From Haloarcula japonica DSM 6131 (GTDB taxonomy: Archaea > Halobacteriota > Halobacteria > Halobacteriales > Haloarculaceae): a stretch of 64,000 bases of DNA. Positions 1-64,000 of this stretch are shown piece after piece (positions within the stretch are counted from its first letter, which is position 1; each line of letters opens with the position of its first letter). The notes under the pieces were generated by a model. It was not told the DNA's origin. It saw only the letters and a list, made by a program, of their open reading frames with translations, and did no database searches. The position numbers were made by a program, and so were the translations under genes. The DNA lies in NCBI RefSeq assembly GCF_000336635.1, contig NZ_AOLY01000037.1, forward strand, positions 377,199 to 441,198. Reading direction: 5' to 3'.

Positions 1-440
1 ACGCGCAGGTCAAACTCGAACCCGGCCGCTACGTCGTCGCTGACGCCGAATGCATCCTCACGGAGGTCAACACGGTCAAGGAGACGCCGGCGGTGACCGT
101 CATCGGCGTCGACGCCTCGCTGGCGACGCTCATCCGGCCGGCGATGTTCGGCTCCTACCACCCGATCCGGAACGTCACCGCGCCGGAACGGGCGGCCGAA
201 CCGGTGTCGGTCGGCGGCCCCTGCTGTACGAGCGCAGACGTGTTCTGTACCGACCGGCCCATTGCTCGACCCGAACGGACCGACCTGCTCGCTATCGGCA
301 ACGCTGGCGCGTACGGCTACGAACTGGCGAACCAGTTCCACTCCCAGCCACGGCCGGCAGAGGTCGCCTTCGAGGACGGCGAGGTCCGAGTCGTCCGCGA
401 GCGCGAGACGCTGGCGGACGTGACCCGCATGGAACGGTAA
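1..440 (+). CDS. lysA: Diaminopimelate decarboxylase, C-terminal part (gene starts before the window)
   Basis: Last step of lysine synthesis: PLP-dependent decarboxylation of meso-diaminopimelate to lysine. The open frame enters the window in phase from base 3 and ends at TAA 438-440. Seen: the LysA-type C-terminal beta-barrel, including EPGRYVVADA, the GGPCCTSADVF stretch (the Cys that contributes to the partner active site in LysA dimers) and NAGAYGYELANQFHSQPRP before the end. The stop shares one base with the ATG of the next gene (TAATG), so the two are almost certainly co-transcribed and translationally coupled. The N-terminal PLP-barrel is outside the window. Confidence 0.93.
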   Translation, partial: AQVKLEPGRYVVADAECILTEVNTVKETPAVTVIGVDASLATLIRPAMFGSYHPIRNVTAPERAAEPVSVGGPCCTSADVFCTDRPIARPERTDLLAIGNAGAYGYELANQFHSQPRPAEVAFEDGEVRVVRERETLADVTRMER

Positions 441-1567
441 TGGCGTTCGACATTCCCTCGTTCCACCAGCGGGCCGTCGAAACGCCGTCACACGAGCGCG
501 TCGACGAGATGCGCTCGCTGCTGGTCGACACGCTCGAAGACGCCGGTGAGTACCCGGAGATAGACGATCTCGGAAACGTCGTCGCCTCGCGGGGCGACCC
601 CGACGGGACGCACATTCTCCTCAACACCCACATCGACACCGTGCCGCCGCATCTCCCGTATGAACGGCGGCGGGAGCCGCCGGGGCCGGACAAGACTGTC
701 GACGGCACTGGCGGCGACGGGGACGGCGATATCGTCTGTGGCCGCGGGGCCTGTGATGCGAAAGGGCCGCTTGCAGCCCTCCTCGATGCGTTCCTCACTG
801 TGACACCTGAGGACGGCTGCGTCACGCTGGCGATTTCCACTGATGAGGAGACGACACAGACTGGCGGTGCACACCTCGCTGACACTATCGACGCTGACGG
901 CTACATCGTCGGCGAGCCGACTGGCCTTGACGTGTGTACGGCCGCTCGCGGCCAGTTCGAGGGGACCGTCACCATCCACGGCGAGAGTGCCCATGCCGCT
1001 GACCCCGGCAGCGGCCACAACGCGATTCGGGCCGCCGCGCCGATACTGCAGGCGATGGAAAGCTACGACGAGAAGAAAGGACCAGGCGAACACGAAACGC
1101 TTGGCCACCCTATTCTCACCCCGTCGATGGTTGAGGGCGGCGAGGCGACCAATCAGGTCCCGGCGGAGTGCGCCATTACGTTCGACCGACGGAGCGTCCC
1201 GCCGGAGACCAGCGAGTCCTTCTGTGCGGACCTGCAGGCCCACCTCGAACAGTGGCTCCCGGAGTCGATGGGGCTTACCGTCGAGCTCATCCGCCCGGAC
1301 ACGCCGTTCCCCGAGGCGTTTGCGACCGATACCGACGCGGACTTGGTCCGCACACTGCAGGAAGCCAGCGGCGGCGGGGTCCGACAGTTCGGAGCCGCGA
1401 CGGAAGCCTCGTATTTCGCGAGCAACGGACCAACTGTGGTGTTTGGCCCTGGCGATCTGAGCGACGAACTGGGTGCTGTCGCCCACTCGAAACGCGAGTA
1501 CGTCCGCCTCTCCGAAGTGCGAACCGCGGCACGAGCCGTGCGGGAGACGGTCGAGCGACTGGTCTGA
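440..1567 (+). CDS. dapE: M20 family amidohydrolase, probable succinyl-diaminopimelate desuccinylase
   Basis: 375 residues. Zinc-dependent M20 hydrolase that would remove succinate from N-succinyl-LL-diaminopimelate, two steps before LysA. Seen: metal-site motifs LNTHIDTVPPH (about residue 70), GRGACDAKGPLAALLDAF, DEETTQTGGAHL with the Glu pair, and the dimerization-domain entry GESAHAADPGSGHNAIRA. The start is ATG 440, overlapping the lysA stop by one base; the open frame continues upstream but that part is a shadow of lysA. Position directly after lysA supports DapE over a general M20 peptidase, which is the main alternative. Confidence 0.87.
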   Translation: MAFDIPSFHQRAVETPSHERVDEMRSLLVDTLEDAGEYPEIDDLGNVVASRGDPDGTHILLNTHIDTVPPHLPYERRREPPGPDKTVDGTGGDGDGDIVCGRGACDAKGPLAALLDAFLTVTPEDGCVTLAISTDEETTQTGGAHLADTIDADGYIVGEPTGLDVCTAARGQFEGTVTIHGESAHAADPGSGHNAIRAAAPILQAMESYDEKKGPGEHETLGHPILTPSMVEGGEATNQVPAECAITFDRRSVPPETSESFCADLQAHLEQWLPESMGLTVELIRPDTPFPEAFATDTDADLVRTLQEASGGGVRQFGAATEASYFASNGPTVVFGPGDLSDELGAVAHSKREYVRLSEVRTAARAVRETVERLV

Positions 1568-1591
1568 GTGGCGGCCTCCTGACGGATCAGC

Positions 1592-2236
1592 CTACGCCGA
1601 CCGCCGTTGGACGAGATCGGAGAGCGCCGTCGTCGCGTCTTCGTCTGTCACGCTGTCGAACTCCTCGTAGTAGTCCGAGGTAGCCTGGAACGCTGCCGGT
1701 TTCAGCGGGACGACTACGTCGTCGGTCCACCGCTGTACTTCCTCAAGCACGTCCGGCGGCGCGACGGGGGCGGCGGCGATGACCTCATTGGCACCGGCCT
1801 TTCGCAGGCGCTGAGTGGCGACTCGCATGGCCGCACCCGTCGGAATCCCGTCATCGACCAGCAGGACCCGCTTGCCGGCCACGTCGAGCGGCCCCCACGT
1901 CTCGCCGTAGTCGACCGCTCGCGACTCGACAGTGTCGCTCGCGTGCGTCTTCGCCTCTTGAATGTACTCCCAGTTCACGTCCAGAAACCGCATCATCGGG
2001 CTGTTGATCCACGAAAAGCCACCCGGCGCGACGGCTCCGATAGTCAAACCCGGGTGGTTCGGCGCGCGTATACGTTGTATGACGATGACATCCATCGGGA
2101 GGCCGGTCGCGTCAGCGACAACGTTGCCGACGGGGACGCCGTTTGGTGCAAGCGTGACGACGATATCGCCGACGACATCCCGCCGGCGCAGCGCGGCCAC
2201 AAGCTGTTGCGCCGCATCCGAGCGGTCTGTGAACAT
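1592..2236 (-). CDS. Phosphoribosyltransferase family protein
   Basis: 214 residues with the type I PRTase fold. The PRPP-binding loop is seen as VLLVDDGIPTGAAM near residues 124-137 (hydrophobic strand, Asp-Asp, then Gly-Ile-Pro-Thr-Gly). The N-terminal part carries TLAPNGVPVGNVVADATGLP, typical of the stand-alone PRTases found with hydrolase-like domains rather than of Apt, Hpt or PyrE. The natural base is not evident. It is convergent with dapE (25 bases apart) and is transcribed away from the MFS gene region. Start is the ATG read at 2236. Confidence 0.78.
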   Translation of the reverse strand: MFTDRSDAAQQLVAALRRRDVVGDIVVTLAPNGVPVGNVVADATGLPMDVIVIQRIRAPNHPGLTIGAVAPGGFSWINSPMMRFLDVNWEYIQEAKTHASDTVESRAVDYGETWGPLDVAGKRVLLVDDGIPTGAAMRVATQRLRKAGANEVIAAAPVAPPDVLEEVQRWTDDVVVPLKPAAFQATSDYYEEFDSVTDEDATTALSDLVQRRSA

Positions 2237-2328
2237 ACCACATTATATGGAATCCTACATCCTAATCGTTCCGGTTAGCGGTCCCTGCAGTTAGTGACCG
2301 GCCGAGCAGTCGGGCGCAGTCCCCGTGT

Positions 2329-3636
2329 TCAGTCCTGCGGGGCCGGCTGGTCCGACTCTGACCCGAGGTGCAGCGTCTCTTCAACCTGTGTGTACGTCAG
2401 AACGAGTCCGACGAACGCGAGCGCGGCACCGGCGGTGAAGGGCGTACTGAACGACCCAAAGTTGTACAGGAGACCCGACGCCAGCGGCCCGATAGCGACA
2501 CCGAGTCCGAAGGCCATCGTCAGCACGGACAGCGTCGTTCCGGACCCGCGCGCGCCGGCCAAATCACCGGCAAGAGCGAGCGACGGGGCGAACACGAGCG
2601 CGACGGCGATACCCTGAACGAACCGTGCCAGAAGCATGAGCCACGGGCCTGTCACGAGACCCTGTGCGAACACCGACGGGACGAGGATGACGAACCCGGC
2701 GACGATGAACGGCCGCCGGCCGAACCGGTCGCTCGCTCGGCCGATGGGTACCTGGAAGACGACGTTCGCGATGACGACGGCGGCGAACTGAACGCTGAAG
2801 AACAGCGTCGACTCGTCCAGCCGCATCCGAATAGGACCTTCGAGCGTGGCAAACAGCGCGATGGTGGACGCCATCATGAACGTGCCGACACCGAGGACAA
2901 ACACCGAATCCAGCCCCTCTCCGTCCCGGTCCAGAATCGCTATCGAGAGGTCCTTTCCGGCCTCCGCTTCGAACGGTGGGTCCTGAATCAGAGCCCACAC
3001 GAGAGCAAAGCTCACAACAGCGCCAAGTACGGCGATAGCGAAGGCGGCGGTGAAGCCGGATATCGCAGTGCCGGCGACCCGGTAGGTCACCACGTCGTTC
3101 GCCGCGAGTCCGCCGGTGATGACGACGCCGGCGATTATCGGCCCGAAGCCAAACCCTATAAGCCGGAAAGTGTTGAACACGCCGAAGTTCCCGCCGCGCT
3201 CGGCATCATTCGCTGCGTAGTCGTTGACCAGCGCGACTGTTGCCGGGATCGTGAAGGCCGCGCCGAGTCCCTGAAAGGCGCGCGCGGCCAGGACCGTCCA
3301 GTACGAGGAGAGGAACGGGTAGGCCGCGCTGCCGATAGCGAACAGTACCAGCCCGGTGAGGACGAAAGCCCGGCGCTTGCCGGTCCGGTCCGAGAGCCGC
3401 CCGGTGAAAGGCTGGCCGAAGCTGTTCAGCAGGCCGAACAGGGAGAGGACCAGCCCGATGAGCGTCTCCGTCTGGAGTGTGAATCCGAATAGCTGTTGGC
3501 CGGCGATACCGGCGAGCGACACCTGTCCACTGGCGATGTACAGGGGGAGCACGATGATGAGAAACGAGTTGCCCAGCGCGTCCGCCATCCGGGCGAACGC
3601 GAGCGTCAGGACTCGCGTGTCAGTGCCGAGGACCAT
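2329..3636 (-). CDS. Major facilitator superfamily transporter
   Basis: 435 residues, about 12 predicted membrane helices. Seen: MFS motif A between helices 2 and 3 as GRLSDRTGKRRAFVLTG, its repeat in the second half as GRASDRFGRRPFIVAGF, and the antiporter-like RAFQGLGAAFTIPATVALV stretch in helix 4-5. These features suggest a drug/proton-antiporter-type exporter, but the substrate cannot be read from sequence. A charged loop (residues about 225-240) separates the two halves. No regulator is adjacent. Confidence 0.85.
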   Translation of the reverse strand: MVLGTDTRVLTLAFARMADALGNSFLIIVLPLYIASGQVSLAGIAGQQLFGFTLQTETLIGLVLSLFGLLNSFGQPFTGRLSDRTGKRRAFVLTGLVLFAIGSAAYPFLSSYWTVLAARAFQGLGAAFTIPATVALVNDYAANDAERGGNFGVFNTFRLIGFGFGPIIAGVVITGGLAANDVVTYRVAGTAISGFTAAFAIAVLGAVVSFALVWALIQDPPFEAEAGKDLSIAILDRDGEGLDSVFVLGVGTFMMASTIALFATLEGPIRMRLDESTLFFSVQFAAVVIANVVFQVPIGRASDRFGRRPFIVAGFVILVPSVFAQGLVTGPWLMLLARFVQGIAVALVFAPSLALAGDLAGARGSGTTLSVLTMAFGLGVAIGPLASGLLYNFGSFSTPFTAGAALAFVGLVLTYTQVEETLHLGSESDQPAPQD

Positions 3637-3728
3637 CTATCGTCAACGAAGGCGGCCATACTCCTGATAGTTGCGTTCGCCGCGGAGTACGTGTCGACCC
3701 GAAAACGGTGTCGGCCAGACAGCGCCCC

Positions 3729-5111
3729 TCAGCTGTCGTCGGCCTGCTGCTCCGCGATGCCCGTGTAATCGGTCGGCGTCAGCGCTTCTAGTTCGGTCCG
3801 CACATCGTCACTCACGTCGAGGTCGGCGAACATATCGTGGAAATCCTCGATAGTGACCTCGCGGCCCCGCGTGGCCTTTTTGACCTGCTCGTAGGCATCG
3901 GCGTACCCTTCGCGGCGGAGAATCGTCTGTACGGCCTCACCGATAATCTCCGGCGTCGCGTCCAGGTCGTCGCGCATCACCTGCTCGTTGGGGACGACCT
4001 TCGCCAGCCCGTTCTGGCACTTGCTGTAGCCGATGAGACAGTGGGCGAAGGCGGCCCCGATGTTGCGCTTGACCGTCGAGTCCGAGAGGTCCCGCTGGAG
4101 CCGGGAGTTCGTCACGTAGTCGCCGAGGAACACCAGGTCGGAGTTGGCCTTCGAGAGGTTCCCCTCGCTGTTCTCGAAGTCGATGGGGTTGACCTTGTGG
4201 GGCATCGTCGAGGAGCCCGTTTCGCCCTCGACGGCTTCCTGCCCGAGGTAGCGGTCCGAGACGTACAGCCATACGTCCAGATCGAGGTCCAGCAAGATGT
4301 TGTTCGCACCCCGGAGCGCGTCGAACAGGACCGCGAGGTCGTCACAGGGGTTGACCTGCGTCGTCAGCGGCTCGTGGTCCAATCCGAGGTCGGCAACGAA
4401 GGACTCGGCGAACGCCGGCCAGTCGACCTCGGGGTAGGCGGCGACGTGGGCCGCATACGTACCCGATGCGCCGGCGAGCTTCCCGGAGAGGTCGTCGGTG
4501 GCGCGCTCCACGCGGCCGATGGCCTGCCCCAGTCGGGACGCGTAGACGGCCATCTCCTTGCCGAAGGTCGTCGGCGTCGCGGGCTGGCCGTGGGTGCGAG
4601 CCAACATCGGCACGTCGGCGTAGGTGTGGGCCATCTCCACGAGCGTGTCCCGAATCTCGCGGAGTTCGGGGACCAGCACCTCCTCGGCGGCGGGCTTGAC
4701 GAGCAGTCGCTGAGCGAGGTTGTTCACGTCCTCGCTGGTCAGCCCGAAGTGGATCCAGTTGGCGGCGTCGAGGTCGTCGGGCATCCCCAGCCGGATGAAG
4801 TACTCGATGGCCTTCACGTCGTGATTGGTCGCCGAATACTTCCCGTACCCCTCAGTTTCTAGTTGCTTGACGACGCCCGCGTCCGTATCGTCGAACTCCT
4901 CGTACAGTGCCCGGAGCGTCGCGCGCTGGGCGTCATTGATTGTCAGCGGCGTGGCGTCAAGGTCGGCAAGCGCGATGAGGTACTCGACTTCCACTTCGAC
5001 GCGGGCGCGCATCAGCGCCCGCTCGCTGGCGTACGGGACGAGCGGTTCGGTGTAGCGGGCGTATCGGCCGTCGAGCGGCGAGACGGCGGCCAGTGGCCCT
5101 CTCTCGGTCAT
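3729..5111 (-). CDS. purB: Adenylosuccinate lyase
   Basis: 460 residues. Acts twice in purine synthesis: SAICAR to AICAR plus fumarate, and adenylosuccinate to AMP plus fumarate. Seen: N-terminal SPLDGRYARYTEPL, LTSEDVNNLAQRLL and the fumarase/aspartase superfamily signature GSSTMPHKVNPIDFENSEGN, which carries the flexible catalytic Ser loop. The ATG at 5111 is chosen over an upstream in-frame start at 5159 because the conserved MTERGPLAAVSPLDGRY begins there. The PurN/AICAR transformylase gene, whose second half uses the AICAR made by PurB, lies 2.1 kb away on the other strand. Confidence 0.96.
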   Translation of the reverse strand: MTERGPLAAVSPLDGRYARYTEPLVPYASERALMRARVEVEVEYLIALADLDATPLTINDAQRATLRALYEEFDDTDAGVVKQLETEGYGKYSATNHDVKAIEYFIRLGMPDDLDAANWIHFGLTSEDVNNLAQRLLVKPAAEEVLVPELREIRDTLVEMAHTYADVPMLARTHGQPATPTTFGKEMAVYASRLGQAIGRVERATDDLSGKLAGASGTYAAHVAAYPEVDWPAFAESFVADLGLDHEPLTTQVNPCDDLAVLFDALRGANNILLDLDLDVWLYVSDRYLGQEAVEGETGSSTMPHKVNPIDFENSEGNLSKANSDLVFLGDYVTNSRLQRDLSDSTVKRNIGAAFAHCLIGYSKCQNGLAKVVPNEQVMRDDLDATPEIIGEAVQTILRREGYADAYEQVKKATRGREVTIEDFHDMFADLDVSDDVRTELEALTPTDYTGIAEQQADDS

Positions 5112-5242
5112 ACCCGAGTGTGCGCGGGAGGCGCGAAAAAGCGTGTCGTTCTCCCCCAACCACGGCGCAGGACAGTAGCGACGCGTGGCGTGACAGTGGA
5201 ACGGGACAGAAACGGGGGTTCAGGTAAAATGTGGGTGCGTCG

Positions 5243-6310
5243 TCAGTTACTGAACTCGTTGCAGACCGGGATACCGACCGTGTTGTAGTCACTCATCGCG
5301 GCCAGTTCGTCGGGCACCTGATGGATGTCGACCGTGTCCTCGACCAGCGCGGTCGGGTCGAGCTTGCTCGATTCCACCATGTCCAGCATTTCGCTGTACC
5401 GGGACGGCTGGAGGCCGAGCGACCCCTTGAAGTCGATTTCTTTGGCGACGAACTCGTCGGTCGGGAGCGACACCATCCCTTCCTCTTCGCTGGTGGTCAG
5501 TCCGATCTGGACGTGCGTCCCACCCTTACGCAGTGAGTTTACCGCATTCTGACAGGTCGTTGCGATACCGAGGGCATCTGCGGACACGTCGGCCCCGCCG
5601 TCAGTGATATCCCTGACCTCCGTTGCGGGGTCGTCGACTTCCTGTGCGTTGACGGTGGCGACAGCGCCGAGGGCTTCCGCGCGCTCCAGTTTCTCGTCCA
5701 TCAGGTCGACCCCGATGACGTTGCCGCCGAGGGCGTTCGCGATGTGGACCGCCGAGAGCCCGATGCCGCCGCAACCGTGGATGACCACGTCGTCGCCGGC
5801 ACTGACCGGTGCCCGGTGGGCCATCGCGTGGAACGAGGTCATGAACCGACAGCCCATGCCGGCGGCCGACTCCGCGTCGATACCGTCCGGGAGCGGAACG
5901 GCGTTGAGATCGGCGTTGGGAATGTGGACCTCCTCGGCGAACGCGCCGGGAGCCTGGTTCATGAACCCGAGCCCGATGTGGTTCTCACAGATGTTCTCCC
6001 GCCCGTTCCGACAGAGGTCACAGCTTCCGCAGGCGAAGTTGAACGGGATGGCGACTTCCTGGCCTTCCTCGACGTTTTCCACGTCCTCGCCGACAGAGAC
6101 GATCCGGCCTGTCGGCTCGTGACCGAGGATGTGTGGCGGATCCGGCCGGTAGCCGAACCAGTCCCAGTCCCCCTGCCAGCAGTGCCAGTCGGACCGACAG
6201 ATGCCACAGCCGATGACCTCGGCGACGGCACCGTCCGGCTCCGGCTCGGGGCGTTCGACGTCCTGTACTGTCAGCGGTTCCTGAAACTCTTCTAGTAGTA
6301 CTGCCTGCAT
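5243..6310 (-). CDS. Zinc-dependent alcohol dehydrogenase (MDR family)
   Basis: 355 residues, NAD(P)-dependent medium-chain dehydrogenase. Seen: catalytic zinc site in GCGICRSDWHCW and GHEPTGRI, the four-Cys structural zinc lobe CGSCDLCRNGRENIC, and the Rossmann loop GCGGIGLSAVHIANALGG followed by an acidic VDL, suggesting NAD over NADP. The start is ATG 6310; an upstream in-frame ATG at 6358 would put an unrelated lysine/isoleucine-rich stretch in front of the conserved MQAVLLEEF. A 247-base A/T-rich gap lies upstream. The true alcohol or aldehyde substrate is not evident. Confidence 0.9.
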   Translation of the reverse strand: MQAVLLEEFQEPLTVQDVERPEPEPDGAVAEVIGCGICRSDWHCWQGDWDWFGYRPDPPHILGHEPTGRIVSVGEDVENVEEGQEVAIPFNFACGSCDLCRNGRENICENHIGLGFMNQAPGAFAEEVHIPNADLNAVPLPDGIDAESAAGMGCRFMTSFHAMAHRAPVSAGDDVVIHGCGGIGLSAVHIANALGGNVIGVDLMDEKLERAEALGAVATVNAQEVDDPATEVRDITDGGADVSADALGIATTCQNAVNSLRKGGTHVQIGLTTSEEEGMVSLPTDEFVAKEIDFKGSLGLQPSRYSEMLDMVESSKLDPTALVEDTVDIHQVPDELAAMSDYNTVGIPVCNEFSN

Positions 6311-6557
6311 TACAGCATTAACATTGGATATCTTACTAATGAAGATTATGGTTTTCAAACTACAATAAATTCGTTGTCGAGAAGTATTGTACCCTCAGTT
6401 TTGAGGATGGGAGTTCTTACAGAATAAGTCAAGATTACTCTCAGATATCCGTCTATAGCTGCCAGAGTCGGTAAAACGTGTCAAGTATATCCCTGTTCGT
6501 CTGCATGGAAGCGCCTCCGAAAGAGAGTGAAAATACGGTCCCGCCGGCGGGCAATCT
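6311..6557. other. Intergenic region, A/T-rich, no gene seen
   Basis: No coding frame on either strand has haloarchaeal codon use. The half next to the dehydrogenase gene is A/T-rich and must hold its promoter; a TATA-like stretch lies about 26 bases before its ATG on the minus strand (around 6333-6340). A small perfect hairpin CCTCA-GTTT-TGAGG lies at 6393-6406. Confidence 0.5.
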
Positions 6558-7112
6558 TCAGGTCAGCCAGCCGTAATCGCCATCGGCGTCGCCGAAGCGG
6601 CCGTCCGGCGGGTCAAAGCGGTAGAGGTCCTGTCCGAGTGCGGCCCACGCAAGGCCGTAGACGGTCGCCGTCGCAGGCTGAACCTCGAATCCGAGAAACA
6701 CGAGGGTCCCGAGGGCGAGCAACACGCCCAGCCACGGTGGCTGGATGCGCGTCCTGACGAGACCGACAGCGACCAGCAGTGACCCGCTGACCAGCACGAG
6801 CACGCCTATCCCGATGACCGCCTCGCCGCCACCAGTGAAGAGGCGGAGCAGTTGGCCGCCCCCGAAGACGAGCGCGCCGAGCGCGCCGAGCCACGCGCCG
6901 ATGGTCCCGGGTCGCTTCATTCGTGCGCCGTAGAAGCCCTCGACGGCGTAGTGGCCGGCCGCGACACCGAGTGCGGAGAGGACGGTTCCGACCAAGACGG
7001 GCGTACTCGTAGCAGTCTGGGCGGTCGCGGATAGCGCCACGGCCCAGCCGATCCAGACGACACCTCCGACGGCGGCGACTGCACCCGCGCGCTGACACCG
7101 TAGCTTCGCCAT
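6558..7112 (-). CDS. Integral membrane protein of unknown function
   Basis: 184 residues with about five hydrophobic helices (near residues 8-28, 34-55, 69-90, 97-118, 124-145) and a hydrophilic acidic tail containing YRFDPPDGRFGDADGDYGW. No catalytic motif or transporter signature is visible. The ATG at 7112 is preferred because the longer in-frame N-terminus is Arg/Pro/Cys-rich and lies over the purNH promoter. It is divergent from purNH, with 137 bases between the start codons. Confidence 0.72.
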   Translation of the reverse strand: MAKLRCQRAGAVAAVGGVVWIGWAVALSATAQTATSTPVLVGTVLSALGVAAGHYAVEGFYGARMKRPGTIGAWLGALGALVFGGGQLLRLFTGGGEAVIGIGVLVLVSGSLLVAVGLVRTRIQPPWLGVLLALGTLVFLGFEVQPATATVYGLAWAALGQDLYRFDPPDGRFGDADGDYGWLT

Positions 7113-7249
7113 ACGAGCGAGTTGGCGGCGGGCTACAAATGCACACCGGACCGGCAGTGGTGCCGGGAGTTCGGTGTGCCCCGGTCGCACGCGACAGGGC
7201 GGACGGGGGTTTCGCAACAACTTTGCACGGGCCGGTCCGTCGGTCGCAC

Positions 7250-8830
7250 ATGAAACTCGCCGGTATGGCCAGCAACCGCGGCCGAAACCTCATGAACATC
7301 GCGGACCGCGCCCCGGGCGGGGCGTCCTTCGCCGTTGTTCTGACCAACGACGCCGACGCACCGGTCCTCGAAGCAGCCGCCGAGCGCGGCATCCCGACCG
7401 AAGTCGTCGAGCGCGGCGCGGACGAACCGCGCCAGTCTCACGAGGAGCGCGTTCTCGACGCGCTCTCGGAGTACGACTTTGACCTCGTCACGCTTGACGG
7501 CTACATGCGCGTTCTCAGCGAAACGTTCCTCGAAGGGACACCGACCGCGCTAAACATTCACCCGAGTCTCCTGCCGAATTTCACCGGGGCGAACGCCCAC
7601 GAGCAGGTCCTTGACGCCGGCGTGAAGGTGACAGGCTGTACCGTCCACGTCCTCGACGAGAGCGTCGACGGCGGCCCCATCGTCACGCAGGAACCCATCC
7701 CTGTCTTCGAGGACGACGACGAGGACAGCCTCAAGGAGCGCGTGCTTTACGAGGGCGAGTTCACCGCCTACCCGCGTGTCATCGAATGGTTCGCCGAGGA
7801 CCGCGTGACCATCGACTGGGACGAGGGCACCGTCTCTGTCGAGGGCGACGACGGCGGCGACTTCCCCGCGCGTCGCATCGTCTCGGACGACCTCGCGGCG
7901 AGCCTGCGCTACGGGGAGAACCCGCATCAGGACGCCGCGCTGTACACCGACACGACCGTCTCGGAGGCCAGCGTCGTCCACGCCGACCAGCTCAACGAGG
8001 GCGCGAAGGCGCTGTCGTACAACAACTACAACGACGCCGACGGCGCGCTGAACCTCATCAAAGAGTTCGAGGAGCCCGCCGCCGCGGTCATCAAACACAC
8101 CAATCCCGCGGGCTGTGCGACCGCCGACTCCGTGGCCGACGCCTACGAGAAGGCCCTCTCGACGGACCCGATGAGCGCCTTCGGCGGCATCGTCGCGCTG
8201 AACCGCGAGTGTGACGCCGCCACCGCCGAGCAGATCATCGACTCGTTCAAAGAGGTCGTCGTCGCGCCCGGCTACACCGACGCCGCGCTCGACGTGCTGT
8301 TCGAGAAGGACAACCTCCGGGTGCTAGACGTAAACGAAAACTTCGAGGTCACGGACAGCCTGACCGAGAAGCCCCTCGTCGGGGGGCGACTGGTCCAGGA
8401 GCGGGACACCCAGCACCTCTCGGCCGGCGACCTCGAAGTCGTCACCGAGCGCGAGCCAACCGACGAGCAGATCGAGTCGATGCTGTTCGCCTGGCACACG
8501 CTCAAACACGTCAAGTCCAACGGGATCCTCTTCGCCAAGGGGACGGAGACGGTCGGCATCGGAATGGGACAGGTGTCCCGGGTCGACGCCGTCCGGTTGG
8601 CCGCGATGAAGGCCGACGAACACGCCGAGGGCAAGGACGCCGAGGGCGCGGTGATGGCCTCGGACGCCTTCTTCCCGTTCCCGGACGGCATTGAGGAGGC
8701 TGCCGCCGCCGGCATCGAGGCTGTCATCCAGCCCGGCGGCTCGAAGAACGACGAAAGCGTCATTGAGGCCGCGGACGAGCACGATATGACGATGGTATTC
8801 ACCGGGCAGCGGTCGTTCAGACACGACTGA
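7250..8830 (+). CDS. purNH: PurN-like formyltransferase fused to AICAR transformylase (PurH C-domain)
   Basis: 526 residues in two domains. Residues about 1-190 are a formyltransferase of the PurN fold with the catalytic Asn102-His104-Asp140 triad visible (LNIHPSLLPNF and DESVDGGPIV). Residues about 215-526 are the AICAR transformylase half of PurH, with RYGENPHQDAALYTD, NNYNDADGALNL and the catalytic Lys-His at 282-283 in IKHTNPAGCA. The usual PurH N-terminal IMP cyclohydrolase domain is absent; archaea commonly close the ring with the separate enzyme PurO. So one chain likely does both folate-dependent formyl transfers of purine synthesis. ATG 7250 is chosen over an in-frame start at 7139. 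Confidence 0.92.
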   Translation: MKLAGMASNRGRNLMNIADRAPGGASFAVVLTNDADAPVLEAAAERGIPTEVVERGADEPRQSHEERVLDALSEYDFDLVTLDGYMRVLSETFLEGTPTALNIHPSLLPNFTGANAHEQVLDAGVKVTGCTVHVLDESVDGGPIVTQEPIPVFEDDDEDSLKERVLYEGEFTAYPRVIEWFAEDRVTIDWDEGTVSVEGDDGGDFPARRIVSDDLAASLRYGENPHQDAALYTDTTVSEASVVHADQLNEGAKALSYNNYNDADGALNLIKEFEEPAAAVIKHTNPAGCATADSVADAYEKALSTDPMSAFGGIVALNRECDAATAEQIIDSFKEVVVAPGYTDAALDVLFEKDNLRVLDVNENFEVTDSLTEKPLVGGRLVQERDTQHLSAGDLEVVTEREPTDEQIESMLFAWHTLKHVKSNGILFAKGTETVGIGMGQVSRVDAVRLAAMKADEHAEGKDAEGAVMASDAFFPFPDGIEEAAAAGIEAVIQPGGSKNDESVIEAADEHDMTMVFTGQRSFRHD

Positions 8831-8840
8831 GCAATAGTGA

Positions 8841-8882
8841 AGGAGTGTCGGCTCCTCGATAGACGAGCGTCACGAGTCTATC
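8841..8882 (+). terminator. Two adjacent hairpins downstream of purNH
   Basis: AGGAG (8841-8845) pairs with CTCCT (8852-8856), and GATAGAC (8858-8864) pairs perfectly with GTCTATC (8876-8882). A T5 run follows at 8911-8915. They begin 10 bases after the stop, so a 3'-end or RNA stability role is plausible. Archaeal termination relies mainly on U-tracts, so the hairpins may not be the terminator. Confidence 0.35.
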
Positions 8883-8983
8883 AGTGGTTCCATCACGACT
8901 GACTGCGGACTTTTTCTGCGGCTTTGGCGGGCTGACCATCGGCAACGAAAGAGGTTTGCGACCGGATACTGAATCAGCGACCG

Positions 8984-9970
8984 ATGGCAGACAATGAAGA
9001 CAGGGAAGAGGCTGTCCGCGATGCCGTGGACGTTTCTCGAAGCGGTGCGCCGGCGGGTGGGAGTGTCATCCGGGACCGGTTCTCCGCCGACGAGATATTC
9101 CAGCGCATCGTCGTCGCGGCAGACGAAGAAGTAACAGTTGGGACCCGTGAACTGTTCTTCGCCGGGATCGCGGGCGGGTTCGCTATCACGGTCACATTCA
9201 TGCTGTACGCGTCATTGTACGCGAAGACCGGTGGTGACCCGATACTGAGTGCGCTGTTGTACCCGCTCGGGTTCGTTTTCATCATTCTCGGGGATTACCA
9301 GCTCTACACCGAGAACACGCTCCCGCCGGTCGCGCTCGTCCTCGAACGGCTGGCGAGTATTCCGTCGCTGCTCCGTATCTGGATCGTCGTCTTGGTGTCG
9401 AACGTCTTCGGCGGGATGCTCGGCGCACTCGCGCTGGCGACGACTGACGTTCTCTCCGACGACGCGGCGGCGGCCGCCGCCAGCTTCGCGCAGAAAGCTA
9501 TCGCAACATCACAGCTGACGCTGTTCTCGAAGGCGGTGTTCGCCGGCCTCATCGTCGCTGGCGTCGTCTGGGTCGACTACTCGCTGCGGGACAGTATCTC
9601 CCGGCTCGTGTTGATTTACATCGCCTTCCTGGCGATCCCGTTCGGGAACCTCTACCACGTCGTCGTCTCCGCGACGGAGATGTTCTACCTCGTGTTCATC
9701 GGCGAACTGGCGCTGTCCGTCGGCCTCTGGCAGTTCGTTCTCCCGGTACTTCTCGGCAACTCCGTCGGCGGCGTCGTGCTCGTGACCGTTGTCAACTACT
9801 TCCATACGACCGAACGACGGCTCGAAACAGCGCGGGATCAGGGGTCCAAGCGCCAGCTCACCATCCGGGAGTGGATCTGGGGCGGGTGGTCCGCTTCGGG
9901 CCGCTCGTACGTGCCGGCGACCGACGAAATTCCCCGAAGCGATCCGGAATCGCGAGAGGACGAGCGCTGA
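8984..9970 (+). CDS. Formate/nitrite transporter (FNT) family channel, YfdC-like
   Basis: 328 residues. Six membrane helices lie between about residues 55 and 275, after an acidic cytoplasmic N-terminus and before a hydrophilic tail. Seen: FNT-type LYTENTLPP, and FGNLYHVVVSATEMFYLVF, which lines up with the central-His helix of the YfdC branch rather than with FocA or NirC. FNT proteins are pentameric channels for small monovalent anions or weak acids; the substrate of this branch is not settled. No formate or nitrite enzyme lies nearby. Start is ATG 8984. Confidence 0.85.
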   Translation: MADNEDREEAVRDAVDVSRSGAPAGGSVIRDRFSADEIFQRIVVAADEEVTVGTRELFFAGIAGGFAITVTFMLYASLYAKTGGDPILSALLYPLGFVFIILGDYQLYTENTLPPVALVLERLASIPSLLRIWIVVLVSNVFGGMLGALALATTDVLSDDAAAAAASFAQKAIATSQLTLFSKAVFAGLIVAGVVWVDYSLRDSISRLVLIYIAFLAIPFGNLYHVVVSATEMFYLVFIGELALSVGLWQFVLPVLLGNSVGGVVLVTVVNYFHTTERRLETARDQGSKRQLTIREWIWGGWSASGRSYVPATDEIPRSDPESREDER

Positions 9971-10006
9971 CACAAACCATTTCAACATCCTCCGGCTATC
10001 GTTGGT

Positions 10007-10546
10007 GTGAACTGGGTGAGAGATAACCGGCTGCTGCTTCTGTTTGCCGCCGTCGTTCTGACGACGCTGGGGGCCATCGGGCTGGGAATCGTCGGTGTCG
10101 TCGCAACAGTCGGGGCGCTTCTCGGTGGCGGCGCGGTCATCCAGACCTTCGCCGGGTTCCTGCTTGGCACCCTATTGCTTGTGGGCGTCGACATCGTTTT
10201 CTCGGTCGCATTGGTCCGTGCGCTGGCCCGGCGGGCGTCGGTGCCGAAGAGCCAGCGGGTCGCTGGTGGGCTCGACCGTCTGGAATCCGTCGTGCCACCG
10301 CTGGCATCGCTCGGCCTCTCGGACGTGTTCGCACCGCCGGAGCCGACAACCGAGGAGCGACACGAGGCGTTGACGCGCCGGTACGTCGAGGGAGAACTCT
10401 CCGAGGCCGAATACGAGCGAGAACTACAGGCGCTTCTCGGCGAAGACGAGGACCCGGAGATAGAACTGCAGGACGTTGCCGATATCGAGACCGAACTGTC
10501 GCGAACCACGACAACCGACACCGAGTACGAACCCGCCCGGGAATAG
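10007..10546 (+). CDS. Small two-helix membrane protein with C-terminal SHOCT-like motif
   Basis: 179 residues from a GTG start. Two hydrophobic helices (about residues 8-33 and 42-66) are followed by a cytoplasmic part. That part ends in a short amphipathic motif, EERHEALTRRYVEGELSEAEYERELQAL (positions about 115-143), the pattern of SHOCT (short C-terminal) domains. SHOCT is an interaction/oligomerization module, so a scaffold or regulator role is inference. It is followed 42 bases later by another membrane-anchored acidic protein in the same direction. The GTG start places the first helix directly at the N-terminus. Confidence 0.68.
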   Translation: MNWVRDNRLLLLFAAVVLTTLGAIGLGIVGVVATVGALLGGGAVIQTFAGFLLGTLLLVGVDIVFSVALVRALARRASVPKSQRVAGGLDRLESVVPPLASLGLSDVFAPPEPTTEERHEALTRRYVEGELSEAEYERELQALLGEDEDPEIELQDVADIETELSRTTTTDTEYEPARE

Positions 10547-10588
10547 CACTGAGCGGGTTTTACATGGTCGCCCGACGACGGGTCAAAT

Positions 10589-11305
10589 ATGGACGCACCG
10601 ACGTTTCTTGAAGTCGAGGTGGAGCGGGACGCCGTCGCCTCGGTACTCGACGCCGTTCCCGGCGTCGCTGTCGTCGACGACGTTACTGCTGCCCCATCAC
10701 CGGGACCGGCAGGACCGGATAGAGCTGAAGATTCCGGCCCGGACCTAACGGATCGTCTCGGGTCGCTGTGGCGACAGTGGGGGTTGCTCGGAACGGGGCT
10801 GTCGCTCATCGCGCTCGGCGCGGCGACAGCCGGACTCTGGTGGTACCGCCGTCGCAACGCTGCCGAAACTGATGTCGGTAGCACCGACGAGGACACGTCG
10901 GAATGGGCCACGGAACGTCCAAACGAGACGCCACCGCCGGCTGAACCGACCGTCGGCACGCCGTCGCCGACCGACACGGAGTTCGAGCCGCCAGCAGCGG
11001 TAGAAGAGACCGAGGACACGCCGACTCCAGAGGCGGAGGAAACTGCGCTGGCTGGAGAGAGACCACAGACAGAATCCGAGTACCGACAGCAGGACAGCGG
11101 TGGAGACACCGAACCGGCCGGCGTTGCCGGGTCGGCGACCGAGACGGACACTCTGGAGCAAGCGGAGACGGAGCCAACTGAGACAGACACGGACGAGCGT
11201 CCGGAAGCGAAGATCGACCCGGCACCGCTGCTGGGTGCCGCGTTCCTGATTCTGTCGAGCGCGCTCGGTCGGTGGGCCACGCGTGACCGGAGCGAACAGG
11301 CGTAG
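10589..11305 (+). CDS. Membrane-anchored protein with long acidic Thr/Glu/Pro linker
   Basis: 238 residues. An N-terminal segment (1-60) with FLEVEVERDAVASVLDAVPG is followed by one clear helix (about residues 70-89) ending in WWYRRR. Then come about 110 residues of Glu/Thr/Pro/Asp-rich low-complexity sequence and a short C-terminal hydrophobic helix (LLGAAFLILSSALGRW). No enzyme motif is visible. The layout suggests a two-helix protein with a flexible acidic spacer; whether the spacer is inside or outside the cell cannot be told. Probably co-transcribed with the SHOCT-motif gene. Confidence 0.62.
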   Translation: MDAPTFLEVEVERDAVASVLDAVPGVAVVDDVTAAPSPGPAGPDRAEDSGPDLTDRLGSLWRQWGLLGTGLSLIALGAATAGLWWYRRRNAAETDVGSTDEDTSEWATERPNETPPPAEPTVGTPSPTDTEFEPPAAVEETEDTPTPEAEETALAGERPQTESEYRQQDSGGDTEPAGVAGSATETDTLEQAETEPTETDTDERPEAKIDPAPLLGAAFLILSSALGRWATRDRSEQA

Positions 11306-11457
11306 TTGTCACCGGTAGTGGCGATAGGTAACAGTAGTTGCCAATATAGTTTCTTTATTCAGCTGTAGAGGTGAAATGCCCGCTCAGTGAGCCTGCAGAC
11401 TGAACGACTGATAAAATGAACCGAAACACCTGTGAGATATGAATAAAACCCTATCGT
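11306..11457. other. Intergenic region, A/T-rich, no gene seen
   Basis: Between the acidic linker protein and a small membrane ORF. It is A/T-rich in parts (CCAATATAGTTTCTTTATTC near 11341-11360) and may hold the end of the upstream operon and the promoter of the small ORF. A 61-codon minus-strand frame here has no coding character and is not called. Confidence 0.4.
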
Positions 11458-11616
11458 ATGACTGGGACTGCCGCCAGACAGAAGGACATTATGGTTATGA
11501 TTATCGGCCTCCAGCTCAGTATCATCGGAGCCGCTATTGACCAATTAGTTTTTCTCCTCGCTGTTGGCCCACTGTTCACCTTCGCAGTGTACACGAACGA
11601 ACTTAGGCGGAGATGA
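11458..11616 (+). CDS. Small hydrophobic protein, 52 residues
   Basis: A short frame from ATG 11458 to TGA 11614. It has a Lys/Arg-Asp N-terminus (MTGTAARQKDIMVM), about 32 hydrophobic residues that can form one long or two short membrane helices, and a basic end (YTNELRRR) consistent with an inside C-terminus. Stop codon, hydrophobic profile and basic flank all fit a genuine small membrane protein. It stands alone in a 480-base gap. Codon use is less GC-rich than in its neighbours, so the call is moderate. Confidence 0.5.
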   Translation: MTGTAARQKDIMVMIIGLQLSIIGAAIDQLVFLLAVGPLFTFAVYTNELRRR

Positions 11617-11787
11617 TAGATTTTGCACCTGCACTGACCGATACAGCCATTTCAGTTTCAGAGGGGTAGCTGAATACAGAAACCGGATTACCAACTACTG
11701 GTAAGGAAACGGGCGTTCGGGGCGTCTTCACGCCGGAGACACGCAACAGTCCGACAGGCTAAAGCGACCGGCTCCGATAGCCCGACC
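11617..11787 (+). promoter_or_regulatory. Upstream region of folCP with a perfect 17-base palindrome
   Basis: TTACCA (11688-11693), spacer ACTAC, TGGTAA (11699-11704) is a perfect 6-5-6 inverted repeat 84 bases before the folCP start. The geometry fits either a dimeric-regulator operator or an RNA hairpin. I could not place a convincing TATA box, so its position relative to the transcript start is unknown. Confidence 0.35.
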
Positions 11788-14232
11788 ATGGAGTTCCACG
11801 AGGCCGCGAACTTCCTCTTCGAGTTGCGCCGGTTCGCCCCGCGAGCCGGTACTGATGCCACGCAGGACCTGCTATCGTCGCTCGGTGACCCACATGAAGG
11901 ACTTCGCTGCGTCCAGATTGCGGGGTCCAACGGAAAGGGGTCAACCGCGCGGATGGTCGAACGAACGTTACGGGAAGCCGGCCTCGATGTCGGACTGTAC
12001 ACCTCGCCACATCTCGACGACGTGCGCGAGCGGATCCGTATCAACGGGCGGAAGCTCTCCGAAGCCGCGCTCGTCGAGTTCGTCGAATCGATCCGAACAT
12101 ACGTGACTGAACAGGGCGCGGCCAACGATTCGCCCACCTTCTTCGAGACGCTGACCGCGATGGCGCTGTGGGAGTTCGACCGCCAAGACGTCGACGTCGC
12201 AGTGCTGGAAGTCGGTATCGGCGGCCGATACGACGCCACGAGCGTGGTCGACCCGGCCGCCAGCGCTGTCACGTCCGTGACGCTCGAACACACCCATATC
12301 CTCGGCGACACCGTCGAGGAAATCGCCCACGACAAGGCCCACGTCGCCCCCGAGGACGCACCGCTGGTGACCGGGACGACTGGCGACGCACTCGCAGCCG
12401 TCCGCGAGGTCGCTTACGACATTGTGACTGTCGGCGAGGACGACGACGCCGACGTGACGGCCACGTACGGCGGTCGCGAGGGGCTCGAAGGGGCAGTCTC
12501 GGTCGACGGCCCCGACTGGAGCGTCGATACTTACCTCCCGCTGCTTGGCGCACACCAGGCACAGAACGCGGGAATCGCGGCCACGCTGTGTCGGCAGGTC
12601 ACGGACGTCTCGCAGACGGACCTCGAACGCGGGCTCCGAAACGCCCACTGGCCCGGCCGGTTCGAGGTGATGAACGAGTCGCCGCTGGTCGTCCTTGACG
12701 GGGCTCACAACCCCGGGAGCATCGAGCGTACCGCGGAGACGCTGTCCTCGTTCGACTACGACGACCTCCACGTCGTCATCGGCGCGATGGTGGACAAGGA
12801 CCACGAGCGTATCGCCGCGGCGCTGCCGGACCTGGACCACGTCGTCGCTTGCCAGCCGAACGTCGACCGGGCAGAGTCCCACCAGGTCGTCGCGACTGCA
12901 GTGGAGAACGCGACCGACGCGACGGTCGAGACACGCAGCGACGTTGCAGGGGCGCTCGATATCGCACTCGACGCGGCGGAGTCTAGCGATGCGGTCCTCG
13001 TGGTGGGGTCGCTGTACGCCGTACGAGAGGCCCGGACCAACTGGTCGCGCTCGCTGGTCTCCAAACAGGTCGACTCGCTGGCCGAGGCACGCGAGACCAT
13101 CGAGAGCGCCCACGTCACCGCGGCCGGGGCCCAGCGGATGCGAGGAAAGGGCGTCCACCGCGTCCTGCACACCCGCGTCCAGCCGCGACAGGCACAGTAT
13201 CTCAAGGAGGAACTGCTGTCGCTGGGCGGCGAATGTGCGATTTCCGGCCTGAGCGGTCAGGACGAGGAGTCCATCGATGTGGTCATGATGGCGACGATGG
13301 CCCAGTACAAGCGCCTTGCGGGGAAACTGGACGGCCAGCCCTACGGGCTCGCGTCGTTCGCCGACGAACTGCGGTCAGCGCTGTCTATCCAGCAGCCCGA
13401 GCCGGATACGTCGACAGTATATCCATGGGACGACGGGACGGCCGTGATGGGCATCTGCAACATCACCCCGGACTCCTTCCACGACGGCGGCGAGTACAAC
13501 GCCGCCGAGGACGCCGTCGCCCGCGCCGAGCGGATGGTCGAGGCCGGCGCGGATATACTCGACATCGGCGGAGAGTCGACACGGCCCGGAGCGGAGCCGG
13601 TCCCGGTCGAGGAAGAAATCGACCGCGTGGTCCCGGTTATCGATGCGCTCTCCGAGCTTGACGTCGCCATCTCCGTCGACACGCGGAAAGCCCCTGTCGC
13701 GCGAGCAGCGCTCGATGCCGGTGCAGACATCCTGAACGACGTGTCCGGGCTCGAAGACCCGGAGATGCGCCTCGTCGCCGCCGAGTACGACGTACCGGTG
13801 GTCGTGATGCACTCCATCGAGACGCCAGTCGACCCCGACAGCGACATCCACTACGACGACGTGGTCGAGGACTGCATCGATCAGTTGACGGAGCGCGTCT
13901 TGCTCGCCGAAAAGGCCGGGCTCGACCGTGACCAGATTATCGTCGACCCCGGCGTTGGCTTCGGGAAATCGCCCACGGACGATTTCGAACTGCTTGACCG
14001 CCTCCCGGAGTTCGAGGCACTCGGTTGCCCTATTCTGGTGGGGCACTCCCACAAGTCACTGTTCGGACTGGTCGGACAGGAGGCGGGCGACTGTCTGGAG
14101 GCGACCATCGCCGGGACGACGCTGGCGGCCGAACGGGGGGCCGACATCGTTCGCGTCCACGACGTCCCGGAGAACGTTGCCGCGGTTCGGGTCGCTGAGG
14201 CAGCTCAGAACCCGAGGAAATTCGAGGACTGA
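11788..14232 (+). CDS. folCP: Folylpolyglutamate synthase fused to dihydropteroate synthase
   Basis: 814 residues. Residues about 1-430 are FolC/dihydrofolate synthase (Mur-ligase fold) with the ATP loop GSNGKGST at 46-53, YTSPHLDDVRERI and VLDGAHNPGS. Residues about 445-540 carry QAQYLKEELLSLGG and TMAQYKRLAGKL, like the extra N-terminal domain of some dihydropteroate synthases. Residues about 550-814 are the FolP barrel with ICNITPDSF, DIGGESTRPGA, DPGVGFGKS, GHSHKSLFG and RVHD. Together it joins pterin to pABA and then adds glutamate. FolC-FolP fusions are known in halophilic archaea. Start is ATG 11788. Confidence 0.94.
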   Translation: MEFHEAANFLFELRRFAPRAGTDATQDLLSSLGDPHEGLRCVQIAGSNGKGSTARMVERTLREAGLDVGLYTSPHLDDVRERIRINGRKLSEAALVEFVESIRTYVTEQGAANDSPTFFETLTAMALWEFDRQDVDVAVLEVGIGGRYDATSVVDPAASAVTSVTLEHTHILGDTVEEIAHDKAHVAPEDAPLVTGTTGDALAAVREVAYDIVTVGEDDDADVTATYGGREGLEGAVSVDGPDWSVDTYLPLLGAHQAQNAGIAATLCRQVTDVSQTDLERGLRNAHWPGRFEVMNESPLVVLDGAHNPGSIERTAETLSSFDYDDLHVVIGAMVDKDHERIAAALPDLDHVVACQPNVDRAESHQVVATAVENATDATVETRSDVAGALDIALDAAESSDAVLVVGSLYAVREARTNWSRSLVSKQVDSLAEARETIESAHVTAAGAQRMRGKGVHRVLHTRVQPRQAQYLKEELLSLGGECAISGLSGQDEESIDVVMMATMAQYKRLAGKLDGQPYGLASFADELRSALSIQQPEPDTSTVYPWDDGTAVMGICNITPDSFHDGGEYNAAEDAVARAERMVEAGADILDIGGESTRPGAEPVPVEEEIDRVVPVIDALSELDVAISVDTRKAPVARAALDAGADILNDVSGLEDPEMRLVAAEYDVPVVVMHSIETPVDPDSDIHYDDVVEDCIDQLTERVLLAEKAGLDRDQIIVDPGVGFGKSPTDDFELLDRLPEFEALGCPILVGHSHKSLFGLVGQEAGDCLEATIAGTTLAAERGADIVRVHDVPENVAAVRVAEAAQNPRKFED

Positions 14233-14308
14233 GCGGCGCTGTTCGCTGGCGGCTGTCTGTGATTCTACCGGACCGAAAGCACTTACGCCACCACCGAGCA
14301 CCGCTGGT

Positions 14309-14947
14309 ATGGATCAGCGAGACATTGTCCGCCAGGGGTACGACGAAATTGCGAGTACCTACGCTGAGAAGCGGGACGGGAACGGTCGCGAACGGACCCT
14401 TGTCGAATTGCTTGCAGCGGCCCTCCCTGATGGTAGTCGTGTCCTCGATGCAGGCTGTGGTGCGGGTACACCGGCAATGGAAGTTCTCGCCGATCAGCAC
14501 GATACCATCGGACTGGATATCTCAGCTGAACAGCTCCGTACTGCTCGTGATACTGTCGACTCCGACGGACTGGTCCGTGGTGACCTGGCGGCGCTCCCGT
14601 TCGCCGACGATATGTTCGACGCTGTTGTCTCCTACCACGCCGTCATCCACGTTCCCAAGGACGAACACGCCACTGTCTTTTCAGAATTTGAGCGTGTGCT
14701 CCGGCCCGGCGGGCGACTCCTAGCCGCGCTGGGTGACGATCCATGGGAAGGTACGAACGACGACTGGCTGGATACCGGCACCGCCATGGCCTGGAGTTTC
14801 CACGGTCGTGAACGTAGCGCAGATCTACTGATGGAAGCCGGCTTTCGCGTCGAATCGGTCGAACCGGTCGACGATGAACTCGGAGGGACCTTCGCCATCT
14901 TCCAGGCACAACCGGCGGACAGCAAGACAGTGTCGGGTCACAACTGA
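14309..14947 (+). CDS. Class I SAM-dependent methyltransferase
   Basis: 212 residues. Seen: SAM-binding motif I VLDAGCGAGTPAMEVLA, the acidic end of strand 2 in IGLDIS, motif II-like RGDLAALPFADDMFDAVVS, and the UbiE/COQ5-type RVLRPGGRLL loop (Methyltransf_11). The substrate cannot be inferred. ATG 14309 gives a normal-length family member starting MDQRDIVRQGYDEIASTYAEKRDG; the longer open frame upstream overlaps folCP in another phase and is not used. It sits 76 bases after folCP and may be read from the same transcript. Confidence 0.88.
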   Translation: MDQRDIVRQGYDEIASTYAEKRDGNGRERTLVELLAAALPDGSRVLDAGCGAGTPAMEVLADQHDTIGLDISAEQLRTARDTVDSDGLVRGDLAALPFADDMFDAVVSYHAVIHVPKDEHATVFSEFERVLRPGGRLLAALGDDPWEGTNDDWLDTGTAMAWSFHGRERSADLLMEAGFRVESVEPVDDELGGTFAIFQAQPADSKTVSGHN

Positions 14948-15097
14948 ATCAGGGAAGCGTTTGTGCGGAGAAGGGGTCTATAAGCAGGACTATCCGAGCA
15001 GTTGTTCGGTTCGACAGGACTGGGCGGTACAAGCGACCTACCCACTATATTGAGGTCTCTATCACTGTTCTCTTTCAACAATGAAAATCGGGAGCGA

Positions 15098-15105
15098 ACA
15101 TATAA
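15098..15105 (+). promoter_or_regulatory. TATA-like box of the hemAT gene
   Basis: CATATAAG at 15098-15105, about 27-30 bases before ATG 15130, inside an otherwise A/T-rich stretch. The spacing implies a leaderless or nearly leaderless transcript. Confidence 0.5.
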
Positions 15106-15129
15106 GGTCTGTATCGGTGGAGATTCGCC

Positions 15130-16623
15130 ATGGGATTACGGGACGGGAGTGAGACCTCCCGAGAGCGTATCAGTTCTTCTGACAGAAAAGAGGTCGACGG
15201 TAGAACGCTTACTGATCGTATTGGACTTGACACCGGAGAGATACGCTGGCGGAAGGAGTTCACTGGATTCGACGAGTCGGACGTCGACAATCTGACCGCG
15301 ATGGCAGACGAGACGGACGCCCGAGCCGAATCTGTCGTCGACGACTTCTACGATCACCTCGAATCGTTCGACGAAACCGTCGAGATTTTTGGGCGGTCCA
15401 CCAAGTCGGTTGACCAGCTTAAAACCACCCAGTCGCAGTACCTCCGCGACCTCGTCACCGGGACCTACGACAAACAGTACTTCGAGAACAGGGCCCGAAT
15501 CGGGAAGATTCACGACATGCTCGACCTCGGCCCGAAGATCTATCTCGGGGCCTACAGCATCTACTTCGAACACTTCCTGCGGACAATCGTCGAGGACCTA
15601 CAATCGGGCGACGCTGCCCGGGACGAGGCGCTCGAAGAGATGCAGTCGCGGGCGCTCTCCGTGTTCAAACTCCTGAACCTCGACCAACAGGTGGCGATGG
15701 ACACCTACATCGACTCGTACAGCCAGCGCCTTGAATCAGCAATCGATGACCAGCAAGCGCTGATGGAGGAAGTCGAGAGTGGACTGCAGGAGCCTATCGA
15801 CGAACTGAGCGCCTCAGCCGAGGAGGTCGCCCAGACGAACCAACAGATCAACGCCGCTGCCGAGAGCCAGTCCGAATCAATGGACGAAGTGGCAGGCGAG
15901 GTCGCGGATATGAGCGCGACAATCGAAGAAATCGCCTCGACCGCCGAGGAAGTCACGAGTACCAGCACGTCGGCCGAGCGGAAGGCAGAACGCGGGAACG
16001 AAGCCGCACAGCAGGCTGCGGCCATGATGAACGACGTTGACGACGCCGTCGATACGGTGTCCTCAGACATCGCCGGCCTCCGGGAGCAGGCCGACGAGAT
16101 CGATGACATCGTCGAGGTAATAAACGATATCGCGGACCAAACCAACATGCTCGCGCTGAACGCCTCCATCGAGGCCGCACGCGCCGGAGAGGCAGGCGAC
16201 GGGTTCGCCGTCGTCGCCGACGAAATCAAGACACTCGCCGGTGATTCACAGGAACACGCGAACCAGATCGAGGACACAGTCACGGAGATTCAGGACGAGA
16301 CCGTCGACGCCGTCGAGAGCCTCGAAACCGTGACCGAGCAGGTGACGGAGGGCATCGACCAGGTCGAGACAGCGGCCGAACAACTCGAAGAGATTGTTTC
16401 GGCAGTCAACGAGGCATCACAGGGCATACAGGAGGTGTCGGCCGCGACCGACGACCAAGCGGCATCGACCGAGGAGGTCGCCAGCATGATCGACGAACTG
16501 TCGAGCGGCATCGACGACATGACGGCACAACTTGACGACCTCGCGGCGACGAACGAAGAACAGACAGCGAAGATTCAGGACGTGGCCGAAACCGCGCGCC
16601 GGCTCGACACCGACACGGAATAA
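15130..16623 (+). CDS. hemAT: Heme-based aerotaxis transducer, globin-coupled sensor
   Basis: 497 residues, no membrane helix, so a soluble cytoplasmic transducer. Residues about 25-205 form a sensor globin with proximal His128 in [20 protein letters not shown] and a distal-side Tyr in DDFYDHL. Residues about 225-497 are the methyl-accepting signalling coiled coil, with the hairpin tip [18 protein letters not shown] and Glu/Gln-rich adaptation regions. It would bind O2 at heme and signal to CheA/CheW, as HemAT does in Halobacterium. Chemotaxis genes are not nearby, which is common for orphan transducers. Length fits the known protein. Confidence 0.93.
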
Positions 16624-16650
16624 GCTCGACTCACACCCAGCACCCCTGAC

Positions 16651-18543
16651 TTACTCCTCGACTTCGGGCGGTTCGACCGCCTCAGCCTCCGTCTCCGTCA
16701 CGCGAATCCCCTTCGAAGCGAGGTGGCGCATCTGGCGGCGGACGAAGTCCTCCTCCGTCGTCCCTCGCGTCGCGAGAATGACCATCCGGGCGTCACCAGC
16801 GGGGCGCATCGTCCGTCCGGCCCGCTGTGCGCCCTGTCGGCGGGACCCGCCCAGTCCAGAAGCGACGAGCGCGAGTTCGGCGTCCGGGAGGTCGATCCCC
16901 TCATCGCCGACGCGGGAGACGACCAGCGTGTTCAGTTCACCCCGGCGGAACTCGTCGAACAGCTTCTCCCGACGGGCGTGTGGCGTCTCGCCGCTGATAA
17001 ACGGCGCGTCGATGGCCTCGCTGATGGCCTCGCCCTGGTCGAGATACTCGATGAACACGAGCGCCTTCGCGGCGGGGTTCTCGGCCAGCGCATAGCGGAT
17101 CTCGTCGATTTTCCCGGTGTTGCTGGCGGCGGCCTGCCGGCGGTCGTGGCCCGACGTGGAGCTGTACTCGGACTGCTCGGTCTCGTTGCCCCACGGCACG
17201 AGCCGGATTTCGACCTCCGGCTCGGCGACGTAGCCCTCGTCGAACAGCTTGCCCCAGTCCGTGCCGATTGGCGGGCCGATGAGCGTGAATATCTCTTCCT
17301 CGTCGTCGCTCTCTCTGGTCGGCGTGGCGGTCAGCCCCAGGCGGTGTTTGGTCTGGAGATCGGCGCTCCGGCGGTGAATCGGCGACGGGACGTGGTGGAC
17401 CTCATCGAAGACGATGAGGCCCCACTTGCGCTGGTCGAACAGCTTCCGGTGGCGGTCCATCCCAGCAGTACGGTAGGTGGCGATGGTAACGGGGCGGATA
17501 GACTTCTCGCCGCCGTGGTACTCGCCGATGTCGTCGTCGGTCAGGGAGGTGTGTCGGACCAGTTCGTCGTGCCACTGTGTCGCGAGCTCGCGCGAGGGGA
17601 CGAGAATCAGCGTCTCGCCGCCGACGGCGGCCATTGCGCCCATGGCAGCGACGGTCTTGCCCGACCCCGGCGGGCCGACGAACACCCCCGAGCCCTGCTC
17701 GGTGAACCGCTCGACCCAGTCCTGTTGGTAGTCCCGCAGGCGGAGGCGAAGGTCCATCTCGATGGCGTCGCCCGTTTCGAGATCACGGTCGTCACGGACC
17801 GGATAGCCCGCCTCGTACAGCGTGCGCTTGATTTCGGCCGTGGCGTCCTCGTTGACCCACGACTCCGAGTCCGAGATGGGGGCCCGGAGATGGTCGTCGT
17901 CGAGTTTCGGCCGGGCGACGTTGCCCATCAGGTCGTCGCTGTCGGCTTCCAGCACGACGTAGCCGTCCTCGTGGGTCTTCAGGCGGAACTTCCGGGCGCG
18001 TTCCCACTGGCTCGTTACCCACTCTTCGAGGTGTGGCGAGCGCTCGCCCAGCACGTCTCGCATCGTCGTCAGCAGGTCGTCTAGGGACTCGTGAGGCGCG
18101 GCCCAGATGTCCTCCTCGCGGAGTTCGTACACGTAGCCGCCCGAGCGGTTGGTGTCCTGGAGGCGCGCGAACTGCGAGAGCTGTGCTCGCGTGAACTGTT
18201 CGGGGTGTTCGACGACGACCTCCCGCCGGTCGGGAAACAGGACCACGCGCTCGCGGTCGGTCACCTCGGCGATGTCCGTCGGATACCATACAGACTCGAC
18301 CTCGGACACGTCCTGGCGCTCGATGTCGCCGTCGTCGGCGAGATGCTCCAGTTCTGCCCGCGCCTCGTCGGGCGTCAGGTCCGTTTTACGGGAGAACTCC
18401 GTCGCCGTCAGGTGCGGGCGGCCGACGGCGTCAATAGCGTCGTAGACGGCGTCGAGTTCGAGTTCCGTGGCGGGGTCCGAGTCGTCGTCTCGGTCGGCTG
18501 GCTCCTCGGCTGTCACTACTGATTGGAGGGTGTCGACGCTCAA
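16651..18543 (-). CDS. XPB/Rad25-type superfamily 2 DNA helicase
   Basis: 630 residues. An N-terminal region with a winged-helix-like part (about 30-95) and a damage-recognition-like part is followed by the helicase core: Walker A GPPGSGKT at 290-297, DEVHH at 380-384, LTATPTR at 404-410, and motif VI QRAGRTMRP near 585. Archaeal XPB proteins unwind DNA in repair, often with a Bax1 nuclease; no Bax1 gene is adjacent here. The frame opens at TTG 18543; a GTG at 18516 (MTAEEPADRDD) is an alternative start. Convergent with hemAT. Confidence 0.9.
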   Translation of the reverse strand: MSVDTLQSVVTAEEPADRDDDSDPATELELDAVYDAIDAVGRPHLTATEFSRKTDLTPDEARAELEHLADDGDIERQDVSEVESVWYPTDIAEVTDRERVVLFPDRREVVVEHPEQFTRAQLSQFARLQDTNRSGGYVYELREEDIWAAPHESLDDLLTTMRDVLGERSPHLEEWVTSQWERARKFRLKTHEDGYVVLEADSDDLMGNVARPKLDDDHLRAPISDSESWVNEDATAEIKRTLYEAGYPVRDDRDLETGDAIEMDLRLRLRDYQQDWVERFTEQGSGVFVGPPGSGKTVAAMGAMAAVGGETLILVPSRELATQWHDELVRHTSLTDDDIGEYHGGEKSIRPVTIATYRTAGMDRHRKLFDQRKWGLIVFDEVHHVPSPIHRRSADLQTKHRLGLTATPTRESDDEEEIFTLIGPPIGTDWGKLFDEGYVAEPEVEIRLVPWGNETEQSEYSSTSGHDRRQAAASNTGKIDEIRYALAENPAAKALVFIEYLDQGEAISEAIDAPFISGETPHARREKLFDEFRRGELNTLVVSRVGDEGIDLPDAELALVASGLGGSRRQGAQRAGRTMRPAGDARMVILATRGTTEEDFVRRQMRHLASKGIRVTETEAEAVEPPEVEE

Positions 18544-18617
18544 ACGGGTTTCGTCTGGGCGACCACCCCGTCGGTCCGAACACGTACCTTAATATAGCGC
18601 CACCCAGACCTGCCGGC

Positions 18618-20357
18618 ATGGTTGAGGGAATCGCGGCTGGACCGTGGTCGATCGTTCCCGCGCTCGTCGCCATCGGTCTTGCCTGGTACACCCGGGACGC
18701 GCTTATCGGGCTGTTCGTGGGCATCGTCATCACAGGCGTACTGGTCGGCGCGTTACATCCCCAGGCTGTTGGGGTTCCGTCGGACCTGATCACCGCTGGC
18801 GGTGAGGTGGCGACAGTCCAGCCACAGGCGGAGGACGGGAGTCCGTGGACGGTTGGTGTCGGTGGCATCGTACTCGGAGCGATATTCGGATTGAAGCTCG
18901 TTCCGGAGATAATCGCCACGGCCCCGCTGTTCGGGGAGTGGTACGTCAAGAACGTCCTGCTCGCCATCTTCGCCATCGGCGGGCTGATCGGACTGATGAT
19001 TCGTTCCGGGGCGATCCAGGGCGTGCTGGAGGCGCTAGTGGCACGAGCCGACTCCGCCGCGGACGCCGAGAAGGCCGCGTTTCTGGCCGGCATCGCCATC
19101 CACATCGACGACTACTTCAACTGCCTCGTGGTCGGCTCGATGATGCGCCCGCTGACCGACAAGTTCGACGTGTCACGGGCCAAGCTGGCCTACTACGTCG
19201 ACTCAGCGGGGTCGCCAGCGTCCCGGCTTGCGTTCTACTCGACGTGGGGGGCGGCGATGGTCGGCTTCATCGGGGGTGGCCTCGTCGAGGCACAGCGGCA
19301 GGGCACGCTGCCGTCCGGGATGACGAACTTCGTGAACACCGGCGGTGAGCAGGTCACCGCGGCGACCGGGGCCGTCTGGCCGCTGTTTTTCAATACGCTG
19401 TTTACCGGCTTCTACTCGTGGATCGCGCTCGGACTCGCCGGTCTCGTCGCCTGGCAGATCGTACCAAACATCTACGGGATGGGAACAGAGGAGTCCCGAG
19501 CGAGAAACGAAGGGAAGGTCGTCGGCGACGACGCTGACCCGATGATATCTGCGGAGATGGACGAATACGAGATGTCCGAAACCGCTACACCGGACTGGCG
19601 GAACTTCGCCTGGCCGATCCTCACCATGATCGTCGTCGGCCTCGGCGCAATGTTCTGGCGGGCCAGCCCCGTCATCTACGTCAAAGGGAAGGAAGGGATG
19701 GGGACCACCCTGCTCCAGCTCGGCAGTTGGCAGCTCATCACGCCGCCGAGCGGGCCGTGGGCGTTCAACATCGGCGGCGTCCAGCTCGGTCTGGCTTCGT
19801 TTTCGGCGCTCATCGTCGGCTTCCTGCTGTATCGCTTGAAGGGCGACATCCCGTCCAACGATGACGCGACTGATGCGATGATGGTCGGCTTCAAAGGCAT
19901 CCTCCTCGCGGCTGTCATCCTGATGTTCGCCAGTTCCATCCAGAACGCAGTGACGATACTGGGTGTCTCGTCGTTCGTGACGAACGTCTTTGGCGGCGTG
20001 CCGGCGTTTGTTATCCCCGTCAGCGTCTTTCTCCTGACCTCCTTTGTCAGCTTCTCGGACGGGTCGTCGTGGTCGACCTACGGCATCATGTTCCCCATCG
20101 CCATCCCGTTGGCGTTCTCGACGGGCGCGAACCTCCCGCTCGTCCTCGGTGCGGTGTTCAGTGGCGGCATCTTCGGCGACCACACGTCGCCGATCAGCGA
20201 CACGACCGTCTTGGCGTCATCGACGAGCGGAAGCGACCACATGGTCCACGTCAGGAGTCAAGCCCCCTACGCCCTCATGGCGGCGGGTATCGCGGCCGTG
20301 CTGTTCCTCGTGTTCGGGCTGGTGCTTCCCGAAGGTTTCCGCGTCATCCCGTACTGA
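18618..20357 (+). CDS. nhaC: Na+/H+ antiporter, NhaC family
   Basis: 579 residues, about 11-12 membrane helices. Seen: IHIDDYFNCLVVGSMMRPL, FVSFSDGSSWSTYGIMFPI and GGIFGDHTSPISDTTVLASS, all characteristic of NhaC-like exchangers; the last carries the His/Asp/Ser cluster of the transport site. It would export sodium for protons across the cell membrane, a core need in high salt. A TATA-like box (CTTAATATA, about 18587-18595) lies about 26 bases before ATG 18618, suggesting a leaderless mRNA. A shorter, different NhaC paralogue lies at 59761. Confidence 0.9.
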   Translation: MVEGIAAGPWSIVPALVAIGLAWYTRDALIGLFVGIVITGVLVGALHPQAVGVPSDLITAGGEVATVQPQAEDGSPWTVGVGGIVLGAIFGLKLVPEIIATAPLFGEWYVKNVLLAIFAIGGLIGLMIRSGAIQGVLEALVARADSAADAEKAAFLAGIAIHIDDYFNCLVVGSMMRPLTDKFDVSRAKLAYYVDSAGSPASRLAFYSTWGAAMVGFIGGGLVEAQRQGTLPSGMTNFVNTGGEQVTAATGAVWPLFFNTLFTGFYSWIALGLAGLVAWQIVPNIYGMGTEESRARNEGKVVGDDADPMISAEMDEYEMSETATPDWRNFAWPILTMIVVGLGAMFWRASPVIYVKGKEGMGTTLLQLGSWQLITPPSGPWAFNIGGVQLGLASFSALIVGFLLYRLKGDIPSNDDATDAMMVGFKGILLAAVILMFASSIQNAVTILGVSSFVTNVFGGVPAFVIPVSVFLLTSFVSFSDGSSWSTYGIMFPIAIPLAFSTGANLPLVLGAVFSGGIFGDHTSPISDTTVLASSTSGSDHMVHVRSQAPYALMAAGIAAVLFLVFGLVLPEGFRVIPY

Positions 20358-20405
20358 CCGGCGGCACGTCTGTGGCCGTCGTCAGCGCGTCCGAACGCCG
20401 TTCGA

Positions 20406-21464
20406 TTAGAAAAGACCGATACCTTCGATTCGCTTCTCGTAGAGGTCTTCGTACTCCGCCCGGACCTGTGTGTGGTCGAACTCGGCGAAGGACTCGTCGA
20501 CTGTCCGGCGCTCGAAGCCGGCAGACTCGGTGATTTTGTCGGCGATCTCCTGCGGGTTCGTCACCCGGAAGGCGCGGCCGCGCTGCTCGATGAGTTCATG
20601 GGCTGACGACTCGGCCTGGTACTCCACGATGCCGATACAGCCACAGGCCATCGCCCAGAGGAGGTCCGTGGCGAAGTATTCTCGGAACGCCGTCTGGACG
20701 AACACGTGTGCGCCCTTGTAAATCGAGACACGCTCTTCGATATCGCACGCGCCGACGAAGGTCACGCGGTCGTCGATTCGGAGGTCGGCCGCCTCCTGTT
20801 CGTAGTACTCCCGTTCCGGGCCGTCGCCGATGATCGTCGCCGACCAGCCCTTCTGTCTGAGCTCCGCCAGCCCGAGCAGCAGCGACTCGACGTTGGCGCT
20901 GCCGTCCAATCGGTGGGCGTACACCACGTCGATCTCCTCGTCGGCCTCTGCTTCCCGAACGAGGTCCATGTCGATGCTCTGTGGGAGAATCGCGGTCTGG
21001 TCCGCCGTCGCCCCCCGCTCACGGACCCGCGTACGGACAAGTTCGGAGGGGGTGATGAGGCAATCGGACGCGCGGAGTGCGAGGGTGGCCCGGCGGCTCT
21101 CGGGCACGTCCTCATCCCCGTACCACTCCGTAAGAAGCGGCGCGCGCGCCAGCGTTGCACCGGCCTTGGCCGCCAGTACGACCGACGCCGGCGTCGGATG
21201 GACGTGAACGATGTCCGGGCGGTATCGTGCGAGCATGACCGGCAGGCGAACACAGAACGAGGGGACGGTCGGCGAGACGGTGACGGCACGGTACGTGATG
21301 CCGTCGCGCTCGCGCTGGTTATCGAATCCCGGCCACCACTGCGAGCAGAACACGGTCACGTCGTGGCCGGCAGCGGCGAGTTCGGTAGCCACCCGCTCCA
21401 GCCGGGTCCGGCCCACTGTGTCCCGGTACTGACTCGTCTCCATGGCGACGACCGCGACACGCAT
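20406..21464 (-). CDS. Glycosyltransferase family 4-like (GT-B fold)
   Basis: 352 residues. The N-terminal Rossmann half has VATELAAAGHDVTVFCSQWW and an RPDIVHVHPTP stretch. The C-terminal half has IIGDGPEREYYEQEA, RVTFVGAC and the EX7E-like FATDLLWAMACGCIGIVEY. These are GT4-family donor-site features; the sugar donor and acceptor are unknown. ATG 21464 gives a clean MRVAVVAMETSQYRDT start, whereas the longer frame runs over the divergent neighbour's promoter. It is isolated rather than part of an N-glycosylation or capsule cluster, so its role is open. Confidence 0.86.
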   Translation of the reverse strand: MRVAVVAMETSQYRDTVGRTRLERVATELAAAGHDVTVFCSQWWPGFDNQRERDGITYRAVTVSPTVPSFCVRLPVMLARYRPDIVHVHPTPASVVLAAKAGATLARAPLLTEWYGDEDVPESRRATLALRASDCLITPSELVRTRVRERGATADQTAILPQSIDMDLVREAEADEEIDVVYAHRLDGSANVESLLLGLAELRQKGWSATIIGDGPEREYYEQEAADLRIDDRVTFVGACDIEERVSIYKGAHVFVQTAFREYFATDLLWAMACGCIGIVEYQAESSAHELIEQRGRAFRVTNPQEIADKITESAGFERRTVDESFAEFDHTQVRAEYEDLYEKRIEGIGLF

Positions 21465-21563
21465 ACAGGGGCGACGACGTGGCCGCTCAAAAATCCACCC
21501 GTTCGCGGTTGGCAGCGGCAGACAACAGGTCGACTCTCCAGAAAGCTGTCGTTGGGCTGGAGG

Positions 21564-21570
21564 TTTATTA
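21564..21570 (+). promoter_or_regulatory. TATA-like box for the DUF2339 gene
   Basis: TTTATTA at 21564-21570, 26-32 bases before ATG 21596. The spacing fits leaderless initiation and supports that ATG over an in-frame one at 21584. Confidence 0.45.
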
Positions 21571-21595
21571 CAGCAACTCTGCAATGTGTCGATGT

Positions 21596-23386
21596 ATGAG
21601 CGATGAAGACGACCTCCGTGCGGAGGTACGGGAACTCCACACCGAGGTCGATGCCCTCCACACACGCATCGCCGCCCTTGAGTCGGAGCTAGACACCGAC
21701 CCGCCGCCGTCAGCCGAAGATCAAACTGCCAGTACAGCAGTCGAATCGGACACGGCGACTCCCGAATCGGAGTCCGAAGATAGTTCGGAGCCAGGGACAG
21801 AGACCGGCGAGACAGCCGACAGCGAGGCCCCTCCCGAGGAACGGAACTGGGAGCGCGACATCGGGATGAAATGGCTCGGCGGAGTCGGCGGCCTCGCGCT
21901 GGTGGTCGGCGTCGTCTTCTTCATCCGGTTGGCCATCGAGGCGGGGTATCTCGGTCCACTCGGGCGTGTGCTTACCGGTACGGTAGGCGGTCTCATACTG
22001 CTCGCTGGGGGCCGGTACGCCGCTGAACGGCAGGGCTACAGCCGGTGGGGACGTCTCGTCGCGGGAACCGGGCTCGCAATCGCGTATTTCAGCGTCTACG
22101 CGGCCTACGGCTTCGAGTCGTACCGCGCCGCTATCGGAACCCCGCTGTGGACGGTCCTGCTCGCCCTGACGGTGCTCGTAGCCGCCACCGCGGCTGTCTC
22201 GGTGCGGGACTGTGCGCCGGCCGTCGCCGGCGAAGCGTTCCTGCTGGGCTACGTCACTGCCTACGTCGGACTCGATGCCGGTTCCTTCGTCGTCTCACCG
22301 GCCTACGTCGTGCTTCTCACAGCCGGGCTCGTGACCATCGCCGCTGTCCGCCCGTGGAGCCGGCTCGTCCTCGGCAGCGTCCTCCCAGCCTACGTGCTCC
22401 ACGTCGCCTGGATGAACAGGCTGGAGCCACCCGAGTCGGTCGCCACCGCCGTCCTCGCCGCGACGTTCGCCGTCTATGCCGCGGGTGTGTACGTACTCCG
22501 TGCGAGCGGCCGAACGGACCGATGGCACCGCCGACTGGTGGAAGCGACGACTGCATCCAATGCCGTGTTCGCCGCAATCCTGCTGGAAAGCGTCGCTCGT
22601 CGCCTTCTCCCGACGGCACCGGACGGGGTAGCTGTCGGCGCAGTCGGACTCGCCCTCGGCGGCGTCTACGCCATCACGGAGTCACGCCTGGGACAGCAAA
22701 ACAGCGCTGCTGGAGTGCTTGCCGTCGTGTTGCTCGCCGTCGGCGTCGTCCTCGCGGCCAACCCGTTCGCCGAAACCGTCGGTCTCCTCATCTTGCTCTG
22801 TGGAGCGCTGGCGCTCGGAACTCAGCGGGATGCAAGGGCGGTTCGCATCGGTGGGCACCTCGTCGCATTCGGAACCGTCGCCAAGCTGCTCGCCGTGGAC
22901 GCGACCAGATTACCGGCGTTTTCGCTTGCGGACCCGCTTGCGACCGTGATGGGGCGGCCGGCCGCCTACCTGCTGGGAATCGTGGTCTTCTACGGGCTCG
23001 GTCGATGGTTTGGCGGCGCATCGACGACGGTACCCAGCATGGACCGCGAACTCTCGGTGGCCGCTCCGTACGCCTGGACCGCGACCGGACTCGCGGTGGT
23101 ACTCCTGGGACTGGAGCTTTCGGGAGCGACCCTGTCAGTCGCCTGGGCAGTACTGGGGCTCGCGTTCGTCGGGGTCGGCCTCGCGCTGGACGCTCGCAGT
23201 CGGCGGCTCCAGGGTGTCGTCGTCCTCGCCCTAGTGACGACCAAGGTGTTCCTCTACGACACGCAGGGACTCGATACGCTCGCTCGAACCCTTTCGTTCC
23301 TCGTGCTTGGCGGTATTCTGCTCGTTGCCTCGTACGCGTACGCCCGCTGGCAGGGTGAAAAGCCGCTCCAGCGACTATCCGGCTAG
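21596..23386 (+). CDS. DUF2339-like polytopic membrane protein
   Basis: 596 residues. An N-terminal coiled coil (RAEVRELHTEVDALHTRIAA, about residues 6-28) and an acidic Ser/Glu-rich linker to about 80 are followed by WERDIGMKWLGGVGGLALVVGVVFF and some 15 or more hydrophobic helices filling the rest. This coiled coil, linker and many-helix layout is that of the uncharacterized DUF2339 family; the charged WERDIGMKWL entry to helix 1 is its best landmark. Function is unknown; envelope-related roles have been proposed only from context. ATG 21596 matches the promoter spacing. Confidence 0.82.
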   Translation: MSDEDDLRAEVRELHTEVDALHTRIAALESELDTDPPPSAEDQTASTAVESDTATPESESEDSSEPGTETGETADSEAPPEERNWERDIGMKWLGGVGGLALVVGVVFFIRLAIEAGYLGPLGRVLTGTVGGLILLAGGRYAAERQGYSRWGRLVAGTGLAIAYFSVYAAYGFESYRAAIGTPLWTVLLALTVLVAATAAVSVRDCAPAVAGEAFLLGYVTAYVGLDAGSFVVSPAYVVLLTAGLVTIAAVRPWSRLVLGSVLPAYVLHVAWMNRLEPPESVATAVLAATFAVYAAGVYVLRASGRTDRWHRRLVEATTASNAVFAAILLESVARRLLPTAPDGVAVGAVGLALGGVYAITESRLGQQNSAAGVLAVVLLAVGVVLAANPFAETVGLLILLCGALALGTQRDARAVRIGGHLVAFGTVAKLLAVDATRLPAFSLADPLATVMGRPAAYLLGIVVFYGLGRWFGGASTTVPSMDRELSVAAPYAWTATGLAVVLLGLELSGATLSVAWAVLGLAFVGVGLALDARSRRLQGVVVLALVTTKVFLYDTQGLDTLARTLSFLVLGGILLVASYAYARWQGEKPLQRLSG

Positions 23387-23460
23387 TAGCGCTACACGTC
23401 ATTGATTCGACCGCGAAGCCGCCACAAAGGGTTTTGCCCGTGCCTGCCCTCCCTCCCGTT

Positions 23461-25272
23461 GTGACCGCGTACGACCTCTCGCGCTATCTCAACGTCCGGA
23501 GCGCTTACGGCAGTTCGTTCGCGCCGGACGGGACGCTCGCCTTCCTGATGAACACGACCGGCGTCGGCCAGATCTGGTCGCTCACGGAGCCGCGTGGCTG
23601 GCCCGAGCAGCTGACTTTTTACGACGACACCGTGAGCTTCGTCGACTACTCACCCGAGCGCCCGGAACTCGTCTTCGGCATGGACGAGGGCGGCAACGAG
23701 CGGGCGCAGCTGTACCGCCTCGACGCGGACGGGCACGTCCACGAACTCACAGGGATGCCCGACGCGAAACACCGCTGGGGTGGCTGGTCGCCCGACGGCG
23801 AGCGCTTTGCGTTCGCGTCGAACCGCCGCGACGAAGCTGTCTTCGACATCTACGTGCAGGAACGCGATGCGACCGGCGACGACGCGGAGTTAGTCTGGGA
23901 AGGCGATGGCTGGCTCTCGGTGGGCGGGTTCTCGCCCGACGGTGAGCGACTGCTGGTCAGCGAGGCCCACTCCAGTTTCGACCAGGACATCTACGTGCTT
24001 GACATCGACAGCGGGGACCTCACCCATCTCACACCACACGAGGGGAAGGTTCGCTATACGAGCGCGTCGTGGGGGCCGGACGGGGAGGCAGTGTATCTCG
24101 TCACCGACGCCGAGAGCGACACGCTCGAACTGGCCCGCCTCTCGGTCGACGGCGACCTCGATATCGTGCGCTCGGACGACCAGTGGAACATCGACGGCGT
24201 CGCGCTGGATCAGGACAGCGGCCGCCTGGCGTACTCGCGCAACGTCGACGGCTACAACGAACTCACCGTCGGCGAACTGACGGGGCCGACAACCATCGAG
24301 ACGTTCCCGACGCCGGACCTGCCGGGCGGGTTGGCTGGCGGCGTCTCCTGGGGACCCGACGCCGAGCGCTTCGCAGTCAGCGTCACTGGCCGGAGGGTCA
24401 ACACCAACGTGTTCGTCGTGGAAGCCGAAACCGGCGAGAGCGAGCAGTGGACGGCCGCCTCGACGGCCGGTATCCCGCGTGAGACGTTCATCGAGCCCGA
24501 GGCCGTCCGGTTCGAATCGTTCGACGGGCGAGAGATTCCGGCGCTGTTCTCGCTGCCGGCAGGGGCCGCCGACGGAGCCAGTACAGACGGCGAGACGCCG
24601 GTCATCGTCGACATCCACGGCGGCCCGGAGAGCCAGCGCCGGCCGTCCTTCTCGGGCCTGACCCAGTACTTCCTCTCGCGGGGGTACGCCGTCTTCGAGC
24701 CGAACGTCCGCGGCTCGACCGGCTACGGGAAGGCCTACACGCACCTCGACGACGTGGAAAAGCGGATGGATTCAGTGAAGGACCTGCGGGCCGGCGTCGA
24801 CTGGCTCCACGACCACCCGACCGTCGACCCCGACCGAATCGTAGCGATGGGCGGGTCCTACGGCGGGTTCATGGTACTTGCGGCGTTGACTGAGTACCCG
24901 GACCTCTGGGCGGCCGGCGTCGACGTGGTCGGCATCGCCAACTTCGTCACGTTTCTGGAGAACACCGGTGACTGGCGTCGCGAACTCCGCGAGGCAGAGT
25001 ACGGTTCCCTCGAAACGGACCGCGAGTTCCTCGAATCCATCTCGCCGATCAACAACGTCGACCGCATCGATGCACCGCTGTTCGTCCTCCATGGAGCCAA
25101 CGATCCGCGTGTCCCGGTCGGCGAGGCCGAGCAGATCGCCGAGCAGGCGGCCGCACAGGGAGTTCCCGTGGAGAAACTCGTCTTCGACGACGAAGGACAC
25201 GGCATCAGCAAGCGGGAGAACCGCATCGAGGCGTACACTGCCGTCGTCGAGTTCCTCAACGAGCACGTCTGA
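23461..25272 (+). CDS. S9 family serine peptidase (acylaminoacyl-peptidase/prolyl oligopeptidase-like)
   Basis: 603 residues. An N-terminal beta-propeller of WD40-like/TolB-like repeats (SPDGERFAFASN, SPDGERLLVSE, GPDGEAVYLVT) gates a C-terminal alpha/beta hydrolase. Seen: nucleophile Ser in GGSYGGFM (about 465), Asp in HGANDPRVP (about 545), His in DEGHG (about 579) and the oxyanion DIHGGPESQ. It would trim peptides or acylated N-termini in the cytoplasm; no signal peptide is present. GTG 23461 (MTAYDLSRYLNVRSAYG) is preferred; in-frame TTG 23434 and GTG 23440 upstream are possible. Confidence 0.9.
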   Translation: MTAYDLSRYLNVRSAYGSSFAPDGTLAFLMNTTGVGQIWSLTEPRGWPEQLTFYDDTVSFVDYSPERPELVFGMDEGGNERAQLYRLDADGHVHELTGMPDAKHRWGGWSPDGERFAFASNRRDEAVFDIYVQERDATGDDAELVWEGDGWLSVGGFSPDGERLLVSEAHSSFDQDIYVLDIDSGDLTHLTPHEGKVRYTSASWGPDGEAVYLVTDAESDTLELARLSVDGDLDIVRSDDQWNIDGVALDQDSGRLAYSRNVDGYNELTVGELTGPTTIETFPTPDLPGGLAGGVSWGPDAERFAVSVTGRRVNTNVFVVEAETGESEQWTAASTAGIPRETFIEPEAVRFESFDGREIPALFSLPAGAADGASTDGETPVIVDIHGGPESQRRPSFSGLTQYFLSRGYAVFEPNVRGSTGYGKAYTHLDDVEKRMDSVKDLRAGVDWLHDHPTVDPDRIVAMGGSYGGFMVLAALTEYPDLWAAGVDVVGIANFVTFLENTGDWRRELREAEYGSLETDREFLESISPINNVDRIDAPLFVLHGANDPRVPVGEAEQIAEQAAAQGVPVEKLVFDDEGHGISKRENRIEAYTAVVEFLNEHV

Positions 25273-25383
25273 GATATCCGGCCGAGTACTGTGGCGGGCG
25301 TGGATTACAGCCGGTACACAGGGTAGTTTCAAACTATGAGAGCGTTCAGGCGGATTTATTACGCTGCCGAAGCACCGTTTCGT

Positions 25384-25899
25384 ATGGAGATAGCCGAACG
25401 CTCGCGAGCGCGGGTTCAGGAACGCCTCGCCCGTCTCGAACAGGAGTTCGGCTCGACGCCGGTGGACCAGACCACCTTTTCGGTGGGTGGGGAGGCGTAC
25501 CAGCGTGCTGTCGAGCGCTCACGGGAGGGACAGGTGGACGTACACGCGTTCGTCCACAACGAGTCGGGCGATGTGTTGCTGAGCGACGCTGATGGGTCGT
25601 GGGAGATACCCAAAGGACAGACCCGGGGGGCCGAGCGGCCGGCGGCAGCGGTCGAGCGGGTCGTCACCGAAACGGCCGGCGTCGCGTGTACGATTCGGGA
25701 CGCGGTACGGGCCACTATCTGCGGGGTGCGAAACGAGACGGACCCGGACGCGGAGACGGTGTACCGCCTCAGTATCGTGTTCGACGCCGAAATCAACAGC
25801 GCCAAGCTCGACAGCGATGCTGCCGAAACGGCCGACGACGTTGACGCGTCGATCCGGTGGGACGACGCGAGCGATGTCGCGGTCGCAGAACTGGTTTAG
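25384..25899 (+). CDS. Nudix-fold protein with degenerate Nudix box
   Basis: 171 residues. An N-terminal helical part is followed by a Nudix-like fold, with WEIPKGQTRGAERPAA and ERVVTETAGV in the place of the Nudix box G-x5-E-x7-R-E-U-x-E-E-x-G-U. The Gly, first Glu, Arg and final Gly fit, but the RE pair reads RV and the EE pair reads ET, so metal binding is probably weakened. It may be a binding or regulatory protein rather than a hydrolase. ATG 25384 is chosen because a TATA-like ATTTATTA at 25354-25361 sits about 26 bases upstream; an in-frame ATG at 25336 precedes the box. The stop overlaps egsA by four bases, convergently. Confidence 0.72.
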   Translation: MEIAERSRARVQERLARLEQEFGSTPVDQTTFSVGGEAYQRAVERSREGQVDVHAFVHNESGDVLLSDADGSWEIPKGQTRGAERPAAAVERVVTETAGVACTIRDAVRATICGVRNETDPDAETVYRLSIVFDAEINSAKLDSDAAETADDVDASIRWDDASDVAVAELV

Positions 25900-26954
25900 A
25901 TAACGCCGGTAACGGTCGCTGCTTCGATGGCCGCTTCTTCACTCATGCCGTCCCCGAGTACTGTGTAGCGGTCGCGGATCTGGTGGGCCGTGGTCAGCGC
26001 TTCGATCACCGTCTCGTCGTCGATGCCGAGCTCGTCTGCCGTTGTCGGCGCGCCGATAGCCGCCAGCGCGTCTCTGGCGTCTTTCCACTGGCCTTTCTGG
26101 CCGCTGTGGAGGTATTCGGTCATTATCGAGCCGACACCGACCTGATGGCCGTGAAGCGCGCCGTCTGGGACGAGCCGATCCAGCTGGTGGGAAAACAGGT
26201 GTTCCGCGCCGCTTGCCGGGCGAGAGGAGCCAGCAATAGACATCGCAACGCCCGAAGAAACGAGCGCTTTCACGACGATCCAGGACGACTCCTCAAGCCC
26301 CTGTTTTATCGAGTCGGCGCTCTCGACGAGCATCTCCGCGGTCATCTGGGAGAGCGCGCCGGCGTACTCCGAGTAGTGGACGTTCTTGAGCCGGTGAGCG
26401 AGTTGCCAGTCCCGGACCGCGGTGTAGTTCGAGATGATGTCGGCACAGCCGGCAGTGGTCAGCCGCCAGGGGGCCTCTGCCAGCACCTCGGTGTCGGCGA
26501 TGACGGCCAGTGGGGGCTCTGCGGCGACGCTGTGGCGCGTGTCACCTTCGGGGACCGAGCCGCGGCCGGAGACGATGCCGTCGTGGCTCGCGGCTGTCGG
26601 CACCGAGACGAACCCCAGCCCCAGGTCGTCGGCCGCCATCTTCGTGATATCGATGGCCTTCCCGCCGCCAACACCAAGCAGGAAGCCCGCATCGATCTCC
26701 GACGCGTGGTCGATGACCTGCTGGACGGCGTCGAAACTGGCCTCGTCGATGACGATCTCGGATGGGTTGTATCCCTCATCCTCGAACTGTTCGACGACCT
26801 GCTTGCCGGCGACATCGTGTGGCGTCGGACTGGAGACGACGAGCGGCCGGCCGGTCAGATGGAGTTCGCTGACAGCCTCGATTGTCTGCCCGAGGACCCC
26901 GTGCCCGACCACGACGTTCCGGGGCAGGCGGATCCAGGTGCGTTTCTCGAACAT
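25896..26954 (-). CDS. egsA: sn-Glycerol-1-phosphate dehydrogenase
   Basis: 352 residues. Reduces dihydroxyacetone phosphate to sn-glycerol-1-phosphate, which sets the archaeal stereochemistry of membrane lipids. Seen: the nucleotide-binding GVGGGKAIDITKMAA, VPTAASHDGIVSGRGSV, and metal-site histidines in GAEHLFSHQLDRL and LHGHQVGVGS, as in the glycerol dehydrogenase-like metal enzymes. Length and motif order match archaeal EgsA throughout. Start ATG 26954; the next gene upstream is divergent. The 3' end overlaps the Nudix-like gene by four bases in a tail-to-tail arrangement. Confidence 0.96.
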   Translation of the reverse strand: MFEKRTWIRLPRNVVVGHGVLGQTIEAVSELHLTGRPLVVSSPTPHDVAGKQVVEQFEDEGYNPSEIVIDEASFDAVQQVIDHASEIDAGFLLGVGGGKAIDITKMAADDLGLGFVSVPTAASHDGIVSGRGSVPEGDTRHSVAAEPPLAVIADTEVLAEAPWRLTTAGCADIISNYTAVRDWQLAHRLKNVHYSEYAGALSQMTAEMLVESADSIKQGLEESSWIVVKALVSSGVAMSIAGSSRPASGAEHLFSHQLDRLVPDGALHGHQVGVGSIMTEYLHSGQKGQWKDARDALAAIGAPTTADELGIDDETVIEALTTAHQIRDRYTVLGDGMSEEAAIEAATVTGVI

Positions 26955-27050
26955 GCTTGCCTGTCTCCGGGCACGCGTGAAAACAGTTTAGGTGCGACTG
27001 GCGTTCCGACTGTGCGATACCCGAAATCCTTTGACAACTATCACACACCA

Positions 27051-27070
27051 GTTTTCCAAAAACAATTATT
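27051..27070 (+). promoter_or_regulatory. Promoter of the GH3 gene with adjoining inverted repeat
   Basis: A TATA-like AATTATTA lies at 27063-27070, about 27-34 bases before ATG 27097. Immediately upstream, GTTTT (27051-27055), CCA, AAAAC (27059-27063) is a perfect 5-3-5 inverted repeat at the place of the BRE, so a bound regulator could block or assist TFB. Confidence 0.4.
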
Positions 27071-27096
27071 AACATCAGCGGGTGGGTGCGCCTGTC

Positions 27097-29679
27097 ATGG
27101 CACGTGACACGACTGATGACGGCATGCGAGCGTCTCGGCGGACGTTTCTGAAAGCGACCGGCGTGGCCACGGCAGCGGCCGCCACCGGCGCAGGTGTTGG
27201 GACCGCCGCGGCGCAACCCGACGTCGATTCGCTCATCGACGATCTCACACTGGAGCAGAAAGCGGCCCAAATGACACAGGTCGCGATCAGCTCCTTCGAG
27301 GCGGAACCGGAAAAATCGAACGTCCCCGATAGCTTCGGGGTCGACACGGTCGGCGAGTACTTCAGTGAACTCGGCGTCGGGTCGATTCTCTCAGGTGGGG
27401 CCGAACCGCCGAGCTTCGACGGCGAGACCGTGGTTCAGGGAATCAATGCCCTACAGGAGTATAACCTAGCGAACGCCGACCACGACATCCCGTTTCTCTA
27501 CGGCGTCGACGCGACGCACGGGAACGGCCTACTGGAGGGGGCAACGGTGTTCCCCCAGCGCCTGAACATGGGTGCGACCCGAGACCTGAGTCTGATCGAG
27601 GCGGCCGAGCGCCACACGAGCGACTCGACGGCGTCAATGGGCGCACACTGGACGTTCGCCCCGACGACGGACCTCCAGCGGGACCCCCGCTGGGGCCGCT
27701 TCTTCGAGGGCATCAGCGAGGACCCGAAGCTCGAAGCGGATGTCTCGCGGGTACGGGCACGAGCGCTTGAGGACGACGACCGGCTGACGGCGTGTGTCAA
27801 ACACTTCGCGGCCTACTCGGTCCCGAACAACGGTAACGACCGCGCACCGGCCTCGACGTCGCTACGCGACCTCCGAACCAACATTCTTCCGCCGTACCGA
27901 GAGGCACTGGAGTCTGAACCCGGGACGGTGATGGTCAACAGCGGGTCAATAAACGGGGTTCCGGCTCACGCCTCTCACTGGCTGTTGACGACGCTGCTCC
28001 GGGATACCTACGGCTACGAGGGGATGGTAGTCTCGGACTGGGACGACCTCAACCGGATGATCACGAACCACGACTACGCGCCCGATTTCGAGACGGCGAC
28101 GGAGATGGCCATCAACGCCGGTGTCGACATGTACATGATCGGCAACGGCGGTGACGCACCGGGACCGGTCCAGTTCATCGACACCGTGGTCGGTCTCGTC
28201 GAGGACGGCGCGATTCCTATGGCGCGTATCGACGAAGCGGTCCGACGAATCCTCGAACTGAAGGCCGACCTCGGCCTGTTCGAGCAACCGACGGTCGACG
28301 AGTCCCGCATCGGGAACGTACTCGGCGGCGCACAGGAGACCTCCGAGACGATGGCCAAGGAGTCGCTGGTCCTCCTGAAAAACACGGAGGATGCGCTCCC
28401 GCTGTCCGGCGACGAGACCGTCCTGCTGACCGGCCCCGGAGTCGACAGCGACGGCAACAACACCCGCGCGCTGATGCAACACGGCGGCTGGACGCTCGGC
28501 TGGCAGGGAGCCAGCGCCGGCGGTCCGTACCCACGCCAGAACCTCCTCGAAGACGAACTGGGTGCTCGTGTCGGCAGTCTCACGCACGTCCCGACCGCGT
28601 ACGAGAACACGACCTGGTACGCCGGCGAGGGCGACGGCGAAAACCAGCAAAGCGACGAGAACGGCAACTTCGACTTCACCGACGAGCAGCGGTCACAGGT
28701 CGAATCGGCGGCCCCCGAGTCCGACGCCGTAGTCGTCGTTATCGGCGAAGGCACCCACAACGAAGGGTTCGGCGACCGGGACGAACTGGTGCTCGACGAA
28801 TCCCAGCAAGCCCTCCTCGACACCGTCGTCGAATCCGCCGACGATTCGACGCCGATAATCGGCGTCATGCTCGCGGGCGCTCCGCGGGGGTCCCCGGAGA
28901 CGTTCAGCCAGCTCGACGCCCTCCTGTTTGCCGGCCAGCCCGGCAGCGACGGCGGGATCGCCATCGCCGAAACGCTGGTCGGCGAGCACAATCCGTCCGG
29001 GAAGCTCCCGTTCAGCTGGCCCGAGAACGTCGGGACTGCACCCGTGCAGCACAACCGCTACGACCCGACCTCGACGGGCGGGACGGACAACACAGCCATC
29101 TTCGAGTACGGCCACGGCCTCTCCTACACCGACTTCCAGTACGGCAGCGTCTCCGTCACTCAACCTACTGTCGGCAACCCGGCCAACCAGTCCGAAGTGA
29201 CCGTCAGCGTCGAGGTGACGAACACCGGAGGGATGGCCGGCGAGCACATCGTCGAGGTGTTCAACACACAGTCCTACGGCTCGGTCCTCCAGCCGATGCG
29301 CCGGCTGCTCGGTTACGAGCGCGTCTCGCTCGATGCTGGCGAGTCAACCACGGTGGACGTGACCGCCGACCTGACGGCGCTGGAGGTCGTCCCCGGTGAC
29401 GTGCTCGGACTTGGGCCGAAGGTCGTCGAAGCCGGCGAGTACGAACTCACTGTCGGCCAGGACGGCCCGACGGCCACGCTCATCGTGCAGAACGCGGCGA
29501 GCATCACCGATCCGGACCCCGTTCCAGGCCTCCCGAACGGAACAGGGAGCAACCCCGGTCGGGGCAACAGTGGGAATGGAACCGGTAACGGTAACAACGG
29601 GAACGGCAACAACACCAGCCGCGACCCTACCATGGAAGACGTCGTCGACCTGCTCAACGAGGTTCGGCGACAGTCCTGA
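27097..29679 (+). CDS. Tat-exported glycoside hydrolase family 3 (beta-glucosidase-like)
   Basis: 860 residues. A twin-arginine signal (SRRTFLKATG, then an Ala-rich h-region ending AAAQP) exports the folded enzyme. The GH3 N-domain carries the nucleophile Asp314 in VVSDWDD and KHFAAYS. The C-domain has KESLVLLKN and FPFSW-like LPFSWPENVGTAPVQHNRY, and a fibronectin-III-like domain follows (VEVTNTGGMAGEHIVEVF). It ends with a Gly/Asn-rich linker (about residues 810-840) and a short DPTMEDVVDLLNEVRR tail. It likely splits beta-glucosides or oligosaccharides outside the cell. ATG 27097 is preferred over GTG 27082. Confidence 0.92.
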   Translation: MARDTTDDGMRASRRTFLKATGVATAAAATGAGVGTAAAQPDVDSLIDDLTLEQKAAQMTQVAISSFEAEPEKSNVPDSFGVDTVGEYFSELGVGSILSGGAEPPSFDGETVVQGINALQEYNLANADHDIPFLYGVDATHGNGLLEGATVFPQRLNMGATRDLSLIEAAERHTSDSTASMGAHWTFAPTTDLQRDPRWGRFFEGISEDPKLEADVSRVRARALEDDDRLTACVKHFAAYSVPNNGNDRAPASTSLRDLRTNILPPYREALESEPGTVMVNSGSINGVPAHASHWLLTTLLRDTYGYEGMVVSDWDDLNRMITNHDYAPDFETATEMAINAGVDMYMIGNGGDAPGPVQFIDTVVGLVEDGAIPMARIDEAVRRILELKADLGLFEQPTVDESRIGNVLGGAQETSETMAKESLVLLKNTEDALPLSGDETVLLTGPGVDSDGNNTRALMQHGGWTLGWQGASAGGPYPRQNLLEDELGARVGSLTHVPTAYENTTWYAGEGDGENQQSDENGNFDFTDEQRSQVESAAPESDAVVVVIGEGTHNEGFGDRDELVLDESQQALLDTVVESADDSTPIIGVMLAGAPRGSPETFSQLDALLFAGQPGSDGGIAIAETLVGEHNPSGKLPFSWPENVGTAPVQHNRYDPTSTGGTDNTAIFEYGHGLSYTDFQYGSVSVTQPTVGNPANQSEVTVSVEVTNTGGMAGEHIVEVFNTQSYGSVLQPMRRLLGYERVSLDAGESTTVDVTADLTALEVVPGDVLGLGPKVVEAGEYELTVGQDGPTATLIVQNAASITDPDPVPGLPNGTGSNPGRGNSGNGTGNGNNGNGNNTSRDPTMEDVVDLLNEVRRQS

Positions 29680-29783
29680 CCAGGCTGCCGCGGTCCCGCT
29701 TTGCGGGTGATCCCTGGAATATCCAGTGCTGTCGAGCGCCACTACGCACAGACACACGTCGATCCGTTCGCACGCCCACGAAT

Positions 29784-29820
29784 TATTATATATGTTCGGT
29801 GATATTAGCTGAAACAGCTA
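29784..29820 (+). promoter_or_regulatory. TATA box and palindromic operator before the TrmB-family gene
   Basis: ATTATTATATATG at 29782-29794 is a strong TATA element. About 20 bases on, at the expected transcript start, TAGCTG (29806-29811), AAA, CAGCTA (29815-29820) is a perfect 6-3-6 palindrome. An operator overlapping the start site of a TrmB-family gene suggests autoregulation. The site differs from the TACT-N-AGTA type operator reported for Halobacterium TrmB. Confidence 0.5.
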
Positions 29821-29864
29821 TCCAGTGACACGGAACCAACCAACATGGTTTGAATGGAACACCG

Positions 29865-30935
29865 ATGCCTGACTCCACACGCCAGCCCAACGCGACCGTT
29901 CGGGATCAACTCCAGCAGTACGGCCTCTCCGAGACAGAGGCGGAAACGTACCTCGCCGTCGTCGAAAAGGGACCGGCAACGGCCCGGACGGTTGCCGAAA
30001 CGGCGGGCGTTTCCAAGAGCTACGTGTACGATATCTGTGGGTCACTGGCCGCGGACGGGTTCGTCACCGTCGACGACCACCGGACGCCGACGGTCATCCG
30101 TGCGACGCCCCCGTCGGAGGCCTTCGGCACGTTAAAGCGCGAACTCGACACGCTGGAGACGGCGGTACAGACACGGTACGAGGACAACTCGGCCGAGGAC
30201 AACTCCTTCGAGGTAGTCAAATCCAGACCGACCATCATCAAGCGCCTGAAACGGCACATCGAAGCCGCCGAATGCGAGGTCGTCCTCCAAGTTCCGGCCC
30301 GCCGGCTCCCGGAGATCCGCGACACGCTTCGCCGTGCCCGCGAGCGGGGCATCCTCGTGCTCCTGGCGCTGTCGAGCTACGACACGGCAGCGATGGAGTT
30401 GGAGCTTGATGGCGTCGCCAACGCCGTCCGTCTCGGCCTCGACGGCGCACCCTCGTTGCTTGCGACGGACCAGCAACGCGGGTTCGTCTCTCCATCGACG
30501 ATGCTCAGTTGGGACCATGACGAGACGAACGCGATCACGTTTACGCAGGAGGCGGTCGCGGCGGTGTTAGTCGGTTCCTACCTGGGCAATTACTGGCCGA
30601 TAGGCGAGGAGGTCCTCGTTTCACGGCCCCCGTCACTCCCGGCACGATACGATATGTTCCGCCCCGTCGTGTTCACGACTGCGCTCGCGCTCCGGGCTGG
30701 TGAGTCCGTCGTCGCCGACCTGTATGCGCGGCCGACGGGCTCCGACGACAATTTCGAAGTGATATCCGGCGAGGTAGTCGATGTCCGACAGAACCTCGTT
30801 GAGCCGCACAACAGCGATTTCGGGTTCGAGAACTCGCTGGTCGTCGACACCGGAGAAGGCCGCATCACTGTCGGCGGATACGGTGCGTTCTTAGAGGATT
30901 ACGAGGTCAAGCACACGACGCTCCACCGAGCGTAG
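29865..30935 (+). CDS. TrmB-family sugar-sensing transcriptional regulator
   Basis: 356 residues. An N-terminal winged helix (about 8-75: LSETEAETYLAVVEKGPATA, SKSYVYDICGSLAADGFV) is followed by a short coiled coil (FGTLKRELDTLETAVQTRY). Then comes a phospholipase D-like/sugar-binding region (VVKSRPTIIKRLKRHI, EVVLQVPARRLPEIRDTLRRA) and a C-terminal beta domain. TrmB proteins bind sugars and switch sugar-uptake and central-carbon genes. The GH3 hydrolase upstream, in the same direction, is a plausible target. ATG 29865 is preferred to TTG 29850; the promoter leaves a leader of about 50 bases. Confidence 0.87.
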   Translation: MPDSTRQPNATVRDQLQQYGLSETEAETYLAVVEKGPATARTVAETAGVSKSYVYDICGSLAADGFVTVDDHRTPTVIRATPPSEAFGTLKRELDTLETAVQTRYEDNSAEDNSFEVVKSRPTIIKRLKRHIEAAECEVVLQVPARRLPEIRDTLRRARERGILVLLALSSYDTAAMELELDGVANAVRLGLDGAPSLLATDQQRGFVSPSTMLSWDHDETNAITFTQEAVAAVLVGSYLGNYWPIGEEVLVSRPPSLPARYDMFRPVVFTTALALRAGESVVADLYARPTGSDDNFEVISGEVVDVRQNLVEPHNSDFGFENSLVVDTGEGRITVGGYGAFLEDYEVKHTTLHRA

Positions 30936-30938
30936 TTG

Positions 30939-31922
30939 TCACTCGGTCACCCGGTCGATGAGCGCTGTCTCCGTATCCCGGTCAGGGCCGAACTCCCGGC
31001 CGGTTCGGTCGTTCTCCTGATGCTCGGCGACAGTCACAGCCAGCGCCGTCTCGTGGGGCGTCGACGACCAGCCCAGTTCGCGGAGCTTCGCCGTCGACAG
31101 CAGATGCGGTGACTCGCGGTAGATCGGGAAATCGTCGGGCTCCAGCCCCGCGGCCGCGAGTTCGCGTTCGCCGACGCCGATTGTCTCAACGTCCGTTTCG
31201 TGGACGCCGGCGAGCAGGTCAACCCACTCCCGGAGCGTTGGTGCGTGCTCGTCGCCGACGTTGTATGCCTCGCCAGCCGTTCCCCGCTCCGCGACCAGTC
31301 GGAGCGCACTCGCTACGTCCTCGACGTAGGCCATTTGCCACAGGCTGAGGCCGTCGCTCGGAACGGCGATCCGGTCGTACTCGGCCACGCGGTGGACCCA
31401 GTAGGCGAACCGTTCGGTGTAGTCGTAGGGTCCGTACACGACGGTTGGCCGGACGCTCATCGCCCGCACACCGTCTTCCGCGGCAGCGAACACTTCGCGG
31501 TCGCCCTCGGCTTTCCGCGGCCCATAGGTCTCCGCACTGTCGGTGGTGGCCTGCTCGGCGGTACAGCCTGCAAGCGGCGTCTCCCCCTCCCGCTTGGGCG
31601 TCCGTTCAGCGCCGTAGGCCGCGCCGCTTGAGACATACACGTACGCATCGACATCGGCGAACGCGTCGGTCGCCACCCGGACATCCTCCGGAAAGTATGC
31701 CACGCAGTCGACGACTACATCGGGGTCGACCTGCTTGCGAGCGGTTTCAAGTGTCTCCCGGTCTGTCCGGTCGCCTTTGATGTGGGCGACATCGGTGTCC
31801 GTGAATGGATTCGAGCGCTGGCCGCGGGTGAGCATCGTCACGTCGTAGCCTGCATCGCGGAACTCGGTGACTGTGTGCCGGCCGATGAACCGACCGCCGC
31901 CGATGACGAGAACGCTGTCCAT
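30939..31922 (-). CDS. NAD-dependent epimerase/dehydratase (extended SDR)
   Basis: 327 residues. Seen: the N-terminal Rossmann motif VLVIGGGRFIGRH (GxxxFIGRH variant of GxxGxxG), the VDCVAYFPED loop, an SSGAAYG serine and YGPRKAEGD, where the usual YxxxK reads YGPRK, and the SVRPTVVYGPYDYTERF substrate region. Closest in pattern to atypical SDRs resembling UDP-glucose 4-epimerase or chloroplast mRNA-binding CSP41-like proteins. Substrate unknown. Convergent with the TrmB gene, three bases apart. Confidence 0.85.
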   Translation of the reverse strand: MDSVLVIGGGRFIGRHTVTEFRDAGYDVTMLTRGQRSNPFTDTDVAHIKGDRTDRETLETARKQVDPDVVVDCVAYFPEDVRVATDAFADVDAYVYVSSGAAYGAERTPKREGETPLAGCTAEQATTDSAETYGPRKAEGDREVFAAAEDGVRAMSVRPTVVYGPYDYTERFAYWVHRVAEYDRIAVPSDGLSLWQMAYVEDVASALRLVAERGTAGEAYNVGDEHAPTLREWVDLLAGVHETDVETIGVGERELAAAGLEPDDFPIYRESPHLLSTAKLRELGWSSTPHETALAVTVAEHQENDRTGREFGPDRDTETALIDRVTE

Positions 31923-32134
31923 ACACCGTACTCGGACGGGACCAGCAAAACAGTGTGGCTCACCGCCACCGTCTGCCGCGGGTTCGACACACATTGTTTA
32001 CTGAGGCAGCAAGACGACTCTCCGGCGATAGACGACAGAGCCGGTAAGATTGATGCCCGCTGTGCAAGAACCAGTAGTCATCTCTGACGAACGGTACAGG
32101 AAAAAACGAGCGAGACGCTCCCTCGCGTCGTCGA
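31923..32134. other. Intergenic region, no gene seen
   Basis: About 210 bases between the epimerase start and the SPFH-protein stop. It should hold the epimerase promoter on the minus strand. No hairpin, small ORF or repeat stands out. Confidence 0.4.
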
Positions 32135-33106
32135 TTAGTTGCCGCCCGTCGCGTTCGTCACGTTCGTCGAGAACCCTGTATCGGCACTCGAAGTGTTTCC
32201 GCCACTGCTCCGGCCAGTCTGCAGGATGATGGGCGTTCCTTCGTCGTCAGTCGCCAGAATGACCTTATCCGAATCGTCGATGCTCTGGACGTACTGCTGT
32301 TTCAGCACCACCGGGTTGTCCCGAAGCGCCTCACCGCGAATCTCGATGACCCGAGCGTCGGCTTCGGCCTGAATCTCCTGCCGTTCCTTGTCGCGTTCGG
32401 CCTGTTGGATCTCGAACTCCTTCTCTTCGACGCGTTGCTTTGCGATTTCCTTGTCGTTGAGCGCCTGATCGTACGAGTCCGGGAGGTCAACAGTACGAAC
32501 CTGTACCTCTTCGAGGACGAGCGCTTCGCCCTCGAACGCGGATTCGAGTTTCTGCTGTGCCGCATCGCCGAGCCGCTCGCGGCCACTGTTAGTGTATATC
32601 TCGCTGGTCTGGATACCGGCGGCCTCGTCACGGAGTTGCGAGCGGACGGACGGTCGGATGAGTCGCTCCTCCGCCTGGCCGACGTTCCGCCACTCGGTGA
32701 CAAACCCTGATGCGTCTGCTTCTTGGACTTTGTACCGGACGGTAATGTCGATATCAACCGTCGTTCCGTTGACGGTCTGGACGGTCACGGCATCCGATTG
32801 TGCCGCTCTGTCACCTTCACCCTCTGCGTTGGCCATGGTGTAAGTCCGTGGTCGGATTTCCACGTCCTGGACGGAGTCCTTGACAGGCACGATGATGTGT
32901 GCGCCCGGCTGGAGTTGATCGCCGGTTACCGCACCGAACGATTTCTGGACGCCGACGTGACCCTCGGGAACCTGATGGTAGCCGCCGAACAGAGCTATTG
33001 CGACAGCGAGGGCGACAACGACACTGACGGCGATTCGGAGGCCGCGGCCGACATCGATATCGATGTCAGATCCGGAATCGGGATCTGGACCGGGGATGTC
33101 ACTCAT
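32135..33106 (-). CDS. SPFH/prohibitin-family membrane protein
   Basis: 323 residues. An Asp-rich N-terminus is followed by one membrane helix (about 25-44, IAVSVVVALAVAIALFGGY). Then comes an SPFH domain (VPEGHVGVQKSFGAVTGDQL, PRTYTMANAEGEGDRAAQ, DIDITVRYKV) and a long charged coiled coil (about 205-265) rich in Glu/Lys/Gln. Family members form large ring assemblies on membranes and guard or recruit proteases. No NfeD or FtsH gene is adjacent, so a partner is not evident. The Gly/Ser/Asn-rich tail is likely disordered. Start ATG 33106. Confidence 0.88.
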   Translation of the reverse strand: MSDIPGPDPDSGSDIDIDVGRGLRIAVSVVVALAVAIALFGGYHQVPEGHVGVQKSFGAVTGDQLQPGAHIIVPVKDSVQDVEIRPRTYTMANAEGEGDRAAQSDAVTVQTVNGTTVDIDITVRYKVQEADASGFVTEWRNVGQAEERLIRPSVRSQLRDEAAGIQTSEIYTNSGRERLGDAAQQKLESAFEGEALVLEEVQVRTVDLPDSYDQALNDKEIAKQRVEEKEFEIQQAERDKERQEIQAEADARVIEIRGEALRDNPVVLKQQYVQSIDDSDKVILATDDEGTPIILQTGRSSGGNTSSADTGFSTNVTNATGGN

Positions 33107-33269
33107 GTTGTGCTCCGATGCGATACGACAGTTGGTTGTACGGGGACCATGTGCAGCACTTTGGCCCGACAGCTATAGGACCAGCGGTCGATTGTCACAG
33201 TGTGGCATCACGGTGATCAGAACTCGTCTCGAATGCGGTCGCGATGAAACTATGACTGATTACAGAGAC
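33107..33269. other. Intergenic region upstream of the SPFH gene, no gene seen
   Basis: The gap between the SPFH-protein gene and gltB, both read on the minus strand. It holds the SPFH gene's promoter and the gltB 3' end. I see no small ORF with convincing codon use. Confidence 0.4.
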
Positions 33270-33274
33270 AAAAA
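33270..33274 (-). terminator. U-tract downstream of gltB
   Basis: On the minus strand, T5 at 33274-33270 lies about 18-22 bases past the gltB stop, framed by GAC/GTC. Short U-runs shortly after the stop are the usual archaeal termination signal. Confidence 0.4.
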
Positions 33275-33291
33275 CGTCGAACGGCGGTGCT

Positions 33292-36200
33292 TCAGTCGTC
33301 TGTCGAGGCGGCGAAGTCCGCTTCGGCGGCTTCGGCGTTCGGGGCGGCCTTGGCCGGCGGTTCGTTCCGCACGTCGTCTCGCTCGCGGTCGGCGATGACC
33401 TCGGCGTAAGCGTCTGGCATCACCTTCGTGAAGTTCTCCACTTCGGCATCCCAGTCTTCGAGCAGTTCGGCCGCCCGGTCGGAGCCGGTGTAGGCGGCGT
33501 GGTTCTCGACGAGCCGGGTGATCATCTGCCGGTCCTTCCCTTCGAGCGTCTCGGCCAGTGATACCATGCCGGTGTTTGCCTTCGCTGCGAACTCGCCGTC
33601 GGGGTCGTAGACGTACGCGACGCCGCCGGACATCCCGGCTGCGAAGTTCTTGCCGGTCTCACCCAGCACGACGATGGCACCGCCGGTCATGTACTCACAG
33701 CCGTGGTCGCCGACGCCCTCGACGACGCCCTTGACCCCGGAGTTGCGGACGGCGAACCGCTCGCCGGCCATGCCGTTGACGTAGGCCTCGCCCTGGGTTG
33801 CGCCGTACAGTGCGACGTTGCCGATGACGATGTTCTCCATCGGATCGAACGGTGCGTTGTCCGGCGTGTTCACGATGAGCTTCCCGCCGGAGAGGCCCTT
33901 GCCGACGTAGTCGTTGGCCGTCCCGGTCAGCTCCATCGTCACGCCCTGCGCGAGGAACGCACCGAAGGACTGGCCGGCCGTGCCGTCGAAGTCGACTCGG
34001 ATGGTGTCGTCCGCGAGGCCGTCGCTTGCGTGCTCACGCGAGATGCGGTTCGAGAGCGTCGCCCCGACCGCACGGTCGACGTTGCTGATATCCGTGTCGA
34101 TGGCGACCGGGTCGCCGCTGTAGATGGCGTCCTCCGCGGCGTCGATGAGGTCCCAGTCGAGCTGTTCGTCGACCTCGTGAGTCTGCTCGCGCTGCTTGTA
34201 GCGGCCGTCGTTGTCGGCCGGTTCGGCGATGACCGAGGAGAGGTCGAGCTTCTGGGCCTTCGGCTGGGACACGTCGTCGCGCTGTTGCAGGACGCTCGGC
34301 CGCCCGATCATCTCGTCGATGGTCTCGAAGCCGAGTTCGGCCATGATCTCCCGCAGTTCCTGGGCCACGAACGTCATGTAGTTGATGACGTGCTGTGGCT
34401 CACCGGGGAACCGCTCGCGGAGATTTTCGTTCTGGGTTGCGATGCCGACCGGGCAGGTGTTCTCGTGGCACTGCCGGGCCATCACGCAGCCCGAGGTGAC
34501 CATCGAGGCGGTCCCGAAGGTGTACCCCTCGGCACCGAGCAGGGCGGCGACGGCCACGTCGCGGCCGGTCTTCATGCCGCCGTCGGTTGTCACTTTGATG
34601 CGCGACCGCAGGCCGGTCGCCCGCAGCATCTGGTTGGCCTCGGAGACACCCAGCTCCCACGGGAGGCCGGCGTTCTTGATGGAGGTCTTCGGCGACGCGC
34701 CGGTCCCGCCGTCGTGGCCCGAGATGTGGACTACGTCGGCGTTGGCCTTTGCGACCCCGGCCGCGATGGTCCCGATACCGTCCTCGGAGACCAGCTTCAC
34801 ATTGATGTCGGCCTCCGGGTTCGAGGCCTTGAGGTCGTGGATGAGCTGCTTGAGGTCCTCGATGGAGTAGATGTCGTGCAGCGGCGGCGGCGAGATGAGG
34901 CCGACGCCGGGGGTGGCGTACCGGACGTGGGCGATCATCTCGTTGACCTTCTTGCCGGGCAGGTGGCCGCCCTCGCCGGGCTTCGAGCCCTGGGCCATCT
35001 TGATCTGGAGCTCGTCGGCCGACGCGAGGTAATCGGAGGTGACGCCGAAGCGGCCGGAGGCGACCTGCTTCGTGGTACACTCCTTCTCGGTGTCGAACCG
35101 CTCGGGCGGCTCGCCACCTTCGCCGGTGTTGGCGTTGGCTCCGAGCCGGTTCATCGCGATGGCGTTGTTCTCGTGCATCTCGGGCGACAGCGACCCAAGG
35201 CTCATCGCGGCCGTCTCGAAGCGCTCGACGATGTCATCGACCGGCTCGACGTCCTCGATGGGGATGGACTCGCGGTCGGAGTCGAATTCGAGCAGACCAC
35301 GGAGCGTCTGGAGCTCCTCGTTCTGGTCGTTGACCAGCTCGGCGAACTCCTTGTACGTGTCGTAGTCGCCCATCCGGACGGCCTGCTGGATCTTGCCGAC
35401 CGTGTTGGGGTTCCACTGGTGGTGGATGCCGTTCGAGCGGAACTCGTACTCGCCCTGGCGGGGCATCTCTGGCTCCTCCTCGCTCCAGGCGACGTCGTGT
35501 CGCTGGGTGAGGTCGTCCTCGATCTCCTCGATGCCGATTCCCTCGGTCCGGCAGGTCGTCCCCTCGAAGTACTCGGCGATGAAGTCAGATGAGAGGCCGA
35601 CGGCCTCGAAGATCTGGGCGCCCTGGTAGGATTCGACCGTCGAGATACCCATCTTGGCCATCGTCTTCAAGAGGCCGTCCTCGACGGCGGTGATGTAGGC
35701 GTCGATGGCGTCGGCCAGGTCCGCGCCGTCCGGGCCGGCCACCAGGTCCTCGATGGTCTGGTAGGCCAGGTAGGGGTTGACCGCGCCGGCCCCGTAGCCG
35801 ATGAGCGTCGCGAAGTGATGGACCGCACGCGGGTCGCCGGACTCGACGACGAGCCCGACATGGTTTCGGAGGCCGTTGCGGACGAGGTGGTGGTGGATGC
35901 CACCGACCGCCAGCAGGCTCGGAATCGGCACGCGGTCCTCGCTGGCCGTCCGGTCCGAGAGCACGAGGATGTCGTGTTCCTTCGCGGCCGCGTCGGCTTC
36001 GGCTCGCACGTCCTCGACGGCCTGGCGGAGGTCGCCGTCCTTCTCGTAGGTGATGTCGAGGACCTTCGTGGACATGCCGTTCGCGTCCAGGTCCTTGATC
36101 GACTCCGTCTCCTCGTCGGTGAGGATCGGCGAGTCGAGCACGAGCTGACGGGCGTGGTCCTGGCTCTCGTCGAGCATGTTACGCTGGAAGCCCAGCCGGG

Positions 36201-37842
36201 ACTCCAGCGAGGTGACGAGCTCCTCGCGGATGTAGTCGAGCGGCGGGTTCGTCACTTGGGCGAACAGCTGCTTGAAGTAGGTGAACAGCGGGCGGTTGAA
36301 CTGCGAAAGCACCGACAGCGGCGTGTCGTCGCCCATGGAGCCGACGGGGTCTTTCCCCTTCTCGGCCATCGGCTCGATGAGGTGGTCGACCTCGTCGTAC
36401 GTGTAGCCGTACATGGCCTGATGGCTCCGCAGCGCATCCGAGGGGTCCCGTGGCGCGTTGTCCTCGCGGTCGGCGACCTCATCGATGTCGACCTGTTCCT
36501 CGTCGACCCACTCGCCGTACTTGTCGTCGGTGATATCACCGAACACTTCCTCGTCGGGAATGACGCGTCCCTCTTCGGGGTCTGCGAGGAAGCACTGTCC
36601 GGGTTGGAGGCGGCCGCGCTCCTTGATTTCGCTTGCGTCGTGTTCCAGCGCACCGGCTTCCGAGGACATCACGAGCGTGTTGTCTTCGAGGATGTCGTAC
36701 CGACACGGGCGGAGGCCGTTCCGGTCCAGCACGGCTCCGATGCGGTCGCCGTCCGTCGCCGCGACGAGCGCCGGGCCGTCCCAGGGTTCGACCAGCGAGG
36801 CGTGGTAGTCGTAGAAGTCGCGCCGGTCGCCGGTTACGTCGTTCATCTCGCCGCGCCAGGCTTCGGGAATGAGCATCCGGAGCGCGTGGGGCAGGTCGCG
36901 ACCGCCCTGCAGCAGGAGTTCGAGCGCGTTGTCGACGCTCGCGGTGTCAGATTGCTCGGGGTCGTCGATGATAGGCTTGATCTTCTCTAAGTCGCCCTCG
37001 AACTCGTCGCTCTGGATGTCGGTCTCCCGAGCGCGCATCCAGTTGATATTGCCCTGAATCGTGTTGAACTCGCCGTTGTGGATGACACGACGATACGGAT
37101 GGGCGAGGTGCCACGCGCCCAGCGTGTTCGTCGAGAAGCGGGCGTGAACCATCGCAAACGTCGACTGCATCCGCTCGTCTTCGAGGTCCGGATAGTAGTC
37201 TTCGAGCTGTTCGGCCTTGAGCAGGCCCTTGTACACTACCACGTCGGTTGCGAGCGAGACGACGTAGAAGCGCTCGTGACCGGCCGGTTTTTCCTCTTCA
37301 ACCGTGTTTTCGAGCGACCGGCGGCCGATATAGAGCTGGTTCTCGAAGGCATCGCCGGTCTTGCCCGTCGCGGAGGTGACGAAAAACTGGACGATGTCGG
37401 GCTCGGATTCGAGCGCCGTCGCACCGAGGTCGCTGTTGTCAGTTGGAACATCGCGCCAGTCGAGGACGTCCAGCCCTTCCGCGGCGAGTTCCGTCTCGAC
37501 GAGGTCTTTCAGACTCTCGGCGATCTCGTCGTCATCCTTCGGGAGAAAGAGCGTGCCGACGGCGTACTCGCCAGCGGGTGGCAGGTCGGCGTCGACTTCG
37601 GCAGCGAAAAACTCGTGTGGAATCTGGAGCATGATGCCCGCTCCGTCGCCCGTATCTTGCTCGGCTCCCGTTGTCCCTCGATGTTCGAGGTTGTCGAGGA
37701 GTTCGAGTCCGTCCGATACAACCCAGTGATCGCTCTGGCCGTCGAGGTCCATGACGACCCCGACGCCACAGTTCGACCGTTCGTCCGTGGGATCTGCAAG
37801 CCCGGCGTCGCCTGCAGAGAGACCTGTCTGTCGCTCAACCAT
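33292..37842 (-). CDS. gltB: Glutamate synthase large subunit
   Basis: 1516 residues. The class II glutaminase domain has its catalytic Cys at residue 25 (RSNCGVGVVMD), so the first 24 residues would be a cleaved propeptide, as in other GltB enzymes. The central and FMN-barrel domains carry HISGHDGGTGASPKTS and GGMKTGRDVAVAALLGAEG, and the 3Fe-4S cluster cysteines lie in CVMARQCHENTCPVG. The C-terminal GXGXG beta-helix contains GGAIVVLGETGKNFAAGMSG. It makes glutamate from glutamine and 2-oxoglutarate. No gltD small subunit is adjacent, so a ferredoxin donor is possible. ATG 37842 fits the promoter; GTG 37866 lies over the TATA box. Confidence 0.96.
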   Translation of the reverse strand: MVERQTGLSAGDAGLADPTDERSNCGVGVVMDLDGQSDHWVVSDGLELLDNLEHRGTTGAEQDTGDGAGIMLQIPHEFFAAEVDADLPPAGEYAVGTLFLPKDDDEIAESLKDLVETELAAEGLDVLDWRDVPTDNSDLGATALESEPDIVQFFVTSATGKTGDAFENQLYIGRRSLENTVEEEKPAGHERFYVVSLATDVVVYKGLLKAEQLEDYYPDLEDERMQSTFAMVHARFSTNTLGAWHLAHPYRRVIHNGEFNTIQGNINWMRARETDIQSDEFEGDLEKIKPIIDDPEQSDTASVDNALELLLQGGRDLPHALRMLIPEAWRGEMNDVTGDRRDFYDYHASLVEPWDGPALVAATDGDRIGAVLDRNGLRPCRYDILEDNTLVMSSEAGALEHDASEIKERGRLQPGQCFLADPEEGRVIPDEEVFGDITDDKYGEWVDEEQVDIDEVADREDNAPRDPSDALRSHQAMYGYTYDEVDHLIEPMAEKGKDPVGSMGDDTPLSVLSQFNRPLFTYFKQLFAQVTNPPLDYIREELVTSLESRLGFQRNMLDESQDHARQLVLDSPILTDEETESIKDLDANGMSTKVLDITYEKDGDLRQAVEDVRAEADAAAKEHDILVLSDRTASEDRVPIPSLLAVGGIHHHLVRNGLRNHVGLVVESGDPRAVHHFATLIGYGAGAVNPYLAYQTIEDLVAGPDGADLADAIDAYITAVEDGLLKTMAKMGISTVESYQGAQIFEAVGLSSDFIAEYFEGTTCRTEGIGIEEIEDDLTQRHDVAWSEEEPEMPRQGEYEFRSNGIHHQWNPNTVGKIQQAVRMGDYDTYKEFAELVNDQNEELQTLRGLLEFDSDRESIPIEDVEPVDDIVERFETAAMSLGSLSPEMHENNAIAMNRLGANANTGEGGEPPERFDTEKECTTKQVASGRFGVTSDYLASADELQIKMAQGSKPGEGGHLPGKKVNEMIAHVRYATPGVGLISPPPLHDIYSIEDLKQLIHDLKASNPEADINVKLVSEDGIGTIAAGVAKANADVVHISGHDGGTGASPKTSIKNAGLPWELGVSEANQMLRATGLRSRIKVTTDGGMKTGRDVAVAALLGAEGYTFGTASMVTSGCVMARQCHENTCPVGIATQNENLRERFPGEPQHVINYMTFVAQELREIMAELGFETIDEMIGRPSVLQQRDDVSQPKAQKLDLSSVIAEPADNDGRYKQREQTHEVDEQLDWDLIDAAEDAIYSGDPVAIDTDISNVDRAVGATLSNRISREHASDGLADDTIRVDFDGTAGQSFGAFLAQGVTMELTGTANDYVGKGLSGGKLIVNTPDNAPFDPMENIVIGNVALYGATQGEAYVNGMAGERFAVRNSGVKGVVEGVGDHGCEYMTGGAIVVLGETGKNFAAGMSGGVAYVYDPDGEFAAKANTGMVSLAETLEGKDRQMITRLVENHAAYTGSDRAAELLEDWDAEVENFTKVMPDAYAEVIADRERDDVRNEPPAKAAPNAEAAEADFAASTDD

Positions 37843-37864
37843 GTGTTTCACGACTGGGGATGCC

Positions 37865-37894
37865 ACTATAAGAGGGTAATCCTAATGGTATTAG
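37865..37894 (-). promoter_or_regulatory. gltB promoter with perfect palindrome upstream of the TATA box
   Basis: On the minus strand, CTTATAGT (37872-37865) lies about 26 bases before ATG 37842. Ten bases upstream, CTAAT-ACC-ATTAG (37894-37882) is a perfect 5-3-5 palindrome. The position is that of an activator or competitor site next to the BRE, a likely point of nitrogen control. Confidence 0.45.
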
Positions 37895-37995
37895 TGTTGT
37901 TTAACCCCACATTAGGGAGTATATATTTATAACGATTGTTGAAACAGTATCGGAGTTTATAAATGCCGTCCGCAGGCTAGCGGTTCACACGCTGT

Positions 37996-38409
37996 TCAGC
38001 CGAGTACGGGTGCGGATGACTGCTCGATACCCGAAACGTAAGCCGTCATGTCAGTTGTAGTCAGCATTCCGACGACACCTTCCGTCTCATCAACGACAGG
38101 GAGGTGGTGGACACTGTGGTCCAGCATCAGGCTTGCGGCCGCCTCGACGGGATCGTTTGCCGTTACTGTAACCGGCTCCGTCGTCATGAAGTCAGACACG
38201 TCTAGCGCCGTCGTGTCGCCACCTTCTGCGGCGATTTCGACGAAGTCCGTGGAGGTTAGAATCCCCAACAACTCTCCGTCAGCGTCGACGACAACAACGG
38301 AGCTGATGTTCTCGTCGAGCATCCGCTTGGCGACCGCTTTCGCGTTCGCGTCAGCGGCAGCAGTGGTGACAGGCGATGACATAATTCGTCCGACAAACAC
38401 GTCGTCCAT
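37996..38409 (-). CDS. CBS-domain pair protein
   Basis: 137 residues consisting of two CBS domains and nothing else. Each has the conserved start and end: RIMSSPVTTAAADANAKAVA with VVVDADGELLGILTSTDF, then DFMTTEPVTVTANDPVEAAA with PVVDETEGVVGMLTTTDM. Such pairs bind adenine nucleotides or SAM and regulate partners. A TATA-like GGTTATAT on the minus strand (about 38443-38436) lies about 27 bases before ATG 38409, which is therefore preferred over an in-frame start at 38424. It lies upstream of gltB in the same direction but has its own promoter. Confidence 0.9.
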   Translation of the reverse strand: MDDVFVGRIMSSPVTTAAADANAKAVAKRMLDENISSVVVVDADGELLGILTSTDFVEIAAEGGDTTALDVSDFMTTEPVTVTANDPVEAAASLMLDHSVHHLPVVDETEGVVGMLTTTDMTAYVSGIEQSSAPVLG

Positions 38410-38689
38410 GACAGGCGATAACATAGGACAGGATATAACCGTGTTGGTTCCGGATATCTACCGATTGCTGCGACAGAAGAATATATAAGGTCTTAATATT
38501 ATTCGCTCGCTGCGACGTATTCAACCGCTCAATTAGTCGCCCGTTATCTCCCAACAGCGCACCCCGACTAATCAAGCAACCAGGGCTATCGGCCCACCGC
38601 TGATCATCCAGAATGTCCGGTACATCCCGGTTCCCACGACGGTATCTGTTCGCCGTTTGGCGTTTGTATGACCCTAGTCTGACGGCGAT
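38410..38689. other. Intergenic region between the CBS gene and the leader candidate
   Basis: Holds the CBS-gene promoter (minus strand) and a very A/T-rich block AAGAATATATAAGGTCTTAATATTATTC near 38476-38503 that could host a second, plus-strand promoter. No open frame has coding character. No repeats seen. Confidence 0.4.
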
Positions 38690-38791
38690 TTATATACATA
38701 GGGACAGCAGTGGTTATCGGGGGCACGGAGGAAAATGTCACACGCTCCCCGACCCCATCCTTCCTTCATACTGCTAGCTGTCCCTTCGTGA
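38690..38791 (+). ncRNA. Candidate structured leader or small RNA with possible 18-codon peptide
   Basis: After a TATA-like TTATATACATA (38690-38700), GGGACAG (38701-38707) pairs with CTGTCCC (38778-38784) and CAGT (38708-38711) with ACTG (38770-38773). TCGGGG (38717-38722) pairs with CCCCGA (38747-38752). A competing helix joins GGAGGAA (38727-38733) to TTCCTTC (38761-38767). The same GGAGG could serve as a ribosome site for an 18-codon frame from ATG 38735 to TGA 38789-38791 (MSHAPRPHPSFILLAVPS). The normal TATA spacing would start RNA near 38718, inside the outer stem, which weakens the outer-helix idea. Confidence 0.35.
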
Positions 38792-38896
38792 AGAGACGTG
38801 CCACCCGTAGGTGACAGTGCGTTGCACCGGATCACAGCCGACAGTATCGGTTGGCCGGCAGTTATCTATGCAAGCCCTTCGTACATGAATTAAACC

Positions 38897-39880
38897 ATGT
38901 CTAATCATGGCCCCAGCGTCGCTATCGCCTGTCAGGGCGGCGGCAGCCACAGCGCGTTTACCGCCGGTGCGCTGCAACGACTCCTGCCAGCGGTCGACGG
39001 CGAGTCCAATCTCGTGGGGTTAAGTGGTACCTCCGGGGGCGCTCTCTGTGCTGTCACGGCCTGGTATGGCCTGCTCAGTGAGGGCCCCGACTATGCCGGA
39101 CAACTGCTGGAAGATATCTGGTGTGATGTCGCCGCGACGACGCCGCCCTCGTTCCTGCTGAACGAGTCGCTCGTATGGCGCAAACGACTGCAGAATCTCA
39201 TGGTTCCCACGACCGACGTCTCCCCCTACGCGACGCCGGGTCGGCCGGGCCAGCGCTGGTACCTGTCGCTGCTTGACCGCCACATCGACTTCGACGAGTT
39301 CGATGCCCTAGCCGACGAGGCACCGCCGCACGTGACCGTCGGCACGGTCAACGTCAACAGCGGCGTGTTCGAGACGTTCACCGACGCTGCCATCACGCCG
39401 AAGGCGGTGCTGGCCTCGGCCGCGTTCCCGCTGCTGTACAAGGCCGTCGAACTGAACGGTCACTGGCACTGGGACGGTCTGTTCTCGCAGAACCCGCCTA
39501 TTCGGGAGTTCCTGACCAGCGGCCGACCGAAGCCCGACGAGATCTGGGTCATCCAGATCGAGCCACAGACCCGTGATGACCGGCCCACCTCGCTGGCGGA
39601 GATCACTGACCGCCGGCAAGAACTGTCCGGCAACATCTCGCTGAACCAGGAGCTGTTCTTCGTCCGGAAAGTCAACGACTGGGTCGAAAAGGGGTATCTC
39701 CCGGACGGTTTCAAACACGTGGAGATCCGGCGACTCACACTCGATAAGAAGCTGACAGCAGCCTCGAAACGCGACCGCGACCCCCGGTTCATCGAGGATC
39801 TCATGGAAACGGGCCGCACCGAAGCCGATGAGTTTCTGAATCGGGTGCCGAAGGACGTAGCCGAACCGCCTTGTCAGTAG
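38897..39880 (+). CDS. Patatin-like phospholipase family protein
   Basis: 327 residues. The Ser-Asp dyad hydrolase fold is clear: oxyanion loop CQGGGSHSAFTAG (about 12-24), nucleophile Ser46 in GLSGTSGGAL, and Asp193 in HWHWDGLFSQNPPI, where the usual D-G-G reads D-G-L. No signal peptide. It would cleave acyl chains from lipids or related esters; archaeal lipids are ether-linked, so the natural substrate is uncertain. Start ATG 38897. The last bases overlap the proS 3' end tail to tail. Confidence 0.88.
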   Translation: MSNHGPSVAIACQGGGSHSAFTAGALQRLLPAVDGESNLVGLSGTSGGALCAVTAWYGLLSEGPDYAGQLLEDIWCDVAATTPPSFLLNESLVWRKRLQNLMVPTTDVSPYATPGRPGQRWYLSLLDRHIDFDEFDALADEAPPHVTVGTVNVNSGVFETFTDAAITPKAVLASAAFPLLYKAVELNGHWHWDGLFSQNPPIREFLTSGRPKPDEIWVIQIEPQTRDDRPTSLAEITDRRQELSGNISLNQELFFVRKVNDWVEKGYLPDGFKHVEIRRLTLDKKLTAASKRDRDPRFIEDLMETGRTEADEFLNRVPKDVAEPPCQ

Positions 39881-41328
39881 CTCTTCGCGAAGTACGCCGT
39901 CTCCTCAGCGTCCTCACCGCAGATGGCGCAGTCGTCGTGGATCGGCTCCTCGTCGCGGTCGAGCGGGACCATGACGATTTCAGCCGCGATAGCGTCCTTG
40001 ATCGGCTCCTCGCAGTCCGCGTCGCCACACCAGCCACACTTCACGTACCCGCCGTGCTGGCCGATGGTGCCCAGGATCTCCTCGCGGGACTCGGCCTCTC
40101 GGATTTCGCCCTCCAGCGTCTCCTCGGCGTCGGCGTACAGCTTGGCGTGGACGGTATCGAGGTGCTCCTCGACTGTCTCGGCGATGCCCTCGCGGTCGAC
40201 GGTCGCGTCCTCGCCGTCGGGCCGGTGGACAAACGTGGCCTCGCCGTCCTCGACCTCGTGGGGACCGATTTCGATCCGGAGGGGAACGCCGTTGAGTTCG
40301 TGTTCGTTGTACTTGAAGCCGGGATTGCGGTGTTCACGGTCGTCGAGTTCGACGCGGATGCCGGCCTCGTCCAGTTCGGCGGCGAGGTCGGCGGCGTAGT
40401 CGACGACCTCATCCTTGTTGTCCTCCTGCCAGATGGGGACGACGACGACCTGATCGGGCGCGAGCGCGGGCGGAAGCACAAGCCCTTGGTCGTCGGAGTG
40501 GGTCATGATGAGCGCCCCCATCGCGCGCCAAGACAGCCCCCACGACGTGGTGTGGGCGGTGTTCTCTTCCTCGTCGGCGTCGGCGTAGGTGATATCGAAC
40601 GCTTCGCCGAAGGAGGTCCCGAGGTAGTGGGAGGTAGCGGCCTGCACGGTCTTGCCGTCGGGCATCAGCGTCTCGATGGTCGTCGTCGTGTGTGCGCCAG
40701 GGAACTTATCGTGGGGTGGCTTGCGTCCCTTCAGCGGCGGCATCGCCATGACCTCCTCGTAGAGGCGAGCGTACTGGTCGAGACGCGTCATCGTCTCCTC
40801 CCACGCGCCCTCCTCGTCGGCATGAGCGGTGTGGCCCTCCTGCCAGAGGAACTCCTTGGTGCGGAAGAACGGCTTCGTCTCGGTGGCCTCCCACCGGACG
40901 ACCGAACACCACTGGTTCAGTCGCATCGGGAGGTCCCGGTGCGAGCGGGTCCACTGCGCCATGAATGGCGCGATAATGGACTCGCTGGTGGGCCGGACGG
41001 CGAGGCGCTCTTCGAGTTCGTCGTGGCCGCCGTGAGTTACCCACGCCACCTCGGGGTCGAACCCTTCGACGACGTCTTTCTCCTTCTCCAGATAGCTCTC
41101 GGGGATGAACAGCGGGAAGTAGGCGTTCTGGACGCCGGTGTCCTTGAACCAGCCGTCGAGGTTGTTCTGAATGCGCTCCCAGATGGCATAGCCACGTGGG
41201 CGCGTGACGATGAACCCGCCCATGGGGGCGTAGTCCGCGAGGCCGGCCTTCTGGACGACCTCGGCGTACCACTCGCCGGGTGAATGCTCCTTGCTCTCGG
41301 TGATGCCGAGTTCCTGCTCGCCACTCAT
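39874..41328 (-). CDS. proS: Prolyl-tRNA synthetase, archaeal/eukaryotic type
   Basis: 484 residues, class II synthetase. Seen: motif 2 region VVRWEATETKPFFRTKEFLW, the TXE-like RPTSESIIAPF, motif 3 region with GLVLPPALAPDQVVVVPIW at the entry to the anticodon-binding domain, and the C-terminal zinc-binding domain with CGWCGDADCEEP and CAICGEDAEETAYFAKSY. The bacterial editing insert is absent, as expected for this type. ATG 41328 starts MSGEQELGITESKEHSPGEW; the in-frame extension to 41388 is not conserved-looking. Ends with the usual C-terminal Tyr. Confidence 0.96.
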   Translation of the reverse strand: MSGEQELGITESKEHSPGEWYAEVVQKAGLADYAPMGGFIVTRPRGYAIWERIQNNLDGWFKDTGVQNAYFPLFIPESYLEKEKDVVEGFDPEVAWVTHGGHDELEERLAVRPTSESIIAPFMAQWTRSHRDLPMRLNQWCSVVRWEATETKPFFRTKEFLWQEGHTAHADEEGAWEETMTRLDQYARLYEEVMAMPPLKGRKPPHDKFPGAHTTTTIETLMPDGKTVQAATSHYLGTSFGEAFDITYADADEEENTAHTTSWGLSWRAMGALIMTHSDDQGLVLPPALAPDQVVVVPIWQEDNKDEVVDYAADLAAELDEAGIRVELDDREHRNPGFKYNEHELNGVPLRIEIGPHEVEDGEATFVHRPDGEDATVDREGIAETVEEHLDTVHAKLYADAEETLEGEIREAESREEILGTIGQHGGYVKCGWCGDADCEEPIKDAIAAEIVMVPLDRDEEPIHDDCAICGEDAEETAYFAKSY

Positions 41329-41450
41329 TAGGTGTGTCGTGGCCCACGGCGCTAATAAACTCCCCGAAGGGTAGTGAGCCGCTGGCACGCCGACCAGACC
41401 GGTCGTGTGTCCAGTTCCACGTCCTCAGGGCCATTATAGCGAGGACAGTC

Positions 41451-42236
41451 TCAAGCCCGCGGCGCTCGAATCGTGAGTTCGTCGCCGGGCTCCGGAGTAC
41501 CGAAGGCCGACGCCGCGGACCCGCCTCGCAAGAACAGCTCCTGATAGGGGTCTCCACCGCCAGCCGACCCCGGAACGATGGCGAGGGCACCCTCGGGAAC
41601 GTTCGACACAGCATCTCTGACAAGGACCTCACGGGACTCGTCGTTGAGTTCGACAGTGACCGTCCCCGCCGCTGATTCGAACTCCGAGGACCGAATCGAG
41701 GTCTTGACGTTCCCGTAGCCATCGACGTGACAGACGACGGACCCAGGCGGGGCCGGCACGTCGTCGAGTGACCGCTCCGGCCCGAGCGACGAGCGATTCC
41801 CGTTCGCGATTTCGGCGACACGGCGCGGGAACACGTCCCGCGACCGGAACTGGCCGGTGTCGGCCGGCAGTTCGATCTCACGGAACGTCGTGGCGTGGTC
41901 GGCGATAAACGAGAGGTTGTAGCCGGCGTCAACGCCGACGACGGGGACGCCGTTGTCCAGCTTGAGATAGCAGAGCGCCCCGCCAGTATCGGCCCGTTCC
42001 GGCGTCGATTCCGTGGTTCGTGGCGCGGTGTTCGAGTAAATCAGCAGGTCGTCGAACGACGGATTGTGGATGCCGAGCTGCGCGATCCAGAACCCCGTGG
42101 CGACCGTTGAGAACGGCTTGACCTCGGTCGATTGGACGGTCATCGTCGGGTCAGCGGCAGTGAGACGGTGGACGACCTCTGAAAAGGCCGGATCGGCCGG
42201 GCCGTAATCCGCGATGAGATGAACGAACGTGCTCAT
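41451..42236 (-). CDS. SAM hydroxide adenosyltransferase (SAM hydrolase, DUF62 family)
   Basis: 261 residues. The N-terminal domain opens with HLIADYGPADPAF, matching the family's Asp-(Tyr/Phe)-Gly-x-x-Asp start, and has VVGVDAGYNLSFIADH and FRSRDVFPRRVAEIANG. The C-terminal beta domain has HVDGYGNVKTSI and FLRGGSAASAFG. Family enzymes use water to split S-adenosylmethionine into adenosine and methionine; the related fluorinase and chlorinase use halide. The hydroxide branch is the likely assignment from overall pattern. Starts at ATG 42236; 122 bases from proS in the same direction. Confidence 0.87.
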   Translation of the reverse strand: MSTFVHLIADYGPADPAFSEVVHRLTAADPTMTVQSTEVKPFSTVATGFWIAQLGIHNPSFDDLLIYSNTAPRTTESTPERADTGGALCYLKLDNGVPVVGVDAGYNLSFIADHATTFREIELPADTGQFRSRDVFPRRVAEIANGNRSSLGPERSLDDVPAPPGSVVCHVDGYGNVKTSIRSSEFESAAGTVTVELNDESREVLVRDAVSNVPEGALAIVPGSAGGGDPYQELFLRGGSAASAFGTPEPGDELTIRAPRA

Positions 42237-42332
42237 GTGAGGCTCCGGTCGTTACCACGTCGGTACGCCTGTATAATCTTGTGCCTTGGTACCAGACATG
42301 AGGTTATCGAGCGTCCCTGACGACGCCGACAC

Positions 42333-43055
42333 TCAGGCCCCGATAGTCGTCAATGAGGCGATAGAGTCGGCGACACGGCGTTCCATCCCCGTCCCGGTGA
42401 ACCCCGGTGCGGGGTCGACACCCTGCGCGTAGAATCCCTCCTCGCTCTCGACGAACTCGACACAGAGTGCGCGCGCACCGAAGCGGTCCAGTAACTCCCG
42501 GACGCGAGCCGCGAGCGTCACCTCGACGGTCTCCTCGCTGATGACGTGGTCCAGCCCGGACACTTCCGACCGGACCTGAATCGCTCGCAAATGGGTTTCA
42601 CGGCCGTCGTTGACGGCGAAGTACTTGTACTCCACCGGCTCCTCCCGAACCCGGGCCTGGTAGAAATCGCCCTCGTCACTGTTCGCCGGCATACCGTCCC
42701 AAGAGTAGCGAGTCCGGGCGATGTAGTCTTGATCTGGCTTTTCGAACCAGACGGCCGGGACCTGACAGCCGACGTGCTCCAGCCCATGAAGGGCGACGAG
42801 TCGGCAGGACAGCGCCGTCGTCGGCAGGAATCCGTTCCACGTCTCGATACCAGCCCTGTCAGCGTATCTGAGAGCGCTGAACGACTCGGGCCGGAGCGTT
42901 GTGTTGACGAGTGCGGCCAGATCATCGATATCGGCTTTGGCTACCGGGTTTCCAGGCCGGAGGAACTGGACGTCAAACCCCCGGGCGGAGAGCCGCTCTG
43001 CGACGGCACCGAACACCGGATGTTCAGGCTCGCAGATGAAGCCGATGCAGTCCAT
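42333..43055 (-). CDS. RimK/ATP-grasp-like protein, function unknown
   Basis: 240 residues. The N-terminal part (MDCIGFICEPEHPVFGAVA) resembles the pre-ATP-grasp domain. The C-terminal part has EYKYFAVNDGRETHLRAI and GARALCVEFVESEEGFYAQG followed by VDPAPGF, which parallels the ATP-grasp metal loop D-V-N-P-x-P-G-F, with the Asn replaced by Asp. The full-length ATP-grasp fold would be short here, so it could be a truncated or non-catalytic relative. ATG 43055 is chosen over 43094. It is divergent from the small membrane protein gene at 43137. Confidence 0.7.
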   Translation of the reverse strand: MDCIGFICEPEHPVFGAVAERLSARGFDVQFLRPGNPVAKADIDDLAALVNTTLRPESFSALRYADRAGIETWNGFLPTTALSCRLVALHGLEHVGCQVPAVWFEKPDQDYIARTRYSWDGMPANSDEGDFYQARVREEPVEYKYFAVNDGRETHLRAIQVRSEVSGLDHVISEETVEVTLAARVRELLDRFGARALCVEFVESEEGFYAQGVDPAPGFTGTGMERRVADSIASLTTIGA

Positions 43056-43136
43056 ACCGCCACGTCTCAGCGGTCCGATAAAAAAGTCGCGCAAAACCGA
43101 ACGACTGAGGCACCGTGGTTCCGAAGTGAGCGCCTA

Positions 43137-43472
43137 ATGAAACCGCTCAGTATTGGGGGCCACCTCGGCGCTGGGAGCGTGGACATCGTCGCCGTCGTTG
43201 TCCTCTCCGCCGTGGCCGGGGCTGTCCTGTGTGGACTCGCCCTCGCTGCGTACCGACAGCGCGGGACGCGCGCGTATCTGCTGATTGCGCTAGCGCTCTC
43301 CGCGCTGTTCGCCCGGCCACTGATTGCGTTGTTGTCGGGGTTTTCAGTGGTTTCAGCACCGACCCACCATTTCCTCGAACACGCGCTCGATACCCTCTTT
43401 GTCGTCCTCGTCCTCGGCGCAGTGTACTACGCCCGGACAGTCGAGAAACGCCTCGACGAGGAGGGGCAATGA
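43137..43472 (+). CDS. Small membrane protein paired with a wHTH regulator
   Basis: 111 residues with three hydrophobic helices (about 15-41, 46-68, 80-100), a His-His pair between helices 2 and 3, and a basic-acidic tail ARTVEKRLDEEGQ. No known family motif. Its stop overlaps the ATG of the next gene (ATGA at 43469-43472), so the two are translationally coupled. Such coupled membrane-protein/wHTH pairs recur in haloarchaea and suggest a membrane sensor feeding a DNA-binding protein, but this is inference. Start ATG 43137; the longer frame upstream is a shadow of the gene on the other strand. Confidence 0.72.
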   Translation: MKPLSIGGHLGAGSVDIVAVVVLSAVAGAVLCGLALAAYRQRGTRAYLLIALALSALFARPLIALLSGFSVVSAPTHHFLEHALDTLFVVLVLGAVYYARTVEKRLDEEGQ

Positions 43473-43972
43473 GCGACACCAGAGCCCGGATCTACCGGCA
43501 TATCGAGTCTAATCCGGGCGTCCATTTTCGGGAACTGACACGGGCGCTGGACCTCGCAACGGGACAAGTGCAGTACCACCTGGCCCGACTTGACCGCGTT
43601 AACAGCGAGTCAGTCAACGGGCGCACGCACTACTACACGTCGTCGTTCGACGCTTGGGAGCGCCACGCCATCGCCTTCCTCCGGCGAGAGACGGCGAGAG
43701 ATATTCTCGTCACGCTCATCGAGCGCGGAACCGCTCACCCCGGCGAGATGGCTGATCACCTCGATATCGCCCGGAGCACGCTCGAACACCACCTCAATGG
43801 TCTGGTCGAATACGATATCGTTGAGAAACGGCGGGACAGTGGCCGGGTGACGCTGGCGCTCTGTCGGCCGGACCTGACGGTCGAACTGCTCGCGGCGGTC
43901 GACCCCACGGCCCCCGACCGCCTGTCGGACCGCTTCACCCGGCTACTCGACCGACTGTTCGAGAGCGAGTAG
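43469..43972 (+). CDS. Transcriptional regulator with two winged-helix domains
   Basis: 167 residues. Two consecutive wHTH units are visible: residues about 5-60 (RIYRHIESNPGVHFRELTRA, TGQVQYHLARLDRVNSESVN) and about 75-140 (RRETARDILVTLIERGTAHP, RSTLEHHLNGLVEYDIVEKR). The pattern is that of ArsR/MarR-like archaeal regulators with tandem winged helices. It overlaps the membrane-protein gene by four bases and precedes the Tat-exported DyP-like gene by 77 bases, so it is a good candidate regulator of the metal/heme cluster that follows. Confidence 0.85.
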   Translation: MSDTRARIYRHIESNPGVHFRELTRALDLATGQVQYHLARLDRVNSESVNGRTHYYTSSFDAWERHAIAFLRRETARDILVTLIERGTAHPGEMADHLDIARSTLEHHLNGLVEYDIVEKRRDSGRVTLALCRPDLTVELLAAVDPTAPDRLSDRFTRLLDRLFESE

Positions 43973-44049
43973 CCCGGTTTCAGCGGACAGTGGACGATTT
44001 CGAGTCCTGTACCACAACCCAATTGGACAGGCAGTCCATAGAGTGGGTG

Positions 44050-45315
44050 ATGACTGAACGCGGGATTTCCCGACGCGAGTTCGCCAAGAGCGCCGTCGCC
44101 ATCGGCGGCACCGCGGCGCTGGCCGCCTGTCTCGACCGCGGGTCAGGGACAGTCCCCGAAGGAACCGATGATCCCTCGTCTCTCCCAGAGCGCCAGCACG
44201 CCTGGGGCGCGTCGCTGGCGACCGACGACGCGGGGAACCACCGACTGTCGCGCCACCACGTTCTCTTGCTACTGAATTACACCGGCGACAGCACACCGAC
44301 CGACGCCGACCGCGAGCAGGTCGAGACGGCGCTCCGGGATCTTGAACGGGCCTACGAGTGGAGCAACGAGGGGCTGCTGTTCACACTCGGGTACAGCCCG
44401 GCCTACTTCGACCGCTTCGAGGCCGACGTAGCCGGCGTCGATCTGCCGGAGCCGATGGCGCTTGCCCCCTTCGAAGACCCCGAACTGGACACGCCCGACG
44501 CACTGCTGCACCTCGCGAGCGACGATGAGCGAGCCGTTATCGAGGCCGAAGAAGCGCTGAAAGGCCGGCAAGATACCGCGAACGACCACGAAATGAGCGC
44601 GACCTTCGAGAGTGTCCTGCACGAAGAGGAGCGACGGACGGGGTTCGTCGGGGCTGGTCTCCCCGCCGAGAACCAGGACGTCGACGGGGTTCCGGACTCC
44701 GAGCCAGTCCCGGAGGAGGCCCCGCTGTTCATGGGCTTCAAATCGGGGTTCAAGGAAAACCAGGCCTCCGAAGACCGAGTGACGGTCGACTCGGGACCGT
44801 TCGCCGGCGGCGTGACCCAGCACCTCTCGAAAATCCGGCTCCAGCTCCAGCAGTGGTACGAACAGGACTCCCGGGACCAGCGCGTCTCGAAGATGTTCTG
44901 TCCGGCCCACGCCGCCGAGGACAAGGTCGAGGGCGTCGGCGAGAACCTCGGCACTGATAACGGTGCCGGCGAATGCCCCGAGGACGTGGTCGACAGCGGC
45001 CGGCGGGAGGGCGTCGTCGGTCACGCACAGAAGATGTCCCGCGTCAGGGAAGACGGGACACCGACCATTCTCCGCCGGGACTTTGATTCGACCGACGGCG
45101 GTGAAGCGGGATTGCACTTCCTCTCGCTGCAGCGCTCTATCGCCGACTTCGTCGCGACGAAACAGGCGATGAACGGAACGGACGTCGCTAACGAGTCCGC
45201 CGTCGGTCAGCGGGTGAACAACGGCATCCTCCAGTACATGACGGTCACGCGACGCGGGAACTACCTGCTCCCGCCACGTGACCTGCGGGCACTCCCACCG
45301 GCCGATCCAGCCTGA
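44050..45315 (+). CDS. Tat-exported DyP-type peroxidase-like heme protein (EfeB-like)
   Basis: 421 residues. The signal MTERGISRREFAKSAVAIGG, with twin Arg and a hydrophobic stretch ending LAACL, could also be a lipobox. The mature part has the ferredoxin-like DyP pattern: HHVLLLLNYTG, ALAPFEDPELDTPD, GFKSG where DyP enzymes have GxxDG, and a candidate heme-ligand His in VGHAQKMSRVRED. The C-terminal TPTILRRDF and EAGLHFLSLQRSIADF match the EfeB/DyP end. The Asp-to-Ser change in GxxDG suggests altered peroxidase chemistry. Context with a P19-like metal protein suggests a role in iron or heme handling at the cell surface. Confidence 0.78.
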   Translation: MTERGISRREFAKSAVAIGGTAALAACLDRGSGTVPEGTDDPSSLPERQHAWGASLATDDAGNHRLSRHHVLLLLNYTGDSTPTDADREQVETALRDLERAYEWSNEGLLFTLGYSPAYFDRFEADVAGVDLPEPMALAPFEDPELDTPDALLHLASDDERAVIEAEEALKGRQDTANDHEMSATFESVLHEEERRTGFVGAGLPAENQDVDGVPDSEPVPEEAPLFMGFKSGFKENQASEDRVTVDSGPFAGGVTQHLSKIRLQLQQWYEQDSRDQRVSKMFCPAHAAEDKVEGVGENLGTDNGAGECPEDVVDSGRREGVVGHAQKMSRVREDGTPTILRRDFDSTDGGEAGLHFLSLQRSIADFVATKQAMNGTDVANESAVGQRVNNGILQYMTVTRRGNYLLPPRDLRALPPADPA

Positions 45316-45329
45316 CAGCTCCGTTGTCG

Positions 45330-45812
45330 TCAGGATACTGGATCGCGATTCTCGACCGACTCGCGAGTGAGGGCGTCAGCACTGACGCTGTAGCGGTACG
45401 ACTGGGTGAAGTAGTCGGATATCGGGCCTTCTGTCGCCGTCGATCCGGCCGGTGGGTCAGTCGTCGAAGACCCCGTACAGGTGACGATGACATCGTACCC
45501 CCACGACCGCTCGGTAACGGTATCAACGCGGCAGGCGAGACTCATTTCGGTGTATTCACCCTGCCACAGACCGTTGTAGACACTCCGGTACTGGTACTCG
45601 TACACGAACTCCCGGACAGAGGACTCGTTCAATCTCGCGGGGCGGTCAGGCCGTTCTTTCGGACCGTCGTTGAACTCGACGGTCCCAGTCGGGGATGCAA
45701 CTGTTGTCGTTGCATCTACTGGGGCTGGTGACTCTGACGACGGCATACCGAAACAGCCAGCCGTCAGGGCGGCGAGACCGAGGACCGCAATGCGGAGCGT
45801 TAGGGAGGGCAT
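45330..45812 (-). CDS. Predicted lipoprotein, 160 residues
   Basis: A short signal peptide MPSLTLRIAVLGLAALTAGC ends in a clear lipobox (LTAGC). It is followed by a Ser/Thr/Pro-rich spacer and a small domain containing two cysteines (LACRVDTVTER, VIVTCTGSS) that may form a disulfide. No family recognized. ATG 45812 places the signal at the N-terminus; the in-frame start at 45839 adds eight unneeded residues. It is convergent with the DyP-like gene (14 bases) and divergent from the P19-like gene (110 bases), inside the same neighbourhood of surface proteins. Confidence 0.75.
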   Translation of the reverse strand: MPSLTLRIAVLGLAALTAGCFGMPSSESPAPVDATTTVASPTGTVEFNDGPKERPDRPARLNESSVREFVYEYQYRSVYNGLWQGEYTEMSLACRVDTVTERSWGYDVIVTCTGSSTTDPPAGSTATEGPISDYFTQSYRYSVSADALTRESVENRDPVS

Positions 45813-45922
45813 GCCCCGGAATGCGCCGACTGATAACAAGTGTCTTGTGCCGTATAGCTCCCGCCACGATATTCGGCCGCCGTACCAGAACGGTCTTTCA
45901 AACGAGGGCCCAAGGGCGGTTC

Positions 45923-46981
45923 ATGAATCGACGACAGTTCCTCGCCAGTGCCAGATTCGCTGGTACGGCGGTTCTGGCGGGGTGTGGCTCGCTGAGTTCC
46001 CAGTCGACACGCGCCCCGCCGCTGGTCGAGAACCGCCCCGACGCTACCTACCGGCCCACCCACGCAGAGGGAATGGGGATGGCGGGGATGGCACAGGCGG
46101 GCGAGTACATGGTCGGGCTGAGCTACTCCTTTCCCCACCGCTTCTGGACGGTGACTGGAACGACGGCCGAAAAAGTCGACATCCGGAGCGAGGACAGCGT
46201 TCACCTGATGGCGACCGTCTGGGACCCCGAAACAGAAATGGTCCTCCCGGTATCGGCTGGGCTCTCGATTACCATCAAGCGCGACGGCCAGACGGTCGCC
46301 GACAAGTCCCCGTGGCCGATGATCTCCCAGAATATGGGCTTTCACTACGGCGACAACTACGCGCTCGACGGCGACGGCGTCTACCAGCTCTCGGTCCGCG
46401 TCAACGGCATGGGCGAACGCCGGCTGGGGGCCTTCGACGGGCGGTTCGGCGAGGCCGGCGAAGCCACGGTCGAATTCGATTTCGCACAGAGCACCCGCGA
46501 CCAGCTCTCTTTCGAGGAGTTCCCGGACTCGCAGGGCGAACGCGCGGCGGTCGATCTGATGAACATGGACATGGTGCCGACGTCGCAGGTCCCCGAAGTA
46601 TCGGCCTTGCCCGGAACGGTCCTCGGGACGGACAAAGGAAGCGACGGCGTCTACGCCGTCACCTGGCTGCAGGACGCCGCGTTCCTCGCTGATGATGAGT
46701 CGTATCTCGCCGTCTCGGCTCGGACGCCGTACAACCGCGTTCCCCTGCCGATGATGTCGCTGGACGGAACCATGGATACCGACGGTGAGACGGTGTTCGA
46801 GGACGCGCTAACCGCCGCCCTACATCCCGAGCTCGGATATCACTACGGCGCAATCGTCGGGACGGCAACGCAGGAGCCATCAGTCGGTATCGACGTCGTT
46901 GCCCCGCCGCAGGTGTCTCGTCACGAGGGATACGAGACAGCGTTCCTGACGACGCCGTCGTTCTCGTTTTCGGGTAACTGA
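45923..46981 (+). CDS. Tat lipoprotein with P19/Tpd-like (iron_transport) domain
   Basis: 352 residues. A Tat-like signal MNRRQFLASARFAGTAVLAGC ends in a lipobox, so the protein is probably membrane-anchored outside. After a Met/His-rich segment (HAEGMGMAGMAQAGEYMVGL) comes a beta domain with SVHLMATVWDPETEMVLPVS, MISQNMGFHYGDNYAL and GVYQLSVRV. The Met/His pattern parallels periplasmic P19/Tpd proteins that bind copper and assist iron uptake. A second beta domain follows (about 230-350). No FTR1-type permease is nearby. The regulator and DyP-like gene just upstream make a metal-import or metal-redox role plausible. Confidence 0.74.
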   Translation: MNRRQFLASARFAGTAVLAGCGSLSSQSTRAPPLVENRPDATYRPTHAEGMGMAGMAQAGEYMVGLSYSFPHRFWTVTGTTAEKVDIRSEDSVHLMATVWDPETEMVLPVSAGLSITIKRDGQTVADKSPWPMISQNMGFHYGDNYALDGDGVYQLSVRVNGMGERRLGAFDGRFGEAGEATVEFDFAQSTRDQLSFEEFPDSQGERAAVDLMNMDMVPTSQVPEVSALPGTVLGTDKGSDGVYAVTWLQDAAFLADDESYLAVSARTPYNRVPLPMMSLDGTMDTDGETVFEDALTAALHPELGYHYGAIVGTATQEPSVGIDVVAPPQVSRHEGYETAFLTTPSFSFSGN

Positions 46982-47155
46982 CTGCTTCCGCTTGACTGAG
47001 ACCGGATCTTCAACAGAGTTCGACCGGTCGAAGTCCGTCGGTGACGGTCACCGACAGATATCGCGGGCCGAACGGCTCGGTGGGAATCGGCTGAGGCGAA
47101 GGGAATGCCCTGAGTGACCCTCCGCGACCGATTTCCGTATCGCCGCGGTCTGCGC
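46982..47155. other. Intergenic region, no gene seen
   Basis: 174 bases between two convergent genes (P19-like and the zinc-ribbon protein). It likely holds both 3' ends. No hairpin of note. Confidence 0.4.
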
Positions 47156-47311
47156 CTAATCGAACCAATCTGTGTACTCGTCACAAGCGCGGCACTCGGC
47201 ACGGATGCTCCACTCGTCTCCGCGATCGTGTGACGACGGTGCCACCCTGTTTATTCGGACATCCACCGACCCACATTCCGGACACTGGCTCGGAACCTGC
47301 TCACCGAACAT
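47156..47311 (-). CDS. Tiny zinc-ribbon protein, 51 residues
   Basis: Read on the minus strand from ATG 47311 to TAG 47156. Two Cys pairs, SQCPECGS near residue 10 and ECRACDEY near residue 42, are separated by about 26 residues with IRA/WSI beta-like segments. This is the layout of a single zinc ribbon. Acidic codon use and the paired knuckles make it a convincing small gene. It may bind nucleic acid or protein; small zinc-finger proteins are numerous in haloarchaea and few have known roles. Confidence 0.75.
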   Translation of the reverse strand: MFGEQVPSQCPECGSVDVRINRVAPSSHDRGDEWSIRAECRACDEYTDWFD

Positions 47312-47315
47312 GATT

Positions 47316-47330
47316 TATACAGTCCGTATA
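47316..47330 (-). promoter_or_regulatory. Perfect palindrome just upstream of the zinc-ribbon gene
   Basis: TATAC (47316-47320), AGTCC, GTATA (47326-47330) is a perfect 5-5-5 palindrome ending five bases before the start codon of the minus-strand gene. It overlaps the likely transcript start, with AAATATTA on the minus strand (47358-47351) as the possible TATA box. The site fits a dimeric repressor operator. Confidence 0.4.
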
Positions 47331-47379
47331 GTTGCCAGTTTTTGTGCTACAGTAATATTTGTTTCCCCAGAAGTGTCAG

Positions 47380-47387
47380 TTATAAAA
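47380..47387 (+). promoter_or_regulatory. TATA-like box on the plus strand with no matching gene
   Basis: TTATAAAA at 47380-47387. It would start transcription near 47410, running antisense into the gene at 47437-47919. The plus-strand frame there (from ATG 47401) does not look like a protein, so an antisense RNA is possible. The box may also be chance in this A/T-rich gap. Confidence 0.3.
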
Positions 47388-47436
47388 ACAGTCCCAGAGT
47401 ATGAATAGTGGGGCCGAGCCGAGTCCGATACCGGGG

Positions 47437-47919
47437 TCACTCTACGGAAAACGGGCTCTCGGCCTGTTGCCATGGCCAGCCCGGGACGCGCGTCTGGACC
47501 CCGGCCGCGAGCGCGGCATCGAGGTCGTCGGCACCCGCGGCGACCCTGTCGTCACCGTGGGTTCGTACGTCTGCAACGTGGAACGTCGCCTCCGCGAGCA
47601 GTCGGAGGGGTTGCTCGCCGGCGATCATAGCCGCCAGCTCCCGGCCGAGGAGTTCATCGATAACAAAGCCCGGGTAATCGCCTGTAACGTCCAGTTCCCG
47701 GAGCAAGCGGACCAGCGCGGCGACGTTGACCGCTCGGTCGCCGTCAGCGAATACCTCGTCGATAGCGGCCGCATAGGCGTCGTCTGTGAGCGTGTCAACA
47801 TCGACATCGAACTGGGAACCGAGGAAAGCTCGTGTTTCGTTTACCAGCGGGACGACGACGTCGCCCCGTTTCTGGACCCAGTCGTACTCCTCGCGAACGG
47901 CTTCAGGTGTCAGTCGCAT
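47437..47919 (-). CDS. Uncharacterized acidic protein, 160 residues
   Basis: No family recognized. It looks all-helical and soluble: MRLTPEAVREEYDWVQKRGD, NETRAFLGSQFDVD, FVIDELLGRELAAMIAG and LRLLAEATFHVADVRTHG are amphipathic. Asp/Glu content and codon third-position GC match neighbouring genes, whereas the overlapping plus-strand frame is rich in Arg, Gly, Cys and Val in the way antisense shadows are. Stands alone, upstream in direction of the zinc-ribbon gene (125 bases apart). Confidence 0.68.
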   Translation of the reverse strand: MRLTPEAVREEYDWVQKRGDVVVPLVNETRAFLGSQFDVDVDTLTDDAYAAAIDEVFADGDRAVNVAALVRLLRELDVTGDYPGFVIDELLGRELAAMIAGEQPLRLLAEATFHVADVRTHGDDRVAAGADDLDAALAAGVQTRVPGWPWQQAESPFSVE

Positions 47920-48185
47920 GGCGGCGTCTCACGTGGAGGCCGCTTACCGCTTGTGGGCACACGCAACGGCGACTGCGGGACAGTTACCCACCTCCGTATT
48001 GCGAAGGCTTTTATAACACGAGGGGAATACTGAGAAATAGAGGACGGTTTTCCGGACATCTCTCCACGTCCGGAGGCAACTCACCGATAACTGATGACTT
48101 TATTAGAGAGCGTACATCCCGCGGCACCAGGTCGGCCCGCACCAGCCGTGGACGGCCCCGCTACCGGGATGACCCGTTTTGAGCT
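47920..48185. other. Intergenic region upstream of fttA, no gene seen
   Basis: 266 bases between divergent genes. It should contain the promoters of fttA (plus) and of the acidic protein (minus; TTTATAA-like box near 48009-48016). No palindrome or small ORF stands out. Confidence 0.4.
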
Positions 48186-50102
48186 ATGAGCACTGTAGAC
48201 AAGCAACTCGAAGACGTGAAGGCAACGATCGACGACGAAGTCCCGCGCCGTATCTCCGTCTCGGATGTCACGTACGAGGGACCGGAACTCGTCATATACA
48301 CGCGGGACCCGAAGGAGTTCGCCGCGAACAGCGATCTCGTTCGCCGGCTCGCATCGAAACTCCGGAAACGCATCACGGTCCGTCCGGACCCGGACGTACT
48401 GGCTCCGCCATCTGAGGCTGAAGCGGCGATCCGGGAACTCATCCCCGAGGAAGCCGGGGTCATGGACCTGAATTTCCATACTGACACCGGCGAAGTCGTC
48501 ATTCAGGCACAGAAGCCCGGCGTCGTCATCGGCCGCCGCGGCGCAACCCTGCGTGAAATCACGCAGGAGGTCGGGTGGACGCCGGAAGTCGTTCGGACGC
48601 CACCAATCGAGTCCTCGACGGTCGACAACGTCCGGAACTTCCTCAAACAGGAGCGCGAGGACCGCCGTGACATCCTCGAACGCGTTGGCCGGCAGATCCA
48701 CCGTGAGCCGATGTCGGACGACGAGTACGTCCGCATCACGACGCTTGGCTGCTGTCGGGAGGTCGGTCGCGCCGCGTTCATCCTCTCGACGCCGGACACG
48801 CGAATCCTCATCGACTGCGGGAACAAGCCCGGCGCGAACGGCGAACAGCCGTATCTGGACATCCCGGAGGCGTTCGGGGCCGGCACCAACGGCATCGACG
48901 CCGTCGTCCTGACCCACGCGCATCTGGACCACTCCGCGCTGGTCCCGCTCCTGTTCGAGTACGGGTACGACGGCCCAATCTACTGCACCGAGCCGACGCG
49001 GGACCTGATGGGCCTGCTGACGCTCGATTACCTCGATACCGCCGCAGACGACGGCCGTACCCCGCCGTACGACTCCGAGATGGTCCGCGAGGCGATCAAA
49101 CACACCATCCCGCTGGAGTACGGCGACGTGACCGATATCGCGCCCGATATCAAGCTGACGCTGCACAACGCCGGCCACGTTCTGGGCTCGTCGGTGTGTC
49201 ACTTCCACGTCGGCGACGGCCTGTACAACGTCGCCTTCTCCGGCGATATCCACTACGACGACACGCGCCTGTTCGACGGCGCTGTCAACGACTTCCCGCG
49301 GGTGGAGACGCTCGTGCTGGAGTCGACCTACGGCGGCCGCAATGACTACCAGACCGACCAGGAGGATTCCGAGCGAAAGCTCAAACAGATCGTCCAGAAC
49401 GCCTACGACCGCGACGGGAAGGTCCTCATTCCGACCTTCGCCGTGGGGCGGTCGCAGGAGCTCATGCTCGTCCTCGAAGAGGCGATGCGGAACGGCGACA
49501 TCCCCGAGATGCCGGTCCACCTCGACGGGATGATCTGGGAGGCGACAGCCGTTCACACGACCTACCCCGAATATCTCCGTGACGGCTTGCAGGACCGCAT
49601 CTTCGACGAAGACAAGAACCCATTCTTGGCCGACCAGTTCAACCCTATCGACGGCGGCGACGAGGAACGGCAGGAGATCGCCGACGGAGAATCCGCTATC
49701 ATCCTCTCCACGTCCGGGATGCTCACCGGCGGCCCGGCCATGTCCTGGCTGGAACACCTCGGCCCCGACCCGGATTCGACGCTCACCTTCGTCGGCTATC
49801 AGGCGCAGGGAACGCTCGGCAAGCGAATCCAGCGCGGCATCGACGAGGTACCCGTCGGCGGCAGCGGGCGCAGTGAGACGGTCCCACTGGAGATGGACGT
49901 GGAGACAGTCGATGGCTTCTCCGGGCACGCCGACCGGCAGGGGCTGGAGAACTTCGTGAAGACGATGAACCCACGGCCCGAGAAAATCCTCTGTGTGCAC
50001 GGCGACGAGTCCGCGACACAGGACCTCTCCTCGTCGCTGTACCACGACCAGAACATCCGGACCTTCGCGCCGGAGAACCTCGAAACGTTCCGCTTCCGCT
50101 GA
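48186..50102 (+). CDS. fttA: KH-domain beta-CASP ribonuclease, transcription termination factor FttA (aCPSF1)
   Basis: 638 residues. N-terminal KH domains (about 1-150, with PGVVIGRRGATLREITQEVG as the KH GxxG loop) are followed by a metallo-beta-lactamase domain with the zinc motif HAHLDH at 244-249 and GHVLGSS. The beta-CASP insert (LIPTFAVGRSQELM, STSGMLTGGPAMSWLE) comes next, and the end has DGFSGHADRQGLENFV with the last zinc histidines. Archaeal aCPSF1/FttA cleaves nascent RNA 3' ends and releases RNA polymerase at U-rich terminators. Universal in archaea and full length here. Start ATG 48186. Confidence 0.96.
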   Translation: MSTVDKQLEDVKATIDDEVPRRISVSDVTYEGPELVIYTRDPKEFAANSDLVRRLASKLRKRITVRPDPDVLAPPSEAEAAIRELIPEEAGVMDLNFHTDTGEVVIQAQKPGVVIGRRGATLREITQEVGWTPEVVRTPPIESSTVDNVRNFLKQEREDRRDILERVGRQIHREPMSDDEYVRITTLGCCREVGRAAFILSTPDTRILIDCGNKPGANGEQPYLDIPEAFGAGTNGIDAVVLTHAHLDHSALVPLLFEYGYDGPIYCTEPTRDLMGLLTLDYLDTAADDGRTPPYDSEMVREAIKHTIPLEYGDVTDIAPDIKLTLHNAGHVLGSSVCHFHVGDGLYNVAFSGDIHYDDTRLFDGAVNDFPRVETLVLESTYGGRNDYQTDQEDSERKLKQIVQNAYDRDGKVLIPTFAVGRSQELMLVLEEAMRNGDIPEMPVHLDGMIWEATAVHTTYPEYLRDGLQDRIFDEDKNPFLADQFNPIDGGDEERQEIADGESAIILSTSGMLTGGPAMSWLEHLGPDPDSTLTFVGYQAQGTLGKRIQRGIDEVPVGGSGRSETVPLEMDVETVDGFSGHADRQGLENFVKTMNPRPEKILCVHGDESATQDLSSSLYHDQNIRTFAPENLETFRFR

Positions 50103-50181
50103 CCCGGTCGCTGTTCCCGGTTCATTCTCACTTCCCGATAGCCGAACGAACCTCTATACCGGAGGCCAGTGAACGCCGAGT

Positions 50182-50337
50182 ATGGACCTCGTCAAGTACT
50201 TCGACGAACTCGAACCGGTCGGGATGGTACTCATCGGACTCGTGCTGTTCATCATCCCGGAGCCTGCGACCTCCACGCTCGGCATCGGACTGATGGCGCT
50301 CGGCGGCGCGTGGTGGTTCTACGAGTGGAACCGGTGA
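50182..50337 (+). CDS. Small membrane protein, 51 residues
   Basis: From ATG 50182 to TGA 50335. It starts MDLVKYFDELEPVGMVLIGL, and two hydrophobic segments (about 14-26 and 31-45) are separated by a turn with a Pro-Glu-Pro, then it ends ALGGAWWFYEWNR. Codon use has the strong GC third-position bias of neighbouring genes, which argues that it is translated. It lies 79 bases after fttA in the same direction and 20 bases before another small gene. Function unknown. Confidence 0.7.
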   Translation: MDLVKYFDELEPVGMVLIGLVLFIIPEPATSTLGIGLMALGGAWWFYEWNR

Positions 50338-50357
50338 GATAACTCACGGCAGTATCG

Positions 50358-50606
50358 ATGAATCACGACCGCATTCACGCACAGAAGCCGTCACACCACC
50401 GCGACCGCTGGACGGTCGGCACAATCACCGGGCTAACAGAGCGGGACGGCCATTGCGTCGTCACCGTCGAAAACGAGTCGGGTGAGCCAACCGAACTCGT
50501 CGTCACGCTGGCCATCCGCGACCTGTTCATCAGTCGGCTGGACATCGGCGACGACGAGAGCCCAGTCGGTGAGCGCGTTTGGTTCCGGAAACGCGGCAGG
50601 TCGTAG
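50358..50606 (+). CDS. Small uncharacterized protein, 82 residues
   Basis: A predicted small beta-barrel: WTVGTITGLTERDGHCVVTV, EPTELVVTLAIRDLF and GERVWFRKRGR look like alternating strands of an OB- or S1-like fold. The N-terminus is His/Arg-rich (NHDRIHAQKPSHHRDRW), unusual for this acidic proteome. No family recognized. Probably in one unit with the small membrane protein upstream. Start ATG 50358. Confidence 0.65.
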   Translation: MNHDRIHAQKPSHHRDRWTVGTITGLTERDGHCVVTVENESGEPTELVVTLAIRDLFISRLDIGDDESPVGERVWFRKRGRS

Positions 50607-50646
50607 CCGGCTGCCGCTGACGCGTCCGGTCCAGGTTTGACCGTCA

Positions 50647-51201
50647 CTACGAGAGGTCGACGGTCCGGTCGGCCCAGCGCCGAAGCCTACCGAGTGCGTC
50701 CCGTTCGGCTCGGGACACCGGATTATCGACGCCAAGTTCGTCGCTGTCGAAGGCGTTGAGGACGGCCACGTCCGCTCCGTCGCAGTATTCGGTGAGCCGG
50801 CTCACCGCGTCAGCCTCGTACTGAAACGGAATCGTCGCGTCGTTGACGAATACCGCTCGCGGATTCCGCGGGAGCGCGTCCATCTGTCGCTCGGCCCGGC
50901 GGGCGTTTTCCCGGGCGAGCGCGACCGCTTGGTTGTCCGTCTCGCTCTCGGTGCGCGGCGCACTGGCGTCGATTCGGCCGATCCAGACCGCTTCCGGCAC
51001 GGTAATGAATCGGTCGAGGCGGCCACCCAGAACAGTCCCGTCGCGTTCGAGTTCTGGCGCGAAATCGAGAACAACAACGCCAGCGGTCCCCTCGCTGTCG
51101 AGCCAGGCGTCGAGGGCGGCAGCGGTCGTCCGCGTCTTGCCGGCGTTCGAGGGACCGGTGACCAGCGTCGACCCCGAGAGCGGGAACTGGAGACCGGTCA
51201 C
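50647..51201 (-). CDS. P-loop NTPase overlapping the NRAMP-like gene
   Basis: 184 residues from a GTG that overlaps the transporter stop (GTGA at 51201-51198). Walker A reads GPSNAGKT (about 16-23), VVVLDFAPEL could hold a switch or Walker B-like strand, and ARAVFVNDATIP a second acidic strand. The N-terminal LQFPLSGSTLVTGPSNAGKT suggests a compact ATP-binding core. No helicase, ABC or GTPase signature. The overlap implies co-translation with the transporter, so a function linked to metal or solute transport is inferred. Confidence 0.72.
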   Translation of the reverse strand: MTGLQFPLSGSTLVTGPSNAGKTRTTAAALDAWLDSEGTAGVVVLDFAPELERDGTVLGGRLDRFITVPEAVWIGRIDASAPRTESETDNQAVALARENARRAERQMDALPRNPRAVFVNDATIPFQYEADAVSRLTEYCDGADVAVLNAFDSDELGVDNPVSRAERDALGRLRRWADRTVDLS

Positions 51202-52523
51202 GCGAGGAGTTCCTCCCGCAGGAACTTCCCGCCGAGGCCGGCCATGGCGAGGCCGAGCGCGACGGCAAAAGCCAGCACGAACCCGGAGAGCGGACCGACA
51301 CCGCCGCCGAGTTGCTCGACGACGAAGTTCGCGGCCAGCCCGCCCGAAACGGCGATGAGTACCAGCCCGCCGACGTTAGCTAGCGGTGAGTTCGATTCAG
51401 GGACTGCGTCAGAGTTCAGGAGATAGAGGACGAGGGCGATGACGAAGGGCGTGCCGACGGTACCGAGTGCGAGCACGAGGACGAGCTGGCCGAGCACGTT
51501 CCCGCCGATGAACGCGCCCGGCGCAGACAGCAGCGCGACGGCGACGAGCAGGCCGCGGTAGCGGCTATCCTCAATAGTGGTGCCCCAGCCGAGTTTGTCG
51601 GCCAGCAGGAACGCCGGGACGATGGTGTTACCGCCGAGCGACGACACGGCAGCGCCCCACAGGCCGAGCAGGAACAGCCAGCGGGCGCTGTCGCCGACCA
51701 GCGGACCAAGGGCTTCCGCAGCGCCGACCGTCGTCAGGTCGCCGGAGGTGAGGACGCTCGCCGTCACCAGGAAGATGGCGAGGCTGTAGACGCCGAAAGC
51801 CACCAGCATCGACGCTCCGACGTCGACTGTCGCGAGGTCGTAGTCTTCGCGGGTCCAGCCGCGTGCCCGCATCGTGTAGGAGTGCATCGTGATGAGCGTG
51901 ATGTGGACCGCCCCGCCGAGGATGCCGGCCGCGACCAGCGCGCTCCCGGACGGGACGGACGGGATCAGGCCGGTCACCGCCGCGCCGGCGTCGATGGGCA
52001 CGACGAACAGGCTGGCGACGAACGCGACGACGACCAGCAGGACGAGGACTTTCGCGGCCAGTTCGAGGAACCGGTAGCCCCCGCCCGCCAGGCCCGCTGC
52101 GAGGATGAGCGCCCAGACGACGCCCCAGATGTGGGCGTCAATACCGGTTACCGTCGCCGAAACCGTGGCGACAGTCTTCATAATGACCAACTGTGCCACG
52201 CCGGCAGCGAGTACCGCGTCGCCGACAAGCAACCACGCCCACGTTTCACCGAGGTTGTCCTCGACAACGGCGACGATACCCCGTTCGGTCAGCAGTCCCA
52301 ACCGCATCGCGAGATACTGCGCCAGCGCCCCCGCCCCCGCGGAGAGGACGACGACCCACAGGAGGCTGTAGCCGAACGCACCGCCAGCGGTAACGAGGCT
52401 GGCGATCGTCGCCGGGCCGGCGGCGATTGCGCCGGCAATCCAGGACGGCCCCATCGCCTCGACGTAGTCACCGATTGCATCCCTGCTCACAGTAGAACTA
52501 TCGACGGTTTCGGTCGAACTCAT
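51198..52523 (-). CDS. NRAMP-like transporter with non-canonical metal-site motifs
   Basis: 441 residues, 11 or so membrane helices with the LeuT-type inverted repeat. Helix 1 reads GPSWIAGAIAAGPATIASLV; classical NRAMP manganese/iron carriers have DPGN where this has GPAT. Helix 6 reads HITLITMHSYTMRARGW, where the classical motif contains Met-Pro-His. Loss of Asp and Asn at the metal site suggests another ion or a non-metal substrate, as seen in divergent NRAMP branches. ATG 52523 is preferred over 52565. The next gene (P-loop NTPase) overlaps its end. Confidence 0.82.
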   Translation of the reverse strand: MSSTETVDSSTVSRDAIGDYVEAMGPSWIAGAIAAGPATIASLVTAGGAFGYSLLWVVVLSAGAGALAQYLAMRLGLLTERGIVAVVEDNLGETWAWLLVGDAVLAAGVAQLVIMKTVATVSATVTGIDAHIWGVVWALILAAGLAGGGYRFLELAAKVLVLLVVVAFVASLFVVPIDAGAAVTGLIPSVPSGSALVAAGILGGAVHITLITMHSYTMRARGWTREDYDLATVDVGASMLVAFGVYSLAIFLVTASVLTSGDLTTVGAAEALGPLVGDSARWLFLLGLWGAAVSSLGGNTIVPAFLLADKLGWGTTIEDSRYRGLLVAVALLSAPGAFIGGNVLGQLVLVLALGTVGTPFVIALVLYLLNSDAVPESNSPLANVGGLVLIAVSGGLAANFVVEQLGGGVGPLSGFVLAFAVALGLAMAGLGGKFLREELLA

Positions 52524-52691
52524 ACCTCCGGCTTGGGTGATGCCCCCTGAAAATACTGCCGACATATCGTTCGGTGGTATTCTGCGGTAATTCGGCTGTA
52601 GTACTGCGATTGTTCGGAAACGGTAACGCTAGCTGAATTGGCACAGTATCCGCTCACGGAGCGGACCGCTACCGCAGACGACAGAGCCGCC

Positions 52692-53414
52692 TCAGAGTTC
52701 GACGATCCCGAGGTCCGATTCCAGTTCGTCGACGTGGTCGTTGTACGCGTCGACGAAATCCGCGAACTGTGGGGCGTACTCGCGGATGTCGGCGGCTGAC
52801 GGGGGTTCGTACTGCGAGAGGAGGTAGAGCCCGTTGCTGCCGCCGACGCGGAGATACGACGCGCCGTCGGTGTCCCACTTCAGTTCCCAGCGGGTGCCCT
52901 GGATTCGGCTGGTGAACGTGCCGTAGTCGCCGCCCTCGTAGCGCTGGAGTTCCCGCGCGATCTGGTCACAGATTTCGCGGATCCGACCGAGGACGCGGTC
53001 GCGTTCGGCCACGACACCGTCGGTGGTGGCGATTTCCGGGAACTCAGTCGACACGTCGTCGAGCACGCCGTCGAGGGACGCGACGTAGTTGTTGAACCCC
53101 TCGACGAAGGCGTCGTAGTCGGCGAGCGCGGCGGCCAGCGGCTCCGGCTCCGGTGGCTGTTTCGTCGAGATGACGTACGTGTCCGAGCCACGCGACGGCG
53201 AGAACCGGAGGTACTCCAGGTCGCCGCCCTCGTACTTCACCGTCCACTCGCCGCGGTCGGTCTCGATATCCGCCTGCCCGTAGTCGCCGCCCTCCAGCCG
53301 GGCGAGCTGGTAGGCGACCTGTCCGGCGTGGTCCCGGACCGCCGCGACCAGTTCGTCACGCTGCTGTGCAACGGCCGTTGCGTCGGCAGGGTCCACCGGT
53401 GGCCACTCTGTCAC
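52692..53414 (-). CDS. Uncharacterized protein made of two tandem copies of one domain
   Basis: 240 residues from GTG 53414. Two halves align: residues about 18-118 and 135-232. Shared landmarks are ARLEGGDYGQADIET against LQRYEGGDYGTFTSRI, GEWTVKYEGG against TRWELKWDTD, YLRFSPSRGSDTYVISTKQP against YLRVGGSNGLYLLSQYEP, and YDAFVEGFNNYVASLDG against FADFVDAYNDHVDELES. Each copy is helix, beta-sheet, helix. No membrane segment, no catalytic motif. No family recognized; the internal duplication suggests a pseudo-dimer that may bind a ligand or partner. Confidence 0.78.
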   Translation of the reverse strand: MTEWPPVDPADATAVAQQRDELVAAVRDHAGQVAYQLARLEGGDYGQADIETDRGEWTVKYEGGDLEYLRFSPSRGSDTYVISTKQPPEPEPLAAALADYDAFVEGFNNYVASLDGVLDDVSTEFPEIATTDGVVAERDRVLGRIREICDQIARELQRYEGGDYGTFTSRIQGTRWELKWDTDGASYLRVGGSNGLYLLSQYEPPSAADIREYAPQFADFVDAYNDHVDELESDLGIVEL

Positions 53415-53456
53415 AGTAGACGGAAGCGACGGGACGGCAATAACAGGCTCGGTCGG

Positions 53457-54569
53457 CTACTCGGACTCCAGTAGCGCGTCGTCACCGTGGCGCTCGCGGA
53501 GCGACTCGAAGTACTCGCGCTGCTCGTCGATGTTCGGCGTCGACTCGGCGTACACGTCGGCAAAGAGGTCCGTCGGGTCGGCAGCGTGGGCCTCCGCGTT
53601 GTCGATAATCTCGCCGAGGCGTTCGTCGATGGTATCGTCCATCACCTCGATTTTCCTGTCGTCCAGCAGATTGCAGTTTCTGAGGAACGACTCCATCCGG
53701 TCCAGTGGGTCGCGTTCACGCCACTCCTCGACCTCTGCGTCGTCACGGTACACGTCCGGGTCGTCGGCGGTCGTGTGCGCGCCGAAGCGGTACTGCACCG
53801 CCTCGACGAAGATGGGTTCCTGCGCTTCGCCGTTTGCTCCTACGGCCCGCTCCCTGGCGGCCTCGGTGACCGTGTAGGTCGCCAAGGGGTCCATCCCGTC
53901 GACCTGCACGCCGTCGAAGCCGTACGCGTCAGCTTTCTGTGCCAGCGTCTGGCTGGCGGTCTGGCGCTCCCGCGGGACGGAGATGGCCCACTGGTTGTTG
54001 TTGCAGAAAAACACCGTCGGCGTCTCGAACACGCCGGCGAAGTTCATCGCTTCGTGGAAGTCCCCCTCGCTGGTAGCTCCGTCGCCGAAGTGGACGACGC
54101 CTGCCCGGTCGTCGCCTTTTTTCTTTGCCGCCCACGACCACCCGACTGCGTGGGGGAGATGCGCGCCGATGGAGATGTTCAGCGGGAACACGTTCACGTC
54201 GCCGATGGCGGCGTTGCCCGCTTCGTGGCCCATCCAGTAGAGGACGTACTCCCAGGGGAGCCCGCGGGCGACGAGTGCACCATGTTCCCGGTACTGATAG
54301 AAGATAGTATCCTCGTCGGCCAGCGCGTACGTCGACCCGATCTGCGACCCTTCCTGGCCGGCGAGCGAGGAGTAGGTCCCAAGCCGGCCCTGCCGCTGGA
54401 GGCTAATCATCCGCTCGTCGAATCTGCGGGCAAAGCGCATATCGCGGTACATCGATACCAGCGCCTCGTCGCCGATATCGGGAATGAGATCGGGGTCAAC
54501 GATCTCGCCGTCGGCGTCCAGCGCCTGCACCTGGTCGTCGTACGCCCTGTCGAGCACGTCGTTGGCCAT
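53457..54569 (-). CDS. 2-Oxoacid dehydrogenase E1 component, alpha subunit
   Basis: 370 residues, thiamine pyrophosphate-dependent. Seen: the TPP/Mg motif GDGATSEGDFHEAMNFAG with NNNQW closing it (GDG-x-NN), REHGALVARGLPWEYVLYW, and the phosphorylation-loop-like RFGAHTTADDPDVYRDD. It would decarboxylate pyruvate or a branched-chain 2-oxoacid together with a beta subunit, E2 and E3. None of those genes is adjacent, so this is a lone alpha subunit here; partners must be elsewhere. The thiamine-type importer begins 0.86 kb away. Start ATG 54569. Confidence 0.9.
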   Translation of the reverse strand: MANDVLDRAYDDQVQALDADGEIVDPDLIPDIGDEALVSMYRDMRFARRFDERMISLQRQGRLGTYSSLAGQEGSQIGSTYALADEDTIFYQYREHGALVARGLPWEYVLYWMGHEAGNAAIGDVNVFPLNISIGAHLPHAVGWSWAAKKKGDDRAGVVHFGDGATSEGDFHEAMNFAGVFETPTVFFCNNNQWAISVPRERQTASQTLAQKADAYGFDGVQVDGMDPLATYTVTEAARERAVGANGEAQEPIFVEAVQYRFGAHTTADDPDVYRDDAEVEEWRERDPLDRMESFLRNCNLLDDRKIEVMDDTIDERLGEIIDNAEAHAADPTDLFADVYAESTPNIDEQREYFESLRERHGDDALLESE

Positions 54570-54621
54570 GTCGTATCACCACACTCGAAGCGGACGAGCA
54601 AAAAGCTGTGTCCGGTTCTGT

Positions 54622-55278
54622 TCAGCCCAGCCACTCCAGGACACGCCGGCGAGCGTCGGCCTGGTCGTCGGGCATCACTTCGAGGACGACGGCCCCGTCG
54701 AAGTGGGCGTCGAGAACGTCGGCGGTCCCTTCGAGCGGGACGTCGCCGTCACCGAACGCCAGCCCGTCTTCCAGTGAGGTGCTGTCAGCGAAGTGCACGA
54801 CCTGAATCCGGTCGCCGTACTCCCGAAGCAGCCCCGACAGCGCGTCGAGATACGCCGGTTCGGCCATGTACAGGTGGGCGGTATCGAGAACGAGGTCGTG
54901 GCCGCGACCCAGCACGAGATTCTGAAGCGAATGGACGCTCATGCCGGGGTTATTCTCGTACCCGTACGGCGCGGTGAAGCCGTAGGCGTCCAACTGTGGC
55001 GTGTGCGTGTTCTGGGCGTACTGGCTGTGGACCACCAAATAGGCGTCGAGCCGGTCTGCCAAGGCGTCGCTCCGCTGAAACGGCTCGGGGTCGTCCGGGC
55101 GGGCGTGAAGGGTGTGGACCGACAGCGCCGTGACTGGGGAGCGTTCAACCGTCTCGGCCGTCGCCTCCACGCTATCGAGGTCCGAGGGCCGCAAATAGAG
55201 TTCGACGCTGTCGAACCCCCGGTCGGCTGCCCCGGCGAGGGCATCCGGGGACGGCGGGCATTTGCCGACGAGATTCAT
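54622..55278 (-). CDS. TIM-barrel sugar phosphate isomerase/endonuclease IV-like protein
   Basis: 218 residues of the AP-endonuclease-2/xylose-isomerase-like barrel: FDSVELYLRPSDL, VTALSVHTLHARPDD, YLVVHSQYAQ, LVLDTAHLYMAEPAY, IQVVHFADSTSLEDG and a closing AVVLEVMPDD. The His, Asp and Glu at strand ends could bind a divalent metal. Length is short for endonuclease IV and fits sugar isomerase or epimerase relatives. ATG 55278 is used; the longer frame upstream is Arg/Ser-rich and overlaps the thiB promoter. Divergent from the ABC importer, 146 bases apart. Confidence 0.8.
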   Translation of the reverse strand: MNLVGKCPPSPDALAGAADRGFDSVELYLRPSDLDSVEATAETVERSPVTALSVHTLHARPDDPEPFQRSDALADRLDAYLVVHSQYAQNTHTPQLDAYGFTAPYGYENNPGMSVHSLQNLVLGRGHDLVLDTAHLYMAEPAYLDALSGLLREYGDRIQVVHFADSTSLEDGLAFGDGDVPLEGTADVLDAHFDGAVVLEVMPDDQADARRRVLEWLG

Positions 55279-55424
55279 GTATCGGTTCTCGGGACAGCCG
55301 GTCGTAAAACCATGCCGTTCACGAGACGGAGCGTGCCAGCAGACCATTACAGAGCGAACGGCGGCCGAGAGTTGAATATTCAGGAACAGCGGGGTTAAGT
55401 ACCACTGGGTGTGACCACGGAGTA

Positions 55425-56549
55425 ATGGATAGACGTTCGTTCCTGACAGCGGCCGGTGCGACGGTGTCCGTCTCGTTCGCGGGCTGTGCCGGACTGGGCG
55501 GCAGCGACGAGTCGAGCACCGAGGGGTCGAGCACGGACGAGTCGACTGCGAGCGGGACGAGCACCGGCGACGCCGGCGGTGCCGAGGAGACGCTCGTCGT
55601 CGGGACCTACAGCGCATTCATCGATTCGCCGTCGACGAGTCCCGGTGCGTGGGTGAAACAGCGCTTCGAGGAGGAGTTCGACGCCCGGCTCGTCTGGCAG
55701 ACGCCGAGCAACGAGCTCAACCACTACGTCGAGCGCCGAAACGCCGGCGTCGACATCGAGGCCGACATGTACCTCGGGCTGAACACCGATCACCTGGTCA
55801 CGGTTGACGAGAATCTCGACGACTCCCTGTTCGCCGAGGTCGGCGACGTGGCCGGTCAGGACGACATCAAGCCGGGTCTGCAGTTCGACCCCGACGGCCG
55901 GGCCATCCCCTACGACACCGGCTACATCAGCCTGGTGTTCGACGGGACGGCGACCACCGCGCCTGAGACCTTCGACGGGCTCCTCGCCGAGGAACACGCC
56001 GGCGACCTCATCACGCAGAACCCCGCCAGCTCCGCGACCGGGCGGGCGTTCCTGCTGCATACGATCAAGCAGTTCGGTCCCGACGGCTACCTGGACTACT
56101 GGAGCGACCTGCAAGACAACGATGTTCGGGTGCTGGGCTCCTGGAGCGACGCCTACAGCGCGTGGTCGAGCGGCGAAGCGCCGATGGTCGTTTCCTACTC
56201 CACCGATCAGGTGTTCGCCGACCAGAACGATGCCAACATGGAGGAACACCAGATTCGGTTCCTGAACGACCAGGGCTACGCCAACCCGGAGGGGATGGCC
56301 GTCTTCGAGGGCGCAGACACGCCCGACCTCGCCCGGGAGTTCATGGGATTCCTGCTGCGCCCGGAGGTTCAGGGCGAAATCGCCGTCCGGAACGTCCAGT
56401 TCCCGGCGACCGAGTCCGCCGAGCTGCCCGAGGACTACGCGGAACTGGCCCAAGAGCCCCCGGAACCGGTCACGTTCGGCTACGACGAGCTCAGGGGCTC
56501 CGTTTCGGGCTGGATATCCGACTGGGAGCGGCAGTTCGCCTCGAACTGA
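55425..56549 (+). CDS. thiB: Thiamine-type ABC transporter substrate-binding lipoprotein
   Basis: 374 residues. A short signal MDRRSFLTAAGATVSVSFAGC with lipobox Cys is followed by a Ser/Thr/Gly-rich tether (about 24-54) and a type II binding protein. Its landmarks follow ThiB: LVVGTYSAFIDSPSTSPG, DMYLGLNTDHL, AIPYDTGYISLVFD, GSWSDAYSAWSSGEAPMVVS and a C-terminal SGWISDWERQF. It would capture thiamine or a phosphate ester outside the cell and deliver it to the permease. First gene of a three-gene unit, 12 bases before the permease start. ACGGAGTA precedes the ATG closely. Confidence 0.88.
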   Translation: MDRRSFLTAAGATVSVSFAGCAGLGGSDESSTEGSSTDESTASGTSTGDAGGAEETLVVGTYSAFIDSPSTSPGAWVKQRFEEEFDARLVWQTPSNELNHYVERRNAGVDIEADMYLGLNTDHLVTVDENLDDSLFAEVGDVAGQDDIKPGLQFDPDGRAIPYDTGYISLVFDGTATTAPETFDGLLAEEHAGDLITQNPASSATGRAFLLHTIKQFGPDGYLDYWSDLQDNDVRVLGSWSDAYSAWSSGEAPMVVSYSTDQVFADQNDANMEEHQIRFLNDQGYANPEGMAVFEGADTPDLAREFMGFLLRPEVQGEIAVRNVQFPATESAELPEDYAELAQEPPEPVTFGYDELRGSVSGWISDWERQFASN

Positions 56550-56561
56550 CGACGACCGACT

Positions 56562-58418
56562 GTGGCCCGAGATTCCGACGGCGGTGCTGCTAAAGATCGC
56601 GGCGAAGTGTCGACAGCGACGGCGAGCAGCGCGAACCAAGAGCAACGGCGACGCATTCGCAACAGCGTCGAACGGCGGGCCATCGTCGGGCTCGCGGTCG
56701 CCACTATCGCGCTGTTGCTCGGCATCTTCTACTACCCGGTTGCGACGGTGTTCATCGACAGCGTTCTCGTGGAGGGTCGCTGGACCGGTCGAGTGTTCGT
56801 CTCGATCCTGCAGGACCCGTTCTACCTCGGCGAGCCGGCGCGGTTGCTCGCCGGCGAACCAGCAGGGGCAGTCATTGAGGCCTTCCTTTCGCCGGACCGG
56901 CGGCTAGGCGTCATCGGCTTCACGGCGTACCAGGCGGCGCTCTCGACAGTCGCCAGCGTCGCTCTGGGCCTGCCGGCGGCGTATCTGCTCGCTCGCTACG
57001 AGTTCCCCGGCCGGCGGACGCTCCGGTCGCTGACGATTCTCCCCTTCGTCCTGCCGTCGATAATGGTCGGTGTGGGCTTCGTCGCCACGTTCGGCCGGAA
57101 CGGGACGCTCAACGCCGTGCTCGGCGCGCTCGGTCTCGGACAGGTCGATCTCCTGTTCACGCTGGAAGCCGTCGTCATCGCCCACGCGTTCTACAACGCC
57201 CCGCTCGTCGCTCGGGTGACCACCGCCGCCTGGGAGTCCGTCGACGCCAGCGCGGTCGAGACGGCCCGGAGCCTCGGTGCGAGCCCGCTCCGGGCGTTCC
57301 GCGACGTCGTCGCTCCGCAACTCTACCCGTCGGTGCTGATGGGCGCGGCGCTGACCTTCGTGTTCACCTTCAGCACGTTCCCCATCGTCCTGGCGCTGGG
57401 CGGGTTCCAGCTTGCGACCGTCGAGGTGTTCGTCTACCGGCTCATCCGCGACCTGGAGTACGCCGAGGCGGCCGCGCTCGCGCTCATCGAGCTCGGCATC
57501 TCGCTGGGGCTGCTGTACGCGTATCTCCGGTACGAGGCCAAGCACACTGTCCAGTCACGGGGGATTCGCCCGCTCCCGCGGCGGCCGCTGAGGCCGCCGT
57601 CGCTCTCGGTCCGTGAACTGCTACCCAGAATGGGACTGACCGTCTACGCCGTCGTCGCGCTGGCGGTGTTCGTCGCACCGATTGCGAGCATGGTTCTCGC
57701 CAGCCTCAGCGGGCCGGAGGGGCTGACGCTGGCGAACTACCAGTTCCTCATCGACCGCCAGACGACCGGCGCGTCGTTCCAGGTCCAGCCCTGGGACGCG
57801 GTCCGGAACTCGCTGCTGTTCGGCGTCGCATCGCTGGCCGTCGCGCTCCCGATGGGCGTCGTCGTCGCTGTCCTCACGACTCGGGACTACCGCGGCCGGA
57901 AGGTCGTCGACGCGGTTGCGATGGCTCCACTGGCCGTGTCCGGCATCGTCGTCGGCCTCGGACTGCTTCGGGGCCTCGTCTTTGGCGTCGAGGTCGGCGG
58001 CTCGCGCATCGCCGTCGGCGGCGGTCTCGCCATCGTCGCCGCCCACGCCGTCGCCGGCTACCCCTTCGTCGTCCGCACCGTCGCGCCCGGCCTCGAAAGT
58101 ATCGACCACACGCTGGTCGAGTCCGCCCGCGCGCTCGGCGCGCCGCGGGCCAGAGCGCTGCTGGACATCGAGCTCCCGCTGGTCTGGCCGGCCGTCGTCG
58201 CCGGGGCCGCCTTCGCCTTCGCTATCTCCATCGGGGAGTTCTCGGCGACCGTCGTCCTCGCGTCGGGAACGAACCAGTTCACGATGCCCATTGCCATCGA
58301 GCGGTTCATCGGCCGCCGGCTCGGCCCCGCGACGGCGATGGGTGTCGTCCTGCTCGTGGTCACCAGCGCGAGCTTCCTGCTCATCGACCGGCTGGGAGGT
58401 GACGACGTTGGGTTCTAA
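56562..58418 (+). CDS. thiP: ABC transporter permease with two fused halves (ThiP-like)
   Basis: 618 residues from GTG 56562. Two homologous permease halves lie in one chain, each with about six helices and an EAA-type coupling loop: VETARSLGASPLRAFRDVVA in the first and VESARALGAPRARALLDIEL in the second. A hydrophilic N-terminus of about 40 residues precedes helix 1. Fused permeases of this kind are typical of ThiP and FbpB; the neighbouring ThiB-like binding protein favours thiamine. Its last codons overlap the ATPase start by 11 bases. Confidence 0.9.
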   Translation: MARDSDGGAAKDRGEVSTATASSANQEQRRRIRNSVERRAIVGLAVATIALLLGIFYYPVATVFIDSVLVEGRWTGRVFVSILQDPFYLGEPARLLAGEPAGAVIEAFLSPDRRLGVIGFTAYQAALSTVASVALGLPAAYLLARYEFPGRRTLRSLTILPFVLPSIMVGVGFVATFGRNGTLNAVLGALGLGQVDLLFTLEAVVIAHAFYNAPLVARVTTAAWESVDASAVETARSLGASPLRAFRDVVAPQLYPSVLMGAALTFVFTFSTFPIVLALGGFQLATVEVFVYRLIRDLEYAEAAALALIELGISLGLLYAYLRYEAKHTVQSRGIRPLPRRPLRPPSLSVRELLPRMGLTVYAVVALAVFVAPIASMVLASLSGPEGLTLANYQFLIDRQTTGASFQVQPWDAVRNSLLFGVASLAVALPMGVVVAVLTTRDYRGRKVVDAVAMAPLAVSGIVVGLGLLRGLVFGVEVGGSRIAVGGGLAIVAAHAVAGYPFVVRTVAPGLESIDHTLVESARALGAPRARALLDIELPLVWPAVVAGAAFAFAISIGEFSATVVLASGTNQFTMPIAIERFIGRRLGPATAMGVVLLVVTSASFLLIDRLGGDDVGF

Positions 58419-59559
58419 GGAACCGCCGTCAGACAGTCCAGCCGTGGACCGGACCAGCACGCCGGCGGTCGAACTCGATGGTGTCACCAGACGCTACGGC
58501 GAGACGACCGCTGTCGGGGACCTCTCGCTGTCGATTCAGGACGGCGAGTTCTTCACGCTGGTCGGCCCCTCGGGCTGCGGGAAGACAACGACGCTCCGGC
58601 TCATCGCGGGCTTCGAAGACCCCACGCAGGGGGGAATCCGGTTCGGCGGCGAGTCCGTCACCGGCGTCCCGCCGGAGGACCGCGACGTGGGCGTCGTCTT
58701 CCAGAACTACGCCCTGTTCCCGCACATGTCCGTTGGGGAGAACGTCGGCTACGGACTCTCGTTCACTGACCCACCGGGCGGCGGCAGCGACGAGGCGCGG
58801 GTGCGGGAACTGCTGGAGCTTGTGGACCTCGGCGAGATGGCCGACCGGGACCCCGACACGCTCTCGGGCGGCCAGCAGCAGCGGGTGGCGATGGCCCGTG
58901 CGCTGGCCCCCGGCCCTGACGTGCTCCTCCTCGACGAGCCGATGAGCGCGCTGGATGCGAAGCTCAGGGAGCGCCTCCGCGTGCAGGTCCGCGAGATTCA
59001 GCAGGAACTGGGCATTACGACGATTTACGTCACCCACGATCAGGAGGAGGCGCTGGCCGTGTCCGACCACGTGGCGGTCATGCACGACGGAACGCCAGAA
59101 CAGGTCGCGCCACCGCGGACAATCTATCGCGAGCCGGCGACTGAGTTCGTCGCCACCTTCGTCGGCGACAACAACGTTCTCAGTGGCGAGGTGACGGCGG
59201 TACGGTCGACCGATGACGCTGACGACAACGGCGATGGGAGTGAACAATCCATCGCGGACGTGACGGTCGACGATGCGACGTTCTCAGTTGCCCTGAACGG
59301 CGACAGCGACCCGACCGCGGCTGTCTCGTCCGGAGACCGGCTCACGTTCTGCGTTCGGCCGGAACGGCTCGCTGTCGACGCCGACCGAAACGCACTGACG
59401 GCGACGGTCACGAGCGCAGAGTTCCTCGGAGAGACGACGCGCGTTCACCTCGACTGGGAGGGGCGTGAACTCCTGCTACGAACCGAAGACCCACCGACCG
59501 GGACCGTGACAGTCGGCTTTGCCCCGACGGACGCACACATTGTCGACAGACAGCCGTAA
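58408..59559 (+). CDS. thiQ: ABC transporter ATP-binding protein (ThiQ/PotA-like)
   Basis: 383 residues. Walker A GPSGCGKTTT, Q-loop VVFQNYALFPHMSVGE, signature LSGGQQQRVAMARAL, Walker B DVLLLDEPMSALDA and switch His in VTHDQEEAL, then a TOBE-like C-terminal domain (about 245-383). The start is TTG 58408, inside the permease gene. A full Shine-Dalgarno GGAGGTGA at 58395-58402 sits five bases before it, and no ATG or GTG nearby fits. It powers the import through the preceding permease. The C-terminal domain is longer than in E. coli ThiQ, more like PotA/FbpC, so an iron or polyamine system is the alternative. Confidence 0.9.
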   Translation: MGSKEPPSDSPAVDRTSTPAVELDGVTRRYGETTAVGDLSLSIQDGEFFTLVGPSGCGKTTTLRLIAGFEDPTQGGIRFGGESVTGVPPEDRDVGVVFQNYALFPHMSVGENVGYGLSFTDPPGGGSDEARVRELLELVDLGEMADRDPDTLSGGQQQRVAMARALAPGPDVLLLDEPMSALDAKLRERLRVQVREIQQELGITTIYVTHDQEEALAVSDHVAVMHDGTPEQVAPPRTIYREPATEFVATFVGDNNVLSGEVTAVRSTDDADDNGDGSEQSIADVTVDDATFSVALNGDSDPTAAVSSGDRLTFCVRPERLAVDADRNALTATVTSAEFLGETTRVHLDWEGRELLLRTEDPPTGTVTVGFAPTDAHIVDRQP

Positions 59560-59617
59560 GCTACCAATCCCCACGTCGACACTGGAATGGTGTCTGTTTT
59601 AACCGACCTGTGGTTAT

Positions 59618-59630
59618 CGCCGATATAATA
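59618..59630 (+). promoter_or_regulatory. TATA-like box upstream of the second nhaC-like gene
   Basis: CGATATAATATGA at 59618-59630. Transcription would start near 59650, leaving a leader of about 110 bases before ATG 59761, long for haloarchaea. An out-of-frame ATG at 59721 opens a short frame that overlaps the gene start. Confidence 0.35.
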
Positions 59631-59760
59631 TGACACGCGGTGCCGTCGCAAGTGATCGAAACGGGCGTATCGGAGCGTGTCGACAGGGTCAGCGGGAATC
59701 AGCGTTTCTAGACCAAGGCCATGCCGGAGTCCGGCTGGATAGGCGCGACGGGGGACGGTG

Positions 59761-61236
59761 ATGGTCGAGTTCGAACCTCGGCTGTTCGACGACATCGACC
59801 CGTCTGAACGGCCGTCACTGGGTGCCGCACTCGTGCCGATTGCGGGAATGATCGTGTTCCTCAGTGTGGGTCTCATCGCTTTCGACTTAGACCCCCAGTT
59901 CCCGCTTTTCTGGGGGATTGCCTTCACCGGCCTGTTCGCACGGTACCATCTTGGACTCTCGTGGACGGAACTGTACGACGGCATTGCCAGTAGCCTGCTC
60001 ATGGGCATGCGGGTAATTCTCATCATGTTCACCGTCTATGCGCTCATCGCCTCGTGGATTCAGGCGGGCACGATTCCCAGCCTGATGTATTTCGGGCTAG
60101 AGCTGTTCACACCGACGGTTTTTCTCCCGGTAGCGGCAATCCTCTCCGCGATAATCTCCTTCGCCGTCGGCTCCTCGTGGACGACGGCCGGGACGCTCGG
60201 GGTAGCGCTCATCGGGATCGGGTCGGGGCTGGGTATTCCAGAGCCGATGACTGCCGGCGCGATTCTCAGCGGGGCCTACACGGGGGACAAGCAGTCCCCG
60301 CTCTCGGATACGACGAATCTGGCCGCCGCAGTGACAGACACCGATCTGTACGAGCATATCAACGCGATGCGGGCTGGAACGCTCGTCGCGTTCACTATTG
60401 CCGTCCTCCTGTACGCTGGCCTCGGACTGCGGGCCGCCGGAACCATCCCCGCTGACCGCGTTGCGTCCATTCAGGCGGCCATCGAGAGCACGTACGTCGT
60501 CTCGCCGCTCGTGTTTCTGCCGGTCGTCGTGACCTTCGGACTCGCGCTGCGTGGCGTCCCTGCCCTGCCGACGCTGGGGACGGGGGTCTTCGCGGGCGTC
60601 GGAACCGCGATGTTCGTGCAGGGAACTGGATTCGGCGCAGCCTGGTCGGCAGCACAGTCTGGGACAGCCCCGGAAACGGGCATGGAGCTCGTGAACGGAC
60701 TCCTGGAGAGCGGCGGGCTAACCGGCGGTGCGTGGATTGTGACGATTGCGATTGCCGCGCTCGCGCTGGGCGGCCTGCTCGAACGGGCCGGCGTGCTCGC
60801 GGTGCTTTCCCACCATCTCGGGCGACTCTGCCACAGCGTCGCGAGCCTCACGGGCGTGACCGCTGTGTCCGCCGTCTCGATGAATATCCTGGCGGCGGAA
60901 CAGTACGTGAGCATCGTCGTGCCGGGGATGACACTCGGTAATCTGTACAGCGAGCAGGGGCTCAAGAGTCAGAACCTCTCCCGGGCCATCGAAGCGTCGG
61001 GAACGACGACGAGTGCGCTTATCCCGTGGAGTAGCGGCGGGCTGTTCATGGCCGGAACGCTCGGCGTCCCGACGCTGGAATACGCGCCGTACTACTTCTT
61101 CGGCTTTCTCTCGCCGCTCGTGCTCCTGTTCATGGGAGTGACCGGCTGGCAGATCGTCTATGCGGACCGAACTGACGCCGGCGGCCGGGCAGCGGAGTCC
61201 GGTAGCACTGGGTCGGTGGCAGCTGGCGAGGATTGA
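59761..61236 (+). CDS. Na+/H+ antiporter NhaC-like (second paralogue)
   Basis: 491 residues, about 11 membrane helices. Seen: SFAVGSSWTTAGTLGVALIG, AYTGDKQSPLSDTTNLAAAV (the NhaC GD-x-x-SPLSDTT site, with Lys in place of His), SMNILAAEQYVSIVVPGMTL and IPWSSGGLFMAGTLGVPTL. The pattern is that of the NhaC branch containing malate-lactate/arginine-like exchangers, so sodium/proton exchange is likely but an organic-anion coupled exchange is possible. Start ATG 59761 rather than GTG 59758. Followed by the remnant of a flavoprotein gene. Confidence 0.88.
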   Translation: MVEFEPRLFDDIDPSERPSLGAALVPIAGMIVFLSVGLIAFDLDPQFPLFWGIAFTGLFARYHLGLSWTELYDGIASSLLMGMRVILIMFTVYALIASWIQAGTIPSLMYFGLELFTPTVFLPVAAILSAIISFAVGSSWTTAGTLGVALIGIGSGLGIPEPMTAGAILSGAYTGDKQSPLSDTTNLAAAVTDTDLYEHINAMRAGTLVAFTIAVLLYAGLGLRAAGTIPADRVASIQAAIESTYVVSPLVFLPVVVTFGLALRGVPALPTLGTGVFAGVGTAMFVQGTGFGAAWSAAQSGTAPETGMELVNGLLESGGLTGGAWIVTIAIAALALGGLLERAGVLAVLSHHLGRLCHSVASLTGVTAVSAVSMNILAAEQYVSIVVPGMTLGNLYSEQGLKSQNLSRAIEASGTTTSALIPWSSGGLFMAGTLGVPTLEYAPYYFFGFLSPLVLLFMGVTGWQIVYADRTDAGGRAAESGSTGSVAAGED

Positions 61237-61259
61237 TCAGCCTCGTGCTGCCAGTAGTA

Positions 61260-61479
61260 GCGGGTCCGTGACTGTCAGCGCACGCAAGCAGAACGAGTCC
61301 CACGGCGCGTACTACCGCACCGACGTGCCCGACGTAGATCCGGCTGGCGGCAGAACAGCCTCGTGGACCGCGGTGACACCGGGTTCGAACTGACGATCCG
61401 CGGTGTCGCCGAGCCGAGAAAGGCAGTCAGCGAGGCGGTCAATGTCGGCTACGAACTCGACTACCATCACCTCAAATAG
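61260..61479 (+). pseudogene. C-terminal remnant of a succinate dehydrogenase/fumarate reductase-type flavoprotein
   Basis: In one frame (61265-61342) the DNA reads SVTVSARKQNESHGAYYRTD then VPDVDP, the conserved R-x-E-S-x-G-A-H-Y-R-x-D stretch near the end of SdhA/FrdA/NadB-type subunits. Two extra bases at about 61343-61344 shift to a second frame, which continues WRQNSLVDRGDTGFELTIRG to a final ELDYHHLK and TAG at 61477-61479. Nothing upstream encodes the FAD domain; the NhaC gene is there instead. So this is a truncated, frameshifted gene end. Confidence 0.65.
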
Positions 61480-61654
61480 AACCGATCCGCAACGCAGCCG
61501 GGGGCGTGGGTGGGTTTCGGTCGTGATATCACTCGACATGCATCGAGAACAGGGTAGCGTTCGGTGATCGGTCGTAGTCTGTCTTTGCAGGGTCGAGAAG
61601 TATTTTTCACCTCACCGAGATTCAAGAGACTCCCCGGCCAATGGTGTACGCACC
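61480..61654. other. Intergenic region before the CapA-like gene
   Basis: 175 bases after the flavoprotein remnant with no coding frame. It should hold the CapA-like gene's promoter; AAGTATTTTTCACC near 61599-61612 is the most TATA-like stretch, about 45 bases upstream of the GTG. Confidence 0.35.
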
Positions 61655-62782
61655 GTGGCACCGACCCGCCGAACCGCCCTCGCCAGCGCTGGTCTCACAC
61701 TCGGGAGCCTCACCGCTGTTTCGGGCTGTCTGGATTCCGCCGGCGACGCGGACGTGTCGTGTCCGCCCTCAGTCCCAACCGACGCGTCGCTGCGCATCGG
61801 GTTCGTTGGCGACGTGATGCTGGGCCGGAGCGTCGACGAACGGTGGCACGATGCCCCCGACGGACCGACTGCCGTCTGGGGGTCGATACTCGACCGTCTG
61901 CAATCGCTCGACGGCCTGGTAGCGAACCTCGAATGCTGCGTCTCGAACCACGGCGAACCACGGCCCGGCCGTACGTTCCACTTCCGAGCGAGTCCTGAGT
62001 GGGCCGTGCCCGCGCTGGAGCGTGCCAGCGTCTCCTGTGCCGGACTGGCGAACAATCACCTGCTCGACTTCGGACCGGCGGCGCTCACGGACACGCCGGC
62101 TCACCTCGACGACGCTGGCATTGCCTCAGCCGGGGCCGGCGTCGATAGAGAGACAGCATTCGAGCCAGCGGCCATCGAAATCAGCGAACTCTCAGTTGCC
62201 GTCGTCGCCGTCACTGACCAGTCGTCGAGCTACGCCGCCGGCCGCGACAGTCCCGGCACGGCCTACGCACCGCTTGACCCGAACCACCCGTTGACTCGCC
62301 GCCGTGTCGGGGGTGCGCTGGCGGCGGCCCGCGACGCCGACCCGGACCTGCTCGTCGTCACCGCTCACTGGGGGCCGAACTGGGTGACAGAGCCGGCCGA
62401 GACACAACAGGCCTTCGCCCGCTGGCTGGTGGATAACGGAGCGGATGTTGTCCACGGCCACAGCGCCCACGTCATTCAGGGCGTCGAGGTGTACCGCGGA
62501 CGCCCCATCATGTACGACACCGGCAACTTCGTCGACGACTACGCGATCAAGGACGGGTACCGCAACGACCGGAGTTTCCTGTTCGAACTGCACATCGATG
62601 ACGGGCGGCTGGCCGCGCTCGAACTCACACCGGTCGAGAACGCGTACACACAGGTCAGGCACGCGGATGATACGGTGGCTGAGTGGCTCCGGGAGACAGT
62701 ACGAGAGCGCTCCCGGTCCTTCGGAACAACTATCGAGCGCAACGGACGGGGACTTCGGATCCCGCTGTCGTGCCCGGCATAG
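61655..62782 (+). CDS. CapA family (poly-gamma-glutamate capsule-type) metallophosphatase-like lipoprotein
   Basis: 375 residues from GTG 61655. The N-terminal signal MAPTRRTALASAGLTLGSLT has paired Arg and ends in a lipobox-like VSGC. The calcineurin-like fold of CapA/PgsA is clear: IGFVGDVMLGRSVDERW, GLVANLECCVSNHGEP, GLANNHLLDFG, VVTAHWGPNWV, VVHGHSAHVIQGVEVYRGRP and YDTGNFVDDY. CapA proteins take part in polyglutamate capsule export or cleavage; archaeal ones often stand alone, as here, since no capB/capC genes are nearby. Exact substrate unknown. Confidence 0.88.
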   Translation: MAPTRRTALASAGLTLGSLTAVSGCLDSAGDADVSCPPSVPTDASLRIGFVGDVMLGRSVDERWHDAPDGPTAVWGSILDRLQSLDGLVANLECCVSNHGEPRPGRTFHFRASPEWAVPALERASVSCAGLANNHLLDFGPAALTDTPAHLDDAGIASAGAGVDRETAFEPAAIEISELSVAVVAVTDQSSSYAAGRDSPGTAYAPLDPNHPLTRRRVGGALAAARDADPDLLVVTAHWGPNWVTEPAETQQAFARWLVDNGADVVHGHSAHVIQGVEVYRGRPIMYDTGNFVDDYAIKDGYRNDRSFLFELHIDDGRLAALELTPVENAYTQVRHADDTVAEWLRETVRERSRSFGTTIERNGRGLRIPLSCPA

Positions 62783-62820
62783 CATCCGCTGTGTGTTTCC
62801 GGGCCGGCTCGTGTCGGCTG

Positions 62821-63540
62821 CTACTCGTCGACAGCCACAACCGCCGCCATGATTTCGTCGACCAGCCGTGGGTTGTACGTCCAGACGCCCCGAAACGGTC
62901 CGTCCTCGGTTTCTTCGGCGACGAGCGCACACTTGCTCTGGTCGTCGCCGGCGGCGTCGAACGCCAGCAACCACACCTGTTCGAGCGTGGTGTCTGTGAG
63001 CGGATGGAACGAGATTCCGGGAATCGCTGGCGGCTCCCAGTCGTCCCGTCCGTAAACGTGGATGTCGAGGTCCGTGTCGCTGGCAAGCGTCTCGTATCGG
63101 GCGTGCTGAGAGCGGAAAATAGACAGCGACTGGAAGCCCACTCGAAGGGTACCCTCCCCGACGCGGTAGGCCCTGTCTTCGAACTCGTGTGACGTTGCGA
63201 GCAACTGTGCCGGCGTGAGCGAGGACAGGAGCGTGTTCGCGAGCGCCGAGCGGAGAAGCTGTCGGCCCGGGTCACTGTCAGGGGTTCCGCTGTCGTCGGA
63301 ATCGACCATCGGCTTACACAAGAACGACTGCAGCGCGGTGAGCGGGACTGCCTCGGCGAACACACCGTCCCGACGGATGACGGCAAACGCGTTCTGGTGT
63401 CCGGTCGGGAGTTTCCGCCAGGTGGCGTCGATCCCCTGAGTTGTCAGACGCTCGCCCACAGTCTTCGTTGCGGGCGGACCGTACACAGTTATCGCCACGT
63501 CCGAGTCCTCGAAGCGCCGGAGGAGGGTCCGAACTGTCAT
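62821..63540 (-). CDS. DICT-like sensory domain protein
   Basis: 239 residues. The N-terminal half has AITVYGPPATKTVGERLTTQ and NAFAVIRRDGVFAEAVPLTA. The C-terminal half, with HEFEDRAYRVGEGTLRVGFQ, LSIFRSQHARYETLA, DIHVYGRDDWEPP and LAFDAAGDDQSKCALVAEE, matches the DICT domain linked to light- and nucleotide-signalling proteins. It probably senses a small molecule or light state; no output domain is present. It follows the HTH gene by ten bases in the same direction, so the HTH protein may be its output partner. Confidence 0.8.
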   Translation of the reverse strand: MTVRTLLRRFEDSDVAITVYGPPATKTVGERLTTQGIDATWRKLPTGHQNAFAVIRRDGVFAEAVPLTALQSFLCKPMVDSDDSGTPDSDPGRQLLRSALANTLLSSLTPAQLLATSHEFEDRAYRVGEGTLRVGFQSLSIFRSQHARYETLASDTDLDIHVYGRDDWEPPAIPGISFHPLTDTTLEQVWLLAFDAAGDDQSKCALVAEETEDGPFRGVWTYNPRLVDEIMAAVVAVDE

Positions 63541-63550
63541 CGGCCCACGA

Positions 63551-63931
63551 TCAGTCCTCGTGGTCTGTCTCGGCGGTATCCAGATCGGCTATCGTCGCCA
63601 GAACCTCGGCCGTTGATGGTGACAGCGATACCAGTGTCGCGGTCCGCTGGGCAGCGTCGTAGCTAATAACGCCAGCGTTATCGAGAACAGGGAGGTGGCG
63701 GTGGTGGAGTGCAGTGCGGGTATCGTCCCAGTTGCAGGTGTCGGTGTCTCGACCACGCGCGCTGGACCAGCCCACGACCACATCAGTGAGTTCCGAGATC
63801 GAGGCCGAGTCGTGTTCGGCGAGGTACGTGTATATCATCCGCCGGGGCTCGGCTGCCAGCACCCGTAATAGCGTATCGAGTCGCTCGGACGAGAGTCCCG
63901 GCGTCTCCACAGGCTGTTCGTGCTGATCCAT
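63551..63931 (-). CDS. Winged-helix DNA-binding protein (haloarchaeal HTH, DUF7344-like)
   Basis: 126 residues. One winged-helix domain: LDTLLRVLAAEPRRMIYTYL, SASISELTDVVVGW, RTALHHRHLPVLDNAGVISY and a wing DAAQRTATLVSLSP. The pattern is that of small haloarchaeal regulators that pair with DICT or bacterio-opsin activator-type proteins. ATG 63931 is preferred to TTG 63940; a TATA-like TATTAATA on the minus strand lies about 20-28 bases upstream. First gene of a two-gene unit with the DICT protein. Confidence 0.82.
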   Translation of the reverse strand: MDQHEQPVETPGLSSERLDTLLRVLAAEPRRMIYTYLAEHDSASISELTDVVVGWSSARGRDTDTCNWDDTRTALHHRHLPVLDNAGVISYDAAQRTATLVSLSPSTAEVLATIADLDTAETDHED

Positions 63932-64000
63932 GTCAATCAATTATCCACTCTCGGTATTAATATCATTGGCCGATAGTTAATCACAGATGTGACGGAATCC

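Follow-up and report, generated by a model that had tools for sequence, protein, structure and literature searches.

A putative thiamine-salvage operon in haloarchaea pairing an NRAMP-fold carrier with a P-loop protein distributed complementarily to ThiM

Results

Organization of the locus

The window, a contiguous stretch of 64,000 nucleotides, derives from a Haloarcula-type genome (G000, contig C37), the nearest named loci being from Haloarcula. It contains the following features.

50647..51201, minus strand: 184-aa protein of P-loop NTPase fold, predicted to be a non-orthologous hydroxyethylthiazole kinase (Walker A, fold, linkage to the carrier, exclusion of ThiM)
51198..52523, minus strand: NRAMP-related carrier of 441 aa, predicted importer of a thiamine precursor (thiazole) (PF01566, GPAT/HIT motifs, fold, own clade)
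52563..52582, minus strand: operator-like motif with the sequence GAATACCACCGAACGATATG, some 40 nt upstream of the carrier start codon (ATG at 52523; score with a position weight matrix, PWM, 20.1)
55398..55417, plus strand: second, weaker motif copy immediately upstream of thiB (PWM score 10.0; p about 0.009)
55425..56549, plus strand: thiB, substrate-binding protein of a thiamine ABC transporter (TIGR01254, 139 bits; cut-off 93.4)
56562..58418, plus strand: thiP-like double permease (PF00528 twice; NCBIfam ThiP models below cut-off)
58420..59559, start approximate, plus strand: thiQ-like ABC ATPase (PF00005 and PF08402)

The coordinates and the GTGA junction given for the gene pair in the sequence-only reading hold, both genes lying on the minus strand and the TGA stop of the carrier gene (51200-51198) and the GTG start of the P-loop gene (51201-51199) overlapping by 4 nt. 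An alternative ATG is present upstream at 52565, but the start at 52523 appears preferable because the promoter motif occupies 52563-52582. An Rfam scan returned no TPP riboswitch or other RNA family near the operon. Upstream of the carrier, a gene at 52692-53414 (minus strand) codes for a protein of 240 aa which is conserved in Haloarcula and has no confident Pfam match, and a DUF7861 gene (82 aa; 50358-50606, plus strand) converges with the P-loop gene. The thiB, thiP-like and thiQ-like genes begin 3 kb from the carrier; the NCBIfam ThiP models cover most of the length of the permease. Genes for 94-96% identical ThiB proteins are located near the carrier in five other Haloarcula loci, and a partial match is found in L119.

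An NRAMP fold devoid of metal and proton ligands

Public records label the carrier as a 'divalent metal cation transporter', and it scores 247 bits with the Pfam Nramp model (PF01566; gathering score 29.8), while remaining below the cut-offs of all three NCBIfam NRAMP/MntH models. In an alignment of DraNramp, which provides the numbering, with 70 carrier orthologues, the TM1 site D56-P57-G58-N59 is replaced by G-P-A-T/S, the TM6 site M230-P231-H232 by H-[I/V/M]-[T/S], and the proton-pathway residues E124/D131/E134 of TM3 by V or I/Q/I, in each case in 70/70 sequences; the carrier of the window itself has GPAT and H-I-T. Since the same residues are replaced throughout the orthologues, including those of TM3, a misaligned NRAMP motif is ruled out as the cause. 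The original observation of GPAT in place of DPGN and of a missing M-P-H is thus confirmed, and the proposal derived from it, that this is not a classical Mn/Fe carrier, gains support from the loss of metal and proton residues within a retained NRAMP fold. The AlphaFold2 model (pLDDT 85) matches DraNramp with a Z score of 47.3 (370 residues, 25% identity), EleNRMT with 45.0, and YcsG (9a52) with 43.4.

A tree of 59 carriers together with canonical, NRMT-like and GPGT proteins places the carriers in one fully supported clade of their own, not nested among the NRAMPs sampled, so that the placement inside classical NRAMPs named as a counter-argument in the sequence-only reading was not observed; the sample is without EleNRMT, YcsG and PxpT and the outgroup branches are long, which makes the deeper placement unsure. 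Four more distant, NRMT-like archaeal relatives from outside the order carry DAGG/APW motifs. The same genome also codes for an NRAMP-like paralogue (C46:11613-12755; L131:3560-4768) with GPGT/VGY motifs, which is 29% identical to the carrier and probably belongs to an uncharacterised G-motif group. Two further NRAMP-like paralogues (G190:C2:1107202-1108395 and G108:C2:66277-67488) are located within open frames of >1000 aa and are possibly parts of fusions.

It may be argued that transport of a divalent metal has been retained, e.g., of Fe or Mg for use by Thi4, ThiC or kinases, and that the carrier shares its regulation with thiamine genes as the pathway needs the metal. The NRAMP fold itself, the transport of Mg by NRMT-like proteins lacking the canonical motifs (PMC4072509; PMC12873925), and the report of the related protein YcsG/MntG as a Mn importer (PMC10448178) are in line with this, but none of D56, N59, M230, H232 and E134 is retained in any of the 70 orthologues, and the mutual exclusion of the P-loop gene and ThiM described below would be left unexplained. 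We therefore regard a metal substrate as very improbable, and a moiety of thiamine would be expected instead of Mg, Al or a generic cation.

The P-loop partner

The description of the 184-residue partner as a P-loop protein proved correct, with the Walker A residues G16, G21, K22 and T23 invariant in 37/37 homologues and a P-loop fold in the predicted structure (pLDDT 92.5). Structure searches with this model retrieved Rho/RecA, type II thymidine kinase (TK1), CobU and CobA at Z scores of about 12; the small-molecule kinases TK1 and CobU are among the best matches, in line with a kinase, and KaiC-like folds rank with Rho/RecA as high as the kinases. As judged from the model, these fold matches do not single out any function, a kinase being inseparable from RecA/Rho-like ATPases. 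A function as Rho or RecA was discarded, as the similarity is one of fold alone and no added domains are present. Sequence searches of Pfam, NCBIfam and PDB reached no family and gave weak generic AAA matches only, the ThiM family model (PF02110) did not match, and no HET-binding residues were assignable (HET, 4-methyl-5-(2-hydroxyethyl)thiazole).

Linkage of carrier and P-loop genes

Among 243 haloarchaeal genomes, all of one order, 110 contain a carrier orthologue and 60 the P-loop gene. Directly downstream of the carrier and on the same strand lie 62 of the 63 P-loop matches, the remaining one being a fragment; the intervening gaps range from -4 to +74 nt, with one of 481 nt, and none of the 243 genomes has the P-loop gene without the carrier. 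The pairing is not due to chance. The adjacency anticipated from the single locus is thus general for the P-loop gene, but the overlap is not: it is restricted to Haloarcula and one neighbouring genus, and elsewhere 5-74 nt separate the ends of the two matches. Loss of the P-loop gene from beside the orthologues, which had been named as an argument against a functional pair, was not observed as a rule, although about half of the orthologues are without it. In a sample of the phylum, both genes are confined to the order, except for one borderline P-loop match (G260, E 8e-4), and a species-wide contig scan for the P-loop protein gave matches in haloarchaea only.

Thiamine-related genes next to the carrier

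Clustering of the neighbouring proteins, followed by Pfam and NCBIfam scans, showed that the genes adjoining the carrier in several families include those for TenA, ThiR-like HTH-ThiN regulators, ThiDN and an SSF symporter. When PF03070 and PF10120 were mapped genome-wide in 80 carrier genomes, 25 of them proved to have a TenA or ThiN-domain gene no more than 3 kb away from the carrier, compared with about 0.6 expected by uniform placement; the significance of this difference is inflated by the relatedness of the genomes, the cases nonetheless spanning several families. In families f7 and f14, most genomes have no TenA or ThiN gene adjoining the carrier. A 5-oxoprolinase context like that of YcsG/PxpT, suspected from the lengths of the neighbours, was dismissed when these turned out to be TenA and SSF. 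In nine loci (L009, L075, L077, L085, L088, L107, L108, L116 and L118), the carrier has as a direct neighbour a gene for a PhyH-type Fe/2-oxoglutarate dioxygenase (PF05721, from a scan of L118), which could form part of the salvage route. The genome of the window also harbors two ThiR-like HTH-ThiN genes no more than about 8 kb apart (L134:6220-7116 and 13434-14363).

A shared promoter motif

The carrier promoters have a near-palindrome in common, roughly TAcCAC-N3-GTgRTA. Of the 60 carrier upstream regions, which alone served to train the PWM, 50 score above 12 bits, versus 16-21 in shuffled sets. The best match in the window is the carrier site at 52563-52582, and the strict pattern occurs only there in the entire genome. 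Outside the training set, the PWM matches upstream of the TenA domain in 18/20 unlinked tenA loci, about 70-100 bp before the domain (per-locus p <0.02; usually the best and otherwise a near-top window of the locus). Matches in the same genome are also present at the Thi4 promoter and at the divergent promoter of tenA and a thiR-like gene, and a degenerate-pattern search yielded 14 sites including Thi4, tenA/thiR and the carrier. A lower score was obtained for the copy preceding thiB (10 bits, p 0.009 versus windows of the same length), and the PWM partly overlaps a TATA-like element. Matches in C40, C46 and C8:29594 were set aside as intragenic-looking or assignable to no gene. A motif-like site at L134:4759-4778 precedes a DUF7001/DUF6775 gene (a probable metallopeptidase) near thi4, a possible additional regulon member.

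An operator-like palindrome common to carrier, tenA and thi4 promoters and the presence of ThiR-like genes are traits of a ThiR-type regulon, and ThiR is the presumed ligand of the palindrome. An earlier study reportedly reconstructed ThiR regulons in haloarchaea, and the carrier may already figure there as a predicted thiamine-related transporter. From its genomic context, the carrier/P-loop pair very probably belongs to thiamine salvage.

Complementary distribution of the P-loop gene and ThiM in carrier genomes

A thiM gene has been reported for every Natrinema, whereas within Haloarcula just two species have one (PMC12029414), and the distributions of the P-loop gene and ThiM were therefore compared. 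The 80 carrier genomes comprise 43 with the P-loop gene only, 33 with ThiM only, two with both (that of the window and G065), and two with neither (the nearly complete G003 and one that is 61% complete; Fisher p 1e-17), where contig breaks may hide some of the genes counted as absent. The two genes are thus almost mutually exclusive. The genomes are related rather than independent. On the carrier tree, used in place of a species tree, the P-loop state changes 12 times, and in seven independent supported pairs ThiM changes opposite to the P-loop gene in 5.7 on average and never in the same direction (p 0.03). One of the two genes is present in 78/80 carrier genomes versus 29/80 carrier-less ones (p 4e-18), whereas ThiM alone, found in 29/80 of the carrier-less genomes, does not differ between the two groups (p 0.42). 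The absence of TenA is not associated with the P-loop status (p 0.72).

These patterns also bear on the possibility that the P-loop protein is not a pathway enzyme, but an ATP-dependent regulator or energiser of a carrier serving thiamine salvage. The strict operon pairing, with the P-loop gene present only together with the carrier, and the level ranking of Rho/RecA/KaiC-like folds and kinases would agree with such a role. Roughly every second carrier lacks this partner, however, and its lack is matched by ThiM in 33/35 genomes, which is unexpected for a regulator and makes this explanation unlikely. The complementary distribution favors, somewhat above even odds, the P-loop protein being a kinase that replaces ThiM. 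A physical association between secondary carrier and ATPase, as implied by the sequence-only reading, is not supported; a link by pathway, namely transport followed by phosphorylation, agrees better with the evidence.

Discussion

The nature of the transported compound is narrowed down by the carrier being a member of the same clade regardless of whether it accompanies the P-loop protein or ThiM; therefore, one shared substrate is favored. As this substrate would need phosphorylation by either ThiM or the P-loop protein, HET is the leading candidate, with about even chances of being the correct one. Uptake of thiamine or HMP, with the P-loop protein as thiamine or HMP kinase and a different salvage route in the ThiM-containing genomes, fits all of the thiamine-pathway context equally well, thiamine is handled next door by thiBPQ, and a study of thiamine metabolism in Haloarcula names no thiamine kinase (PMC12029414). 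The complementary pattern involves ThiM, a HET kinase, and one carrier clade accompanies either protein, so that we consider this alternative rather unlikely, although it comes first among the possible ones, ahead of a regulatory ATPase and a residual role in metal transport.

In the HET-based reading, the carrier and P-loop genes form a thiamine-salvage operon. Upon thiamine shortage, a ThiR-type repressor composed of HTH and ThiN domains would leave the palindromic operator, allowing transcription. The NRAMP-fold carrier, having lost its metal and proton ligands, would then import a small thiamine moiety, most likely HET, which the P-loop protein would phosphorylate to HET-P in ThiM's stead; HET-P would be trapped and subsequently joined to HMP-PP by ThiE/ThiN. 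Transport, kinase activity and ThiR binding are all proposed here from comparative genomics, and we assign a probability of roughly 0.5 to the entire account of a HET importer and a non-orthologous HET kinase that traps its substrate. The broader claim, that a clade of NRAMP-fold carriers has switched from metals to the vitamin B1 precursor thiazole/HET along with an unrecognised P-loop HET kinase replacing ThiM across the haloarchaea, is more tentative still.

A comparison with known systems shows that the carrier shares its fold and PF01566 with the canonical NRAMP/MntH proteins (SLC11) such as DraNramp, but lacks DPGN, MPH and the TM3 proton-pathway acids and stays below the NCBIfam cut-offs. 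With the G-motif proteins (YcsG/MntG, PxpT), it has the fold and the G replacing the TM1 aspartate in common, but it contains GPAT/HIT rather than the GPGT/VGY of its paralogue, the two branching in separate clades of a tree without YcsG and PxpT, and its context is thiamine rather than 5-oxoproline. The NRMT-like Mg transporters (EleNRMT) resemble it in fold and in the loss of the canonical metal motifs, whereas their archaeal relatives carry DAGG/APW and form a separate clade (in a tree without EleNRMT). The P-loop partner is similar to type II thymidine kinase, CobU and CobA in size and RecA-like P-loop fold, but only about 10-19% identical in structural alignments. ThiM (PF02110) is a ribokinase-type enzyme, whereas the partner has a P-loop fold; the two would catalyze the same reaction and are complementary in genomic distribution, yet unrelated in sequence.

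The literature search retrieved no paper that links NRAMP with the transport of hydroxyethylthiazole. NRAMP-related proteins lacking the metal motifs have been described as a paraphyletic and mostly uncharacterised set (PMC12873925), and PxpT, an NRAMP-family protein, is required for growth of C. glutamicum on 5-oxoproline (PMC13274462), providing a precedent of an organic substrate for the reading of the carrier as an importer of a thiamine moiety. Both the carrier and the kinase proposals lend themselves to testing in haloarchaea amenable to genetics. If this reading is correct, the vitamin-precursor substrate would revise the annotation as 'divalent metal cation transporter' across numerous haloarchaeal genomes and show the NRAMP fold shifting between metals and organic molecules, and the ThiM gap of Haloarcula (PMC12029414) would be closed by a P-loop HET kinase.
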